Assembly: GCF_900142125.1 (NCBI RefSeq)
Contig: NZ_FQZT01000012.1
Coordinates: forward strand, 51,965 to 99,273
Reading direction: 5' to 3'
DNA length: 47,309 nucleotides
DNA from: Malonomonas rubra DSM 5091
GTDB lineage: Bacteria; Desulfobacterota; Desulfuromonadia; Desulfuromonadales; Geopsychrobacteraceae
Part shown: one piece after another, positions 1 through 47,309 of the stretch
Layout: each line of letters begins with the position of its first letter
Position numbering within the stretch: the stretch's first letter is position 1
Program-made: the position numbers and the translations under genes
The notes under the pieces: model-generated
Told to the model about the DNA's origin: nothing
The model's database searches: none
What the model saw: only the letters and a program-made list of their open reading frames with translations

Positions 1-2
1 GG

Positions 3-998
3 CTGATCGTTGTCGACATCGATCAGAATATCCTGCTGGTTAACCAGCGCGCCGAGGAGCTGTTTCAGTGCTCTCTCGATGATTGCACCAACCAACCGCT
101 GAGCAGCATTATCCGCGACCCTTCGATCCTGAAGAAGATGGTAGAAGCTCTGCAGCAACAGTTGAACGACCTGCGTTTCGACGTCATGCAAATCAGCTCA
201 GATCTGCACAACCCGATTTCGTTACAGATTCGTACCTCGATTCTGACCGACAGGCAGGGAAAAACAATCGGTATGATCTACCTGATCCACGATATCAGCC
301 AGGAACGTGAGATCGAGCGGATGAAGAGCGAGTTCATCACCACTGCCGTCCATGAGCTAAGCACCCCGTTGACAGCAGTGCTCGGTTACTCCGAGTTCCT
401 GCTGGAAAACCCGGATGTGACCGAGGCAGAAAAGCAGGAATTCCTGACGATCATAAACGAAAAAGCAGATTTCCTCTCCGGACTGGTCGGCGAGCTGCTC
501 GACATCAGCCGTATCGAATCGGGCAAACCACTCAGTCTGCAGAAAGATGTCTATTCAGTAAAAGATCTGTTCGAACGGCCGATTCAGCACCTGAAGCTTT
601 TATCGACCGATCACAACTTCATTATTGAACTGGCCGCGGAAGAAACAAAACTATTGGTCGATAAAGAAAAAATCTGGCAAGTGATGGAAAACCTCTGCAG
701 CAACGCGGTCAAGTACTCCCCTTCCGCTGGTGACGTAAAAATTACCGGACAGGCGATGGAGAACAGTTACCGTGTCACCGTTAGTGACCAGGGGATCGGC
801 CTGACAAAAGACCAGACGGTCAAGGTTTTTGAAAAGTTCTACCGGTGCAACCAGACCGACACATCGGTCGGCGGCACCGGACTGGGCCTGACCATCGTCA
901 AATACATCATCGAAAGTCACGACGGCCAGATCTGGATCGACAGCGAACTGGGACAAGGAACCCAGGTTCATTTCGTGTTGCCAATCCACAACGCATAA
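3..998 (+). CDS. Sensor histidine kinase (PAS-HisKA-HATPase), 5' end outside window
   Basis: The frame is open from base 3, so the true start lies upstream. The first ~45 visible residues look like a PAS domain (LIVVDIDQNILLVNQRAEELF). A HisKA dimerisation domain follows, with the H-box VHELSTPLTAVLGY; the phospho-accepting His codon is at 351-353. The HATPase_c domain has an N-box (NLCSNAVKYS), G1 (SDQGIGL), F-box (FEKFYR) and G2 (GGTGLGLTIVKY), all intact. It should autophosphorylate and pass phosphate to a response regulator not seen here. Stimulus, partner and membrane topology cannot be judged because the N-terminus is missing. The gene ends at a strong terminator. Confidence 0.93.
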   Translation: MIVVDIDQNILLVNQRAEELFQCSLDDCTNQPLSSIIRDPSILKKMVEALQQQLNDLRFDVMQISSDLHNPISLQIRTSILTDRQGKTIGMIYLIHDISQEREIERMKSEFITTAVHELSTPLTAVLGYSEFLLENPDVTEAEKQEFLTIINEKADFLSGLVGELLDISRIESGKPLSLQKDVYSVKDLFERPIQHLKLLSTDHNFIIELAAEETKLLVDKEKIWQVMENLCSNAVKYSPSAGDVKITGQAMENSYRVTVSDQGIGLTKDQTVKVFEKFYRCNQTDTSVGGTGLGLTIVKYIIESHDGQIWIDSELGQGTQVHFVLPIHNA

Positions 999-1037
999 AA
1001 AAACGGCCGCTGCAGGGAACCGCAGCGGCCGTTTTTA
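997..1037. terminator. Bidirectional rho-independent terminator
   Basis: An 11-bp GC-rich stem (ACGGCCGCTGC and its complement) encloses a short loop, with A-run on the left and T-run on the right. It sits between two convergent genes and can serve both. Confidence 0.9.
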
Positions 1038-1056
1038 ATTGATCGAAAACCGGAAA

Positions 1057-1812
1057 TTATTTTTTCTTCCGCCGCGCCCACAGAGCCAGGCCACCGCCGG
1101 CAGCAAAGAGGATGAACGTTGAAGGCTCGGGAGTGGGAACTGGCGCATCACCCTCAATCACATCATTTCCACAAGACATGGTCCAATGCACATCAAGGCC
1201 GGTAAAGTTGAGCCCGGCAATATCTGCCAGGTTAAAACTTACGATCCGCGCATACGAATCACTATCACTGAATAGCTGGTTTGTTGCCTCAGCGGAAGCA
1301 ACAGAAAGTAAGAGATCACCAGCATCCATGGCAAAAGGACTCGATGCCGTGAAATCAATATTCGAATTCCAGGCAACATTCCCATAAAGACCGGCAACAT
1401 CAAAGCCATCACCGTTATCATCCGCCTCTACCAGTTTCAAACTTGCATCCATGGTCTTCAGGCCGAAATCAAAAGCGTATTCATATTGACCAGAGTCACC
1501 GTCGAACGAAATGGCAAGGTCGCCGGAAAAATAATTCTTCCCGCTCGAATAAACCCGCCCATCATCAAGGTCAAAACCAGTTTGCAGTCCTAACCACAGG
1601 TACGTACCATCAGCTTCATAGCTGTACTTGTAATACAGATATTCAGCATCAAAATCTTGCCCACCCCAGCCGGGATCGACAAAGCCGTCGGAACCAACAG
1701 TATCTTCAGCTGTCATCAGCGTCCAGCTGGAATCAAAAACACCCAGAGAGCCGGCAAAACTGACCGTGGCAAAACTTAAAACAAAAATCAAAACAAGTAG
1801 AAAAGATCTCAT
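1057..1812 (-). CDS. PEP-CTERM exosortase-sorted surface protein
   Basis: 251 residues. It starts with a signal peptide (MRSFLLVLIFVLSFATVSFA) and ends with a classic PEP-CTERM tripartite signal: PEPST, a hydrophobic helix (FILFAAGGGLALWA) and RRKKK. In this family an exosortase in the inner membrane cleaves at the PEP motif and the protein goes to the cell surface or extracellular matrix. The middle is rich in Asp, Gly, Ser and Tyr with no enzyme motif. A box HWTMSCGNDVIEG stands just before the sorting signal; I believe similar boxes recur in this protein class, but that is from memory. A good Shine-Dalgarno (GGAGGT) precedes the ATG. No exosortase gene is in the window. Confidence 0.9.
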   Translation of the reverse strand: MRSFLLVLIFVLSFATVSFAGSLGVFDSSWTLMTAEDTVGSDGFVDPGWGGQDFDAEYLYYKYSYEADGTYLWLGLQTGFDLDDGRVYSSGKNYFSGDLAISFDGDSGQYEYAFDFGLKTMDASLKLVEADDNGDGFDVAGLYGNVAWNSNIDFTASSPFAMDAGDLLLSVASAEATNQLFSDSDSYARIVSFNLADIAGLNFTGLDVHWTMSCGNDVIEGDAPVPTPEPSTFILFAAGGGLALWARRKKK

Positions 1813-1848
1813 ATCGACAAACCTCCGTTAAAGTCTGACGATATATAG

Positions 1849-1864
1849 AGCAAATCCTATGCCT
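1849..1864 (-). promoter_or_regulatory. Candidate sigma-54 promoter of the PEP-CTERM gene
   Basis: On the minus strand AGGCATAGGATTTGCT keeps the invariant GG-N10-GC spacing with a perfect TTGCT -12 box and a weaker -24 box. It lies ~37 bases before the start codon. PEP-CTERM systems are often tied to PrsK/PrsR and sigma-54, which makes the match plausible but unproven. The rest of the stretch up to 2091 shows no gene. Confidence 0.4.
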
Positions 1865-2091
1865 TAAATTTTGAAGCTGCAGGCAAGCAAGGCTAACACT
1901 CTCAATAGAAACTCATCGGCACTTCTAATACAAAAGTACTAGCATTGTCTTTTCAGGGAGTTGCGACACAACCATTAGACCACCTACGCGACTGAAAAAA
2001 TCTATTCACGGGAAAACTAGTTACACAGCTAACCACCTATAATAAATTAGAGTTTTCCTTTGTCGAGTTTCTTTACACGCATTCACAGAGG

Positions 2092-2544
2092 CTACACGGC
2101 CTGTATTTCGATACACAGGCAGTCAGCCTCGGTGTAAACCTTTTCCTGTCCATCCCAGATCTTCCCGCGCACCAGCACCTTGCGGCCATCGACCGAGACG
2201 ATTTCGGTATCCACCTGTACCACCTGCATAATTGGCAGCAGGCAGCGAAAATTGATATTCAGGTTGGCGACAACAATAGCGTAACCGGCGCTCCAGGCGG
2301 CGAGACCGAGAACTTCATCCAGCACGGCAGCCATGCTACCACCATGGGCATGCTCGGGCGGCCCTTCGGTCTCGGGACCGAACCAGATGCGAGCCACCAG
2401 TGCGCTATCCGGCTTGCGATAGTAACTGACGCGAAACCGGTCCCCTTCCGGATCACCGGAAACAAAACGCAGTGAACTGCCGACCAGCGCCGGAGCATCA
2501 AACGGCTGCCACCCTTTTTCCCCACTCAAATCAACTTCAGACAT
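2092..2544 (-). CDS. Hotdog-fold thioesterase (PaaI/4HBT superfamily)
   Basis: 150 residues when started at the ATG at 2544, which has GAGGAG upstream. A longer reading would begin with a GTG inside that ribosome site. The core HAHGGSMAAVLDEVLGLAAW is the hotdog helix with the His-Gly-Gly arrangement seen in PaaI-like acyl-CoA thioesterases, followed by the beta strands of one hotdog domain. It probably hydrolyses an acyl- or aryl-CoA; the substrate cannot be told. It lies downstream of serC, but a terminator-like hairpin sits directly before its ribosome site, leaving little room for a promoter of its own, so expression may depend on read-through. Confidence 0.8.
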   Translation of the reverse strand: MSEVDLSGEKGWQPFDAPALVGSSLRFVSGDPEGDRFRVSYYRKPDSALVARIWFGPETEGPPEHAHGGSMAAVLDEVLGLAAWSAGYAIVVANLNINFRCLLPIMQVVQVDTEIVSVDGRKVLVRGKIWDGQEKVYTEADCLCIEIQAV

Positions 2545-2558
2545 AACACTCCTCACAG

Positions 2559-2588
2559 CAAAAGGCCGGATCGCAGCCCGGCCTTTTT
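2559..2588 (-). terminator. Hairpin between serC and the thioesterase gene
   Basis: A 10-bp stem AAAAGGCCGG/CCGGCCTTTT with a short loop, followed on the minus strand by only four Ts and then the next gene's Shine-Dalgarno. It is probably a leaky terminator of the serA-serC unit. Confidence 0.65.
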
Positions 2589-2619
2589 AGGTTTGATTCT
2601 ATGTTTTTGAAACGATGAA

Positions 2620-3708
2620 TTAGCTGTTCTTTTTAGCAAAATCCTGCATGAAGTTGGCCAGCGCCTCAACCCCGGCCATCGGCATGGCGTTGTAGATCGA
2701 CGCGCGGATACCGCCAACACTGCGATGCCCTTTGAGCGCGTAGAGATTGGCAGCGCCTGCCTCTTTGAGGAACTGGGCCTCAAGTTCAGCCGTCGGCAGG
2801 TTGAAGCTGACGTTCATGGTACCGCGGAATTCAGGCAAAATAACGCCACGGAAGTAATCACTGCTGTCGATCAGGTCATAAAGAACCTTGGCCTTGGCTT
2901 CATTCTGTTTTTCGATCGCGGCAACGCCGCCCTGATCAAGCAACCACTGCAGCACCAGCCCGGTCGTGTAGATAGCGAAGGTGTTAGCGGTATTGGTCAG
3001 CGAGTTATCTTTGTCAGCCTGGGTGTAATTCAGCAGGGTCGGTGTTTTTTCAGCCGCCTGGCCAAGCAGATCTTCGCGGATGACAACAATCGCAGTACCG
3101 GAAGGGCCAAGATTTTTTTGTAGTCCGGCATAAATACAGCCGAACTTGCTGTAGTCGACCACGCGCGACAGGATCTCCGAGGTTTGGTCGGCGATCAGCG
3201 GCACAGCGCCGGTCTCGGGGAAGCTGTTATAACGGGAACCGTAGATGGTGTTGTTGGTCGTGATGTGCAGGTAAGCCGCATCCTGATCCACCATCTCCGG
3301 GGTGATTTCCGGAATCCGGTCGTAGTTGGTGTCGGCGCTACTGGCGATCACTTTCACATCGCAGAAAGCTGCAGCATCCTTGTTGGCCAGTTTGGCGAAG
3401 TTACCGGTTTCAACATAAAGACACTTCTTGCTTTCGGAACGTCTGGCAAGGTTCAGCGGCAGTGCCGAGAACTGCATCCGCGCACCACCGTGGATGAAGA
3501 GAATTTTGTAATTTTCCGGCAGGTTGGTCAGCTTGCGGAAATCATCCTGCGCTTTGAGCAGAACCTGTTCAAACTCCTTGGCGCGGTGGCTGATTTCGAT
3601 AATCGACACGCCCATGCCGCTGAAATCGAGCCACTCTTCGCGAATCTGCTGCATTACCGACTCCGGCAGCATTGCCGGGCCAGCGCCAAAATTGAATACC
3701 TTCGCCAT
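2620..3708 (-). CDS. serC: Phosphoserine aminotransferase
   Basis: 362 residues, the usual SerC length. It opens with the signature FNFGAGPAMLP and carries the PLP-lysine motif AGLQKNLGPSG. IEISHRAKEF, LFIHGGARMQF and the C-terminal GHRSVGGIRASIYNAMP substrate-binding segment are typical. This class V aminotransferase converts 3-phosphohydroxypyruvate and glutamate to phosphoserine, the second step of serine synthesis; it may also act on the pyridoxal pathway intermediate. It sits 30 bases downstream of serA, the first enzyme of the same pathway, so the two are almost surely co-transcribed. Its ATG has AAGGAG upstream. Confidence 0.97.
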   Translation of the reverse strand: MAKVFNFGAGPAMLPESVMQQIREEWLDFSGMGVSIIEISHRAKEFEQVLLKAQDDFRKLTNLPENYKILFIHGGARMQFSALPLNLARRSESKKCLYVETGNFAKLANKDAAAFCDVKVIASSADTNYDRIPEITPEMVDQDAAYLHITTNNTIYGSRYNSFPETGAVPLIADQTSEILSRVVDYSKFGCIYAGLQKNLGPSGTAIVVIREDLLGQAAEKTPTLLNYTQADKDNSLTNTANTFAIYTTGLVLQWLLDQGGVAAIEKQNEAKAKVLYDLIDSSDYFRGVILPEFRGTMNVSFNLPTAELEAQFLKEAGAANLYALKGHRSVGGIRASIYNAMPMAGVEALANFMQDFAKKNS

Positions 3709-3738
3709 TGCTTTTATCTCCTTAGTTGCAGATTGTAT

Positions 3739-4908
3739 TTACACCACCCGGGCACTGATGACGCCATCAATTGCCTTGATTTCATCGATCAGTCCATTTG
3801 TCGGTTCACGCTCAATATCGATCAGGTTGTAGGCAATCTCGCCACGGCTTTTGTTGATCATGTCGGCGACGTTCTGATCACGGTCGGCCAGCACGGAAAG
3901 AATCTGCCCCAACATCTTGGGGACGTTTTTATTGATGATCGCTAAACGGCAAAGGCCGCTCCGCTCAAGCGAAGTATTGGGAAAATTCACTGAATTTTTG
4001 ATGTTGCCGTTTTCGAGAAAATCGATCAGCTGATCAGCGATCATGATGGCGCAGTTTTCTTCCGCTTCCGCCGTACTGGCCCCTAGGTGTGGCATCTGGA
4101 TGACATCTTTGCGTCCAAGAAATTCCGGCATCGGGAAGTCGCTGATATAGCTGCGCAGCTTCCCGCTGTCGAGCGCGGCGACAAGTGCTTGAGTATCAAC
4201 CAGCTTCTCACGCGAGAAATTCAGAAGGACAGAACCGGGCTTAAAGCTCTCGGTCAGTTCCTTGTTGATCAGGTTGCGGGTCGCTTCCAGCACCGGCAAA
4301 TGCAGCGAAACGTAATCCGATTTTGAGAGCAGGGTCTGCATGTTCTCGACCCGTTCAACATCGCGCGACAGTCGCCAAGCCGCCTCGACCGACAGTGCAG
4401 GATCGAGCCCAAGAACTTTCATCCCCAGCATCAAACCGGTCTCGGCAACCAATGATCCGATAGCACCAAGACCCACAACGCCAAGAGTCTTCCCAGCCAG
4501 CTCTGCTCCACCATATTGCTTCTTACCGTTCTCGACCAGTTTATGCAGTTCATCCTCGGTCAAGCCCGGGCCTTCTTCTTTGACATACTTGATACCACCG
4601 AGAATATCGCGGCCAGAAAGCAGCAGCCCGGCAATAACCAGTTCCTTGACTGCATTGGCGTTAGCGCCCGGGGCGTTGAAAACCACCACTCCGCGCTCAG
4701 TACAGTCATCCACTGGAATATTGTTGACTCCGGCCCCGGCACGACCGATAGCAGTCACGGAATCGGCGATGGCTTCCGGAGTCAACTTGTGGCTGCGCAG
4801 CATGATAGCATCGGGATGACCGATCTCCGAGGCCACTTCATACTTGTCGCGGGAAAACTTGTCCAGACCTTTCACTGAAATCTTGTTGTGCGTCAGGATT
4901 TTGTACAT
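3739..4908 (-). CDS. serA: D-3-phosphoglycerate dehydrogenase with ACT domain
   Basis: 389 residues from the ATG at 4908, which follows AGGAGGAG; a longer frame exists but would start at TTG without a ribosome site. It has the 2-hydroxyacid dehydrogenase fold with the NAD motif GVVGLGAIGSLVAETGL, an Arg-containing loop (NFSREKLVD) and the catalytic-His segment MPHLGASTAEAEENCA. The last ~75 residues form an ACT domain (NVADMINKSRGEIAYNLIDI), the usual serine-sensing module. This is the short SerA form without the extra intervening domain. It makes 3-phosphohydroxypyruvate from 3-phosphoglycerate and NAD, feeding SerC immediately downstream. Confidence 0.96.
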   Translation of the reverse strand: MYKILTHNKISVKGLDKFSRDKYEVASEIGHPDAIMLRSHKLTPEAIADSVTAIGRAGAGVNNIPVDDCTERGVVVFNAPGANANAVKELVIAGLLLSGRDILGGIKYVKEEGPGLTEDELHKLVENGKKQYGGAELAGKTLGVVGLGAIGSLVAETGLMLGMKVLGLDPALSVEAAWRLSRDVERVENMQTLLSKSDYVSLHLPVLEATRNLINKELTESFKPGSVLLNFSREKLVDTQALVAALDSGKLRSYISDFPMPEFLGRKDVIQMPHLGASTAEAEENCAIMIADQLIDFLENGNIKNSVNFPNTSLERSGLCRLAIINKNVPKMLGQILSVLADRDQNVADMINKSRGEIAYNLIDIEREPTNGLIDEIKAIDGVISARVV

Positions 4909-4958
4909 TCGGACTCCTCCTGTAAACGGCAAAAAGCAAGAAAAAACAAGCTTCTGGA

Positions 4959-4987
4959 TTTCTACACTGACGCGTTCTCAGTGTCAA
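4959..4987 (-). promoter_or_regulatory. serA promoter with palindromic operator in the spacer
   Basis: On the minus strand TTGACA (4987-4982) is 17 bp from TAGAAA (4964-4959). The spacer is almost filled by a perfect 7+7 inverted repeat, ACACTGA-N7-TCAGTGT (4984-4964), ideally placed for a repressor. The regulator is unknown. Confidence 0.65.
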
Positions 4988-5016
4988 TCATCGCGTACGT
5001 TGCTACAACACCAACA

Positions 5017-5316
5017 CTATTTCACGATTTTCAGATGATTCGATTTACCACCGGAACCTCCGCCGTTCGGCTTATCCGGATCGGGCTCTGTTTTCGGCTC
5101 CACACTTTTCAGCGGTTCCGGTGGCGGGTCCCCGCCGATCTGTGGCAGGCTGCCATCCACCAGCATCTGCTCGACCGCCTTGGCGATAGTCAGACATTGT
5201 TTCATACAGACTTTATGTGCCGGGCACATGGTGCAATCAGCCTCGCCACCGGCGGCTTTGAGGCTGTGCACCAACAGTTCGACACTGTCGAGTTGCGACA
5301 ATGGGACAAAATACAT
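5017..5316 (-). CDS. Small protein with cysteine cluster and Pro-rich tail
   Basis: 99 residues from the ATG at 5316, preceded by GAGGAG; an upstream TTG without a ribosome site would add ten residues. The N-terminal half has a compact cluster CTMCPAHKVCMKQC that could bind zinc or an iron-sulfur centre. The C-terminal third is Pro/Gly/Lys-rich and probably disordered (PPPEPLKSVEPKTEPDPDKP). I do not recognise the family. It begins 26 bases after aroF and lies between aroF and serA in the same direction, so it may belong to the aroF transcript. Confidence 0.7.
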   Translation of the reverse strand: MYFVPLSQLDSVELLVHSLKAAGGEADCTMCPAHKVCMKQCLTIAKAVEQMLVDGSLPQIGGDPPPEPLKSVEPKTEPDPDKPNGGGSGGKSNHLKIVK

Positions 5317-5342
5317 AAGGCTCCTCGGGTAAATAACCGACC

Positions 5343-6368
5343 TCAACCGGCCATCTTGCGGCCAGTCACTTCTACAAAGGCCCGCAATTTTTTCATCATC
5401 GCATCAAACTCGGCCGGTCGCAGTGACTGCGGGCCATCACTCGATGCTTCTTCCGGGCAGGGATGAACTTCGACCAGCAAGCCATCAGCGCCCGCTGCTG
5501 CCGCAGCATAGCACATCGAGGGAACCAGATGCGAATGACCAGTGGCGTGGGAAGGATCGATCATCACCGGCAGATGAGTCTGCTGCTTCAGCACCGGCAC
5601 GGCAGAGATATCGAGAGTGTTGCGGGTCGCCGTTTCGAAAGTACGGATACCACGCTCACAGAGGATAACACGGCGGTTGCCTTCGGAGAGGATGTACTCG
5701 GCACTCATCAGGAATTCCTGAATCGTAACCGCCATACCGCGCTTGAGCAAAATCGGTTTATCGAGCTGTCCCAGCATCTTCAACAGGGCAAAGTTCTGCG
5801 TATTACGCGCACCGACCTGCATGATGTCAGCATATTTGGCGACCAGTTCGACATCGCGTGGGTTAACCACCTCGGTGACAATCGGCAAGCCAGTCAGCTT
5901 ACGCGCCTCGGCCAGCAGCTTCAGGCCATCCTCTTCCATGCCCTGGAAGGAGTAGGGGCTGGTACGTGGCTTGAAAGCACCGCCACGTAGCAGACGTGCT
6001 CCCGACTGTTTCACTGCCTCCGCTGTTTCGCAAATCTGTTTCTGGCTTTCGACTGAACAGGGTCCGGCAACGACAACAAATTCTTTCCCGCCGATGCCAA
6101 GACCAGGAACAATCTCAATCTCACTCGGCTCCGGCTGGACTTCCCGGCTGGCCAGTTTATACGGTTTGAGGATCGGCACCACCCGCTCAACACCTTGCAT
6201 CGACTCGATGATCTGCAGTTTTTCTTTACCGCGCTCATCACCAACAGCACCGACAACATTGCGAGTCTCTCCGTGAATTACATGCGGCTGGTAACCAAGG
6301 GCAATAATCTTCTTTTCGACCTCTGCCAATTCCTCCTGTGAAGCTCCGTTTTTCATAACAATAATCAT
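5343..6368 (-). CDS. aroF: 3-deoxy-7-phosphoheptulonate (DAHP) synthase, type I-beta with regulatory N-domain
   Basis: 341 residues from the ATG at 6368 (AAGGAG upstream). Residues ~1-70 form the ferredoxin-like regulatory domain of the Thermotoga-type enzyme ([18 protein letters not shown]). The TIM-barrel catalytic part follows: [45 protein letters not shown] and [10 protein letters not shown], with the metal- and PEP-binding residues in place. It joins phosphoenolpyruvate and erythrose-4-phosphate in the first step of the shikimate pathway. In this subclass the N-domain mediates feedback inhibition. The gene is preceded by an aromatic-rich leader peptide and attenuator (6454-6612), so expression is probably set by charged aromatic tRNAs. 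Confidence 0.96.
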
Positions 6369-6407
6369 TTTTGTGCTCTCCTTTTCAGTCGCTATGACTA
6401 TTAAAGG

Positions 6408-6440
6408 CAAAAGGCCGCCCGATGCTCCCGGCGGCCTTTA
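6408..6440 (-). promoter_or_regulatory. Second GC-rich hairpin in the aroF leader
   Basis: AAAGGCCGCC pairs perfectly with GGCGGCCTTT around a 10-base loop, ~40 bases before the aroF start. The following minus-strand bases (TTGCC) make a poor U-tract, so it is a weak terminator, an RNA-stability element or a second control point. Confidence 0.5.
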
Positions 6441-6453
6441 ATTTTCAAACGTA

Positions 6454-6501
6454 CAAAAAAGAAAACCATGGGAGAACCGCATTGCCGTTCTGCCATGGTT
6501 T
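6454..6501 (-). terminator. aroF attenuator terminator
   Basis: On the minus strand AAACCATGG-C-AGAAC pairs with GTTCT-C-CCATGGTTT (one C:C mismatch), then the T-rich run TTTTCTTTTTT. It lies between the leader peptide and aroF. Its 5' arm (6498-6485) can instead pair with leader codons 21-25 (6552-6540): 13 pairs with one bulged A and one G-U. Terminator and antiterminator are therefore mutually exclusive. Confidence 0.85.
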
Positions 6502-6525
6502 GTGTGATCCGAAGCGGTGTATTCT

Positions 6526-6612
6526 TTAGACACCTCTTTCCACGGCAGACGGCTTGAAAAAACCGAAAAACCAAAAGGAAAAAAAGCTGTAAAAAGAATA
6601 AAGCCAAGTCAT
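6526..6612 (-). CDS. Aromatic-amino-acid leader peptide of aroF (28 residues)
   Basis: ATG at 6612, TAA at 6526-6528, with GAGAG eight bases before the ATG. The peptide begins MTWLYSFYSFFSFWFFGFF and contains 8 Phe, 2 Tyr and 2 Trp within its first 19 residues, then KPSAVERGV. This composition is that of a pheL/trpL-type leader. Stalling at Phe, Tyr or Trp codons would leave codons 21-25 free to form the antiterminator and let transcription reach aroF; normal translation to the stop codon covers them, so the terminator folds. The peptide itself has no predicted function. The mechanism is inferred from known attenuators; sequence and pairing are seen directly. Confidence 0.85.
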   Translation of the reverse strand: MTWLYSFYSFFSFWFFGFFKPSAVERGV

Positions 6613-6645
6613 TTTGATCACTCTCAGAATTAAATTTTGACGCAG

Positions 6646-6673
6646 TTTAAACAGCTTGCTTACAAGGATGCAA
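6646..6673 (-). promoter_or_regulatory. Candidate promoter of the aroF leader transcript
   Basis: Minus-strand TTGCAT, 16 bp, TTTAAA. Both boxes are only moderate matches, but the predicted start near 6639 would give a short untranslated region before the leader ATG at 6612. Confidence 0.4.
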
Positions 6674-6723
6674 GCACTTTCTCATTTTTCTTGAAAACCA
6701 CAAAAAATTTCCACTATTTTTCC

Positions 6724-6752
6724 TTGACAGTTACAGGACCATTCGTTATAAA
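6724..6752 (+). promoter_or_regulatory. tRNA-Phe promoter
   Basis: Perfect TTGACA, 17-bp spacer, TATAAA. The predicted transcription start is near 6759, just before the tRNA. It is divergent from the aroF leader. Confidence 0.85.
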
Positions 6753-6765
6753 CGGGTCTCGTTTC

Positions 6766-6842
<77 letters not shown>

Positions 6843-6849
6843 AAAAAAT

Positions 6850-6883
6850 AAAGGGTTACGGCTTTTTGCTGTAACCCTTTTTT
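6850..6883 (+). terminator. tRNA-Phe terminator
   Basis: A 10-bp stem AAAGGGTTAC/GTAACCCTTT followed by a T-run, nine bases after the tRNA. Confidence 0.85.
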
Positions 6884-6889
6884 ATTGCT

Positions 6890-6908
6890 TGTGTAATTCC
6901 TGTGTAAT
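6890..6908 (+). promoter_or_regulatory. Left integrase arm-type sites
   Basis: Two direct copies of TGTGTAAT at 6890-6897 and 6901-6908, 11 bp apart. The same spacing and nearly the same sequence recur at the right end (21416-21434). Confidence 0.6.
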
Positions 6909-6933
6909 CCGGCAGAAAATACACCCATTGGTT

Positions 6934-7263
6934 TCATTTAAACACCCGATCTAGCTCAGCGACAAGCTCCCTGCCTTTATCCGTCAGAAAGCAGGCCAAC
7001 CGACGACGCTCTCTAATATCTGGCCTCATACCGATAAGACCGTATCCCTTCAACTCACCCTTTTCCATATACTCAGACAGAATTTTACCGTTTCGGCTCA
7101 CTGACGCTACAGTCGTGTTCAAGGCCTCGGCTAGTTCAGGTAAAGTAACACCCTCATAAGAAGCAATACGTAGAAACATCGCTATCTGCTGGCTTGGCAT
7201 TTCAGTATTGATTTTTCTAAAAATCTGAATCACCTTGTAGCTGCTATTTAACGCTTTCGACAC
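6934..7263 (-). CDS. MarR-like winged-helix regulator
   Basis: 109 residues from a GTG at 7263 with AAGGA upstream. A winged-helix core is visible: IAMFLRIASYEGVTLPELAEAL, then recognition helix TVASVSRNGKILSEYM, then a wing with RPDIRERRRLACFLTDKGRELVAEL, typical of MarR proteins. It lies between the left arm sites and the integrase and reads the same way as the integrase. It may control integrase expression or serve as a directionality factor; that is inference from position. Confidence 0.75.
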   Translation of the reverse strand: MSKALNSSYKVIQIFRKINTEMPSQQIAMFLRIASYEGVTLPELAEALNTTVASVSRNGKILSEYMEKGELKGYGLIGMRPDIRERRRLACFLTDKGRELVAELDRVFK

Positions 7264-7341
7264 TTAGCCATTCCTTTCTCTATCCATACATTGACAACTG
7301 GCTGCGTACCTGTGGCCACAGCCCCCCAAAACTCATACATC

Positions 7342-8535
7342 CTAAATATTGATCTTCAACCTACCCTCCAACTTATCCATCGCAGCTTGTATATGTTCAC
7401 CGTTTTGATGCGCATAACGCTCGACCATGATTAATGTTTTATGTCCAGAGATCCTCTTCACTGTCGGCAGATCAACCCCTGCTTGAATCAAGTGAGTGAT
7501 AGCTGTATGACGCAGGGTATGGCGAACAACCTCATCAGGATTTAGCCCTGCAGCAGATACAACTCGCCGAAATGCTTTCCGGACATCTGTAGTATGACCG
7601 TCTTTGGCTGCTATTGACGGAAACAACCATGGTGTTCCTTCGGGTAACATCGCCATGTGCGATTCGAGAAATTCAGCTAGGTGTTGTGTTATTGGCTGCT
7701 CTCTCGATCCTGCCTTGGCCTGCGGGATAAAAATCATCCGACGCTGCAGATCAACATCCTCTTTCTGGATACACAGGATCTCCATCTTGCGCATGGCTGT
7801 TTCAAGGCCGATGACGATGAACGGATATATCTGCGGATTCTGGTCCTGCTTGGCGCAATCTATAAGATCCTTTACCTGATCGACGGTGAGATAGGTTATC
7901 CGCCCCTGCGATTCAGGGAACCGCCGGATAATCGCTGGTCGAGCCTGAATCCACCCCCACTCGACAGCCTTATTCAACAAATGAGACAGCACAGCCAGTT
8001 CTCGATTGATCGTCCCCTTACTCGTCAGCTTCAGCGAAGCCTCGTCTTTGGGTCTGTTTTTTTCACCACCAGGGACAGCTTTGGCTTGAGAACGAAACTT
8101 TTTATAACGCTCAACATCAAACGTGCTGATCTTTGACAATGGCGTATCGCCGAAGAACGGAACCAGGTGCTGCTTTAACCGTCGTCGTTTTGCAGCGAGA
8201 TCCTTACCGCCTTCTTCCCCCAGTTTACGGATGTATTTATCTCCTGCTTCACGAAAGCTCAGAGCAAGCTTCCTACCCTTCGGCAAAGCGAGACGATCTT
8301 CTTTCGCATCACGACGAATCTTCTGGATAAAGTCTTCCGCTTGAGTTCTCGTTGTCCCATCAGACTCACGACCAACAACGCGGTGGATTCGTTGGCCATC
8401 GACCATGACATTGACAGTAAATACTCCATCGCCATCAGCCTTGCGCTCGAACGTAATCCCATGCTCCAGAATTGATTCGCCAGCATTCAATTTGCGCATA
8501 TTGGGGCGGGTTAGCTTTGAGAAAGTTTTAGCCAT
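7342..8535 (-). CDS. int: Tyrosine recombinase (integrase)
   Basis: 397 residues from ATG at 8535 with GGAG upstream. The N-terminal third has an arm-binding-like domain, a core-binding (SAM-like) domain spans ~95-195, and the catalytic domain ~215-385. Catalytic residues are all present: Arg249 (ETAMRKMEI), Lys274, His339-x-x-Arg342 (RHTLRHT), His365 (ISGHKT) and Tyr374 (VERYAH). It should recombine the tRNA-Phe target with the 46-bp core. It is 14 bases downstream of the ribbon-helix-helix gene and probably co-transcribed with it. Confidence 0.96.
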   Translation of the reverse strand: MAKTFSKLTRPNMRKLNAGESILEHGITFERKADGDGVFTVNVMVDGQRIHRVVGRESDGTTRTQAEDFIQKIRRDAKEDRLALPKGRKLALSFREAGDKYIRKLGEEGGKDLAAKRRRLKQHLVPFFGDTPLSKISTFDVERYKKFRSQAKAVPGGEKNRPKDEASLKLTSKGTINRELAVLSHLLNKAVEWGWIQARPAIIRRFPESQGRITYLTVDQVKDLIDCAKQDQNPQIYPFIVIGLETAMRKMEILCIQKEDVDLQRRMIFIPQAKAGSREQPITQHLAEFLESHMAMLPEGTPWLFPSIAAKDGHTTDVRKAFRRVVSAAGLNPDEVVRHTLRHTAITHLIQAGVDLPTVKRISGHKTLIMVERYAHQNGEHIQAAMDKLEGRLKINI

Positions 8536-8549
8536 ATCAACTCCACGTG

Positions 8550-9086
8550 CTAAAACGGAATTTCGTCGTCCGGATTGAAAGTAGGTTCTTCTCTTCGCAC
8601 CGCCGAAGGCAACTTGGATGCTTCTTCTTCCCCATCAGCAACAGCTTTCAACAAATCCCAGTGCTCACGAAGTCGCCCCCAAATCAGCTTGCGAATATCT
8701 ACAGTCCAGCACCAATCTCCATCATCATCGTATTTGCCGCGCCAAAAAAAGCCGTTCTCACAAATAAGCTTCCATAAAACTTGTTCGTCATATGTCAGCA
8801 TCTCTGGGTATTGATCGGCAAGTCGTACAAGCCTGTCTGCCTCATCAACATCCCACAAGTCTGCCCCTGCTTCTGCGAGGTTGACATCGCACTCTGCACT
8901 CGATCTTCCTTCAAAAAGGATTACCTTCTGCAAGCTTTGTTCTATCGCCCACTCGATGTAGCTTGAAACTGTTCGACGTTGACTCCTTGCTGCCAACTCA
9001 ACTAAATAACGCAGCTTTGGATCTAAGCGCACCGTAACTGTTTCAGAACGGGTCAGCTTGCCGCCACCAGCCTTTTTTGCAGTCAT
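8550..9086 (-). CDS. Ribbon-helix-helix protein with SSB-like C-terminal tail
   Basis: 178 residues from ATG at 9086, nine bases after GGAGG; an upstream TTG without a ribosome site would add seven residues. Residues ~10-55 look like a CopG/Arc ribbon-helix-helix (SETVTVRLDPKLRYLVELAARSQRRTVSSYIEWAI). The middle is Trp- and Asp-rich and not recognised. The last residues, FNPDDEIPF, closely match the acidic tip of bacterial single-strand binding protein (DDDIPF), which docks many replication and repair proteins. It is divergent from the AlpA-like gene and next to repeats that may be its operators. Candidate roles are regulator of the int/alpA region and recruiter of host replication factors; neither is proven. 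Confidence 0.75.
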   Translation of the reverse strand: MTAKKAGGGKLTRSETVTVRLDPKLRYLVELAARSQRRTVSSYIEWAIEQSLQKVILFEGRSSAECDVNLAEAGADLWDVDEADRLVRLADQYPEMLTYDEQVLWKLICENGFFWRGKYDDDGDWCWTVDIRKLIWGRLREHWDLLKAVADGEEEASKLPSAVRREEPTFNPDDEIPF

Positions 9087-9109
9087 ATACAGCGTCCTCC
9101 GTGTCAAAA

Positions 9110-9147
9110 GTTCTAAATTGTTCTAAATCAATATACCACACATGTGT
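9110..9147. promoter_or_regulatory. Candidate operators in the divergent RHH/alpA promoter region
   Basis: Two direct copies of GTTCTAAAT (9110-9118, 9120-9128) are followed by a perfect palindrome ACACATGTGT (9138-9147). Short direct repeats are the usual target of ribbon-helix-helix repressors. A weak promoter (TTGCAA, 17 bp, CATACT) toward alpA lies just downstream. Confidence 0.5.
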
Positions 9148-9211
9148 TCTATTGCAATACATTTTTTCCTGTGACATACTCGTGCCATCTTACAACACAC
9201 TGGAGGTTCTT

Positions 9212-9451
9212 ATGAATGCTGAGGTTATGGTTGAAAAAGTGATGATGTTCCCCGATGGACGCCTGGATACCAGAAATGCGTCTGTTTATCTCGGTCTCTC
9301 GGAAAAGACTCTTGCCATGAAACGCTGCGACGGCACTGGGCCGAGGTACATCAAACGCGGCCGCGTCTTTTACTACAAAAAAGATCTGGATGAGTGGCTG
9401 GAATCTGGCAAGGCAAACAGCACGGCACAGGCTAGGGCAAGCAATTACTAA
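9212..9451 (+). CDS. AlpA/excisionase-like helix-turn-helix protein
   Basis: 79 residues from ATG at 9212, five bases after GGAGG. The sequence LDTRNASVYLGLSEKTLAMKRCDGTGPRYIKRGRVFYYKKDLDEWLE is a MerR/HTH_17-type DNA-binding domain as in AlpA and many excisionases: helix-turn-helix, then the GPRYIKRGRVFYY wing. In P4-like elements AlpA activates the integrase promoter, and related proteins act as excision factors. It is the first gene of a rightward operon ending in the replication gene. Confidence 0.85.
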   Translation: MNAEVMVEKVMMFPDGRLDTRNASVYLGLSEKTLAMKRCDGTGPRYIKRGRVFYYKKDLDEWLESGKANSTAQARASNY

Positions 9452-9481
9452 GAATTTTACTCGAACCCCAGGAGACACTTG

Positions 9482-11743
9482 ATGAGTGAACACAACGAAG
9501 TTGTCATGGAAATGGGGAGCATGACAACTCCACCGATTGCCGTTGATTCAGATTTACACAACGCGGCAACTGATTATTTAGATCGAGGGCTGTCCATCAT
9601 TCCACTCAACGGAAAGATTCCTGCCTATTCTTGGAGTAACTATCAAAAAACGCCCGCAACAAAAGAAGACTGTCGCGAGTGGTTTCAAAACGCCAAACAC
9701 AACATCGGCATCGTAACCGGCGAATTATCAGGGATTGCCATTATCGACTTCGACACCGAAGAAGCATTCCAACAGGCAAAAGATCGCGGCCTGCCGCATG
9801 CCCCTCTTGTTAAAACGGGGCGAGGCTATCACCTCTATTGCAAATATAAGCCTGGCATTCGCAACTTCCAGAAACGTGCCGACCTCCCCGGAATCGACCT
9901 TCGAGCGGAGGGTGGGCAAGCAGTCGCCCCACCATCGATGCATCAAAATGGCCAGCAATATAGATGGGTCGTCTCACTTGATGAAGCCTCTTTACCAGAT
10001 ATCCCGGAATGGTTATTGGCGAAATCCGACAAGGAGAAACAACCCGTCAAGGAATTGTACCGGGGCACAACCGAAGGCGGGCGCAACAATGCATTAGCAA
10101 GACTGGTGGGTTCCTGGATCAACGATGGTGGCACACTGGAAGAGATTCTTGAACAGGCATCCGTATGGAACCAGCAGAACAATCCGCCCCTTCCACCAGA
10201 GGAGGTCGAGCAGGTCGTCCAAAGCATTTATATTCGCCACAATCAACAACCCGACGTACCAAATCTCATCACTGACATCAGGATCGCAGAATATTTCACA
10301 AAAAACTACAGCAGCAAAGTTCGGAACTGGATGGAGGCAAAAAAGTGGTTGATCTACGACGGCCAACGCTGGACCACGGATGCCCCAGGCGGCCCATTTC
10401 CTCTTTTCAAGGAAAACCTGGATCAACTCTACGACAATGTCCGCAAGATCACCGACGACAATGCAAGACAGAGAATGCTCAAAGGAGTCGTGTCGCTGGA
10501 AAGCCACAAGCGACAGGAAACCGTCCTAAAAGCTGCGGCGGTCGTGCCTGAGATGAATGTTTCCAGCTCACAGCTCGACCAAGACCCCATGCTACTGAAC
10601 TGCCGCAATGGAACATTAAACCTGAAAGACGGGTCGCTCTATGAACACACCCCTGAAGACTTCATCACCAGGCTCGTAAATATCAACTATTCCCCAACCG
10701 CGGAATGTCCTGAGTTCATCCGTTTCCTAGACAGGATCATGGGCGGCAATACCGCATTAATCAATTATATCCAGCGATATGTTGGCTACTGTTTGACCGG
10801 CAATATTTGCGAACAGATTCTTGTGTTTTTCTACGGAACCGGAGCAAACGGAAAAACAACTCTCGCCAACGTGATTGAAATGCTTCTGGGTGATTTTGCC
10901 TCCACCGCCGGCAGCACCCTGCTGATGCACCGCGACAACAATTCTGCCAGCAACGACTTGGCAGCTCTTCGCGGCTCACGGCTAGTGAAGGTCTCAGAAT
11001 TTGACGACGGAGAAAGACTGGCCGAAGCAACAGTAAAAACCCTGACAGGGGGAGACAGGATTTCGTGTCGCTTCCTGTATGGAGAGTTCTTCGAGTACAC
11101 GCCGCAATATAAAATTCTGCTGCTGGGTAATTACAAACCAAAGGTCAGAGGGCGTGATCATGGCATCTGGCGTCGGATTCATCTCGTGCCGTTTAACGTC
11201 ACCATTCCGGAGAAAGAACGCGACCCGAAACTGATGGACAAGCTCACCGCAGAATTGCCGGGCATCCTCAACTGGGCGGTGCAGGGGTGTCTCAAGTGGC
11301 AGGAAACCGGTCTATGCCCACCTCGAGAAGTCCGAGAAGAGGTCGAGGCGTATCGTCACTCTGAAGACATCTTCCAGCAGTGGATCGACGAATGCTGCAA
11401 AACCGGCAGTGCCTACCGCTCTGCAGCAAACGATCTTCTCCAATCATTCATCAGCTATTCAAACTGGAGAAACATTTCAGCACAAAAATTCGGCCGACTC
11501 TTAGCGGAATGCGGTTTTGAGCGGGAAAAAAGCGGAACCATCTTCTGGAATGGCATCGCCATCGATGATGATTCTGGACAATGCGGACGTTTGGACGATT
11601 TTTCCGTAAAGTCTCGCGAAGAAGATTATATAGAGAAGTTTACTGAAAACGGCCCCAAACGTCCGGAACGTCCAAACGCTCATAATAATGTAGATATCCT
11701 CACCCTCACTGAAGAAGATTTCGACAATGAGGAGGCCGTATAA
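9482..11743 (+). CDS. Prim-pol primase / D5-type superfamily 3 helicase
   Basis: 753 residues from ATG at 9482, with AGGAG seven bases upstream. An N-terminal bifunctional primase-polymerase domain (~20-190) has the acidic motif AIIDFDTEEAF and HLYCKY...IDLRAEGGQAVAPPS. A PriCT-like helical segment (GGRNNALARLVGSWINDGGT) follows, then a D5_N region and an SF3 helicase with Walker A YGTGANGKTT (Lys458), a Walker B-like VKVSEFDD and sensor LLLGNYKP followed by WRRIHLVPF. This is the usual replication protein of P4-like satellites and related integrative plasmids, able to prime and unwind at an origin. No origin repeats were identified. Confidence 0.93.
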   Translation: MSEHNEVVMEMGSMTTPPIAVDSDLHNAATDYLDRGLSIIPLNGKIPAYSWSNYQKTPATKEDCREWFQNAKHNIGIVTGELSGIAIIDFDTEEAFQQAKDRGLPHAPLVKTGRGYHLYCKYKPGIRNFQKRADLPGIDLRAEGGQAVAPPSMHQNGQQYRWVVSLDEASLPDIPEWLLAKSDKEKQPVKELYRGTTEGGRNNALARLVGSWINDGGTLEEILEQASVWNQQNNPPLPPEEVEQVVQSIYIRHNQQPDVPNLITDIRIAEYFTKNYSSKVRNWMEAKKWLIYDGQRWTTDAPGGPFPLFKENLDQLYDNVRKITDDNARQRMLKGVVSLESHKRQETVLKAAAVVPEMNVSSSQLDQDPMLLNCRNGTLNLKDGSLYEHTPEDFITRLVNINYSPTAECPEFIRFLDRIMGGNTALINYIQRYVGYCLTGNICEQILVFFYGTGANGKTTLANVIEMLLGDFASTAGSTLLMHRDNNSASNDLAALRGSRLVKVSEFDDGERLAEATVKTLTGGDRISCRFLYGEFFEYTPQYKILLLGNYKPKVRGRDHGIWRRIHLVPFNVTIPEKERDPKLMDKLTAELPGILNWAVQGCLKWQETGLCPPREVREEVEAYRHSEDIFQQWIDECCKTGSAYRSAANDLLQSFISYSNWRNISAQKFGRLLAECGFEREKSGTIFWNGIAIDDDSGQCGRLDDFSVKSREEDYIEKFTENGPKRPERPNAHNNVDILTLTEEDFDNEEAV

Positions 11744-12154
11744 ATGCTGGCCGAAGTCCTGAGTCCGCTTTCCACAAAAAAAGGAACGATCCCCACTGGT
11801 AGCCAGATTGTTTTGCCGGACAAGATTGCAAATCAACTGATCGCAAAGAGGAAGATCAAACCAGTCTCAATTGCCAGACTTGAAGCCGAGGAACTGCGGA
11901 TGATCACCCCCGTCGAAAACCTCGCTGCAGTGATTGTTGGCCTGACCGAAAACAATCTAGAGCTACAAAAGAAACTCCTCCTCAAGCACTGCCAACAATA
12001 TGCGCCAAACACACATTTCAGGGCGTTAAAAGAAAAGTGGGAAGAGAAGGCGGCCATCCTCGAATACGACGCCGGCATGACCAGAGAAGAAGCCGAACAC
12101 AAGGCGGCCCAGATGTATCTTTTGGAAGCGTTCTTGCCAGAGTTGAGGGTTTGA
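11744..12154 (+). CDS. Uncharacterised protein downstream of the primase
   Basis: 136 residues; its ATG follows the primase stop codon directly (TAAATG), so translation is likely coupled. The second half is helical and charged (ENNLELQKKLLLKHCQQYAP, then EEKAAILEYDAGMTREEAEHKAAQMYLLEAFL), suggesting a coiled or all-alpha fold. I do not recognise a family. Position suggests a role in replication or its control. Confidence 0.7.
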   Translation: MLAEVLSPLSTKKGTIPTGSQIVLPDKIANQLIAKRKIKPVSIARLEAEELRMITPVENLAAVIVGLTENNLELQKKLLLKHCQQYAPNTHFRALKEKWEEKAAILEYDAGMTREEAEHKAAQMYLLEAFLPELRV

Positions 12155-12206
12155 AAGCAACCATCAACAGAAGGCGAGTAGCAATACAGGACCGAGGATA
12201 ACAGAG

Positions 12207-13055
12207 ATGACGGAAAAACAGACCACAGCAAACAAGAAGAATGCCTTGAAAAGCACCGGCCCGAAAACATCATCAGGCAAAGAGGTGAGCAGCCTCAATT
12301 CCCTCAGGCACGGCATTCTCAGTAACCGCATGCTTATTGAAGGAGAAGACCCCCTTGAGTTCAGCGACATCATGAAGGAACTGCAGCACGACCTGAAGCC
12401 AACAGGTTTTCTCGAAAAAACACTGGTGGAAAAGATAGCGATCATCCTGTGGCGGCAGAAGAGAATCCTAGCCGCCGAAAGCGCCATGATCAAGTTGCAC
12501 AGGCAGGAGAATGAACTTCTAAAACAGGTGAATCGCTCCCTGGGTTTGCAGGCCTACAGTAGCAAGGCCGTTTCGACTGATGATTTAATCCCTCTCGAAC
12601 AGCAAGAGCATGATTCACACGCAAAGGTTCTGGAGGAAATCTCGGCCCTTTGGGGGGAGGGACATGCTGAAAACCTAACCCCTGGAGCAATCAAAAAGCA
12701 TGCGCCGATTCTCTGGTCAATCGCAGAAAGCTGGGCAAAAGAAGACCTGATGACGACAGAAGAATATTTTGATGACTACCTGCAAGACCAGACCCTGCTC
12801 GATTGGCTTGAGGAGTGCCGATCTCACTCATACAACGAACTGAAGCGGCATGAAAGACAACCTCTTTTGGCGTCTCTGTACGATTCCGCCATTGAGGCCG
12901 CCAGTATCCCCGATCCCATCACTCGAGAAAATTTAACGCGTTACCAAGTATCGCTTGATAACCAATTATACAAAGCCATGAAAGCTTTCTGGCAGCAGCA
13001 GGAGATGCGGCAGAGAAGATCCATTGATGTCACTCCAGGTGAAGAAGTGGTCTGA
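12207..13055 (+). CDS. Conserved uncharacterised protein with GPKTxxGK motif
   Basis: 282 residues with a fair ribosome site (GAGG). The start NKKNALKSTGPKTSSGKE followed by SLNSLRHGILS is a pattern I have seen in many short bacterial proteins of unknown function, where it reads N-A-x-K-S-T-G-P-K-T-x-x-G-K and L-N-A-x-K-H-G. The middle is helical (LEKTLVEKIAIILWRQKRILAAES). No catalytic motif is visible. The positively charged N-terminus may contact nucleic acid. It is in line with the replication genes. Confidence 0.7.
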   Translation: MTEKQTTANKKNALKSTGPKTSSGKEVSSLNSLRHGILSNRMLIEGEDPLEFSDIMKELQHDLKPTGFLEKTLVEKIAIILWRQKRILAAESAMIKLHRQENELLKQVNRSLGLQAYSSKAVSTDDLIPLEQQEHDSHAKVLEEISALWGEGHAENLTPGAIKKHAPILWSIAESWAKEDLMTTEEYFDDYLQDQTLLDWLEECRSHSYNELKRHERQPLLASLYDSAIEAASIPDPITRENLTRYQVSLDNQLYKAMKAFWQQQEMRQRRSIDVTPGEEVV

Positions 13056-13123
13056 ATGGGTTCGTTTGGAAAACAGACCGGTTAACTTTACTAATGATTT
13101 CGATAAAAAGATGAGGCGAAAAA

Positions 13124-13723
13124 ATGGGCGGATCAGGCTCGGGCCGTCGGATGCGATGGGACACAAAAGACGCAGCTGAAAGCCAGCACCGTATCGATAT
13201 TCGCTGGCTGAAGAAAAACAACTACCTGCGACCTGGGATTTCGGGAACCTTATCCTGGTCTCGTGGCGACGAGCAGACCGGCTGGATTCGATACACTATG
13301 GAGCATGACCGAATGAATCTTCGCTACCGTTATCGTCGTAGTGGCGAAGAGTGGCAGGACATCGAACAGAGCGTTTATTTTGACCACACCCCCTGCAACT
13401 ACGGTGGTTCTCGCAAATGGTTTCTCTGCCCCCACTGTCACAAGCGTATTGCCGTGATCTATGGGGCGGGCAAGTATTTCTTGTGCCGTCACTGTTACGA
13501 CTTAACCTACAGCAGTCAGCAAGAAAACCCTGCAGATCGCCTTATCCGCAAAGCCAGAAAGATCAGAAAAGATCTCGGTGGTGATGACAGCCTGACTGAC
13601 GCATTCCCAGAAAAACCAAAACACATGCATTGGAAAACATATTGGCGATTGCGCGACGAGGCCACTCATGCCGAGAATGCTGGATGGTTATGGATCGCTG
13701 AAAAGTTCGGCATTCACTTTTAA
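13124..13723 (+). CDS. Uncharacterised zinc-ribbon protein
   Basis: 199 residues, starting MGGSGSGRRMRW with GAGG upstream. A four-cysteine zinc ribbon is clear: WFLCPHCHKRIAVIYG then YFLCRHCYDLTYSSQ. The N-terminal half is beta-rich (IRYTMEHDRMNLRYRYRRSG); the C-terminal part is basic and helical. Proteins with this start and ribbon are common hypotheticals in proteobacterial accessory regions; function unknown. It closes the replication-side gene group before the restriction operon. Confidence 0.75.
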   Translation: MGGSGSGRRMRWDTKDAAESQHRIDIRWLKKNNYLRPGISGTLSWSRGDEQTGWIRYTMEHDRMNLRYRYRRSGEEWQDIEQSVYFDHTPCNYGGSRKWFLCPHCHKRIAVIYGAGKYFLCRHCYDLTYSSQQENPADRLIRKARKIRKDLGGDDSLTDAFPEKPKHMHWKTYWRLRDEATHAENAGWLWIAEKFGIHF

Positions 13724-13798
13724 CAGAAGCAACCCGCCCTAACAGCACACACCTTGGTTCGCACCAAAACGAACCCTGTCCAGCTATCCGTATTCTTC

Positions 13799-13827
13799 TG
13801 GAAAACATATCGAGGTTCCCCTATAAT
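13799..13827 (+). promoter_or_regulatory. Candidate promoter of the hsdMSR operon
   Basis: TGGAAA, 17 bp, perfect TATAAT. It is flanked by a perfect 9-bp inverted pair, TTGGTTCGC (13754-13762) and GCGAACCAA (13869-13877), the left of which also forms a local palindrome GGTTCG-N8-CGAACC. These could be operators. The 251 bases between 13723 and 13975 hold no other gene. Confidence 0.5.
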
Positions 13828-13891
13828 TCTTACATTATATTGTATGGGGGGATGAAATAATGTTGTCTGCGAACCAAGCTAAAACACTCTA

Positions 13892-13930
13892 AACCGTCAA
13901 CAGCAGTGCATTGCTGTTCTGGCGGTTTTT
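13892..13930 (+). terminator. Terminator between the hsd promoter and hsdM
   Basis: An interrupted stem, ACCG and AACAGCA pairing with TGCTGTT and CGGT, ends in TTTTT, 45 bases before hsdM. Lying downstream of the best promoter, it could attenuate the operon. A possible 10-residue reading frame (13860-13892) precedes it. Confidence 0.6.
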
Positions 13931-13974
13931 CATTTCTCCCCGCCCATTACCACAAGATCACAACAAGGAACCCA

Positions 13975-15426
13975 ATGTTTCAACAAACCTTTAAAAATAT
14001 CGATGATGTCCTCTGGAAAGAGGCGGGCTGTTCTTCGGAACTCGATTACACCGAGCAGTCCTCGTGGATGCTCTTCCTCAAGTATCTGGATGATTTGGAG
14101 CGCGAGCGGGCCATGCGGGCGGAGCTGGAGGGTAAGGACTACACCTTCATCATCGAAGGGAAATACCAGTGGTCACAGTGGGCGGCGCCGAAGAATGCCA
14201 AGGGGGAGTTCGATCACGATACCGCGTTGACCGGCGATGATTTAATCGCCTTCGTAGACCGGGAGCTGTTCCCCTATCTGCAGGGGTTTAAGCAACGTGC
14301 TGCCAGTCCCGATACCATCGAATACAAGATTGGCGAGATCTTCGGTGAGATCAAGAACAAGTTCCGCAGCGGTTACAGCCTGCGCGATGCGCTGGAGTTG
14401 ATGGATGCCCTGCAGTTCCGCTCACAGGATCAGAAGCACGAACTCTCGGCCCTGTATGAAGAGAAGATCAAGAACATGGGCAACGCTGGCCGTAACGGTG
14501 GGGAGTATTACACCCCCCGGCCGTTGATCCGCGCCATGATTCAGGTGACCAAGCCGAAGATCGGTGAGCGGATTTATGATGGCGCAGTCGGTTCGGCGGG
14601 CTTTTTGTGTGAGGCGCATGATTACCTGCGCAAGGGTAAGCTGACCACCAGCCAACTGGAGACCCTGCAGACCAAGACCTTTTACGGCAAGGAGAAGAAG
14701 AGCCTCGCCTATGTCATCGCCATCATGAACATGATCCTGCATGGCATCGACGCGCCCAACATCATCCACACCAACACCCTGGCCGAGAACATCAGCGACA
14801 TTCAGGAGAAGGACCGCTTCGATGTGATCCTGGCCAATCCTCCCTTCGGCGGCAAAGAGCGCAAGGAGGTGCAGCAGAACTTCCCGATCAAGACCGGCGA
14901 GACCGCCTTTCTGTTTCTGCAGCATTTCATCAAGTCGCTCAAGGCTGGTGGCCGGGCGGCAGTGGTGATCAAGAACACCTTCCTCTCCAACTCGGACAAC
15001 GCCTCCCGCGCCCTGCGCCAGGAGCTGCTGGAAAGCTGCAACCTGCATACGGTGCTCGACTGCCCCGGTGGAACTTTCCTCGGCGCCGGGGTGAAGACCG
15101 TGGTGCTGTTCTTCGAGAAGGGCGCACCCACCCGCAAGACCTGGTACTACCAGCTCGATCCGGGCCGCAGCCTCGGCAAGACCACGGCCCTGAATGATGA
15201 TGATCTGAAAGAGTTCGTCGCCCTGCAGGCCAGCTTTGCCGATTCAGACAAATCGTGGTCGGTGGATGTGCAGGAGATCGATCAGACCAGCTTTGATCTG
15301 TCGGTGAAGAACCCGAACAAAGAAGAGGAAGCCCCGCTGCGCGATCCACAGGAGATTCTGGATGAGATTGCGGCGCTGGATGCCGAGAGTGCGGAGATTC
15401 TGGCCGGGATTCGGGAGATGGTGTGA
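13975..15426 (+). CDS. hsdM: Type I restriction-modification DNA methyltransferase subunit
   Basis: 483 residues from the ATG at 13975 (AAGGA upstream). An N-terminal HsdM helical domain (MFQQTFKNIDDVLWKEAGCS) precedes the N6-adenine methyltransferase domain, with the SAM motif YDGAVGSAGFLCEAHDYL and catalytic NPPF (FDVILANPPFGG, Asn288). With HsdS it methylates adenine in a bipartite recognition site; with HsdR it forms the nuclease. It overlaps hsdS by TGATG. The run hsdM to hsdR appears more GC-rich than the replication genes before it, suggesting a separately acquired cassette. Confidence 0.95.
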   Translation: MFQQTFKNIDDVLWKEAGCSSELDYTEQSSWMLFLKYLDDLERERAMRAELEGKDYTFIIEGKYQWSQWAAPKNAKGEFDHDTALTGDDLIAFVDRELFPYLQGFKQRAASPDTIEYKIGEIFGEIKNKFRSGYSLRDALELMDALQFRSQDQKHELSALYEEKIKNMGNAGRNGGEYYTPRPLIRAMIQVTKPKIGERIYDGAVGSAGFLCEAHDYLRKGKLTTSQLETLQTKTFYGKEKKSLAYVIAIMNMILHGIDAPNIIHTNTLAENISDIQEKDRFDVILANPPFGGKERKEVQQNFPIKTGETAFLFLQHFIKSLKAGGRAAVVIKNTFLSNSDNASRALRQELLESCNLHTVLDCPGGTFLGAGVKTVVLFFEKGAPTRKTWYYQLDPGRSLGKTTALNDDDLKEFVALQASFADSDKSWSVDVQEIDQTSFDLSVKNPNKEEEAPLRDPQEILDEIAALDAESAEILAGIREMV

Positions 15427-16682
15427 TGGTGGGTTGGATAACTAAACCCATCGGAGATGTCACCACTATCATCAACGGTGGTACGCCCAAAAGCAAAGTT
15501 GCTGAGTATTGGGATGGCGACGTACTGTGGATCACCCCCAAAGACATGGGCCAGCTCGATAGCAATTATGTATCTGATACCTGCAGGAAGATTTCCGATA
15601 AGGGACTCGCTAAATCATCGGCCAAGTTGATTCCCGCAAACTCAGTAATTTTATCGACTCGTGCGCCGATTGGGCATTTGGTTATCAATACATTGCCGAT
15701 GGCAACGAACCAAGGTTGTCGGGGGCTTGTGCCGTCTGAACTGCTGGATACCAAGTACCTCTTTTACTTCCTGCGCTTGAATGTCGGCCTATTGAATGAC
15801 CTTGGAAGCGGCACGACTTTTAAAGAGCTATCCAAGTCTGCACTGGCCGGTGTTGAAATCCCTCTTCCGTCCCTCCCCGAACAAAAGCGCATAGTCGCTA
15901 TTCTCGATGAAGCCTTTGCGGGAATCGATGCGGCGGTCGCCAATACCGAGAAGAACCTCGCCAATGCCCGAGAGCTGTTTGAAAGCTATCTGAATGCCGT
16001 TTTCACCCAGAAGGGTGATGGGTGGGTGGAGAAGAAGTTCGGCGATGCTGATCTGATTCAGATCATAGATGGTGATCGAGGAGTAAACTACCCAAAGAAA
16101 GCTGACTTCTTGGATGAAGGTTTTTGCCTCTTTCTCAATACAAAAAATGTCAGACCCGACGGGTTTAATTTTGACACCACAATGTTTATCACTGAAGAGA
16201 AAGACAAGGCCCTGCGGAAGGGCAAGCTAAAGCGCCGAGATGTCATCCTTACGACCAGGGGGACTATAGGCAACATTGCTGTTTATGACGACAGCGTTGC
16301 CTATGATGCGATCCGAATCAACTCAGGAATGCTGATTTTTCGCCCTAACGAGAAAGTCATTCAGTCCGAGTATTTGTTTGAGATTTTACGTTCTGGAATT
16401 ATGAAATCTCAAATTGAACGTTTTGTTTCGGGGGCTGCGCAACCTCAACTACCGATCAAAACGCTTGTAAACTTTTCAATTCCGGTTCCAGTGGATTTAG
16501 CGGATCAAGGGCGAATTGTAGCTCGACTAAAAGAGCTATCTGTTGAGACGCAAAGCCTCGAAACCGTCTATCAGCAAAAGCTAGAAGCCCTCGTCGAACT
16601 CAAGCAATCCATCCTACAAAAAGCCTTCGCAGGCGAACTCACCGTCCTGCCCGAAAAAACACTTGAAGAGGCCGTCGCATGA
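15426..16682 (+). CDS. hsdS: Type I restriction-modification specificity subunit
   Basis: 418 residues from the ATG overlapping the hsdM stop. Two target-recognition domains are separated by a conserved helical spacer: TRD1 (~1-150) ends in PLPSLPEQKRIVAILDEAFAGID, the spacer runs to ~195, and TRD2 (~200-350) is followed by a second helix ending KLEALVELKQSILQKAFAGEL. This is the ordinary two-half HsdS layout; each TRD reads one half of a split site. The recognition sequence cannot be deduced. The stop overlaps the hsdR start (ATGA). Confidence 0.94.
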   Translation: MVGWITKPIGDVTTIINGGTPKSKVAEYWDGDVLWITPKDMGQLDSNYVSDTCRKISDKGLAKSSAKLIPANSVILSTRAPIGHLVINTLPMATNQGCRGLVPSELLDTKYLFYFLRLNVGLLNDLGSGTTFKELSKSALAGVEIPLPSLPEQKRIVAILDEAFAGIDAAVANTEKNLANARELFESYLNAVFTQKGDGWVEKKFGDADLIQIIDGDRGVNYPKKADFLDEGFCLFLNTKNVRPDGFNFDTTMFITEEKDKALRKGKLKRRDVILTTRGTIGNIAVYDDSVAYDAIRINSGMLIFRPNEKVIQSEYLFEILRSGIMKSQIERFVSGAAQPQLPIKTLVNFSIPVPVDLADQGRIVARLKELSVETQSLETVYQQKLEALVELKQSILQKAFAGELTVLPEKTLEEAVA

Positions 16683-19090
16683 ACGAAGCCGAAACCCGCG
16701 CCGAACTGATCGATCCCGCCCTGAAAGCTGCAGGCTGGGGCGCTGTCGAGGACAGTCGCATCCGTCGTGAAGTCATCACGCTGGGCAGGCTGCAGGGTGC
16801 GGGTAAACGGTCGAAGCAGGACATCGCCGATTATGTGCTTACCTATCGCGGGCAGAAGTTGGCGGTGATCGAAGCCAAGCGGCGTGATCTGCCCGATACC
16901 GAAGGGGTGGCACAGGCGAAGCGCTACGCTGGGATGCTGCAGACCCGCTTCACCTATTCGACCAACGGCGTCGGCATCTACCAGATCGACATGGAGACCG
17001 GCAAGGAAGGGTATGTAGACCAGTACCCCAGCCCGGATGAACTGTGGGCGATGACCTATGCCGAAGAGAACGAGTGGCGCAACCGCTTTGCCGATGTGCC
17101 GTTTGAGAACAAGAGCGGTCAGTGGCAGGCGCGTTACTATCAGCATAACGCCATCAACAAGGCATTGGAGGCGATTGTCGCGGGTGAAGATCGTATCCTG
17201 CTGACCCTGGCGACCGGCACAGGCAAAACCGCCATCGCCTTCCAGATCGCCTGGAAGCTGTTCCACAGCCGCTGGACGTTGGGCAGGGACGGCAAGCGCC
17301 GGCCACGCATCCTCTTTCTGGCTGACCGCAACATCCTCGCCGATCAGGCTTACAACGCTTTCTCCTCCTTCCCAGAAGATGCCCTTGTGCGCATCGATCC
17401 AGCGATCATCAGACAGCATGGGCGTGTCCCAAAAAACGGCAGCATCTTCTTCACTATCTTCCAGACATTCATGGCCGGCCGCGACGCCGAAGGCAATCCC
17501 GCTCCCAGCTTTGGTGATTATCCGCCCGACTTTTTTGACTTCATCATCATCGACGAGTGTCACCGTGGCGGAGCCAACGACGAAAGCAACTGGCGCAGCA
17601 TCATGGAGTATTTCAAGCCTGCGGTGCAGCTGGGCCTGACCGCCACCCCCAAGCGCAAAGGGAATGCCGATACCTACCGTTACTTCGGTGAGCCGGTCTA
17701 TATCTACTCGCTCAAGGAAGGGATCAACGACGGCTACCTGACCCCGTTCAAGGTGCAGCAGATCGCCACGACGCTGGATGATTACATCTATACCCCGGAT
17801 GACAACGTCATCGAAGGGGAGATCGAGGAAGGCAAGCTCTACGGCGAAGATGACTTCAACAAGATCATCGAGATCAAAGAGCGCGAAGCCTACCGGGTCA
17901 AAATCTTTATGGAGATGATTGACCAGAAGCAGAAGACGCTGGTGTTCTGCGCCACCCAGGATCATGCCGCTGCGGTGCGTGACCTGATTAACCAGATGAA
18001 GACCAGCACCGACCCGAATTACTGCGTACGAGTCACAGCCCGCGACGGAGCCGAAGGGGAACGCTGGCTGCGCACCTTCCAGGACAACGAAAAGACCATC
18101 CCCACCATCCTGACCACCTCTCAGAAACTCTCCACCGGCGTCGATGCCCGCAATATCCGCAACATTGTGCTGATGCGCCCGGTCAACTCGATGATCGAGT
18201 TTAAGCAGATTATTGGACGAGGTACGCGCCTGTTTGACGGTAAGGATTACTTCACCATCTACGACTTCGTGCAAGCGTACAAGCACTTCAGTGATCCGGA
18301 ATGGGATGGCGAGCCGGAAGAGCCTGAAGTTTGTGAGAAGTGCGGTAACGCTCCCTGCTCCTGTGAAAAGCCGGTCTGTGCGCGGTGTGGTGAATGGCCT
18401 TGTGTTTGCGTTTGCGAAAAATGTGGAGTGAAACCGTGCATCTGCCCCTGCCCGGAATGCGGCGAAAAGCCGTGCGTCTGTGAAGGGGGTAAGAAAAAGA
18501 AGGTCAAGGTGACGCTCGCCGACGGTAAAGAGCGCGTCATCCAGCACATGATGGCAACCACCTTCTGGAGTCCCGACGGCACGCCGATGTCGGCAGCGCA
18601 GTTCGTGGAACACCTCTATGGCGAGCTACCGGCTCTGTTCAAGAATGAAGAAGAGCTGCGCACCATCTGGGGCGATCCGGTTACACGAAAGACCCTGCTC
18701 GACGGCTTGGCGGAGAAAGGTTTCGGGGCTGAGCAACTGGCCGAAGCCAAGCTGATGATCAACGCCATGCACAGTGATGTCTTCGACGTCCTAGCCTACA
18801 TCGCCTTCACCTTACCGCCGATCAGCCGTGAAGAACGAGTAGAGGCACACAAAAACGAGATCTACACCAAGTACGAAGAGAAACAGCAGGCGTTCCTGGA
18901 GTTCGTGCTTGGCGAGTATGTCAGAGTTGGGGTCGGTGAGCTGGAGATAGCCAAGCTTGCAGGACTACTTGAATTGAAGTACGGCAATGTCAATGATGCC
19001 GCTGCGCAGCTTGGTGGTATCCCGCAGATCCGGGAGACGTTTGTTGGGTTTCAGCGGCACTTGTATGCGAGGTCGGCTGATATTGAGTGA
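16679..19090 (+). CDS. hsdR: Type I restriction endonuclease subunit with cysteine-repeat insert
   Basis: 803 residues. The N-terminal nuclease domain has the PD-(D/E)xK signature ADYVL...LAVIEAKRRD. The SF2 motor has Walker A LATGTGKT (Lys183), DECH (Asp292), LTATPKR and the C-terminal motif IIGRGTRL. Directly after the motor, residues 552-601 hold four consecutive copies of CxxCGxxPCxC (16 Cys), then a Lys-rich stretch and the helical C-terminal domain that should bind HsdM. The Cys block is not part of the usual EcoR124-type subunit as I know it and may bind zinc. With HsdM and HsdS it cuts unmodified DNA after translocation. Confidence 0.94.
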   Translation: MNEAETRAELIDPALKAAGWGAVEDSRIRREVITLGRLQGAGKRSKQDIADYVLTYRGQKLAVIEAKRRDLPDTEGVAQAKRYAGMLQTRFTYSTNGVGIYQIDMETGKEGYVDQYPSPDELWAMTYAEENEWRNRFADVPFENKSGQWQARYYQHNAINKALEAIVAGEDRILLTLATGTGKTAIAFQIAWKLFHSRWTLGRDGKRRPRILFLADRNILADQAYNAFSSFPEDALVRIDPAIIRQHGRVPKNGSIFFTIFQTFMAGRDAEGNPAPSFGDYPPDFFDFIIIDECHRGGANDESNWRSIMEYFKPAVQLGLTATPKRKGNADTYRYFGEPVYIYSLKEGINDGYLTPFKVQQIATTLDDYIYTPDDNVIEGEIEEGKLYGEDDFNKIIEIKEREAYRVKIFMEMIDQKQKTLVFCATQDHAAAVRDLINQMKTSTDPNYCVRVTARDGAEGERWLRTFQDNEKTIPTILTTSQKLSTGVDARNIRNIVLMRPVNSMIEFKQIIGRGTRLFDGKDYFTIYDFVQAYKHFSDPEWDGEPEEPEVCEKCGNAPCSCEKPVCARCGEWPCVCVCEKCGVKPCICPCPECGEKPCVCEGGKKKKVKVTLADGKERVIQHMMATTFWSPDGTPMSAAQFVEHLYGELPALFKNEEELRTIWGDPVTRKTLLDGLAEKGFGAEQLAEAKLMINAMHSDVFDVLAYIAFTLPPISREERVEAHKNEIYTKYEEKQQAFLEFVLGEYVRVGVGELEIAKLAGLLELKYGNVNDAAAQLGGIPQIRETFVGFQRHLYARSADIE
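18332..18481 (+). repeat. Four CxxCGxxPCxC repeats within hsdR
   Basis: In-frame degenerate tandem repeat of about 36-39 bases coding CEKCGNAPCSC, CARCGEWPCVC, CEKCGVKPCIC and CPECGEKPCVC. Conserved spacing of 16 Cys suggests metal binding. Confidence 0.85.
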
Positions 19091-19112
19091 AACAATTACA
19101 GGGGGGGGATAA

Positions 19113-19883
19113 ATGAAATATGTTGTAATCCTATGGGTTCTTTTTGCCTATACATCGTCAGCTTGGTGCGGGGAAATAACTCTCGCCGACAAACTATTTT
19201 ATAACGACCAATATAGGAGTGCCGCTGAAGAATACACCAGTGCCCTGAATGGGCAGAGCGTTCCAACTGGCAACCTCGAGGAAACTTTATTTAGGCTGGG
19301 GCTCTCATATTTCATGACAGGAGATCAGATCAAAGCTGCGCAGGTTTGGAGTCTGGGAAGAGAGAAAAATCCTGCCTTTTTCAAAGGGCGTATTTTTAGA
19401 GTTCCTGCAGCAAGCATGAACCCGACGTTAATTGTTGGCGATCAAATCATTATTGATAATCAGTATTATAGAAACAAGCCCATATCGCGGGGTGATGTTG
19501 TCGTTTTTTTAATGCCAGACGATGCAAAAAACAGGCTTTTTATTAAGCGGGTGATGGGACTCCCAGGCGAAAAAATCGCCATAAAAGACAAAGCTCTCTA
19601 TATCGATGGCAATAAGGTGTTCGATAAATATGCTTCCCACTTCGATGAAGAAAAACTCAGCGCTGAAAAAGCCCCAAGAGATCAAATGAAGGAGCTGGTG
19701 ATTCCCGCCAATAGCTACTTCCTCCTTGGCGACAATAGAGACTATAGCTTCGACAGCAGATTTTTCGGCCCCGTGACTGAGAAGATGATTATTGGTCGTG
19801 CGCTTATTGTTTATGCTTCTTTGCCAAATGAAACGAGCATGGCGGGTGCTCGGAAAGAGAGAACTGGCTCAGTAATCAGATAA
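19113..19883 (+). CDS. Signal peptidase I-like serine protease with N-terminal TPR
   Basis: 256 residues, 22 bases after hsdR, with a long G-run as ribosome site. Residues 1-17 form a signal peptide, ~22-90 look like two TPR-type helical repeats (NDQYRSAAEEYTSALNG, LFRLGLSYFMTGDQIKAAQVW), and 93-235 are a complete S26 signal peptidase domain: catalytic Ser101 (PAASMNPTL), box RGDVVVF, catalytic Lys145 (FIKRVMGLPGE) and box GDNRDYSFDSRFFGP. Normal LepB is held by transmembrane segments at its N-terminus; here they are replaced by a probably cleaved signal and TPRs, giving a soluble or loosely attached periplasmic protease. It may process a secreted substrate of the element or act in defence or signalling; unknown. 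Confidence 0.85.
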   Translation: MKYVVILWVLFAYTSSAWCGEITLADKLFYNDQYRSAAEEYTSALNGQSVPTGNLEETLFRLGLSYFMTGDQIKAAQVWSLGREKNPAFFKGRIFRVPAASMNPTLIVGDQIIIDNQYYRNKPISRGDVVVFLMPDDAKNRLFIKRVMGLPGEKIAIKDKALYIDGNKVFDKYASHFDEEKLSAEKAPRDQMKELVIPANSYFLLGDNRDYSFDSRFFGPVTEKMIIGRALIVYASLPNETSMAGARKERTGSVIR

Positions 19884-19933
19884 TCTCTGACAGGTAAGAT
19901 CCGCTATTGTCAATCCTTATTCAAAATCGAGCG

Positions 19934-19950
19934 TTTACCTATTAGGTAAA
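19934..19950 (+). promoter_or_regulatory. Palindromic operator at the higBA start
   Basis: Perfect 8+1+8 palindrome TTTACCTA-T-TAGGTAAA, ending two bases before the toxin ATG and covering its weak ribosome site. This is typical autoregulation by the antitoxin. Confidence 0.7.
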
Positions 19951-19952
19951 TA

Positions 19953-20303
19953 ATGATACGATGGTGCCATCAGTTGGAAATCTACTTTAAAAACAAGAAA
20001 ACTCGTGAACTTTGCGAGAAAAGTTCTGTTGCTAAGCAAAAACTAGGGAAGGCCTGTGCTCGTAAGCTTAGAACTCGCATGGACGACCTTGAGGCGGCAG
20101 AGAATGTTACAGACCTTGTCGCAGGCAATCCTCACCCACTAAAAGGTGATCGAGCCGGACAGTTTGCTGTTAGCCTTGCGGGGGGAGTACGGCTTGTATT
20201 TTCTCCAAAGAACGACCCTTGCCCTCAGCATGGTGACGGCTCGATTGATTGGTCGAAGGTAACCATTATTTGCATTGAATACACCGGAGACTATCATGAC
20301 TAA
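19953..20303 (+). CDS. higB: HigB/RelE-type toxin
   Basis: 116 residues from ATG at 19953. From residue ~9 it matches the HigB family: LEIYFKNKKTRELCEKSSVAKQKLGKACARKLRTRMDDLEAAENV, then NPHPLKGDRAGQFAVSLAGGVRLVFSP and a final TIICIEYTGDYHD. RelE-fold toxins of this type cut mRNA on the ribosome. A TTG eight codons in would give the more usual family length, so the start is uncertain. It overlaps the antitoxin gene by eight bases, toxin first, as in higBA loci. Confidence 0.9.
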   Translation: MIRWCHQLEIYFKNKKTRELCEKSSVAKQKLGKACARKLRTRMDDLEAAENVTDLVAGNPHPLKGDRAGQFAVSLAGGVRLVFSPKNDPCPQHGDGSIDWSKVTIICIEYTGDYHD

Positions 20304-21402
20304 ACTAAGTTCACCGTTTACCCCTGACTGGGTTTCCCCCCCAGGTGACACAATTCTTGACATTATCGAGGAACGTGGCTGGGCACAAAAAGAATTAGCA
20401 ACTCGTCTTGGATACAGCACCAAGCATGTCAATCAACTTATCAAAGGAAAAGTACCGCTTACGGAAGATGCCGCTATTAGACTAGAGCGTGTCCTAGGAA
20501 GTTCAGTTGGCTTCTGGCTTGCGCGTGAAGCCAAATATCGTGAACGTTGCGCTCGGCTTGAAGCTGCCGAAAGAGATGCCAAGTGGGCAGCATGGCTGGA
20601 TGAATTACCTGTAAAGGAGTTGATGGCTGCCGGCGTAATAACTAAAAAGCGCATTGTTAAAAAATCAAAACCTGAACTGGTTGAACAGTGTTTGCGTTTC
20701 TTTGGTGTTGCTTCACCCGATGAATGGCGTAGCCATTACGGAGAAATGCAGTGCTCTTTCCGCCGTAGCCGTGCAGATCAAAGCGATATTGGGTCTATTT
20801 CTTCATGGTTGCGCATGGGGGAACAGCATGCAGAGAAATTAGACGGCCCCAAGTACGATCGCCCTCAATTTACTGCAGCGTTAGAAGAGATAAGAAAGCT
20901 GACCATCTTCCCACCGGAAAAGTTTGAACCCCTACTTCGTGATCATTTTAGACAAGCAGGTGTAGCCTTCGTTCTGGCCCCGGCAATCCCTAGGGCACAT
21001 GTAAGCGGAGTTGCACGCTGGCTAAGTCCGCACAGGCCACTTATTCAACTCTCCCTGTATGGCAAAACTAACGATAAGTTTTGGTTCTCACTATTCCACG
21101 AAGCAGCCCATATTTTACTTCATGCTAATGATAAGAAGTCCGTATACCTAGATGATCCAAACAAAGCTCAAATCGACAGCCCAGAAGAACATGAAGCCAA
21201 TGAGTGGGCAGCAAACTTCTTAATTCCTCCAGAAAACAATACACACCTCCTTGGCCTCAGGAGCAAGGCGGCAGTGTGCTGTCTGGCAGAAAAAATTGGC
21301 ATCCACCCTGGAATTATCGTGGGCCGTTTACAGCATGACGAACTTATCCAACCATCATGGATGAATGACTTAAAGGTGAGTTTTCGTTTCGAGGAGAAAT
21401 AG
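20296..21402 (+). CDS. higA: HigA-type antitoxin fused to ImmA/IrrE-like zinc peptidase
   Basis: 368 residues from ATG at 20296 (GGAG upstream). Residues ~15-85 form an XRE helix-turn-helix of HigA type (GDTILDIIEERGWAQKELATRLGYSTKHVNQLIKGK). The C-terminal half is an ImmA/IrrE metallopeptidase with FSLFHEAAHILLH (HExxH) and a downstream glutamate region HEANEWAANFLIPP. The HTH part should bind the palindrome at 19934 and neutralise HigB. The peptidase half may control antitoxin stability or react to damage, as ImmA does to repressors. It is the last gene before the right end of the element. Confidence 0.9.
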   Translation: MTKLSSPFTPDWVSPPGDTILDIIEERGWAQKELATRLGYSTKHVNQLIKGKVPLTEDAAIRLERVLGSSVGFWLAREAKYRERCARLEAAERDAKWAAWLDELPVKELMAAGVITKKRIVKKSKPELVEQCLRFFGVASPDEWRSHYGEMQCSFRRSRADQSDIGSISSWLRMGEQHAEKLDGPKYDRPQFTAALEEIRKLTIFPPEKFEPLLRDHFRQAGVAFVLAPAIPRAHVSGVARWLSPHRPLIQLSLYGKTNDKFWFSLFHEAAHILLHANDKKSVYLDDPNKAQIDSPEEHEANEWAANFLIPPENNTHLLGLRSKAAVCCLAEKIGIHPGIIVGRLQHDELIQPSWMNDLKVSFRFEEK

Positions 21403-21415
21403 AGGATCTCTGCTT

Positions 21416-21454
21416 AGTGTAATTTCTGTGTAATCATGCCGAGAAAATTACACA
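21416..21454 (+). promoter_or_regulatory. Right integrase arm-type sites
   Basis: AGTGTAAT (21416-21423) and TGTGTAAT (21427-21434), 11 bp apart as on the left, then an inverted copy ATTACACA (21447-21454). Flanking bases also resemble the left end (GCCGAGAAAA versus GGCAGAAAA). Confidence 0.6.
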
Positions 21455-21562
21455 AAGCCCGAGACATCGGCAGAACAAAGCTCGCACAAGGAAAAGATAT
21501 TTATCAATAAGAACAAGTCCTTGAGAACAAACAGGCACTAGATAGAAACTCTTTAACAAATC

Positions 21563-21608
21563 CTGAAAATCCTCGTGTCGGCAGTTCGATTCTGTCTCTG
21601 GGCACCAG
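21563..21608 (+). repeat. attR: 46-bp repeat of the tRNA-Phe 3' half
   Basis: Perfect copy of 6797-6842, here without the 5' half of a tRNA. It marks the right end of the element. Nothing else is seen between the higA stop (21402) and the hipA stop (21733) apart from arm sites, this repeat and a hairpin. Confidence 0.95.
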
Positions 21609-21615
21609 TAAAATT

Positions 21616-21648
21616 AAGGGGTTATGCCATACGGTGTAACCCCTTTTT
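21616..21648 (+). terminator. Terminator following attR
   Basis: AAGGGGTTA pairs with TAACCCCTT, then a T-run. It mirrors, without matching exactly, the terminator after the intact tRNA-Phe, so it may be the original host tRNA terminator. Confidence 0.75.
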
Positions 21649-21732
21649 GCTTCTATGTAACCTTTCGTGTAACCCTTAAAACTCACTTCCTCAATCCCAA
21701 CTTGGCTGCTATAGCTTTTATCTCCTATAGCC

Positions 21733-23064
21733 TTATCCCTCTTTCAAAGGGTCTGTTCGGATCAATTTATCACGTGCCGTTTTCATGCCGTCAAAAATTG
21801 GACCAGCAACGGCATCAGGGAATGAACCGGGGAGTTGTGAGCTGACTTCAGCGACGACTTGATCCAGGCGGCCAAGGGTTTCGGTGATGATCTTCTCCAT
21901 TTCGCCTGTCGGGAAGCGGCATGCTTTTGCCGTGGAGAGCCAGTGGCGATAGAGCATCATGTGCCATTCGTCATGCCGGTTCTTGCCCATCAGCGCCATC
22001 GCCATTCTCAATCGGCGTTGCTCGAGCTGTTTTTTTGCGACCAGGGGGAAGGCGGAAATCACATCGTAGAGTGGGGTCAGTTTGAAGTCTCCGCCCGGAA
22101 GGAGATAAATACTAAAGTTTTTAGCGTGACCGTCAATGGCGCACAGCAGCCAGAAGACCAGATTAGCAGTCATGAACAGGCGCCGATCGCTCAAACTGTC
22201 TGTGGAACCGAGCAGTAATTCCATGATCGGTGAAAAGCCGGGGCCGCCATCGCTTTCATATTTGAGAACTGGCGGAACGTTCAGCGCTTGACACATGTCT
22301 TCCTGCGGCAGACGGATCAACCATGATCTGTCTTTAGCCCAGCGCCGATCGAAGCGCTCGACAACCAAAGCTTTTGTCTCTTCAAATGTGTGCATTTCTG
22401 CTTTGGCAACGGGAAGGCCGAAAGCCTTGAGGATGGCATGGCAAAGCCATTCGTTTTCTACGCTGTCGGAGAGATCCATGCCGCTATGTTCGATATGGCC
22501 GATCGGGAGTTTGAAAATATGACTGGTCGGCGTGCTGCTCAGCGGCAGATGCCACTGGTTGTCAATTTTGAGCAGGGCGGTTTTCTCTTGAGCCCCGGCG
22601 ACCGAAATTCGGAAGTTCTTATCTTCGTGCATTCCCAGGGGCATTGTTCGATAATTTTTCAGAATTGCTGCGATATCCGCGTCCTTTAATGGTTCTGCCT
22701 CTATTTGCTGGACATCGACCTGTTGGTCTTCAGGCATAAGCTGCAGTGCTCCGACGCAGTCCCGACCGACATGCCACAAAAGGTCAAAACCGTTATTTGA
22801 GGCGGTTCCGAAGCGTCGCTGAATTCGGTTTCTGATCGGTTGGCTATCCGGCAGCAGATTGTCGAAATAGTTTTCGACTCTATCATCTGCGTAGACCTGT
22901 TCGGCCAAAGGCATCGAGAGCGACAGCGGACGCCCTGAGCTGCTTTCGAGCCATGACTTGTCATAGCTGAACTCCAGCCTGCCGTTAGCCGTGCGAGTCA
23001 GGGTGCCAACCTTTTCCCCGTTCATGTAGGCGAATAGTTCTGTTCTTAGGCGTTTGCGGCCCAT
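21733..23064 (-). CDS. hipA: HipA-family serine/threonine kinase toxin
   Basis: 443 residues, close to E. coli HipA in length and sequence. The N-terminal domain (ENYFDNLLPDSQPIRNRI) and the kinase domain are intact: FRISVAGAQEKTALL with the autophosphorylated Ser (Ser154 here), VERFDRRW, catalytic Asp311 in the DGHAKNFS loop and metal-binding Asp334 (LTPLYDVISAFP). In E. coli HipA phosphorylates glutamyl-tRNA synthetase and drives persistence. Its ATG abuts the hipB stop codon, with AAGGAG inside the end of hipB. It lies just outside the right repeat of the element. Confidence 0.95.
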   Translation of the reverse strand: MGRKRLRTELFAYMNGEKVGTLTRTANGRLEFSYDKSWLESSSGRPLSLSMPLAEQVYADDRVENYFDNLLPDSQPIRNRIQRRFGTASNNGFDLLWHVGRDCVGALQLMPEDQQVDVQQIEAEPLKDADIAAILKNYRTMPLGMHEDKNFRISVAGAQEKTALLKIDNQWHLPLSSTPTSHIFKLPIGHIEHSGMDLSDSVENEWLCHAILKAFGLPVAKAEMHTFEETKALVVERFDRRWAKDRSWLIRLPQEDMCQALNVPPVLKYESDGGPGFSPIMELLLGSTDSLSDRRLFMTANLVFWLLCAIDGHAKNFSIYLLPGGDFKLTPLYDVISAFPLVAKKQLEQRRLRMAMALMGKNRHDEWHMMLYRHWLSTAKACRFPTGEMEKIITETLGRLDQVVAEVSSQLPGSFPDAVAGPIFDGMKTARDKLIRTDPLKEG

Positions 23065-23316
23065 TTACCAGTTATCTCCTTCGATATTGTCCTCAACCCT
23101 GTTCCGAGGTTGTATTGCCATTTCCAGCTCCAGAGCAGCCAGCAGTCGAAACAGGGTGTCGAGTTGTGTTCCGCCACTGCCCTGTTCGACCTTCGATACA
23201 GTGGACTGGTCTATGCCAACCAATTTCCCTGCTGCCGTTTGGTTTAAGCCTTTTTGCTTACGTACTTCCCTTAGGGCTGCCCCTAGGCTCTCAGGAGAGA
23301 TGATTTTGCGAAACAT
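23065..23316 (-). CDS. hipB: HipB-family antitoxin / repressor
   Basis: 83 residues from the ATG at 23316, preceded by GGAGG; upstream in-frame starts lack ribosome sites. The XRE helix-turn-helix (ALREVRKQKGLNQTAAGKLVGIDQSTVSKVEQG) is followed by the C-terminal strand region ALELEMAIQPRN. HipB binds HipA and represses the operon. Upstream 23317-23610 is AT-rich with a minus-strand TTGACA at 23426-23421 but no convincing -10 partner; I see no gene there. Confidence 0.9.
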   Translation of the reverse strand: MFRKIISPESLGAALREVRKQKGLNQTAAGKLVGIDQSTVSKVEQGSGGTQLDTLFRLLAALELEMAIQPRNRVEDNIEGDNW

Positions 23317-23610
23317 TGGGCCTCCGATTACTGCCAGAGATATAGCCATCAAGCCATAAAAACACAATATGACCTAAGGGCAATATTTTTATTTTATAGC
23401 TTAGTGACTATAGAGTATATTGTCAATTGGTGGTATGCTAAGTTTTTAGTTGGCATTTGATTCTCTTGATGCTAAGCCCGCCTATTGACACGTTGATATT
23501 ACTCAAAACTTTATTTGTAAAACGTATGATGCTTCAACTAGTAGATATTGAAAATAGGGGCGGTACTAGAAATACTGAACCTGTCCACCAACAAAAAGCA
23601 TGGACAAACA

Positions 23611-23640
23611 AAAAAGGGTGGCCCAACGGACCACCCTTTC
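23611..23640 (-). terminator. Transketolase terminator
   Basis: AAAGGGTGG/CCACCCTTT stem followed by a T-run on the minus strand, 20 bases after the tkt stop. Confidence 0.85.
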
Positions 23641-23660
23641 GATATTTATAGAAACCTCAG

Positions 23661-25649
23661 TTAGCTGAGAATTTCTTTTGCCTTGGCGACAAAGTTTTCA
23701 GCTGTAAAACCGAAGTGCTGCATCAATTCTCCGGCGGGGGCGCTGGCACCGAAGGTTTCCATGCCGATGATCGGGTTGCAGCGGCCGACATATTTTTCCC
23801 AGCCGAATGTTGCACCTGCTTCCATTGCGACACGTTTGGTGCAGGCAGATGGCAGAACCTCTTCCTGATAGGCAGCGTCCTGCGCGTCAAACAGCTCCCA
23901 GCACGGCAGGGAAACGACGCGAGTGCCGACACCTTCTGCCTGTAAGGTTTCTCGGGCAGCGACCGCGTGCTGCACTTCAGAACCGCTGGCAATAAGGATG
24001 ACCTGCAACTCGCCTTCCTCTTTAGCCAGCACGTAACCGCCCTTTTGCAGCCCCTCAACTGAGCCGAACTGGGTACGATCAACAGTCGGCAGGCCTTGAC
24101 GGGTGAGAACCAAGCTGGTCGGCCCTTTGCGGTTGGCAACTGCGGCCTTCCACGCTTCAACGGTTTCATTGGCATCAGCCGGACGGATTACGGTCATGTT
24201 CGGCATCGCACGCAGAGACGCCAGATGCTCGACCGGCTGGTGAGTCGGGCCATCTTCTCCGAGGCCGATGGAGTCGTGGGTCAGCACATAGATCGGAGCC
24301 AGCCCCATCAGCGCAGCCATCCGCATCGCCGGGCGCATGTAATCGGCAAAGACGAAGAATGTGCCGGCAAACGGGATCAGACCCGGAGTATGGGAGAGGC
24401 CGTTCATAATCGAGCCCATGGCGTGCTCGCGGATGCCGTAGTGGATATTGCGACCACTTCGGCCCGGCAGCCAAGACGCTTCACCCTTGATTTCGGTATT
24501 GTTCGAAGGCGCTAGGTCGGCAGAACCGCCGATCAGGAAAGGCATCTGCGGAGCCAGCCCCTGGATTGCCGCTCCACTGGCCTGACGGGTTGCTTTATTG
24601 TCACCCGCTTCGAAAACCGGCAGTTTGGCATCCCAACCCTGTGGCAGACCGCCGTCCGAAACGGCCAACCAGTTAACAACGGCTGTCTCAGCTTTTTTGC
24701 CATCCAGCTTCTGCTGCCATTCTTTTTCCAGCTCGGTGCCTTTAGCGACACAGCCACCCATGTGCTCAGCAACTTCAGCAGGGATCACGAACGTCTCTTT
24801 TGGATCGCGGCCAAAGAACTGCTTGGTCAGTGCCAGCTCGTCGCCACCCAACGGAGCTCCGTGGGCATCGTGAGTGTCCTGCTTGTTCGGCGCACCAAAA
24901 CCGATATGAGTGCGAGCGATGATCAGAGAAGGACGTGGATCATTCTTGGCACGCTCCATTGCAGCGTCAATCTCTTCCAGGTTCTCACCTTCAACACGCT
25001 CAACGTGCCAGCCGCAGGCGATGTAGCGCGCGCCGACATCTTCAGTGAAAGCGAGTTGGGTATCGCCCTCGATGGTAATCTTGTTATCGAGGTAGAGATA
25101 GTTGAGGTTACCCAGCTTGAGATGACCGGCCAGAGAAGCAGCTTCAGCGGATACGCCTTCCATCAGGTCGCCGTCGGAACAGATAACCCAGGTTCGGTAG
25201 TCGAACAGTTCGGCATCGACATTCTGCGCCAGGTACTGACCGCCCATCGCCATACCGACAGCAACGGCAACACCTTGGCCAAGCGGACCGGTGGTGGTTT
25301 CAACGCCGGGGACATGACCAAACTCGGGGTGACCGGCTGTTTTGCGGCCGAACTGGCGGAAGTTCTTGATTTCGTCGAGCGGCAGGTCATACCCGGTCAA
25401 ATGCAGCATACTGTAAATCAGAGTCGAAGCGTGACCACATGAAAGGATAAAACGATCCCGTCCAGCCCAGTCAGGATTGGCCGGATTATGCCGCAGATGC
25501 TTCATGTAGAGCAGGTAGGCAATCGGCGCGGCTTCCATCGGCGTGCCGGGGTGACCCGACTTGGCTGCCTCAACCGCATCGGCGGCGAGCAAGCGGATGG
25601 TGTTGATCGATTCTTTAACGACGGGATCGGTAAACTGTTTCGGCTGCAT
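23661..25649 (-). CDS. tkt: Transketolase
   Basis: 662 residues, the normal length, with AAGGAG nine bases before the ATG. Thiamine pyrophosphate-binding segment CSDGDLMEGVSAEAASLAGH with Asp-Asn (LYLDNKITIEG), substrate His residues (SGHPGTPM, THDAHGAPLG), pyrimidine-domain motif IHYGIREHAMGSIMNG and C-terminal domain are intact. It exchanges two-carbon units in the non-oxidative pentose phosphate pathway and makes erythrose-4-phosphate, a substrate of the DAHP synthase encoded elsewhere in the window. Between it and gshA lies a structured leader with its own terminator. Confidence 0.97.
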   Translation of the reverse strand: MQPKQFTDPVVKESINTIRLLAADAVEAAKSGHPGTPMEAAPIAYLLYMKHLRHNPANPDWAGRDRFILSCGHASTLIYSMLHLTGYDLPLDEIKNFRQFGRKTAGHPEFGHVPGVETTTGPLGQGVAVAVGMAMGGQYLAQNVDAELFDYRTWVICSDGDLMEGVSAEAASLAGHLKLGNLNYLYLDNKITIEGDTQLAFTEDVGARYIACGWHVERVEGENLEEIDAAMERAKNDPRPSLIIARTHIGFGAPNKQDTHDAHGAPLGGDELALTKQFFGRDPKETFVIPAEVAEHMGGCVAKGTELEKEWQQKLDGKKAETAVVNWLAVSDGGLPQGWDAKLPVFEAGDNKATRQASGAAIQGLAPQMPFLIGGSADLAPSNNTEIKGEASWLPGRSGRNIHYGIREHAMGSIMNGLSHTPGLIPFAGTFFVFADYMRPAMRMAALMGLAPIYVLTHDSIGLGEDGPTHQPVEHLASLRAMPNMTVIRPADANETVEAWKAAVANRKGPTSLVLTRQGLPTVDRTQFGSVEGLQKGGYVLAKEEGELQVILIASGSEVQHAVAARETLQAEGVGTRVVSLPCWELFDAQDAAYQEEVLPSACTKRVAMEAGATFGWEKYVGRCNPIIGMETFGASAPAGELMQHFGFTAENFVAKAKEILS

Positions 25650-25749
25650 TCGAAATGACTCCTTGGTCGGCTAAGCTGCAGATTTACGGCTAATTTTTGA
25701 ACGGCATATTGAAACAGGAACCGGGCCAAAAGACAAGGAAAACTACAGG

Positions 25750-25797
25750 AAAAAAAGAGGCCGATAACCAGGGGAGGCATTCCCGGCTATCGGCCTG
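25750..25797 (-). terminator. Terminator hairpin in the tkt upstream region
   Basis: GGCCGATA-CC pairs with GG-TATCGGCC (one mismatch) and is followed by eight minus-strand T/A-rich bases, about 100 bases before the tkt start and well after gshA has its own terminator. It therefore ends either a small RNA or an attenuated tkt leader. Confidence 0.75.
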
Positions 25798-25841
25798 TAA
25801 GCAAGAAAGGAGGTATGATGAAACCTTCTTTTTTTGGAGGT

Positions 25842-25873
25842 CAACAGCCTGACTGCCACACCAAGCTGTTGAT
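25842..25873. promoter_or_regulatory. Stem-loop in the tkt leader
   Basis: Perfect 8-bp inverted repeat TCAACAGC...GCTGTTGA around a 16-base loop. With 25750-25797 it makes a two-hairpin arrangement in the gshA-tkt interval (25650-26007). No gene is convincing there; a plus-strand frame with a near-perfect Shine-Dalgarno (25805-26048) is treated in the findings. Confidence 0.5.
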
Positions 25874-25936
25874 GGTTTGTAATTTAGCAGCAGTCGCAAA
25901 GAATAAACACGTGGAAACACGTAAACATTTGTCAGC

Positions 25937-25972
25937 AAAAACACAAAAGCGACTGCACAAATGCACAGTCGC
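25937..25972 (-). terminator. gshA terminator
   Basis: GCGACTG/CAGTCGC stem, extended by TGCA pairs, followed on the minus strand by TTTTGTGTTTTT. Confidence 0.85.
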
Positions 25973-26007
25973 CATAGTTGCCGAGTCGGAAAAAGCAATC
26001 AATGTGT

Positions 26008-27375
26008 TCAACGATGAGAGAAATCGCAGCGATCAAACAAGACTTTGAGCTTCTCTTCCCGGCTTCCCCGCCAGCGTGCCAGCAGTTGTTCCGCCAGAGT
26101 TTCGCCACTTTCGACAAGCTCTTTTAACGGGTACAGGAAACTGCTTTCATCGGCCCCGGTGCAACCAGCTTCAAACTGCCGGCGCAAACTTGTGCTCGCT
26201 AACGGCAACAACTCTGCAGCGATCTCCTGCAGGCTCCCCTGGGATGAGGTCGCCTTCAGCCCGAGCTTCCAAGAATCACGGTAAAGTTGCAAAAAGTCTT
26301 CCTCAGAAAGACAGTTGAATAGTGATTCAATTCTCGTCAGGGCATCATCACAATAAAGCAAACCCTTATAAAAAGCCGCAACAGAGGCCGTATATGCTGG
26401 CGGCAAGCTATCAGCGCTACGAATTTCTATCTGTGGTCGCAGGCGAACCTCTGGAAACAGTGTCGACAGGTGCAGATCCCAATCCGCCAATGTTGCCTTA
26501 CATTCCTGCCAGCCAGTCTCCAGATAATGGCCGAAAGTTAACCGCTGGTTCGTCAAATTGATATAGCGGTTATCCCGTTGGATAAAGTACATGGGAACAT
26601 TGAGCGCATATTCAATATAACTGTCAAAGCCTGCATCAGGCGCAAACAGTTGCAGGATCAGCCCACAACGGTCGGCATCGGTATGCGACCAGATATGACC
26701 ACGGGTCGAGAGAAAGCCGGTCGGATTGTCTTCCATGACGGGCGAGTTGGCAAACAAAGCATAGCAGACTGGAGCCAACCATTGCACCGCCCGCAGCTTG
26801 CGCAGGCAATCGGCTTCGTCAGAATAGTCGAGGTTGACCTGGGTTCCGGCGGTCTGCTTCATCATCCGCTGCCCCATTGAACCAGCCTTCAACATATAAG
26901 GACCCATCACATCATAGCGGGCCTTCGGTAACCAGTCTATTTTCTCAAGAGGCGTAAAGGGTTGCACCCCCAAGCCAAGAAACATCAGGTCGAGTTCGCG
27001 ACCGGTCTCCATCACCAGTTGACGATAACGGCTCAGGTCACGCCAGCTGCAGTGGATGTCGCAACAGAAACGGCCAGAAAGCTCCAGCTGACCTCCCGGT
27101 TCCAACGTAATGGATGAACGCTTCCCCTGCAAACCGAGCAGATGTTCGCCTTCGTAGCTACCCTCCCAGCCACCAACGCCCTCTAGTCGCGCCAGCAGAT
27201 CACGAATCCGTTCATAACTCGCTACTTCGCCAGTTTGACGATCAACGACCAACTTTTCGCTTTCGAGCCCGACCCCCCAATCTTTTCGTGGTCGAGCACC
27301 CCGCAGTAGAAACTCTTTCAACTGCTGCGGGGCGTCAATTAACTGTGCGTGTTTATCGCTGGCAAAGGGCAGCAT
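26008..27375 (-). CDS. gshA: Glutamate-cysteine ligase, GCS2 (plant-type) family
   Basis: 455 residues. Motifs of the GCS2 family used by many proteobacteria and plants are seen: WGVGLESEKLVV near the start, YEGEHLLGL, ITLEPGGQLELSG (metal and glutamate binding), MFLGLGVQPF, MMKQTAGTQVNLDYSDE and LRPQIEIRSADSLPP. It joins glutamate and cysteine with ATP, the first step of glutathione synthesis. The start has only a weak ribosome site and lies 10 bases after the aminotransferase stop, so it is likely translated from the same mRNA and falls under the alanine-rich leader. No glutathione synthetase gene is in the window. Confidence 0.9.
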   Translation of the reverse strand: MLPFASDKHAQLIDAPQQLKEFLLRGARPRKDWGVGLESEKLVVDRQTGEVASYERIRDLLARLEGVGGWEGSYEGEHLLGLQGKRSSITLEPGGQLELSGRFCCDIHCSWRDLSRYRQLVMETGRELDLMFLGLGVQPFTPLEKIDWLPKARYDVMGPYMLKAGSMGQRMMKQTAGTQVNLDYSDEADCLRKLRAVQWLAPVCYALFANSPVMEDNPTGFLSTRGHIWSHTDADRCGLILQLFAPDAGFDSYIEYALNVPMYFIQRDNRYINLTNQRLTFGHYLETGWQECKATLADWDLHLSTLFPEVRLRPQIEIRSADSLPPAYTASVAAFYKGLLYCDDALTRIESLFNCLSEEDFLQLYRDSWKLGLKATSSQGSLQEIAAELLPLASTSLRRQFEAGCTGADESSFLYPLKELVESGETLAEQLLARWRGSREEKLKVLFDRCDFSHR

Positions 27376-27385
27376 CGGCAGCCTT

Positions 27386-28690
27386 TCAGGAACGCAGGTA
27401 GCTGGTCACCGCGTTGGCAATGGTAATGAAAATCTGCGTAAATTCTTTTTCGTCCAGTTCCAGCAAGGTTATGCGGAAACCACGCTCATCGGTACAGAAA
27501 GAGGAGATTGGCACAACGCAAATTCCGGTGGACGCAAGCAGATAGTAAACAAACCGTTTGTCTGCCTCGCAGCCTTCTTTATTGACCAACTCCTCAACCA
27601 GCTGCTTGACTTCGGCATTTTCGATATCCAAAGTCTGTTGACTATTAAGAAGGCCTTTTTCGAACACCACACTCATGTAGAAAGCGCCGTTCGTGCGATT
27701 CACCTTCAGGCCCGGCACCTCTTTCAGTAAATTATAAGCGATGTTCGAATAGTTTTCGTATCGGCTCTTCCGCTGCTCGAGATATTTTGGATATTCCTCG
27801 TGGCTGAGAATCGCCGGGATCGCTTTCTGCGGCAAAGTGGTCGAACAGACTTCGACCATTTTTGAGTTCAAAATACTCTCAACATACTTGGCGAACATCG
27901 GATCTTTATCGGCGTTGTAGACCTCAATCCAGCCACAGCGGGCGCCAGGCCAAGGGACCTCTTTGCTAATCCCCTTCATGGCGATCGCCGGCAGGTCGCC
28001 GATCAGGTCGGAGATGGGTCGGGTTGCCGTCCCGTTGTAGCAAAGGTTGTGATAAATCTCGTCACAGATCAGAAACAGATCGTACTCTTTGCAGAGGGCG
28101 ATGATCTCTTTGAGGATACGCTCCGGGTAAACGGCTCCGGTCGGGTTGTCCGGGTTAATCACCAGGATCGCAGAGATTGCTGGATTGTACTTAATTGACA
28201 AGCGCATATCATCGATATCCGGATACCAGTTGTTCTCCGGGTCGAGTCGATAGGTGACCGGCTTCTGACCTGCGTGGGCACCTTCTGCAGAGGAGTGGGT
28301 TGAATAGGTCGGTGAAGGACCGAGCACCCGAGCTTCACGCTTGAGCAGGCCATAGACTTTCTGGATGGCATCACCCAAACCGTTGAAGAAAATGATGTCT
28401 TCTGCCGTTATCTGGGTCTTGCCCCGCTTATTTGTCAGTTCGGCGAGGAACTCACGAGTCTCCAGCACACCTTTAGTCGCACAATAACCATAGGAGCAAT
28501 CTTTCATCGCCAGGTCAGCGACAATCCCCTTAATCCAGTCCGGAATCTTTTCCCCTTTCGCAACGGGGTCACCGATATTTTCCATGTTGGTTTTGATGCC
28601 AAGCTTCTTCAATTTCTCGGCGATATCGACAATAGCGCGAATTTCATAAGTCAGCTCGCCGGCACCGATGTGAACAATATTGTTGCGCAT
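27386..28690 (-). CDS. Class I/II pyridoxal-phosphate aminotransferase, probably alanine-related
   Basis: 434 residues from the ATG at 28690, eight bases after GGAG. Fold-type I motifs are present: YSYG-like YGYCATKGV near the N-terminus, VINPDNPTGAVYP, CDEIYHNLCYNG, the PLP-lysine region AIAMKGISKEVPWPGARCGWIE and a C-terminal Arg (GFRITLLE). Sequence alone does not settle the substrate; alanine or aspartate transamination is most likely. The Ala-rich leader peptide upstream argues for a role in alanine synthesis. It is first in an operon with gshA. Confidence 0.85.
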   Translation of the reverse strand: MRNNIVHIGAGELTYEIRAIVDIAEKLKKLGIKTNMENIGDPVAKGEKIPDWIKGIVADLAMKDCSYGYCATKGVLETREFLAELTNKRGKTQITAEDIIFFNGLGDAIQKVYGLLKREARVLGPSPTYSTHSSAEGAHAGQKPVTYRLDPENNWYPDIDDMRLSIKYNPAISAILVINPDNPTGAVYPERILKEIIALCKEYDLFLICDEIYHNLCYNGTATRPISDLIGDLPAIAMKGISKEVPWPGARCGWIEVYNADKDPMFAKYVESILNSKMVEVCSTTLPQKAIPAILSHEEYPKYLEQRKSRYENYSNIAYNLLKEVPGLKVNRTNGAFYMSVVFEKGLLNSQQTLDIENAEVKQLVEELVNKEGCEADKRFVYYLLASTGICVVPISSFCTDERGFRITLLELDEKEFTQIFITIANAVTSYLRS

Positions 28691-28713
28691 CTTCTTCTCT
28701 CCATTGCAGGGCA

Positions 28714-28748
28714 AATAAAAAGGCCATGGACTGCTCTGTCCATGGCCT
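28714..28748 (-). terminator. Attenuator terminator before the aminotransferase-gshA operon
   Basis: A perfect 10-bp stem GGCCATGGAC/GTCCATGGCC with a 6-base loop and the run TTTTTATTT on the minus strand, 24 bases before the aminotransferase start. Part of the 5' arm (28743-28736) is perfectly complementary over 8 bases to leader codons 21-23 (28799-28792), the expected antiterminator. Confidence 0.85.
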
Positions 28749-28782
28749 CGGTGTTTTTTACAAACGCGTGCAGCTTCACCCG

Positions 28783-28860
28783 CTAGGGGTGATGGACAGT
28801 TGTCAGGCTTGAACTCGCCGCCTGAATCGCTCGTGCTGCCGCTGCTGCAGTGTGGATCAT
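28783..28860 (-). CDS. Alanine-rich leader peptide (25 residues)
   Basis: ATG at 28860, eight bases after GGAG; TAG at 28783-28785. The peptide starts MIHTAAAAARAIQAASSS and then LTTVHHP, with 8 Ala of 25 residues, five of them consecutive. Its stop codon lies in the loop of a small hairpin (CACCC/GGGTG, 28777-28791). Ribosome stalling at Ala codons 5-15 would expose codons 21-23, which pair with the terminator 5' arm and allow read-through; translation to the end would let the terminator form. Frame, ribosome site, terminator and complementarity are seen directly; sensing of alanyl-tRNA is inferred by analogy with known amino-acid leaders. Confidence 0.85.
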   Translation of the reverse strand: MIHTAAAAARAIQAASSSLTTVHHP

Positions 28861-28894
28861 TAGGTTTACTCCTAAGGTAAAGTTAGCTGCTTGG

Positions 28895-28921
28895 ATTATC
28901 ACAGAGTGAAATCCAAGTCAA
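28895..28921 (-). promoter_or_regulatory. Promoter of the alanine leader transcript
   Basis: Minus-strand TTGACT (28921-28916), 15 bp, and GATAAT (28900-28895) preceded by TGT, i.e. an extended -10. Start of transcription is predicted near 28888. Confidence 0.6.
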
Positions 28922-28954
28922 TCACTTTCCCTGCGCTGAACGGGATTTATTATC

Positions 28955-29860
28955 TTACAAGGCAACCATCAGCAACGTTAAGGTCACCAGGCTGGTGAGG
29001 GTCGAGACAACAACAACCGAAGTTACAAACTGCGGGACGATGTTGTTCTCTTTGGCAATAATTGCCACCAGGATCGCTGTCGGCATAGCCGCCTGCAGGA
29101 TACCCGCGGCCGATTCAAGTGGGTTCAAAACAAACAAAGAAGAGACAACAAATGCAATGGCCGGCACTAAAAGCAAACGTATTCCTGAAGCTAGCCAGAC
29201 ATCGCTTCCCAACGAAACCCGCCGCTGCTCAAGCAACTGCAGGCCTAGGGCAAACAGCATCACCGGAATCATGGCATCAGCGAGGAGGCCGATCATGCGC
29301 GACATCATCAAGGGCACCTCTACCCCACCCAAAGAGACCAGCAACGCCGGTGGCAATGCCCAAAGGGCTGGAGTTTTCAGTACCCCCCAGATTGCTCCTT
29401 TGCTGCCATCATGGGCCCAGCCAGCAGCTCCGACACAAACAATAAATGCGCTTATGGAGATAGCGACAAAATAGATGCTTGCAGGAGCCAATGCCGCATC
29501 ACCAAGGTGAAATCGAACAATAGCGAGGCCATAGTTTCCAACATTACCGAAGGCAGCAATCATGACAAAAGCGGCAATCATCTCTTTCGAACGCCCGAGC
29601 GCCCGGCCGATACCTCCGGCAATAAACACGGCCAGCAGGTGGGACACAACGATAAAGACAACCATCTGCAAAGCCGCATTGAGCTCGATCTGCGACTGAC
29701 TGATGGCCTGAAAGATAAATGCCGGGACAAAAACGTAATAGGCACTGCGAGTCAGTGTTGCCGCCTGCAGCTGCAACTTGCCACCAAGCAGAAAGCCGAG
29801 AGCGACAATGCCGAAAACCGGCATGATCACGTTGAAAAATATGGAAAAAAGCTCCAGCAT
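28955..29860 (-). CDS. AEC-family (auxin efflux carrier-like) membrane transporter
   Basis: 301 residues from the ATG at 29860 (AAGG upstream; a GTG two codons earlier is less likely). Almost wholly hydrophobic with about ten membrane segments in two five-helix halves separated by a short polar loop (GWAHDGSKGAIWG). Family features are the N-terminal MPVFGIVALGFLLG, AAFGNVGNYGLAIV and the C-terminal QAAMPTAILVAIIAKE. AEC carriers move organic acids such as malate or malonate, or amino acids; the substrate is unknown. The 170 bases upstream hold only a weak hairpin. Confidence 0.85.
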   Translation of the reverse strand: MLELFSIFFNVIMPVFGIVALGFLLGGKLQLQAATLTRSAYYVFVPAFIFQAISQSQIELNAALQMVVFIVVSHLLAVFIAGGIGRALGRSKEMIAAFVMIAAFGNVGNYGLAIVRFHLGDAALAPASIYFVAISISAFIVCVGAAGWAHDGSKGAIWGVLKTPALWALPPALLVSLGGVEVPLMMSRMIGLLADAMIPVMLFALGLQLLEQRRVSLGSDVWLASGIRLLLVPAIAFVVSSLFVLNPLESAAGILQAAMPTAILVAIIAKENNIVPQFVTSVVVVSTLTSLVTLTLLMVAL

Positions 29861-30033
29861 ATACACCTTCTCAAGAAAAGAGAGGAGATCAAATTACCGC
29901 TATCTGTCTGTTTTCAGCAAACAAAAAACGCCCCGGCACCTGCGTACCAGAGTGCTGAGAAAGTGGGCTTAAGATTTGGGTTGGCCAACAGCCTGCGAAG
30001 CAGTCGCCACTATACGATAAGCGAGATGCGAGC

Positions 30034-31278
30034 TCACTGCCGCCACTGATGGAGAGTAGTAGCGATGATGTCGAGACAGTCCGGTGCCCGCACGACTTCT
30101 TGATACCCCGGAACGGCTCCCACCCACTTGCCCAGCCGAACGTTACGTTCCTGTGTCAGATAGAGGGTGGGCAACCCCATAAGCGCCGGCCCGTCCATAC
30201 CAGCACTAGTAACGCCAATCTGCCCCACTAGGCCGTGATGTTTTTTCAATTCTTCAAACAGCTGCAGTTGAGCGCGGCGCATATCCGGCCCCTGAAAGAG
30301 CGGTTCTTTCCAGCACAGAGTCAGGTCGACTCCGTTTGTCGGAACAAGCTCCGTGGGAACAGCATCGCCGAAAAAGATGGGAGAGAAGCCGGCATTCGCT
30401 ACCAGTTCAGAAAGCTGCTGCAACTCAGCGAAACAGGTATTGCGCTCGATATCGTGATCACCCGTTCGGACCCAAAGCAGTACCTTCTGCGCTGGCTTTC
30501 CTTCCACGATGTCATCGACCCACGAATGCAAAGAAGCCGATGCCGATTCGCCTCCCAGAAACGCTGTGCGAAGAATTTTCTGTGCTCCTAAAGCATCAAC
30601 GCGAAAAGCCTCAGCGATGATATGAGTGAGATGCTTTGGACTGGCCGGACGTGGCCGGTATGGGCGCAATGATCCTTCCAACCCGGCATCAAGAAGAAAT
30701 CGCTTGGCCTGCAATTCCTGGACAGCACCCGGTTTAATTTGAATGGGGACGCCTGCAAGCAGCGCAGCAGCGGCCAGGTACCAGCCTTCGCCAAAGGAAA
30801 AACCGGGGTCAGCATGGAAAGTGTAAGCGCGGTTGCGCTCTGTGACGATTTTTCTGGCGGCCTTTGCGGCACCTTCAGCCCTGCCGGCAATCTCACTCGC
30901 TTCGGCCGTAGCAAGAAGCCGGGCCAAACGTGCGGCCTCCACTGACGCATCCTCCGCAGTACAAACGATCTCCTCAACGCGCTGCCAGCCGTCTTCACAA
31001 TCTGACAATGTGGGCGCCCGCTGAGATCCGCGCGAGAGCTGTCCGCCACCATAGCGCGCATCCTCTGCCCGAGCTGCATGCGCCCTTAGCAACACCCGCT
31101 GGAGCAATGTCCCTTCTTGGTTTTCCTCCGTGTCGTTCATTGCCCTTGTGGCTACTAGAACAACCTGCTCCAGCCGACATCTATAATCATCACGCACTCC
31201 GGGCAAATGCAGCTTCCCCTGTAATCCCGAGGCCTCTGCCAAAAGAGTGGCGGCCTTTTCTGCGAGCCCCCTTGTCAC
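30034..31278 (-). CDS. Uncharacterised protein, GT-B glycosyltransferase-like C-terminal half
   Basis: 414 residues from a GTG overlapping the epimerase stop. The first ~200 residues are Ala/Arg/Glu-rich and mostly helical with no known motif. The C-terminal half looks like a Rossmann domain of GT-B glycosyltransferases (QKVLLWVRTGDHDIERNTCF, SPIFFGDAVPTE, then GVTSAGMDGPALMGLPTLYLTQERN, like the donor-site loop of heptosyltransferase-type enzymes). Coupling to a sugar-nucleotide epimerase supports a role in surface glycan or nucleotide-sugar metabolism. The assignment is tentative. Confidence 0.6.
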   Translation of the reverse strand: MTRGLAEKAATLLAEASGLQGKLHLPGVRDDYRCRLEQVVLVATRAMNDTEENQEGTLLQRVLLRAHAARAEDARYGGGQLSRGSQRAPTLSDCEDGWQRVEEIVCTAEDASVEAARLARLLATAEASEIAGRAEGAAKAARKIVTERNRAYTFHADPGFSFGEGWYLAAAALLAGVPIQIKPGAVQELQAKRFLLDAGLEGSLRPYRPRPASPKHLTHIIAEAFRVDALGAQKILRTAFLGGESASASLHSWVDDIVEGKPAQKVLLWVRTGDHDIERNTCFAELQQLSELVANAGFSPIFFGDAVPTELVPTNGVDLTLCWKEPLFQGPDMRRAQLQLFEELKKHHGLVGQIGVTSAGMDGPALMGLPTLYLTQERNVRLGKWVGAVPGYQEVVRAPDCLDIIATTLHQWRQ

Positions 31279-32285
31279 AGTAACTTCTTCGACCAGGTCT
31301 TCGGCGCGCGCGGCCCGTCTATTTCCAACTCAACATTGTGCAAAAATGGGCGAGGTCCGCGAGATTTTATCCAGTCGATCATAGCAGCCAAGCCCTCCTC
31401 GAGCTTCACTTTCGGCTGATATTCAAGCAGTCGCCGGGCTTTGTCGGCGCAGCAGTTGGCAAAGAAAACTTCCTGGGGGCGACTCTCAATACGATTCGGC
31501 TTGAGATCGAAATCGAGCAGTCGGGCGATGGTACTCGCAAGCTCGTTGATGGTCACAAACTCATCATCGGGACCGATATTGATGACCTGCTGGACACAGC
31601 AATCATCTGTGGCCATGCGCAGCAGCGGATCGACCACATCGGAGACAAAACTAAAACAGCGCTTCTGATTGCCATCCCCGTAGATATAGGGTTGCCGTCC
31701 TTGCAACATCAGGTTGATGAAAATGGCGGCCACGTTTCGATACGGGTCGTCGTAGCGCTGGCGCGGCCCGATGATATTGTGCGGGACAGCCACCACCCAC
31801 TCCATCCTGTGGGTTTTGGCAATATTGGCAAGCAACCGCTCCGCACACCATTTGCCAATGCCGTAGGGATCCTGAGGAGCCGGCACCATATCCTCAGTAA
31901 AGGGAACCTCATTGGTGCCATATCTGGCCATGGATGAGCAGAGAATGAAGCGCCCTACTCCTCCGGCCGCTGCAGCGGAGACAACTCCCGTAGTCGCCGT
32001 GACAACGTTGCGGGTGACCAGGTGCGGGCTGAATACAGAGAGTCCCTCATAAGCTGTGGCAGCGCAGTGGTAGACAACATCAACCTCTTTCAGCAAAGCG
32101 GCCAGCGGCGCAAAATCGTTGCAGTCGATTTGATGGAACGCAGCACCACTCGGTACATTGTCAAGATAGCCACCAGTTAAGTTGTCACACCCTGAAACCC
32201 GGCAGCCTTCAGCCAGACATCTGTCGGCAACATGACTGCCCAAAAAACCTGCTATCCCAGTAATGAAAACATGTTTTCCGTTCAT
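31275..32285 (-). CDS. NAD-dependent sugar-nucleotide epimerase/dehydratase
   Basis: 336 residues from the ATG at 32285; a GTG three codons upstream is possible and neither has a strong ribosome site. Extended SDR features: NAD motif VFITGIAGFLGSHVADRCL, LDNVPSG, CSSMARYG with the active-site Ser region, and YGIGKWCAERL with the Tyr-x-x-x-Lys pair. GDGNQKRCFSFVSDVV is the substrate-domain motif of UDP-glucose epimerase/WbpP-like enzymes. It probably modifies an NDP-sugar for a surface polysaccharide. It overlaps the glycosyltransferase-like gene by four bases. Confidence 0.85.
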   Translation of the reverse strand: MNGKHVFITGIAGFLGSHVADRCLAEGCRVSGCDNLTGGYLDNVPSGAAFHQIDCNDFAPLAALLKEVDVVYHCAATAYEGLSVFSPHLVTRNVVTATTGVVSAAAAGGVGRFILCSSMARYGTNEVPFTEDMVPAPQDPYGIGKWCAERLLANIAKTHRMEWVVAVPHNIIGPRQRYDDPYRNVAAIFINLMLQGRQPYIYGDGNQKRCFSFVSDVVDPLLRMATDDCCVQQVINIGPDDEFVTINELASTIARLLDFDLKPNRIESRPQEVFFANCCADKARRLLEYQPKVKLEEGLAAMIDWIKSRGPRPFLHNVELEIDGPRAPKTWSKKLL

Positions 32286-32318
32286 TTGAGGCACACCATA
32301 ACAGATATTTCATCCCGA

Positions 32319-32351
32319 CAAAAAGCCCCCGGCACTTATGCACCGGGGGCT
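32319..32351 (-). terminator. PFOR gene terminator
   Basis: AGCCCCCGG/CCGGGGGCT stem followed by minus-strand TTTTTG, 30 bases after the stop codon. Confidence 0.85.
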
Positions 32352-32380
32352 CATTTTGTTCAGCAGTTTAAAAGCTCTGC

Positions 32381-35965
<3,585 letters not shown>

Positions 35966-36095
35966 GCAAACCTCCTTGATAGGTTGTTAAATTGACGATC
36001 CAAAACATGGAATCGTGAACCGGTTAAACCAAAACGCTGAAACGACAGAAACCGACCTAACGGCCCCTGTCGAGGAAGATCTATCTATCGTCTTA

Positions 36096-36695
36096 TTAAA
36101 GCTCTCTCCGCCCACTGACTGCCTGCTGTACCGTGCCGGCATCGATATATTCCAAGTCGCTGCCGGATGGAATCCCGTGGGCCAGTCGCGTAACCTTCGC
36201 TCCCTGTTCCTTGCAGAGCTTGGCCAAGTAGAGCGCCGTTGCCTCACCCTCAACAGTAAAGTTGGTCGCCAGCATCACCTCCTCGATCTGCTCATCCTGC
36301 AAACGCTGCAGCAATTGTGGGATTTTCAGATCTTCCGGACCGATCCCGTCGAGCGGTGACAGAGCTCCATGCAGTACATGGTAAAGCCCTCTATATGCGT
36401 GGCTGCGTTCTATCGCCAGCAGATCCTGCGGTTCCTGCACGATGCAGAGTCGCTGAGATTCACGGCCGGGGTCAGAACATATCTGACAAAGCTCTTCTTC
36501 GGCGATGTGAAAACAGCGGGAACAAAACCGAACTTTACGTTTCATGTCGAGCAACGCGTCAGCCAGCGCCTCGACATCACTATCTGTTGTCCGTAACAGG
36601 TGGAACGCCAAGCGTGCAGCGGTCTTGCCGCCGACACCCGGCAATTTGCTCAATTCAGCGACCAGACGAGCAAAAGACGGGAGCGAGCCTAACAT
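36096..36695 (-). CDS. recR: Recombination mediator protein RecR
   Basis: 199 residues, typical length. The N-terminal helix-hairpin-helix (LSKLPGVGGKTAARLAFHLL), C4 zinc finger (CSRCFHIAEEELCQIC) and Toprim domain (LCIVQEPQDLLAIERS, LATNFTVEGEATALYL) are all present, with final LAHGIPSGSDLEYID. RecR with RecO/RecF loads RecA on SSB-coated DNA at gaps. It follows dnaX and ybaB in the common dnaX-ybaB-recR order, though a hairpin and 190 AT-rich bases separate it from ybaB. GGAG precedes the ATG. Confidence 0.97.
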   Translation of the reverse strand: MLGSLPSFARLVAELSKLPGVGGKTAARLAFHLLRTTDSDVEALADALLDMKRKVRFCSRCFHIAEEELCQICSDPGRESQRLCIVQEPQDLLAIERSHAYRGLYHVLHGALSPLDGIGPEDLKIPQLLQRLQDEQIEEVMLATNFTVEGEATALYLAKLCKEQGAKVTRLAHGIPSGSDLEYIDAGTVQQAVSGRREL

Positions 36696-36888
36696 GATTT
36701 CTCCGCCAAATCCAACATTTTAAAATGCTGTTTTATTTATTTAGTATCACTTAAAAAATAAAATTTCCCCAAAATGATACGAGCACTTTTGCGGTCTATT
36801 GGTCTGACCAAAAAGAACCCTACCACCACTTCAGGCGAATTTCAATCTTTATCGTATACTGCTTTTGGTAAATACTACATGATAAATC

Positions 36889-36923
36889 AAAGGCCCCAGG
36901 GCGACAATTGCCAAGGGGCCTTT
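36889..36923 (-). terminator. Hairpin after ybaB
   Basis: AAAGGCCCC/GGGGCCTTT stem with a weak T-tract on the minus strand. It could end or reduce the dnaX-ybaB transcript before recR. Between it and recR, a 13-bp palindrome TTGGTCTGACCAA (36799-36811) may be a regulator site. Confidence 0.65.
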
Positions 36924-36939
36924 AATACAAAAAATATTT

Positions 36940-37254
36940 TTAGAACAGGCCGGGAATATTCATTCCGCCGGTCACTTTACTCATTTCTTCCTGAATCATT
37001 TTCTGGCTCTGCTTAACCGCCTCGTTGACAGCAGCCATCACCAGATCCTGCAGCATTTCAACATCCTCCGGGTCAACCACGTCCTTCTCGATGTTCAGCG
37101 ACAGCAGCTCCTGCTTGCCGTTGACCTTAGCGGTCACCATGCCGCCGCCTGCAGTTGCTTCAACTTCTCTTTTCTCCAGCTCCTGCTGCACGCGAGCCAT
37201 TTTCGCCTGCATCTGCTGAGCCTGTTTCATAATGTTGCCAAGACCTTTTGCCAT
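36940..37254 (-). CDS. ybaB: YbaB/EbfC family nucleoid-associated protein
   Basis: 104 residues with GGAGG before the ATG. Sequence is typical of the family: MAKGLGNIMKQAQQMQAKMARVQQEL, VEATAGGGMVTAKVNGKQELLSLNI, DPEDVEMLQDLVMAAVNEA and Met-rich C-terminal tail. It forms a dimeric DNA-binding 'tweezer'. It is 47 bases downstream of dnaX in the standard order. Confidence 0.96.
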   Translation of the reverse strand: MAKGLGNIMKQAQQMQAKMARVQQELEKREVEATAGGGMVTAKVNGKQELLSLNIEKDVVDPEDVEMLQDLVMAAVNEAVKQSQKMIQEEMSKVTGGMNIPGLF

Positions 37255-37301
37255 GACTTTTCCTCCAGTGAATTTCGTCCGGATCCCCGGTTCTTTATAA
37301 G

Positions 37302-38990
37302 TTAAACAAATCCCTTATCGATCGGTTTAATCTCTTCAATTTTGCCGCCGAACACCTCTAGTGCGGTCTTCACCATCGGGTGCTCTGCAGCATTTTCACG
37401 TAACTTTCTCTGCCGGTCGGACTCCAGCTGAACCCGTTCCTGGTGCAACGATGGTGGTGCGTCGGTCTGATTGCCAACCTGCTTGAACTCGACCCGGACC
37501 TCGGCAGCGTAATACTCGCTGGCCAGTTCTTCGATCGAATGCTTCATATCAGCGTCTGCCAGGCTGTAATAGCGATTCGACATGCCAATCTGCAGGCGCG
37601 GCAGCTCGATCAGCAGCAAGCTCGATTGTTCCAGCAGCGAAGCAATCCGTGGCCGGCGATGTGCTTTAACAAATTCAACCAGCCCCGCCCAGCTCTTTTC
37701 CCCGGCAGGAGCAGACGGAGCTTCAGGCTTTTTTCCAAACGTGTCCGTATCCGGTGGCGGTGGTGACACCTCGTCAACTGCAGCCGGAGAGGGAGCCGGC
37801 GCAGCAGGCTGCGGGCGATGTGCCGGTGGAGCAGGCAGACCTCCGGCCAGTTTGCGTTCGAGCGATTCCAGCTTCTTCACCAGCGCACTAACATCGATAC
37901 TGCTCGGCAGGCTGGCCAGCTTGACCAGTACCATCTCCAGCGTCAGGCGGGGATAGTTAGACAGCGCCAGGTCCGCTTCAGCTTTGATCAGCGCCGACAA
38001 CAGCCGCTGTAAATCATCCAAACTGGCCGGATGAGCCAACTCGCGCAGATCCTGCAGTTCGCTTTCACTGAAATCGAGTAAAACGCCCGGTTGCTCAGCG
38101 ACCTTAATAATGACCAGCGCCCGGACCAGTTCGACCAGCTGCTGGCAGAATTGGCGGAAAGAGTGGCCATGCTCGTCCACTTTCTGCAGCAGTAGGAGAG
38201 CCCGCTGCGCATCACGATCGAGAATCGCCTCGATACAATCAAGAAGCAGACGGCGGCTGACCAAACCGAGCAGGTTCTGCAGGTCTTTGTCTGCCACTTT
38301 TTCGCCGCAAAACGCGATCACCTGATCAAGAGTCGAAAGCGCATCCCGCATGCTGCCACCACCACTGCGGGCAATCATCGACAGACCCGCATCAGAGATC
38401 GACACCTTTTCATGATCTATGATATAGCGCAAACGCCCCTGAACCTGCGGCTGGCCGATTTTGCGAAAATCAAACCGCTGGCAACGGGAGAGGATGGTAA
38501 TCGGAATCTTGTGAGGCTCGGTTGTGGCAAAGATAAACTTGGCGTGGTCCGGCGGCTCCTCCAGCGTCTTCAACAGCGCGTTGAAGGCGTTGATCGAGAG
38601 CATGTGGACCTCATCGATAATGAAAATCTTGTAGCGGGAGTTCGATGGCAGGTAACGGATATTCTCGCGCAGTTCACGGATGTCATCGACACCGGTGTTC
38701 GAGGCACCATCAATTTCAAAAACATCCACTCCCTGCCCGGCGGTGATCTCAACACAGGACGGACAGACCCCGCAGGGCTCCACCGTTGGCCCTTTTTCAC
38801 AGTTGAGGGCCTTGGCAAAAATCCGTGCGGCAGAGGTTTTACCGACTCCACGGGCCCCGGTAAAGAGAAAAGCGTGATGCACCCGGTCAGCATTGATAGC
38901 GTTTTTCAGCGTCTGACTGACATGCTCCTGACCGACCAGATCATCGAACAGCTGCGGTCGCCATTTACGTGCCAGAACCAGATAGGACAT
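37302..38990 (-). CDS. dnaX: DNA polymerase III subunits gamma and tau
   Basis: 562 residues. The AAA+ clamp-loader domain has Walker A LFTGARGVGKTSAARI, the zinc-binding cysteines (CEKGPTVEPCGVCPSC), Walker B IFIIDEVHML and sensor SRCQRFDFRK. A Pro/Ala-rich linker (~390-435) precedes the tau-type C-terminal domain. No clear slippery A-run for a programmed frameshift was noticed, so whether a short gamma form is made is open. It is the first protein gene after the SRP RNA gene. Confidence 0.96.
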   Translation of the reverse strand: MSYLVLARKWRPQLFDDLVGQEHVSQTLKNAINADRVHHAFLFTGARGVGKTSAARIFAKALNCEKGPTVEPCGVCPSCVEITAGQGVDVFEIDGASNTGVDDIRELRENIRYLPSNSRYKIFIIDEVHMLSINAFNALLKTLEEPPDHAKFIFATTEPHKIPITILSRCQRFDFRKIGQPQVQGRLRYIIDHEKVSISDAGLSMIARSGGGSMRDALSTLDQVIAFCGEKVADKDLQNLLGLVSRRLLLDCIEAILDRDAQRALLLLQKVDEHGHSFRQFCQQLVELVRALVIIKVAEQPGVLLDFSESELQDLRELAHPASLDDLQRLLSALIKAEADLALSNYPRLTLEMVLVKLASLPSSIDVSALVKKLESLERKLAGGLPAPPAHRPQPAAPAPSPAAVDEVSPPPPDTDTFGKKPEAPSAPAGEKSWAGLVEFVKAHRRPRIASLLEQSSLLLIELPRLQIGMSNRYYSLADADMKHSIEELASEYYAAEVRVEFKQVGNQTDAPPSLHQERVQLESDRQRKLRENAAEHPMVKTALEVFGGKIEEIKPIDKGFV

Positions 38991-39088
38991 GCAATCTTCC
39001 CTCTAATGGTGTTGAGAACGATCTTGTGCCACCCATTCCGAGGGTCACATGAACCCATCCGTAGAGCTTGACTGGCCAAAACAAAAAT

Positions 39089-39217
39089 TGCCGGCACAAG
39101 TGACAGCCAGGCACCCCCGCGGCACACGTCCAAAACCGTTACCGCTGCTCCCTTCCGGGCCTGACGGGGTTCACGGATGTCCGTTGCGCGGGACCCGGCT
39201 GTCACTTCTACCGGCAA
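39089..39217 (-). ncRNA. ffs: Signal recognition particle RNA (4.5S, bacterial small form)
   Basis: The diagnostic SRP54-binding hairpin is on the minus strand: GTCAGGCCCGGAAGGGAGCA followed by GCGGTAAC. Long complementary ends (AGTGACAGCC with GGCTGTCACT, then TTGCCGG with CCGGCAA) close the rod. The final stem plus the run TTTTTGTTTT likely also terminates transcription. Ends are set by the outermost pairing and may be off by some bases. It lies 98 bases before dnaX, a common arrangement. Confidence 0.93.
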
Positions 39218-39238
39218 CGTTTACCGATATCGATTGAT

Positions 39239-39267
39239 CTTATATACAATGTATCTGGGCTGATCAA
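39239..39267 (-). promoter_or_regulatory. SRP RNA promoter
   Basis: Minus-strand TTGATC (39267-39262), 17 bp, TATAAG (39244-39239), placing the start near 39232. The -35 box lies inside the terminal repeat of the palindromic element at 39258-39377. Confidence 0.7.
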
Positions 39268-39377
39268 AAATGCTGAGATGCAAGGCGCCTGAAATCTCGC
39301 CGAGTAAGGCGTACCTCTATGGTACGTCGCCGAGGCGGGATGAAGGCAACGCCGCAGATCGGCGTTTTTCATCAGCC
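39258..39377. repeat. Palindromic intergenic repeat (REP/MITE-like)
   Basis: About 120 bases with inverted ends (GGCTGAT-CAAAAA... and ...TTTTT-C-ATCAGCC) and an inner GGCGTACC-TCTAT-GGTACGTC palindrome. It sits exactly between the SRP RNA promoter and tRNA-Ser and has no reading frame. It looks like a mobile palindromic repeat; copy number in the genome cannot be seen here. Confidence 0.65.
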
Positions 39378-39383
39378 ATGTAG

Positions 39384-39475
<92 letters not shown>

Positions 39476-39562
39476 GCGAGCCGCATACACTACACTAACA
39501 GGCAGGAAACTGTAAAGGGGATTTTTTGTCGAAATAATCGCTTAGCTTAAGGATTAATTCTC

Positions 39563-39859
39563 TTACCCGTTCGCCGCCGCGTAACGACCGTTAACCCGAT
39601 AGATAAAGGCTAGAATTTCGGCAACGGCCTGATAGAGTTCGGGCGGAATATCCTCACCAATCGGCACCCGGCCGAGCACCTCGAGCAAGTCCGGATCCTG
39701 AACAATGTCGACCCCGGCCTCTTGGGCGGCTTCGATGATCTTGCGCGCAATTTCGCCCTTGCCTGAGGCCGTCACTTTCGGCGCCGAGCTGACTTCCTTA
39801 TCGTAACGCAGTGCAACAGCCTGCAGCGGCTTCTGCGGTCTTTCCGTTTTACTCATCAT
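39563..39859 (-). CDS. FlhB C-terminal-domain-like protein
   Basis: 98 residues from the ATG overlapping the upstream stop (TGATG). It matches the cytoplasmic domain of FlhB/YscU: QAVALRYDKEVSSAPKVTASGKGEIARKIIEAAQEAGVDIVQDP, then IGEDIPPELYQAVAEILAFIYRV. It lacks the membrane part and the NPTH autocleavage site (KPLQ at that place), so it resembles the small FlhB-like paralogues that follow fliK-like genes in many bacteria. It may help the export gate switch from hook to filament substrates. Confidence 0.88.
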   Translation of the reverse strand: MMSKTERPQKPLQAVALRYDKEVSSAPKVTASGKGEIARKIIEAAQEAGVDIVQDPDLLEVLGRVPIGEDIPPELYQAVAEILAFIYRVNGRYAAANG

Positions 39860-41763
39860 CAAATCCTGGTGTTCAGCATGCCGAGAGCGTCCGGCAGCAG
39901 CTTTTCCAGCAGCTCACGGCTTGGCACCCGGGCATCGTCACTGAAGCTGAGAGCATTCAGCGATACCGTCTCGATCGACTCCTCCAGCTCGCTTGCGTGC
40001 TCCTGCAGATAAGCCATCTTTTCCTTACTCTCACAGGCCATGCGCAGATGCAGGCCATGCTGATCGTAAAGCATATCAACGCGCATATTTCCAAGCGCCG
40101 ACACACGCAAGGAGAGCGTAATGTGGAGAGGAGGCTCCACCGCGTCATCTTCGTCGTCCTGCTGACCCTGCTCCATCAGCAGATACCCCTCCTCCAGCTC
40201 GTTAAAAGGCAACGGGATAAACTGCACCTGTTCTTCCGCCAGCCGCGCTTTGCAGAGCTGGAACAGTTCCAATCGTTTGAGCGGCTCCTTTACTTCCTCA
40301 CCCAGTTCTTTCTGCATAGCCAGCAAGCTGGCTTTAAGGTTTGCCAGAGCTTCTTTCGTCTTTCCTTTCAGCAGTTCCGCTTCAAGATGAAAGCCGAACA
40401 GTTGAGAAAGAACACCGAGTGCGCCCCCATTCGGCTGCTGCGGTCCTTGCTGAATCAACTGGACCAGCTGCTGGTTGATATTTTCCAGCCCCGGCAGCAA
40501 CGGCTGAGTCAGCCCCTGCACCTGGGGCAACCGTTGCAACTTATCGAGCAAACCCTCCAAGCGGCCGAGCAGTTCAGGGGGCAATTTCCCTCCATCGGCC
40601 TGAGCCTGCTGCACCTGTGCCAGCAGCTTCTCCAGCCCGGCGCTGATTTCTGCCGGGACAACCGGTGCGGTGACAGTATTTGGCTGGGTGGCCTGGGCGG
40701 CACCTGCCGGTGGCCGATAGACTCCACTGGCCTGTATGGCCTGCCGAATCGACTCTGCCGTGACTTGCGGCGCAGCTACGGCCTGCTGCGGCCGAGCAGC
40801 AGAAGCATCCTGTGCTTGCCCGGCAACCTGCTGCGGTTGCGACTTCTGTTCAGGGTTCAACAGCGAAGCATCCGGTTGCTTCAGTTGCAGAACCAAGCGT
40901 TCCAACTCACCGCTCAGTTGTGGGGGCAGATTCGGCTGTTGTCGCATCTGACCCAGCAAAGCGAACAGATTATCCATCTGCGGTTTTGCCTGCAGGTGCA
41001 ATTGAGCAGCATTCTGCTGATGTAAAGGTTGCAGAATATTCCGCGTTTCTGCCAACCAACTTTCCGCCATCGGTTTGTTTCCTGCCTGCTGCAGCTGGCT
41101 GAGCTGTACCTGCAAATCTTTAGCGAGCTGTGCGATCTGCGTCTGCGCTGCAGCAGAAGCCTCGCCGACAGGAACCGGCTGGGCTTGCAGCAAAGCCCCC
41201 TGCGGGGCCTGTGCCTGCCCCTGTTGCGGCAAAACAATTTTATCCGGGTTATTGGCTACAGCCTGAAAAAGCTGCTGCAATTGTCTGGGAAGTTTTGCCA
41301 GGTTTGTATCGAGTCCGACGGGCGCCTGCCCGTTCGGTTGCAACAGTTGGAGCAATTGCTGATGAACCTCTTTCGCCGTCGGCGGCAAATTCTGCTGCTG
41401 TTGCGGTTGCTGAATCGATTCAAGCAGTTTGGCCCAATCATAATTTTGCGACAATAAAGGCAACAGCTGCCCAAGCCTGCTCAGCAAAGGATCATTGACG
41501 ATACGAAACTCAAGCGTCGGCTGCGTCTGCAACACCTGCAACATCAACTTCTGACCGGCCTGCAGTTCGATATCGCTCTTGGCCCGGTACTGCTGATGAT
41601 TCATCTCCAGAAGCGCCCTATCCAGCCCCCCTTCAACAACCGTCGCCCGCACCATCTGCTCCGGGCGCAAGTCGATCTGTCGCTGTTCCGCAGACTCAAC
41701 CGGAACAGCTGCTTGCTGCGGTGTGACCTGATTGGGAGTTGCCAGTGGATTCACTATACTCAT
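39859..41763 (-). CDS. FliK-like flagellar hook-length control protein
   Basis: 634 residues, very rich in Gln, Leu, Pro and Ala over the first ~480 (e.g. QLAKDLQVQLSQLQQAG), with low-complexity, probably disordered stretches. The last ~110 residues look like the Flg_hook domain (FIPLPFNELEEGYLLME, LHITLSLRVSALGNMRVDMLYDQHGLHLRMACES). FliK measures hook length and triggers export switching through FlhB, fitting the FlhB-like gene coupled to its 3' end. The N-terminal portion is too variable to identify further. Confidence 0.75.
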   Translation of the reverse strand: MSIVNPLATPNQVTPQQAAVPVESAEQRQIDLRPEQMVRATVVEGGLDRALLEMNHQQYRAKSDIELQAGQKLMLQVLQTQPTLEFRIVNDPLLSRLGQLLPLLSQNYDWAKLLESIQQPQQQQNLPPTAKEVHQQLLQLLQPNGQAPVGLDTNLAKLPRQLQQLFQAVANNPDKIVLPQQGQAQAPQGALLQAQPVPVGEASAAAQTQIAQLAKDLQVQLSQLQQAGNKPMAESWLAETRNILQPLHQQNAAQLHLQAKPQMDNLFALLGQMRQQPNLPPQLSGELERLVLQLKQPDASLLNPEQKSQPQQVAGQAQDASAARPQQAVAAPQVTAESIRQAIQASGVYRPPAGAAQATQPNTVTAPVVPAEISAGLEKLLAQVQQAQADGGKLPPELLGRLEGLLDKLQRLPQVQGLTQPLLPGLENINQQLVQLIQQGPQQPNGGALGVLSQLFGFHLEAELLKGKTKEALANLKASLLAMQKELGEEVKEPLKRLELFQLCKARLAEEQVQFIPLPFNELEEGYLLMEQGQQDDEDDAVEPPLHITLSLRVSALGNMRVDMLYDQHGLHLRMACESKEKMAYLQEHASELEESIETVSLNALSFSDDARVPSRELLEKLLPDALGMLNTRI

Positions 41764-41915
41764 AGGCTGCTCATCGACCTTTCGATCAGACTAGTTTAAC
41801 ACTCTTTTCTGCAGAGTCAGAATGAGTCAAAAACTTGGCACGAAAACATACTCCACGCTTTAGCTAAAAGCTGAAAAACGCACTAACAGACTAATTTAAA
41901 TGAACTTTTACAAGA

Positions 41916-41931
41916 TGGCACAAATTTCGCT
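41916..41931 (+). promoter_or_regulatory. Candidate sigma-54 promoter of the diguanylate cyclase gene
   Basis: TGGCACAAATTTCGCT keeps GG-N10-GC with a perfect TGGCAC -24 box; the -12 box has one mismatch. Flagellar genes of this group often use sigma-54. The rest of 41764-42039 is AT-rich without a gene. Confidence 0.5.
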
Positions 41932-42012
41932 ATAAATTGATTTAAAGCTAAAGACTTCTCTGGCAGCTGCCGAAGCGTAACTTAGCTGAATCTGCACACG
42001 ACTTTATATGCG

Positions 42013-42034
42013 ATATCCGGACGTGAAAGGATAT
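42013..42034 (+). promoter_or_regulatory. Hairpin sequestering the ribosome site of the cyclase gene
   Basis: ATATCC pairs with GGATAT across a 10-base loop; the second arm contains the Shine-Dalgarno AAGGA, nine bases before the ATG at 42040. It may dampen translation. Confidence 0.35.
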
Positions 42035-42039
42035 ATAAA

Positions 42040-43020
42040 ATGATGCATGCTACTGCCCTGGTGATCGGTGCTGATCCCGGTAAGAAATTGCAGCTGGTTA
42101 AAAACCTCTCGGAAACAAAGCTGTTTGACCGGGTTAAGCCATTGAAAACCATTTCTGCGCTTTTTCAGCATCTCAAAACAAAATCTGCTGATATTATCTG
42201 TTGGGCAATTGACAGCAAGGAAACCCAGACAGACTGGATCTATCGACTGCAAAAAGAAGATCAGTGGCACGACCTGCCGTTGATCGCTTTTGCCGACAAT
42301 CAGCAAAGCCTTATCAAAGGATTCAATCTCGGTGCCAGCGATTCCATTCGCCTGTCGGCCGACCCTTGTGAACTCAACGCTCGTCTGCAGGGTCACCTGA
42401 AACGCTGGCAGCGGATGCTCGATCTGCGCAAAACTAAAGAACAGCTACAGAAGATGGCACTGACCGACCCCTTAACAGAGCTGGGCAACCGAGCCACCTT
42501 TGACCTGAGCATCAAACAGGCAACCGCACGCACCCAGCGTTCCGGTTTCCCCGTTTCGCTACTGATGATCGACCTGGATCACTTCAAACAATTCAACGAT
42601 ACTTATGGACACCAAGCGGGCGACAACGTGCTGCGTAAAGTCGCCAAGGCGATAAGAACCTCCGCACGCGATTCCGACATCTGTTGCCGTTATGGTGGTG
42701 AAGAGTTCGCTATCATCCTGCCAGATACGGACGCAAACAACGCTAAAGTCCTTGCTGACAGAATTCACCGCGAGGTTGCCCAGGTATCAGACCGGATGCA
42801 CCAATTTCAACACCAGATCACTGTCAGCATCGGTATCAGCTGCGCCACCCTGAAGGGCACAACCCATCCCAAAACTCTCGTCGAAGAAGCGGATCGCGCC
42901 CTGTACCAGGCAAAGAGCAATGGCCGCAACCGTACCGAAACCTGGCACCTGCATCAGCACATCAGTAATAGATGTGATTATCGTTACAGCCCGGTGCAAC
43001 AGCTGGCCTTCGGCACCTAG
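42040..43020 (+). CDS. Diguanylate cyclase (GGEEF) with degenerate receiver domain
   Basis: 326 residues; a second ATG follows directly. Residues ~1-125 have a CheY-like receiver pattern (ATALVIGADPGKKLQLVKNL, DIICWAIDSKE, LPLIAFADNQ), but the acidic pair and the phospho-accepting Asp position appear replaced, so it is probably not phosphorylated. The GGDEF domain (~150-310) has LTDPLTELGNRATFD, DLDHFKQFNDTYGH and CRYGGEEFAIILP with an intact RDSD inhibitory site five residues before GGEEF. It should make c-di-GMP from two GTP. It is convergent with a PilZ c-di-GMP receptor gene in the flagellar cluster. Confidence 0.92.
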   Translation: MMHATALVIGADPGKKLQLVKNLSETKLFDRVKPLKTISALFQHLKTKSADIICWAIDSKETQTDWIYRLQKEDQWHDLPLIAFADNQQSLIKGFNLGASDSIRLSADPCELNARLQGHLKRWQRMLDLRKTKEQLQKMALTDPLTELGNRATFDLSIKQATARTQRSGFPVSLLMIDLDHFKQFNDTYGHQAGDNVLRKVAKAIRTSARDSDICCRYGGEEFAIILPDTDANNAKVLADRIHREVAQVSDRMHQFQHQITVSIGISCATLKGTTHPKTLVEEADRALYQAKSNGRNRTETWHLHQHISNRCDYRYSPVQQLAFGT

Positions 43021-43043
43021 TCATCCGAACGAAATGAAAAACA

Positions 43044-43076
43044 AAAAAGCCTGCGGCATGATGTCGCAGGCTTTTC
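43044..43076. terminator. Bidirectional terminator
   Basis: AAAAGCCTGCG/CGCAGGCTTTT with a 9-base loop between the convergent cyclase and PilZ genes. Confidence 0.9.
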
Positions 43077-43097
43077 CAATTGTTCTTTTTTAAATTT

Positions 43098-43757
43098 TCA
43101 GCGTCCCAGGACCTGGACCTTCAAGCGCAACTGCTTACGCTGCTCTGCCAAACAGTAAGCGACAATTGCATCCTGATCCTCTTCATCCAGATCGATAAAT
43201 GTAAGCGCTGCCTGCTTGCCGGTCGGACCGCCTTCGTAAGTCCGCACAACTTTCGCAGCACACTCGACAACCCGCGGCTCGGGCACGTCAAGGACCAGTT
43301 CGAGACCGATCTCGGTTCCATCGGGTAAAGGCTCGTCTACCGGCAGGCGAACACCACCACCACTTATATTGACCGGAGTCTGAATCGAACGTGCCAGGGG
43401 GTTCTCTGCTTCCAGCAGCCAATAGCTGACCGACAGGTCTGCATCAACCCGGAAATAGGCACGTTTCTGCACATGGGTGAAGGACTCAACCATCTCCATC
43501 TGCAGCTTGGCATCACTGACAACTTCGGTGATTTTTGCGCGGATCGCTTTGGTCGAGCCAGCGATGTCAAAAGATATCTGGCAGGGCTCTTCCATGTTCA
43601 ACGCATCAGCATTGAGTTGATCCGGCAGGAAGGTAATTTCCAGTTCAGGCGGGTTGGTTGCTTTGGCGACACCATCAATCAACTGCTGGCCACCTTCAGC
43701 AAGCGGTAAAACGACACGAACGACCCGGTACTCTTTTAATTGATCTAAAGCAGACAT
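43098..43757 (-). CDS. PilZ-domain c-di-GMP receptor, YcgR/FlgZ-like
   Basis: 219 residues from the ATG at 43757 (GGGGAT upstream; longer in-frame starts lack a site). The N-terminal ~95 residues resemble the YcgR_N domain (EITFLPDQLNADALNMEEPCQISFDIAG). The PilZ domain has both c-di-GMP motifs: RAYFR (RxxxR) and NISGGG (NxSxxG). Such proteins bind c-di-GMP and slow the flagellar motor or alter its function. It lies downstream of the fliD-fliS group and next to a cyclase gene. Confidence 0.9.
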   Translation of the reverse strand: MSALDQLKEYRVVRVVLPLAEGGQQLIDGVAKATNPPELEITFLPDQLNADALNMEEPCQISFDIAGSTKAIRAKITEVVSDAKLQMEMVESFTHVQKRAYFRVDADLSVSYWLLEAENPLARSIQTPVNISGGGVRLPVDEPLPDGTEIGLELVLDVPEPRVVECAAKVVRTYEGGPTGKQAALTFIDLDEEDQDAIVAYCLAEQRKQLRLKVQVLGR

Positions 43758-43806
43758 GGCAGATCCCCGAATAAGGATCGATAACAACGAGATCTGAATG
43801 ACCCGG

Positions 43807-44205
43807 CTAACCGACACCTCGAATCGATTTTTTCGGTCGGCCTGCGTTTGGATGATAGCCGGATAGCGCAGTCCGCCCTTCTTTCAACTGGGCCAGTTCA
43901 GCCCCGGTGACGGCCATCATGCCATGGATTCTTGGCAAAAGCAAATTATTCATTTCCATAATTTGTTCCAGTAGTTGCATGCGCTGCTGGAACAGGGGGT
44001 GGGCTTGCCAGCGGGCTGAATCGCGAGCGATTTCGGCAAGCAGTTGCTGGTCGTGTAAGCCGGCTTCTTCTTGAAGTTGATTCAGGCGCATCGTGTACTG
44101 TCGCAATTGTTCCGGGTCTCCGTTGGATAACAATTGCTCAAGTTGGCCAGCATGCTCAATAATCTGCCGATACTGATCTAACGATTTTTCTAAGAGTATA
44201 TCCAT
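43807..44205 (-). CDS. FliT/FlgN-like putative flagellar export chaperone
   Basis: 132 residues from the ATG at 44205 (GGAG six bases upstream); an earlier ATG overlaps the fliS stop (TAATG). Mostly helical and Gln/Leu/Glu-rich (LDQYRQIIEHAGQLEQLLSNG, LLAEIARDSARWQAHPLFQQRMQLLEQIMEMN) with a basic tail (NAGRPKKSIRG). I assign FliT-like mainly from its place after fliD and fliS, where such chaperones sit; sequence support is weak. Confidence 0.6.
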   Translation of the reverse strand: MDILLEKSLDQYRQIIEHAGQLEQLLSNGDPEQLRQYTMRLNQLQEEAGLHDQQLLAEIARDSARWQAHPLFQQRMQLLEQIMEMNNLLLPRIHGMMAVTGAELAQLKEGRTALSGYHPNAGRPKKSIRGVG

Positions 44206-44219
44206 CTGCATCTCCAACA

Positions 44220-44660
44220 TTATAGAGAAGCAGCTATCTGCTTAGCCTGTTCAATACCCGGTGCCATTGTGCTGCCAGGCTGTGGTGCTTTTCGATTAAT
44301 TTCAATAGCTTCTGCAAAACCTTCACGCAATTCAGTCAGAATTTTCTCCACCGGGTCTAGCCGCTTTGCATCACTCCTAACATTTACCGCTGAAAGCTCA
44401 CTGACCATAAAATCATAAAGCCGCAGGAGATCAGCAGCAATCTCACCGCCGACTTCATGGTCCAAGGTATTCATGAACTCGGTAATAATCGCAATTGTCT
44501 TGCTCAAATATTTTGCTTTATCTGCCGGGCGCTCCTCTTCAATCGCAAGTTTAGCTCCCTTAACAAAGCGGATTGCTCCATCATACAGCATGATCAAAAT
44601 CTGCTCAGGGCTTGCTGTCAAGATTTGATTGTTCTGATAATGGTTTAAATATGCATTCAT
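44220..44660 (-). CDS. fliS: Flagellin chaperone FliS
   Basis: 146 residues from the ATG at 44660, nine bases after GGGAG. Family motifs: MNAYLNHYQNNQILTASPEQILIMLYDGAIRFVKGAKLAIEE, KAKYLSKTIAIITEFMNTLDHEVGGEIAADLLRLYDFM. FliS binds the C-terminus of flagellin in the cytosol and prevents early polymerisation. It is downstream of fliD, the usual order. Confidence 0.96.
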   Translation of the reverse strand: MNAYLNHYQNNQILTASPEQILIMLYDGAIRFVKGAKLAIEEERPADKAKYLSKTIAIITEFMNTLDHEVGGEIAADLLRLYDFMVSELSAVNVRSDAKRLDPVEKILTELREGFAEAIEINRKAPQPGSTMAPGIEQAKQIAASL

Positions 44661-44710
44661 AGTATATTGCTCCCGAAAAACATCAACTGCCAGAAACACA
44701 GGCTGATGGA

Positions 44711-46054
44711 TTAGTTACTACTTGAGCCGCCAATTGTGGGCATCGACGATAACTGCTGCAGCAGATAGTTGCCTTGCGAATTCAGCCCGCTAACAAGCTG
44801 TTCCATTGCAGCAAACTGTGCCCGCAGGGTTTCTTCTTTCAGTTCCAATCGAGCTTCCATACTGGTAATACGCTGCTCGATCCGCTTAACATTACTGTCT
44901 GTCGTTTCTTTCCGACCGGCATAAATACCATCGGCAGAATCTGTCAGCAGGTCCAGGTAGTCGGCAAACTGACTGCTGATTCCACTGGTTTCATCATCAC
45001 CAGTAAAAAGAGCAACGGCTCCCTCATAATCTTCTTCCAGCGCTTCTGATAGCGTCGTGCTGTTCAAAGATATGGTCCCGTCCTTCTGGGTTTCAAACCC
45101 AAGTTCTGACAAAGATGAAAAAGTTCCCAACCCACTTTGCTGCGAGACCAGCAAGTCCTGCATCCGCCGCTTGACCGAACGGAAGGTTGAATCATTTCCC
45201 CAGTCAGCGGTTTTCTGACTTGCTATGTAGTTAATAATGTCGTTGTAGGCGGTTACGAAATCTTTGATTTTGCCTTGGGCGGCATCTTTATCAGCATCAA
45301 TAGTGATCGTGGTCGTTACCGTTTCATCGGCCTGCGCAAGATCAAGGGTCAGGCCGGGGATCGCCTCATCGATGCTATTGCTGTCACTGTAGATATCAAT
45401 TCCGTCAATACGAACATGCGCTTGTTGCGCTGTCTGGGTTGGACTCATGGCTAAGTTCAGATCAGTCCCACCTGTCAATTCCGAACTGTCGAGCGAAAAG
45501 CTGTCACTAACTGTTTCGCCAGTCAGAATCAAGCGATATGGAGAGGCAGTCCCATCATTGATAATGGTCGCAGAAACACCTAAATCCGCATCATTGATCG
45601 CCTCGGCAATCCCTTCAAGGGAATTGTTTTCACTATCAATGGTGATTTCATTCAGCTCACCTGCAACCGTAAGGTTCAGCGTACCCGTCCCAAAGCTATT
45701 CGTTGTTTTATCGACATAGCCCTGGCTGACATCTTTTTGCTGTTGCGCCAAGGCAACAACACTGATCTGGTATGTGCCCAGTTGTGCTTTTCCTCCTGCG
45801 GTCACAGAGAGGTAAGACTCAGAGCTGCTGTCAACACTTGGTGAGTTCAGCTCGATCGGAGTATCAATCGCCTCTGCCTTCTCCTGCAGCGTGCTTAGCT
45901 TCCCGTCAAGTTTAGAAAAAACAGCCAACCGATTGGTGAAAAAAGCCTTGTCGTTTTCGAGACGGGTAATCGGTGTCCTCTCGATACTCATCAACTCCGA
46001 GATTATCGATCCTGTATCTAGTCCGGTTGCCAGACCGCCGAAAGTAATCGCCAT
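44711..46054 (-). CDS. fliD: Flagellar filament cap protein FliD
   Basis: 447 residues with GGAG before the ATG. The N-terminus ITFGGLATGLDTGSIISELMSIERTPITRLE is the classic FliD start; a Thr/Ser/Asp-rich variable middle follows, then the conserved end (KDAAQGKIKDFVTAYNDIINYI, LSELGFETQKDGTISLN, TSMEARLELKEETLRAQFAAMEQLVSGLNSQGNYL). It is secreted and caps the filament to fold incoming flagellin. Confidence 0.96.
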   Translation of the reverse strand: MAITFGGLATGLDTGSIISELMSIERTPITRLENDKAFFTNRLAVFSKLDGKLSTLQEKAEAIDTPIELNSPSVDSSSESYLSVTAGGKAQLGTYQISVVALAQQQKDVSQGYVDKTTNSFGTGTLNLTVAGELNEITIDSENNSLEGIAEAINDADLGVSATIINDGTASPYRLILTGETVSDSFSLDSSELTGGTDLNLAMSPTQTAQQAHVRIDGIDIYSDSNSIDEAIPGLTLDLAQADETVTTTITIDADKDAAQGKIKDFVTAYNDIINYIASQKTADWGNDSTFRSVKRRMQDLLVSQQSGLGTFSSLSELGFETQKDGTISLNSTTLSEALEEDYEGAVALFTGDDETSGISSQFADYLDLLTDSADGIYAGRKETTDSNVKRIEQRITSMEARLELKEETLRAQFAAMEQLVSGLNSQGNYLLQQLSSMPTIGGSSSN

Positions 46055-46076
46055 GGCTCTCTCCGCTTATTCCCAG

Positions 46077-46424
46077 TTAACCTTGTGTATCGACAATATT
46101 GCCACGCAGATCGTCTAATGCCGCCTTCAGTTCCAGAATTTCTTCTGCCGGAACCTGGCGAAGAATTTCATCCGACTCACGATCGACTATTTTAACCACC
46201 ATCCCGTGGGTGCGTTCATCGTTCTCAAAACGCACGCTGTAGATGCCGCCTTCAGTCAAAGACTTGATTTGCTTGAGCAGCTCTTCAGGCTGAGCCTGTT
46301 TTTTCTCAAGCAGCTCGCTCTGCGGAGCATTTTCGGCCTTTTTGCGCGACTCGCTAACCTCGTCAGAGGCTTTGCTCAGTTGAAATTGCGCCGGGCTCTG
46401 TACATTTAAAGCTTCAACATTCAT
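46077..46424 (-). CDS. flaG: FlaG family protein
   Basis: 115 residues with GGAGGAG before the ATG. The N-terminal half is charged and disordered; the C-terminal half matches FlaG (YSVRFENDERTHGMVVKIVDRESDEILRQVPAEEILELKAAL). FlaG proteins influence filament length in polar flagella. It lies between the flagellin gene and fliD. Confidence 0.93.
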   Translation of the reverse strand: MNVEALNVQSPAQFQLSKASDEVSESRKKAENAPQSELLEKKQAQPEELLKQIKSLTEGGIYSVRFENDERTHGMVVKIVDRESDEILRQVPAEEILELKAALDDLRGNIVDTQG

Positions 46425-46461
46425 TTTCTTCTCCTCCCCCCACTAATTTAAATCAGCAGGG

Positions 46462-46493
46462 AAAAAACCGGGGGCCGGACAAACCGACCCCCG
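46462..46493 (-). terminator. Flagellin gene terminator
   Basis: A strong G5/C5-based hairpin with inner CGG/CCG pairs, followed by six minus-strand Ts, just after the flagellin stop codon. Confidence 0.8.
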
Positions 46494-46508
46494 ACAAGAG
46501 CTCACACG

Positions 46509-47309
46509 TTAACCAAGAAGCGAAAGTGCCAACTGTGGTGACTGGTTGGCCTGGGCCAGAATCGAAACACCAGCTTGCTGCAGGATGTTGTACTTGGTCA
46601 TTGCCGAAGTTTCAGCGGCGATGTCCGCATCCATAATCCGCGAACGCGCGGCAGTAACGTTCTCAGCGATGTTCGACAGGTTAGCGATGGTCGATTCGAA
46701 ACGATTCTGCACCGCACCCATGGTACCACGGGCGCTGTCGACCTTGCCGATGGCATCGTCAAGGGCGGTCAGAACAGAAGCGGTGGTCATACCAGCAGCA
46801 GTTGCTGTAGTCGAAGCACCAGTCACGGTAGTAGAGGCACCAATCACCGTAGTAGATCCGCCACCTGTGGCTGAAAGCAAATTAACAGCAGAAGTTACGT
46901 TGACAGCGGTCGTTGATGCTGCAGCATTAAAGGTCGAACCGATATTCACGGCAGCAATCTCCAGACCACCGGTCGATGCCGTCATATTCAACGAGCTCAG
47001 GGAGATGGAGATCTGATCATTAGTGGTACCACGAGCACCGACCTGGAAGTTCAGAGTGGTACCCGAACCGTCCAGAACCTTGGTTTCGTTGAATTCGGTG
47101 GTCGCCGAGATCCGATCAACCTCGCTGATCAGCGAGCTGACTTCCTCTTGCAGGGATTCACGGTCGCTGGCGCTGTTGGAATCGTTGGCCGACTGGATAG
47201 TCAGTTCGCGCATCCGCTGCAGGATGTTGGTAATCTCGCCCATGGCGCCTTCAGCAGTTTGTGCCAAAGAGATGCCGTCGTTAGCATTCCGGACCGCCTG
47301 GTTGATACC
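46509..47309 (-). CDS. fliC: Flagellin, 5' end outside window
   Basis: 267 codons are visible to the right edge, where the frame stays open ([22 protein letters not shown] is read across the last 70 bases); about 50 N-terminal residues are missing. The D1 region ([41 protein letters not shown]) and the C-terminal D1/D0 region ([34 protein letters not shown]...[14 protein letters not shown]) are typical. The central domain is short and made of Ala/Thr/Val/Gly repeats. It is the filament subunit, exported by the flagellar type III system and helped by FliS. Confidence 0.97.
46807..46848 (-). repeat. 21-bp tandem repeat in the flagellin variable region
   Basis: Two near-identical 21-base units in frame give GASTTV(I/T) heptapeptides, with a third, more degenerate copy next to them (GASTTAT). 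Confidence 0.7.

Follow-up and report, generated by a model that had tools for sequence, protein, structure and literature searches.

A putative alanine-sensing transcription attenuator upstream of an AlaA-like aminotransferase gene in Malonomonas rubra and its relatives

The minus strand of the 47,309-nucleotide stretch of Malonomonas rubra DSM 5091 DNA that we analysed (the window) carries, upstream of an aminotransferase gene, a short alanine-rich reading frame followed by an intrinsic terminator. Judged from sequence comparison, this element is very likely a ribosome-mediated transcription attenuator that senses alanine via charged tRNA-Ala and controls alanine synthesis. In the mechanism we propose, scarce alanyl-tRNA would stall the ribosome on the Ala codons of the leader, and the stalled ribosome would leave a downstream segment (region 2) exposed. 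Region 2 would then pair with the 5' arm of the terminator (region 3), the terminator would be blocked, and the aminotransferase gene (and gshA) would be transcribed. With plentiful alanyl-tRNA, the ribosome would reach the stop codon and cover region 2, so that the 3:4 pairing would form and transcription would stop. The features of the locus are listed in Table 1.

Table 1. Features of the putative attenuator and its downstream genes, in window coordinates
Feature	Position	Strand	Remarks
-35-like hexamer TTGACT	28916..28921	-	read from sequence
-10-like hexamer GATAAT	28895..28900	-	34 nt 5' of leader ATG
Leader ribosome-binding site GGAG	28869..28872	-	8 nt before ATG
Leader peptide gene MIHTAAAAARAIQAASSSLTTVHHP	28783..28860	-	ATG...TAG; kept as Ala-rich frame in relatives
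Putative control codons GCA GCA GCG GCA GCA CGA GCG	28828..28848	-	five Ala, Arg CGA, Ala
Possible small hairpin CAGGC...GCCTG inside leader gene	28804..28824	-	by eye, also in several relatives
Region 2 of antiterminator, CTGTCCAT	28792..28799	-	leader codons 21-23
Region 3, ATGGACAG	28736..28743	-	terminator 5' arm; alternative partner of region 2
Intrinsic terminator (regions 3:4)	28717..28747	-	10 bp + TTTTT; terminator scan
Class I/II aminotransferase, NCBIfam NF005334 (PRK06855)	27386..28690	-	E 7.6e-226; 434 residues
Glutamate-cysteine ligase, gshA-like	26008..27375	-	TIGR01436, PF04107

The initial annotation had described a GGAG site with 8-base spacing in front of a 25-residue peptide with 8 Ala, five of them in a row, and a perfect 10-bp terminator with 8 bases of its 5' arm complementary to codons 21-23. 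All of these features were found exactly as described. The eight Ala residues of the leader are encoded by four GCA and four GCG codons, the terminator reads GGCCATGGAC-AGAGCA-GTCCATGGCC-TTTTT with a hairpin energy of -22.2 kcal/mol, and CTGTCCAT is the exact 8-base complement of ATGGACAG. The RNA fold of the leader region had a z-score of -3.95, and 0 of 200 shuffles were equally stable. A promoter consensus scan that allowed spacings of 16-18 nt reported none before the leader; the actual TTGACT/GATAAT pair is spaced by 15 nt. When the best-scoring hexamer pair was chosen at each locus, TTGACA or TTGACT was present in 68 of 78 loci, and at least 8 of 12 promoter positions matched before the leader in 75 of 78. 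The Rfam search of the region returned three sub-threshold hits only, so that the region matched no described T-box or riboswitch family at threshold. The terminator arms, whose sequence is kept across an order, include the palindrome CCATGG, and region 2 resembles part of region 4.

We searched for the same arrangement upstream of aminotransferase orthologues. With a best E below 1e-100 as the criterion, orthologues were present in 57 of 60 genomes, own included; upstream DNA was available for 56 loci, two of which were cut by contig ends, leaving 54 usable loci of the same order. The initial annotation had suggested looking for Ala-rich frames before orthologous genes, and 53 of these 54 loci (own included) have a short Ala-rich frame with an intrinsic terminator behind it, the sole usable locus without leader and terminator being L044. 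From a further 80 loci of named genomes, removal of 29 duplicates, 3 loci without a gene start and 2 short loci left 46 new loci, and 30 of them were assigned to the same order by identity and, where telling, by title. Leader and terminator were found in 26 of the 30, with L089, L091, L094 and L100 having neither. The other 16 were out-group orthologues (L117 and L119, which carry Desulfobacterales titles, and 14 others, most of them under Desulfobulbaceae titles), in which leader and terminator were both absent. In none of the 16 did Ala exceed the level of shuffled DNA at p < 0.05, the lowest value being 0.08. If L117 and L119 are counted inside the order, the count for named genomes becomes 26 of 32. 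Two further sets of same-order loci, both overlapping partly with the named loci, had leader and terminator in 18 of 19 and both elements in 4 of 6 cases.

The class-wide sample comprised 117 genomes, 57 of them from other orders; 40 of these 57 loci were sampled and 17 were left out. Leader and terminator were present in 32 of the 40, either as a frame with at least 7 Ala plus terminator (26 loci) or, in one genus (g54), as a hand-set frame with a run of 4-5 Ala plus terminator (6 loci). The remaining 8 loci kept the gene and had neither leader nor terminator. The terminator lies 16-40 nt past the leader stop in all 79 leaders of the aligned set. The case named beforehand as contrary to attenuation, hairpins kept where the Ala codons are not, did not occur: leader and terminator were co-present or co-absent across the loci compared, and Ala codons, terminator and antiterminator were conserved or missing together. 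Excluded from all counts were L029 and L030 (55 nt upstream only), L130 and L134 (short), L088, L118 and L135 (no gene start) and G006 (a match without a gene start). Leaders were set by hand for L015, L075 and L105, where the leader is farther upstream, and for the six g54 leaders; the leader start of L182 was probably placed too late. Seven loci (L010, L011, L014, L015, L024, L075 and L105) have additional DNA between the terminator and the gene start, with the leader 240-430 nt upstream and both leader and terminator present.

A sub-lineage of the same order that has no leader or terminator (L089, L091, L094, L177, L181 and L229, L177 being a repeat of L089) still carries the aminotransferase gene. 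Its loci have a promoter-like TTTGACTT...CTATG(C/T)TAACCA immediately before the gene, and the palindrome-like GAATACTGTATACAG or a near variant at sites about 160-190 nt before the gene. This palindrome-like sequence may be an operator that substitutes for the attenuator in the leaderless sub-lineage.

Enrichment in Ala codons was measured on 40 clustered leaders. Ala accounted for 400 of 1245 residues in the leader frame, whereas the two remaining frames held 97 and 49 Ala, and the mean per leader was 10.0, compared with 3.2 expected by base composition. Because the frames had been chosen for Ala, the same choosing was applied to dinucleotide-shuffled DNA: the best Ala count per short frame averaged 10.1 in the clustered loci and 3.8 in the shuffles, with 31 of 40 loci individually at p <= 0.01 and 9 of 40 not. 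Across the aligned codons, Ala columns differ at their third base and yet remain Ala. The locus thus has a short gene with a start, a ribosome site, a stop and an enrichment in Ala codons, as expected of an attenuator leader. As a control, we examined 30 upstream regions of alaS genes, including that of the own genome, where the best Ala count was 0-8; 5 of the 30 had a frame with at least 5 Ala, and no hairpin with a T run lay behind any of these five.

The Ala codons of the leaders also differ in kind from those of the structural genes. A CGA-Ala core is present in 32 of 40 clusters, and 85 of the 106 Ala codons 5' of the CGA in these were GCA or GCG; in the aminotransferase genes, taken from 23 loci, the corresponding figure was 179 of 688 (p ~1e-26). 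This preference would fit sensing through one tRNA-Ala isoacceptor.

Covarying stems had been the second feature that the initial annotation suggested comparing. The terminator 5' arm was able to pair with the leader end in 79 of 79 leaders. Across the 40 clusters, leader ends paired with their own arms at a mean of -19.7 kcal/mol, compared with -16.1 kcal/mol for swapped partners, and 0 of 20,000 permutations reached the observed mean with 40 or with 23 clusters (shared ancestry ignored); with fewer clusters, 16 of 20,000 permutations did so at 15 clusters and 64 of 20,000 at 7. With the other orders added (54 clusters), the means were -19.3 and -15.9 kcal/mol, again with 0 of 20,000 permutations and with ancestry ignored. 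Pairing was 6-7 kcal/mol weaker when the arm or the leader end was reversed or when other leader windows were used. At one arm position, the A of 8 clusters paired with T in 7 and was unpaired in 1, the G of 25 clusters paired with C in 20 and T in 5, and the C of 7 clusters paired with G. The association of arm A/G with T/C gave a Fisher p of 0.0002; the pairs were those of the best duplex, a choice that favours pairing.

Alignments gave a graded picture, and all covariation statistics were computed without regard to shared ancestry. Among 23 sequences in a close alignment, pairing was found in 99.5% of the antiterminator cells, compared with 27-39% when the partners were slid, and 2 of 500 shuffles were as high in cells paired and in score. 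One antiterminator pair changed from C-G to U-A in 4 of the 23 sequences; the count of pairs with both sides changed, 1, was not above shuffles, 385 of 500 being as high. In a looser alignment of 17 sequences the antiterminator had 80% of cells paired, compared with 26-43% when slid, and its count was not above column shuffles (141 of 500 as high). Overall, comparison of the relatives showed that antiterminator and terminator are mutually exclusive and that covariation supports the antiterminator, with the exception that the 17-sequence alignment did not beat shuffles. RNAalifold recovered the terminator from both the 23 and the 17 sequences. Inside the leader gene it gave only weak pairs for both sets, which on the 23 sequences differed from the CAGGC...GCCTG hairpin that lies between the Ala codons and region 2. 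Because RNAalifold chose other, weaker pairs, we do not claim this hairpin as conserved. The terminator 5' arm AGGCCATGG hardly varies within the order, and other orders have different arms, for example GGCCGTGG or GCCGCGGG. The constancy of AGGCCATGG seems to exceed the demands of two alternative pairings.

An alternative explanation is an ordinary terminator of upstream transcription that lies behind a spurious GC-rich frame; in its favour are the terminator-like hairpin with a T run and the fact that GC-rich DNA often yields Ala codons by chance. The results disfavour this explanation, and we regard it as barely credible. In the window, the leader is separated from the upstream gene by a promoter-like pair, and 75 of 78 leaders have a similar one in front; the Ala excess is frame-specific; leader end and terminator arm co-vary; and an Ala frame with terminator was absent before the 30 alaS genes, just as Ala frames were not enriched before the 16 out-group orthologues.

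To relate alanine-sensing attenuation to ribosome position, we compared the footprint of a ribosome at each Ala codon and at the stop codon. With the ribosome on an Ala codon, region 2 was free for a mean of 8.1 of the 10.0 Ala codons; the number of such codons ranged from 4 to 13 per leader, with at least 4 in every cluster. With the ribosome at the stop codon, region 2 was overlapped wholly in 12 of 40 clusters, where it starts <=18 nt from the stop, and partly in the rest. Ribosome-masked folding predicted a mean probability of 2:3 pairing of 0.68 for a ribosome stalled at Ala and of 0.08 for one at the stop, the latter in part a consequence of the method, since region 2 lies wholly or partly under the mask. 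In 35 of 40 clusters the stalled value was more than 0.1 above the stop value, and in 5 it was not. Without a ribosome, the mean was 0.55 (range 0.00-1.00 across clusters), so untranslated RNA would often read through. For the window, the predicted values were 0.87 stalled, 0.00 at the stop and 0.46 with no ribosome. In the trp design as generally described, a 1:2 hairpin protects the untranslated RNA and termination follows; the present element differs, in that for many species the antiterminator is predicted to prevail when the RNA is not being translated.

One feature of the leaders is not accounted for by alanine sensing, namely a near-invariant CGA codon. It occupies one aligned position within the Ala tract in 60 of 79 leaders, with Ala next in 75 of 79. 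Arg codons at this position are CGA in 60 of 65 cases, compared with 34 of 545 for the aminotransferase genes, where CGA is rare among Arg codons. The codon often stands within the nucleotide context GCACGAGC (28828-28848 and aligned leaders). The strict pattern A-A-R(CGA)-A-x-x-A-A matched only this leader in the own genome, so there is no second leader of that exact form there; a reversed control pattern had 3 matches.

The fixation of CGA in the leaders against its rarity in the genes would be expected if the leader sensed arginine, or slow translation in general, through this codon and its Ala richness were secondary. We consider this improbable, since each leader has one CGA as against 5-14 Ala, Ala codons flank the CGA on both sides, and the product of the target gene is AlaA-like. 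Moreover, 14 of 79 leaders have CAA, CAG, GCC, GCA, GAG, GAA or ATA in place of the CGA and still retain their Ala codons and the terminator. The core A-A-R-A-x-x-A-A, recognisable across the order, could also suggest an Ala-rich nascent chain that arrests the ribosome or senses a ribosome-targeting drug instead of alanyl-tRNA. This is highly improbable in our estimation: the length of the Ala tract and its neighbours vary widely, the aligned leaders have no fixed C-terminal arrest motif, and the regulated gene encodes an amino-acid enzyme and not a resistance protein.

The family of the downstream enzyme, NF005334, is named only 'pyridoxal phosphate-dependent aminotransferase'. The best PDB relative of the enzyme was E. 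coli AlaA (4cvq, E 1.6e-45), with the putative transaminase 1xi9 also close (both E about 2e-45). AlaA is a glutamate-pyruvate aminotransferase whose substrate and cofactor residues are named in the available text of PMC4094517. Of that list, the plug residues Tyr15, Ile17 and Arg18 and also Tyr129 have the same numbers in the window enzyme, and the residues aligned with Asn179, Tyr210, Lys240 and Arg248 match as well when counted on the alignment; numbering relative to 4cvq used an inferred chain offset of 26. The PLP-lysine of AlaA is matched together with the plug and other PLP residues, giving the enzyme an AlaA-like set. The window enzyme belongs to its own family (NF005334/PRK06855), and in the alignment with 4cvq the anchor residue Pro20 of AlaA has no Pro partner; AlaA Arg378 falls outside this alignment. 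A search of the own genome with the alanine dehydrogenase model TIGR00518 gave no match, and the aminotransferase shares 26% identity with its next listed relative there. Taken with the AlaA-matched residues, this makes alanine the likely product, and the window enzyme is probably an alanine aminotransferase. The suggestion in the initial annotation that an alanine leader would point to the substrate of the aminotransferase gains strength from these AlaA-like residues.

The same annotation had named an aminotransferase-gshA operon as the target. The gshA-like gene starts 10 nt past the aminotransferase gene and is probably co-transcribed with it; it matched PF04107, and TIGR01436 at 387.8 bits, under the cut-off of 463. 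Among the 110 loci searched (duplicates and out-groups included), gshA matched in the flank of only 72, so the constant target is the aminotransferase and not gshA. In the same flanks, a pyruvate:ferredoxin oxidoreductase matched at 19 of 110 loci and a PF03547 transporter at 21 of 110. In the window, an auxin-efflux-carrier-type membrane transporter (PF03547) lies upstream of the leader at 28955-29866. Farther on, a 414-residue frame at 30034-31278 (minus strand) had no Pfam match at E 0.001, and its start shares 4 bases with the end of a sugar-nucleotide epimerase-like gene (31275-32294).

Classical proteobacterial amino-acid attenuators serve trp, his, phe, leu, ilv and thr. The window element is like them in its leader rich in the amino acid of the pathway, its alternative 2:3 and 3:4 hairpins, its intrinsic terminator and its downstream biosynthetic gene, and unlike them in that the amino acid sensed would be alanine. 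A similar leader occurs in Streptomyces lividans, a member of a phylum other than that of M. rubra. In S. lividans TK24, an alaL leader before alaS was identified as an attenuator through RNA-seq, and its authors call it not previously described (PMC8079986). The AlaL peptide, MNVIGRNIFATARATSSPVAAA, has 6 Ala; like the window leader it is alanine-rich and contains A-R-A, and it precedes a tRNA ligase gene, whereas the window leader precedes an aminotransferase gene (PMC8079986). The available portion of that paper gives no analysis of conservation or of an antiterminator (PMC8079986). The string ATARATS of the L051 and L052 leaders is identical to a stretch of S. lividans AlaL.

Among the open PMC matches listed, alaL is the nearest precedent that we found in print, and those papers held no alanine attenuator before an aminotransferase. 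The available parts of PMC2965389, PMC1262725, PMC4833913, PMC8269248 and PMC3890552 mention no alanine leader. The surveys of Vitreschak 2004 and Lopatovskaya 2010 fall outside this literature coverage, and priority is therefore not certain. An alanine-sensing attenuator is unusual, as the initial annotation had held, with the qualification that an alanine leader has been proposed once before, for alaL/alaS (PMC8079986). Within ribosome-mediated attenuation, the amino acid, the target and the clade would be new. A broader interpretation, which we hold only tentatively and think rather unlikely, is that alanine attenuation represents a general mode of control with a codon grammar of its own, A-A-R(CGA)-A-x-x-A-A, and that the CGA codon would pace the ribosome for timely reading of Ala; Streptomyces alaL, with its A-R-A and ATARATS, would then be an independent or ancient instance.

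The class that carries the element includes metal reducers. If alanine-sensing attenuation is the correct reading, it would add an attenuator for an amino acid usually left off the list, kept across a bacterial class, and it suggests that the function of the NF005334 family may be the synthesis of alanine from pyruvate.
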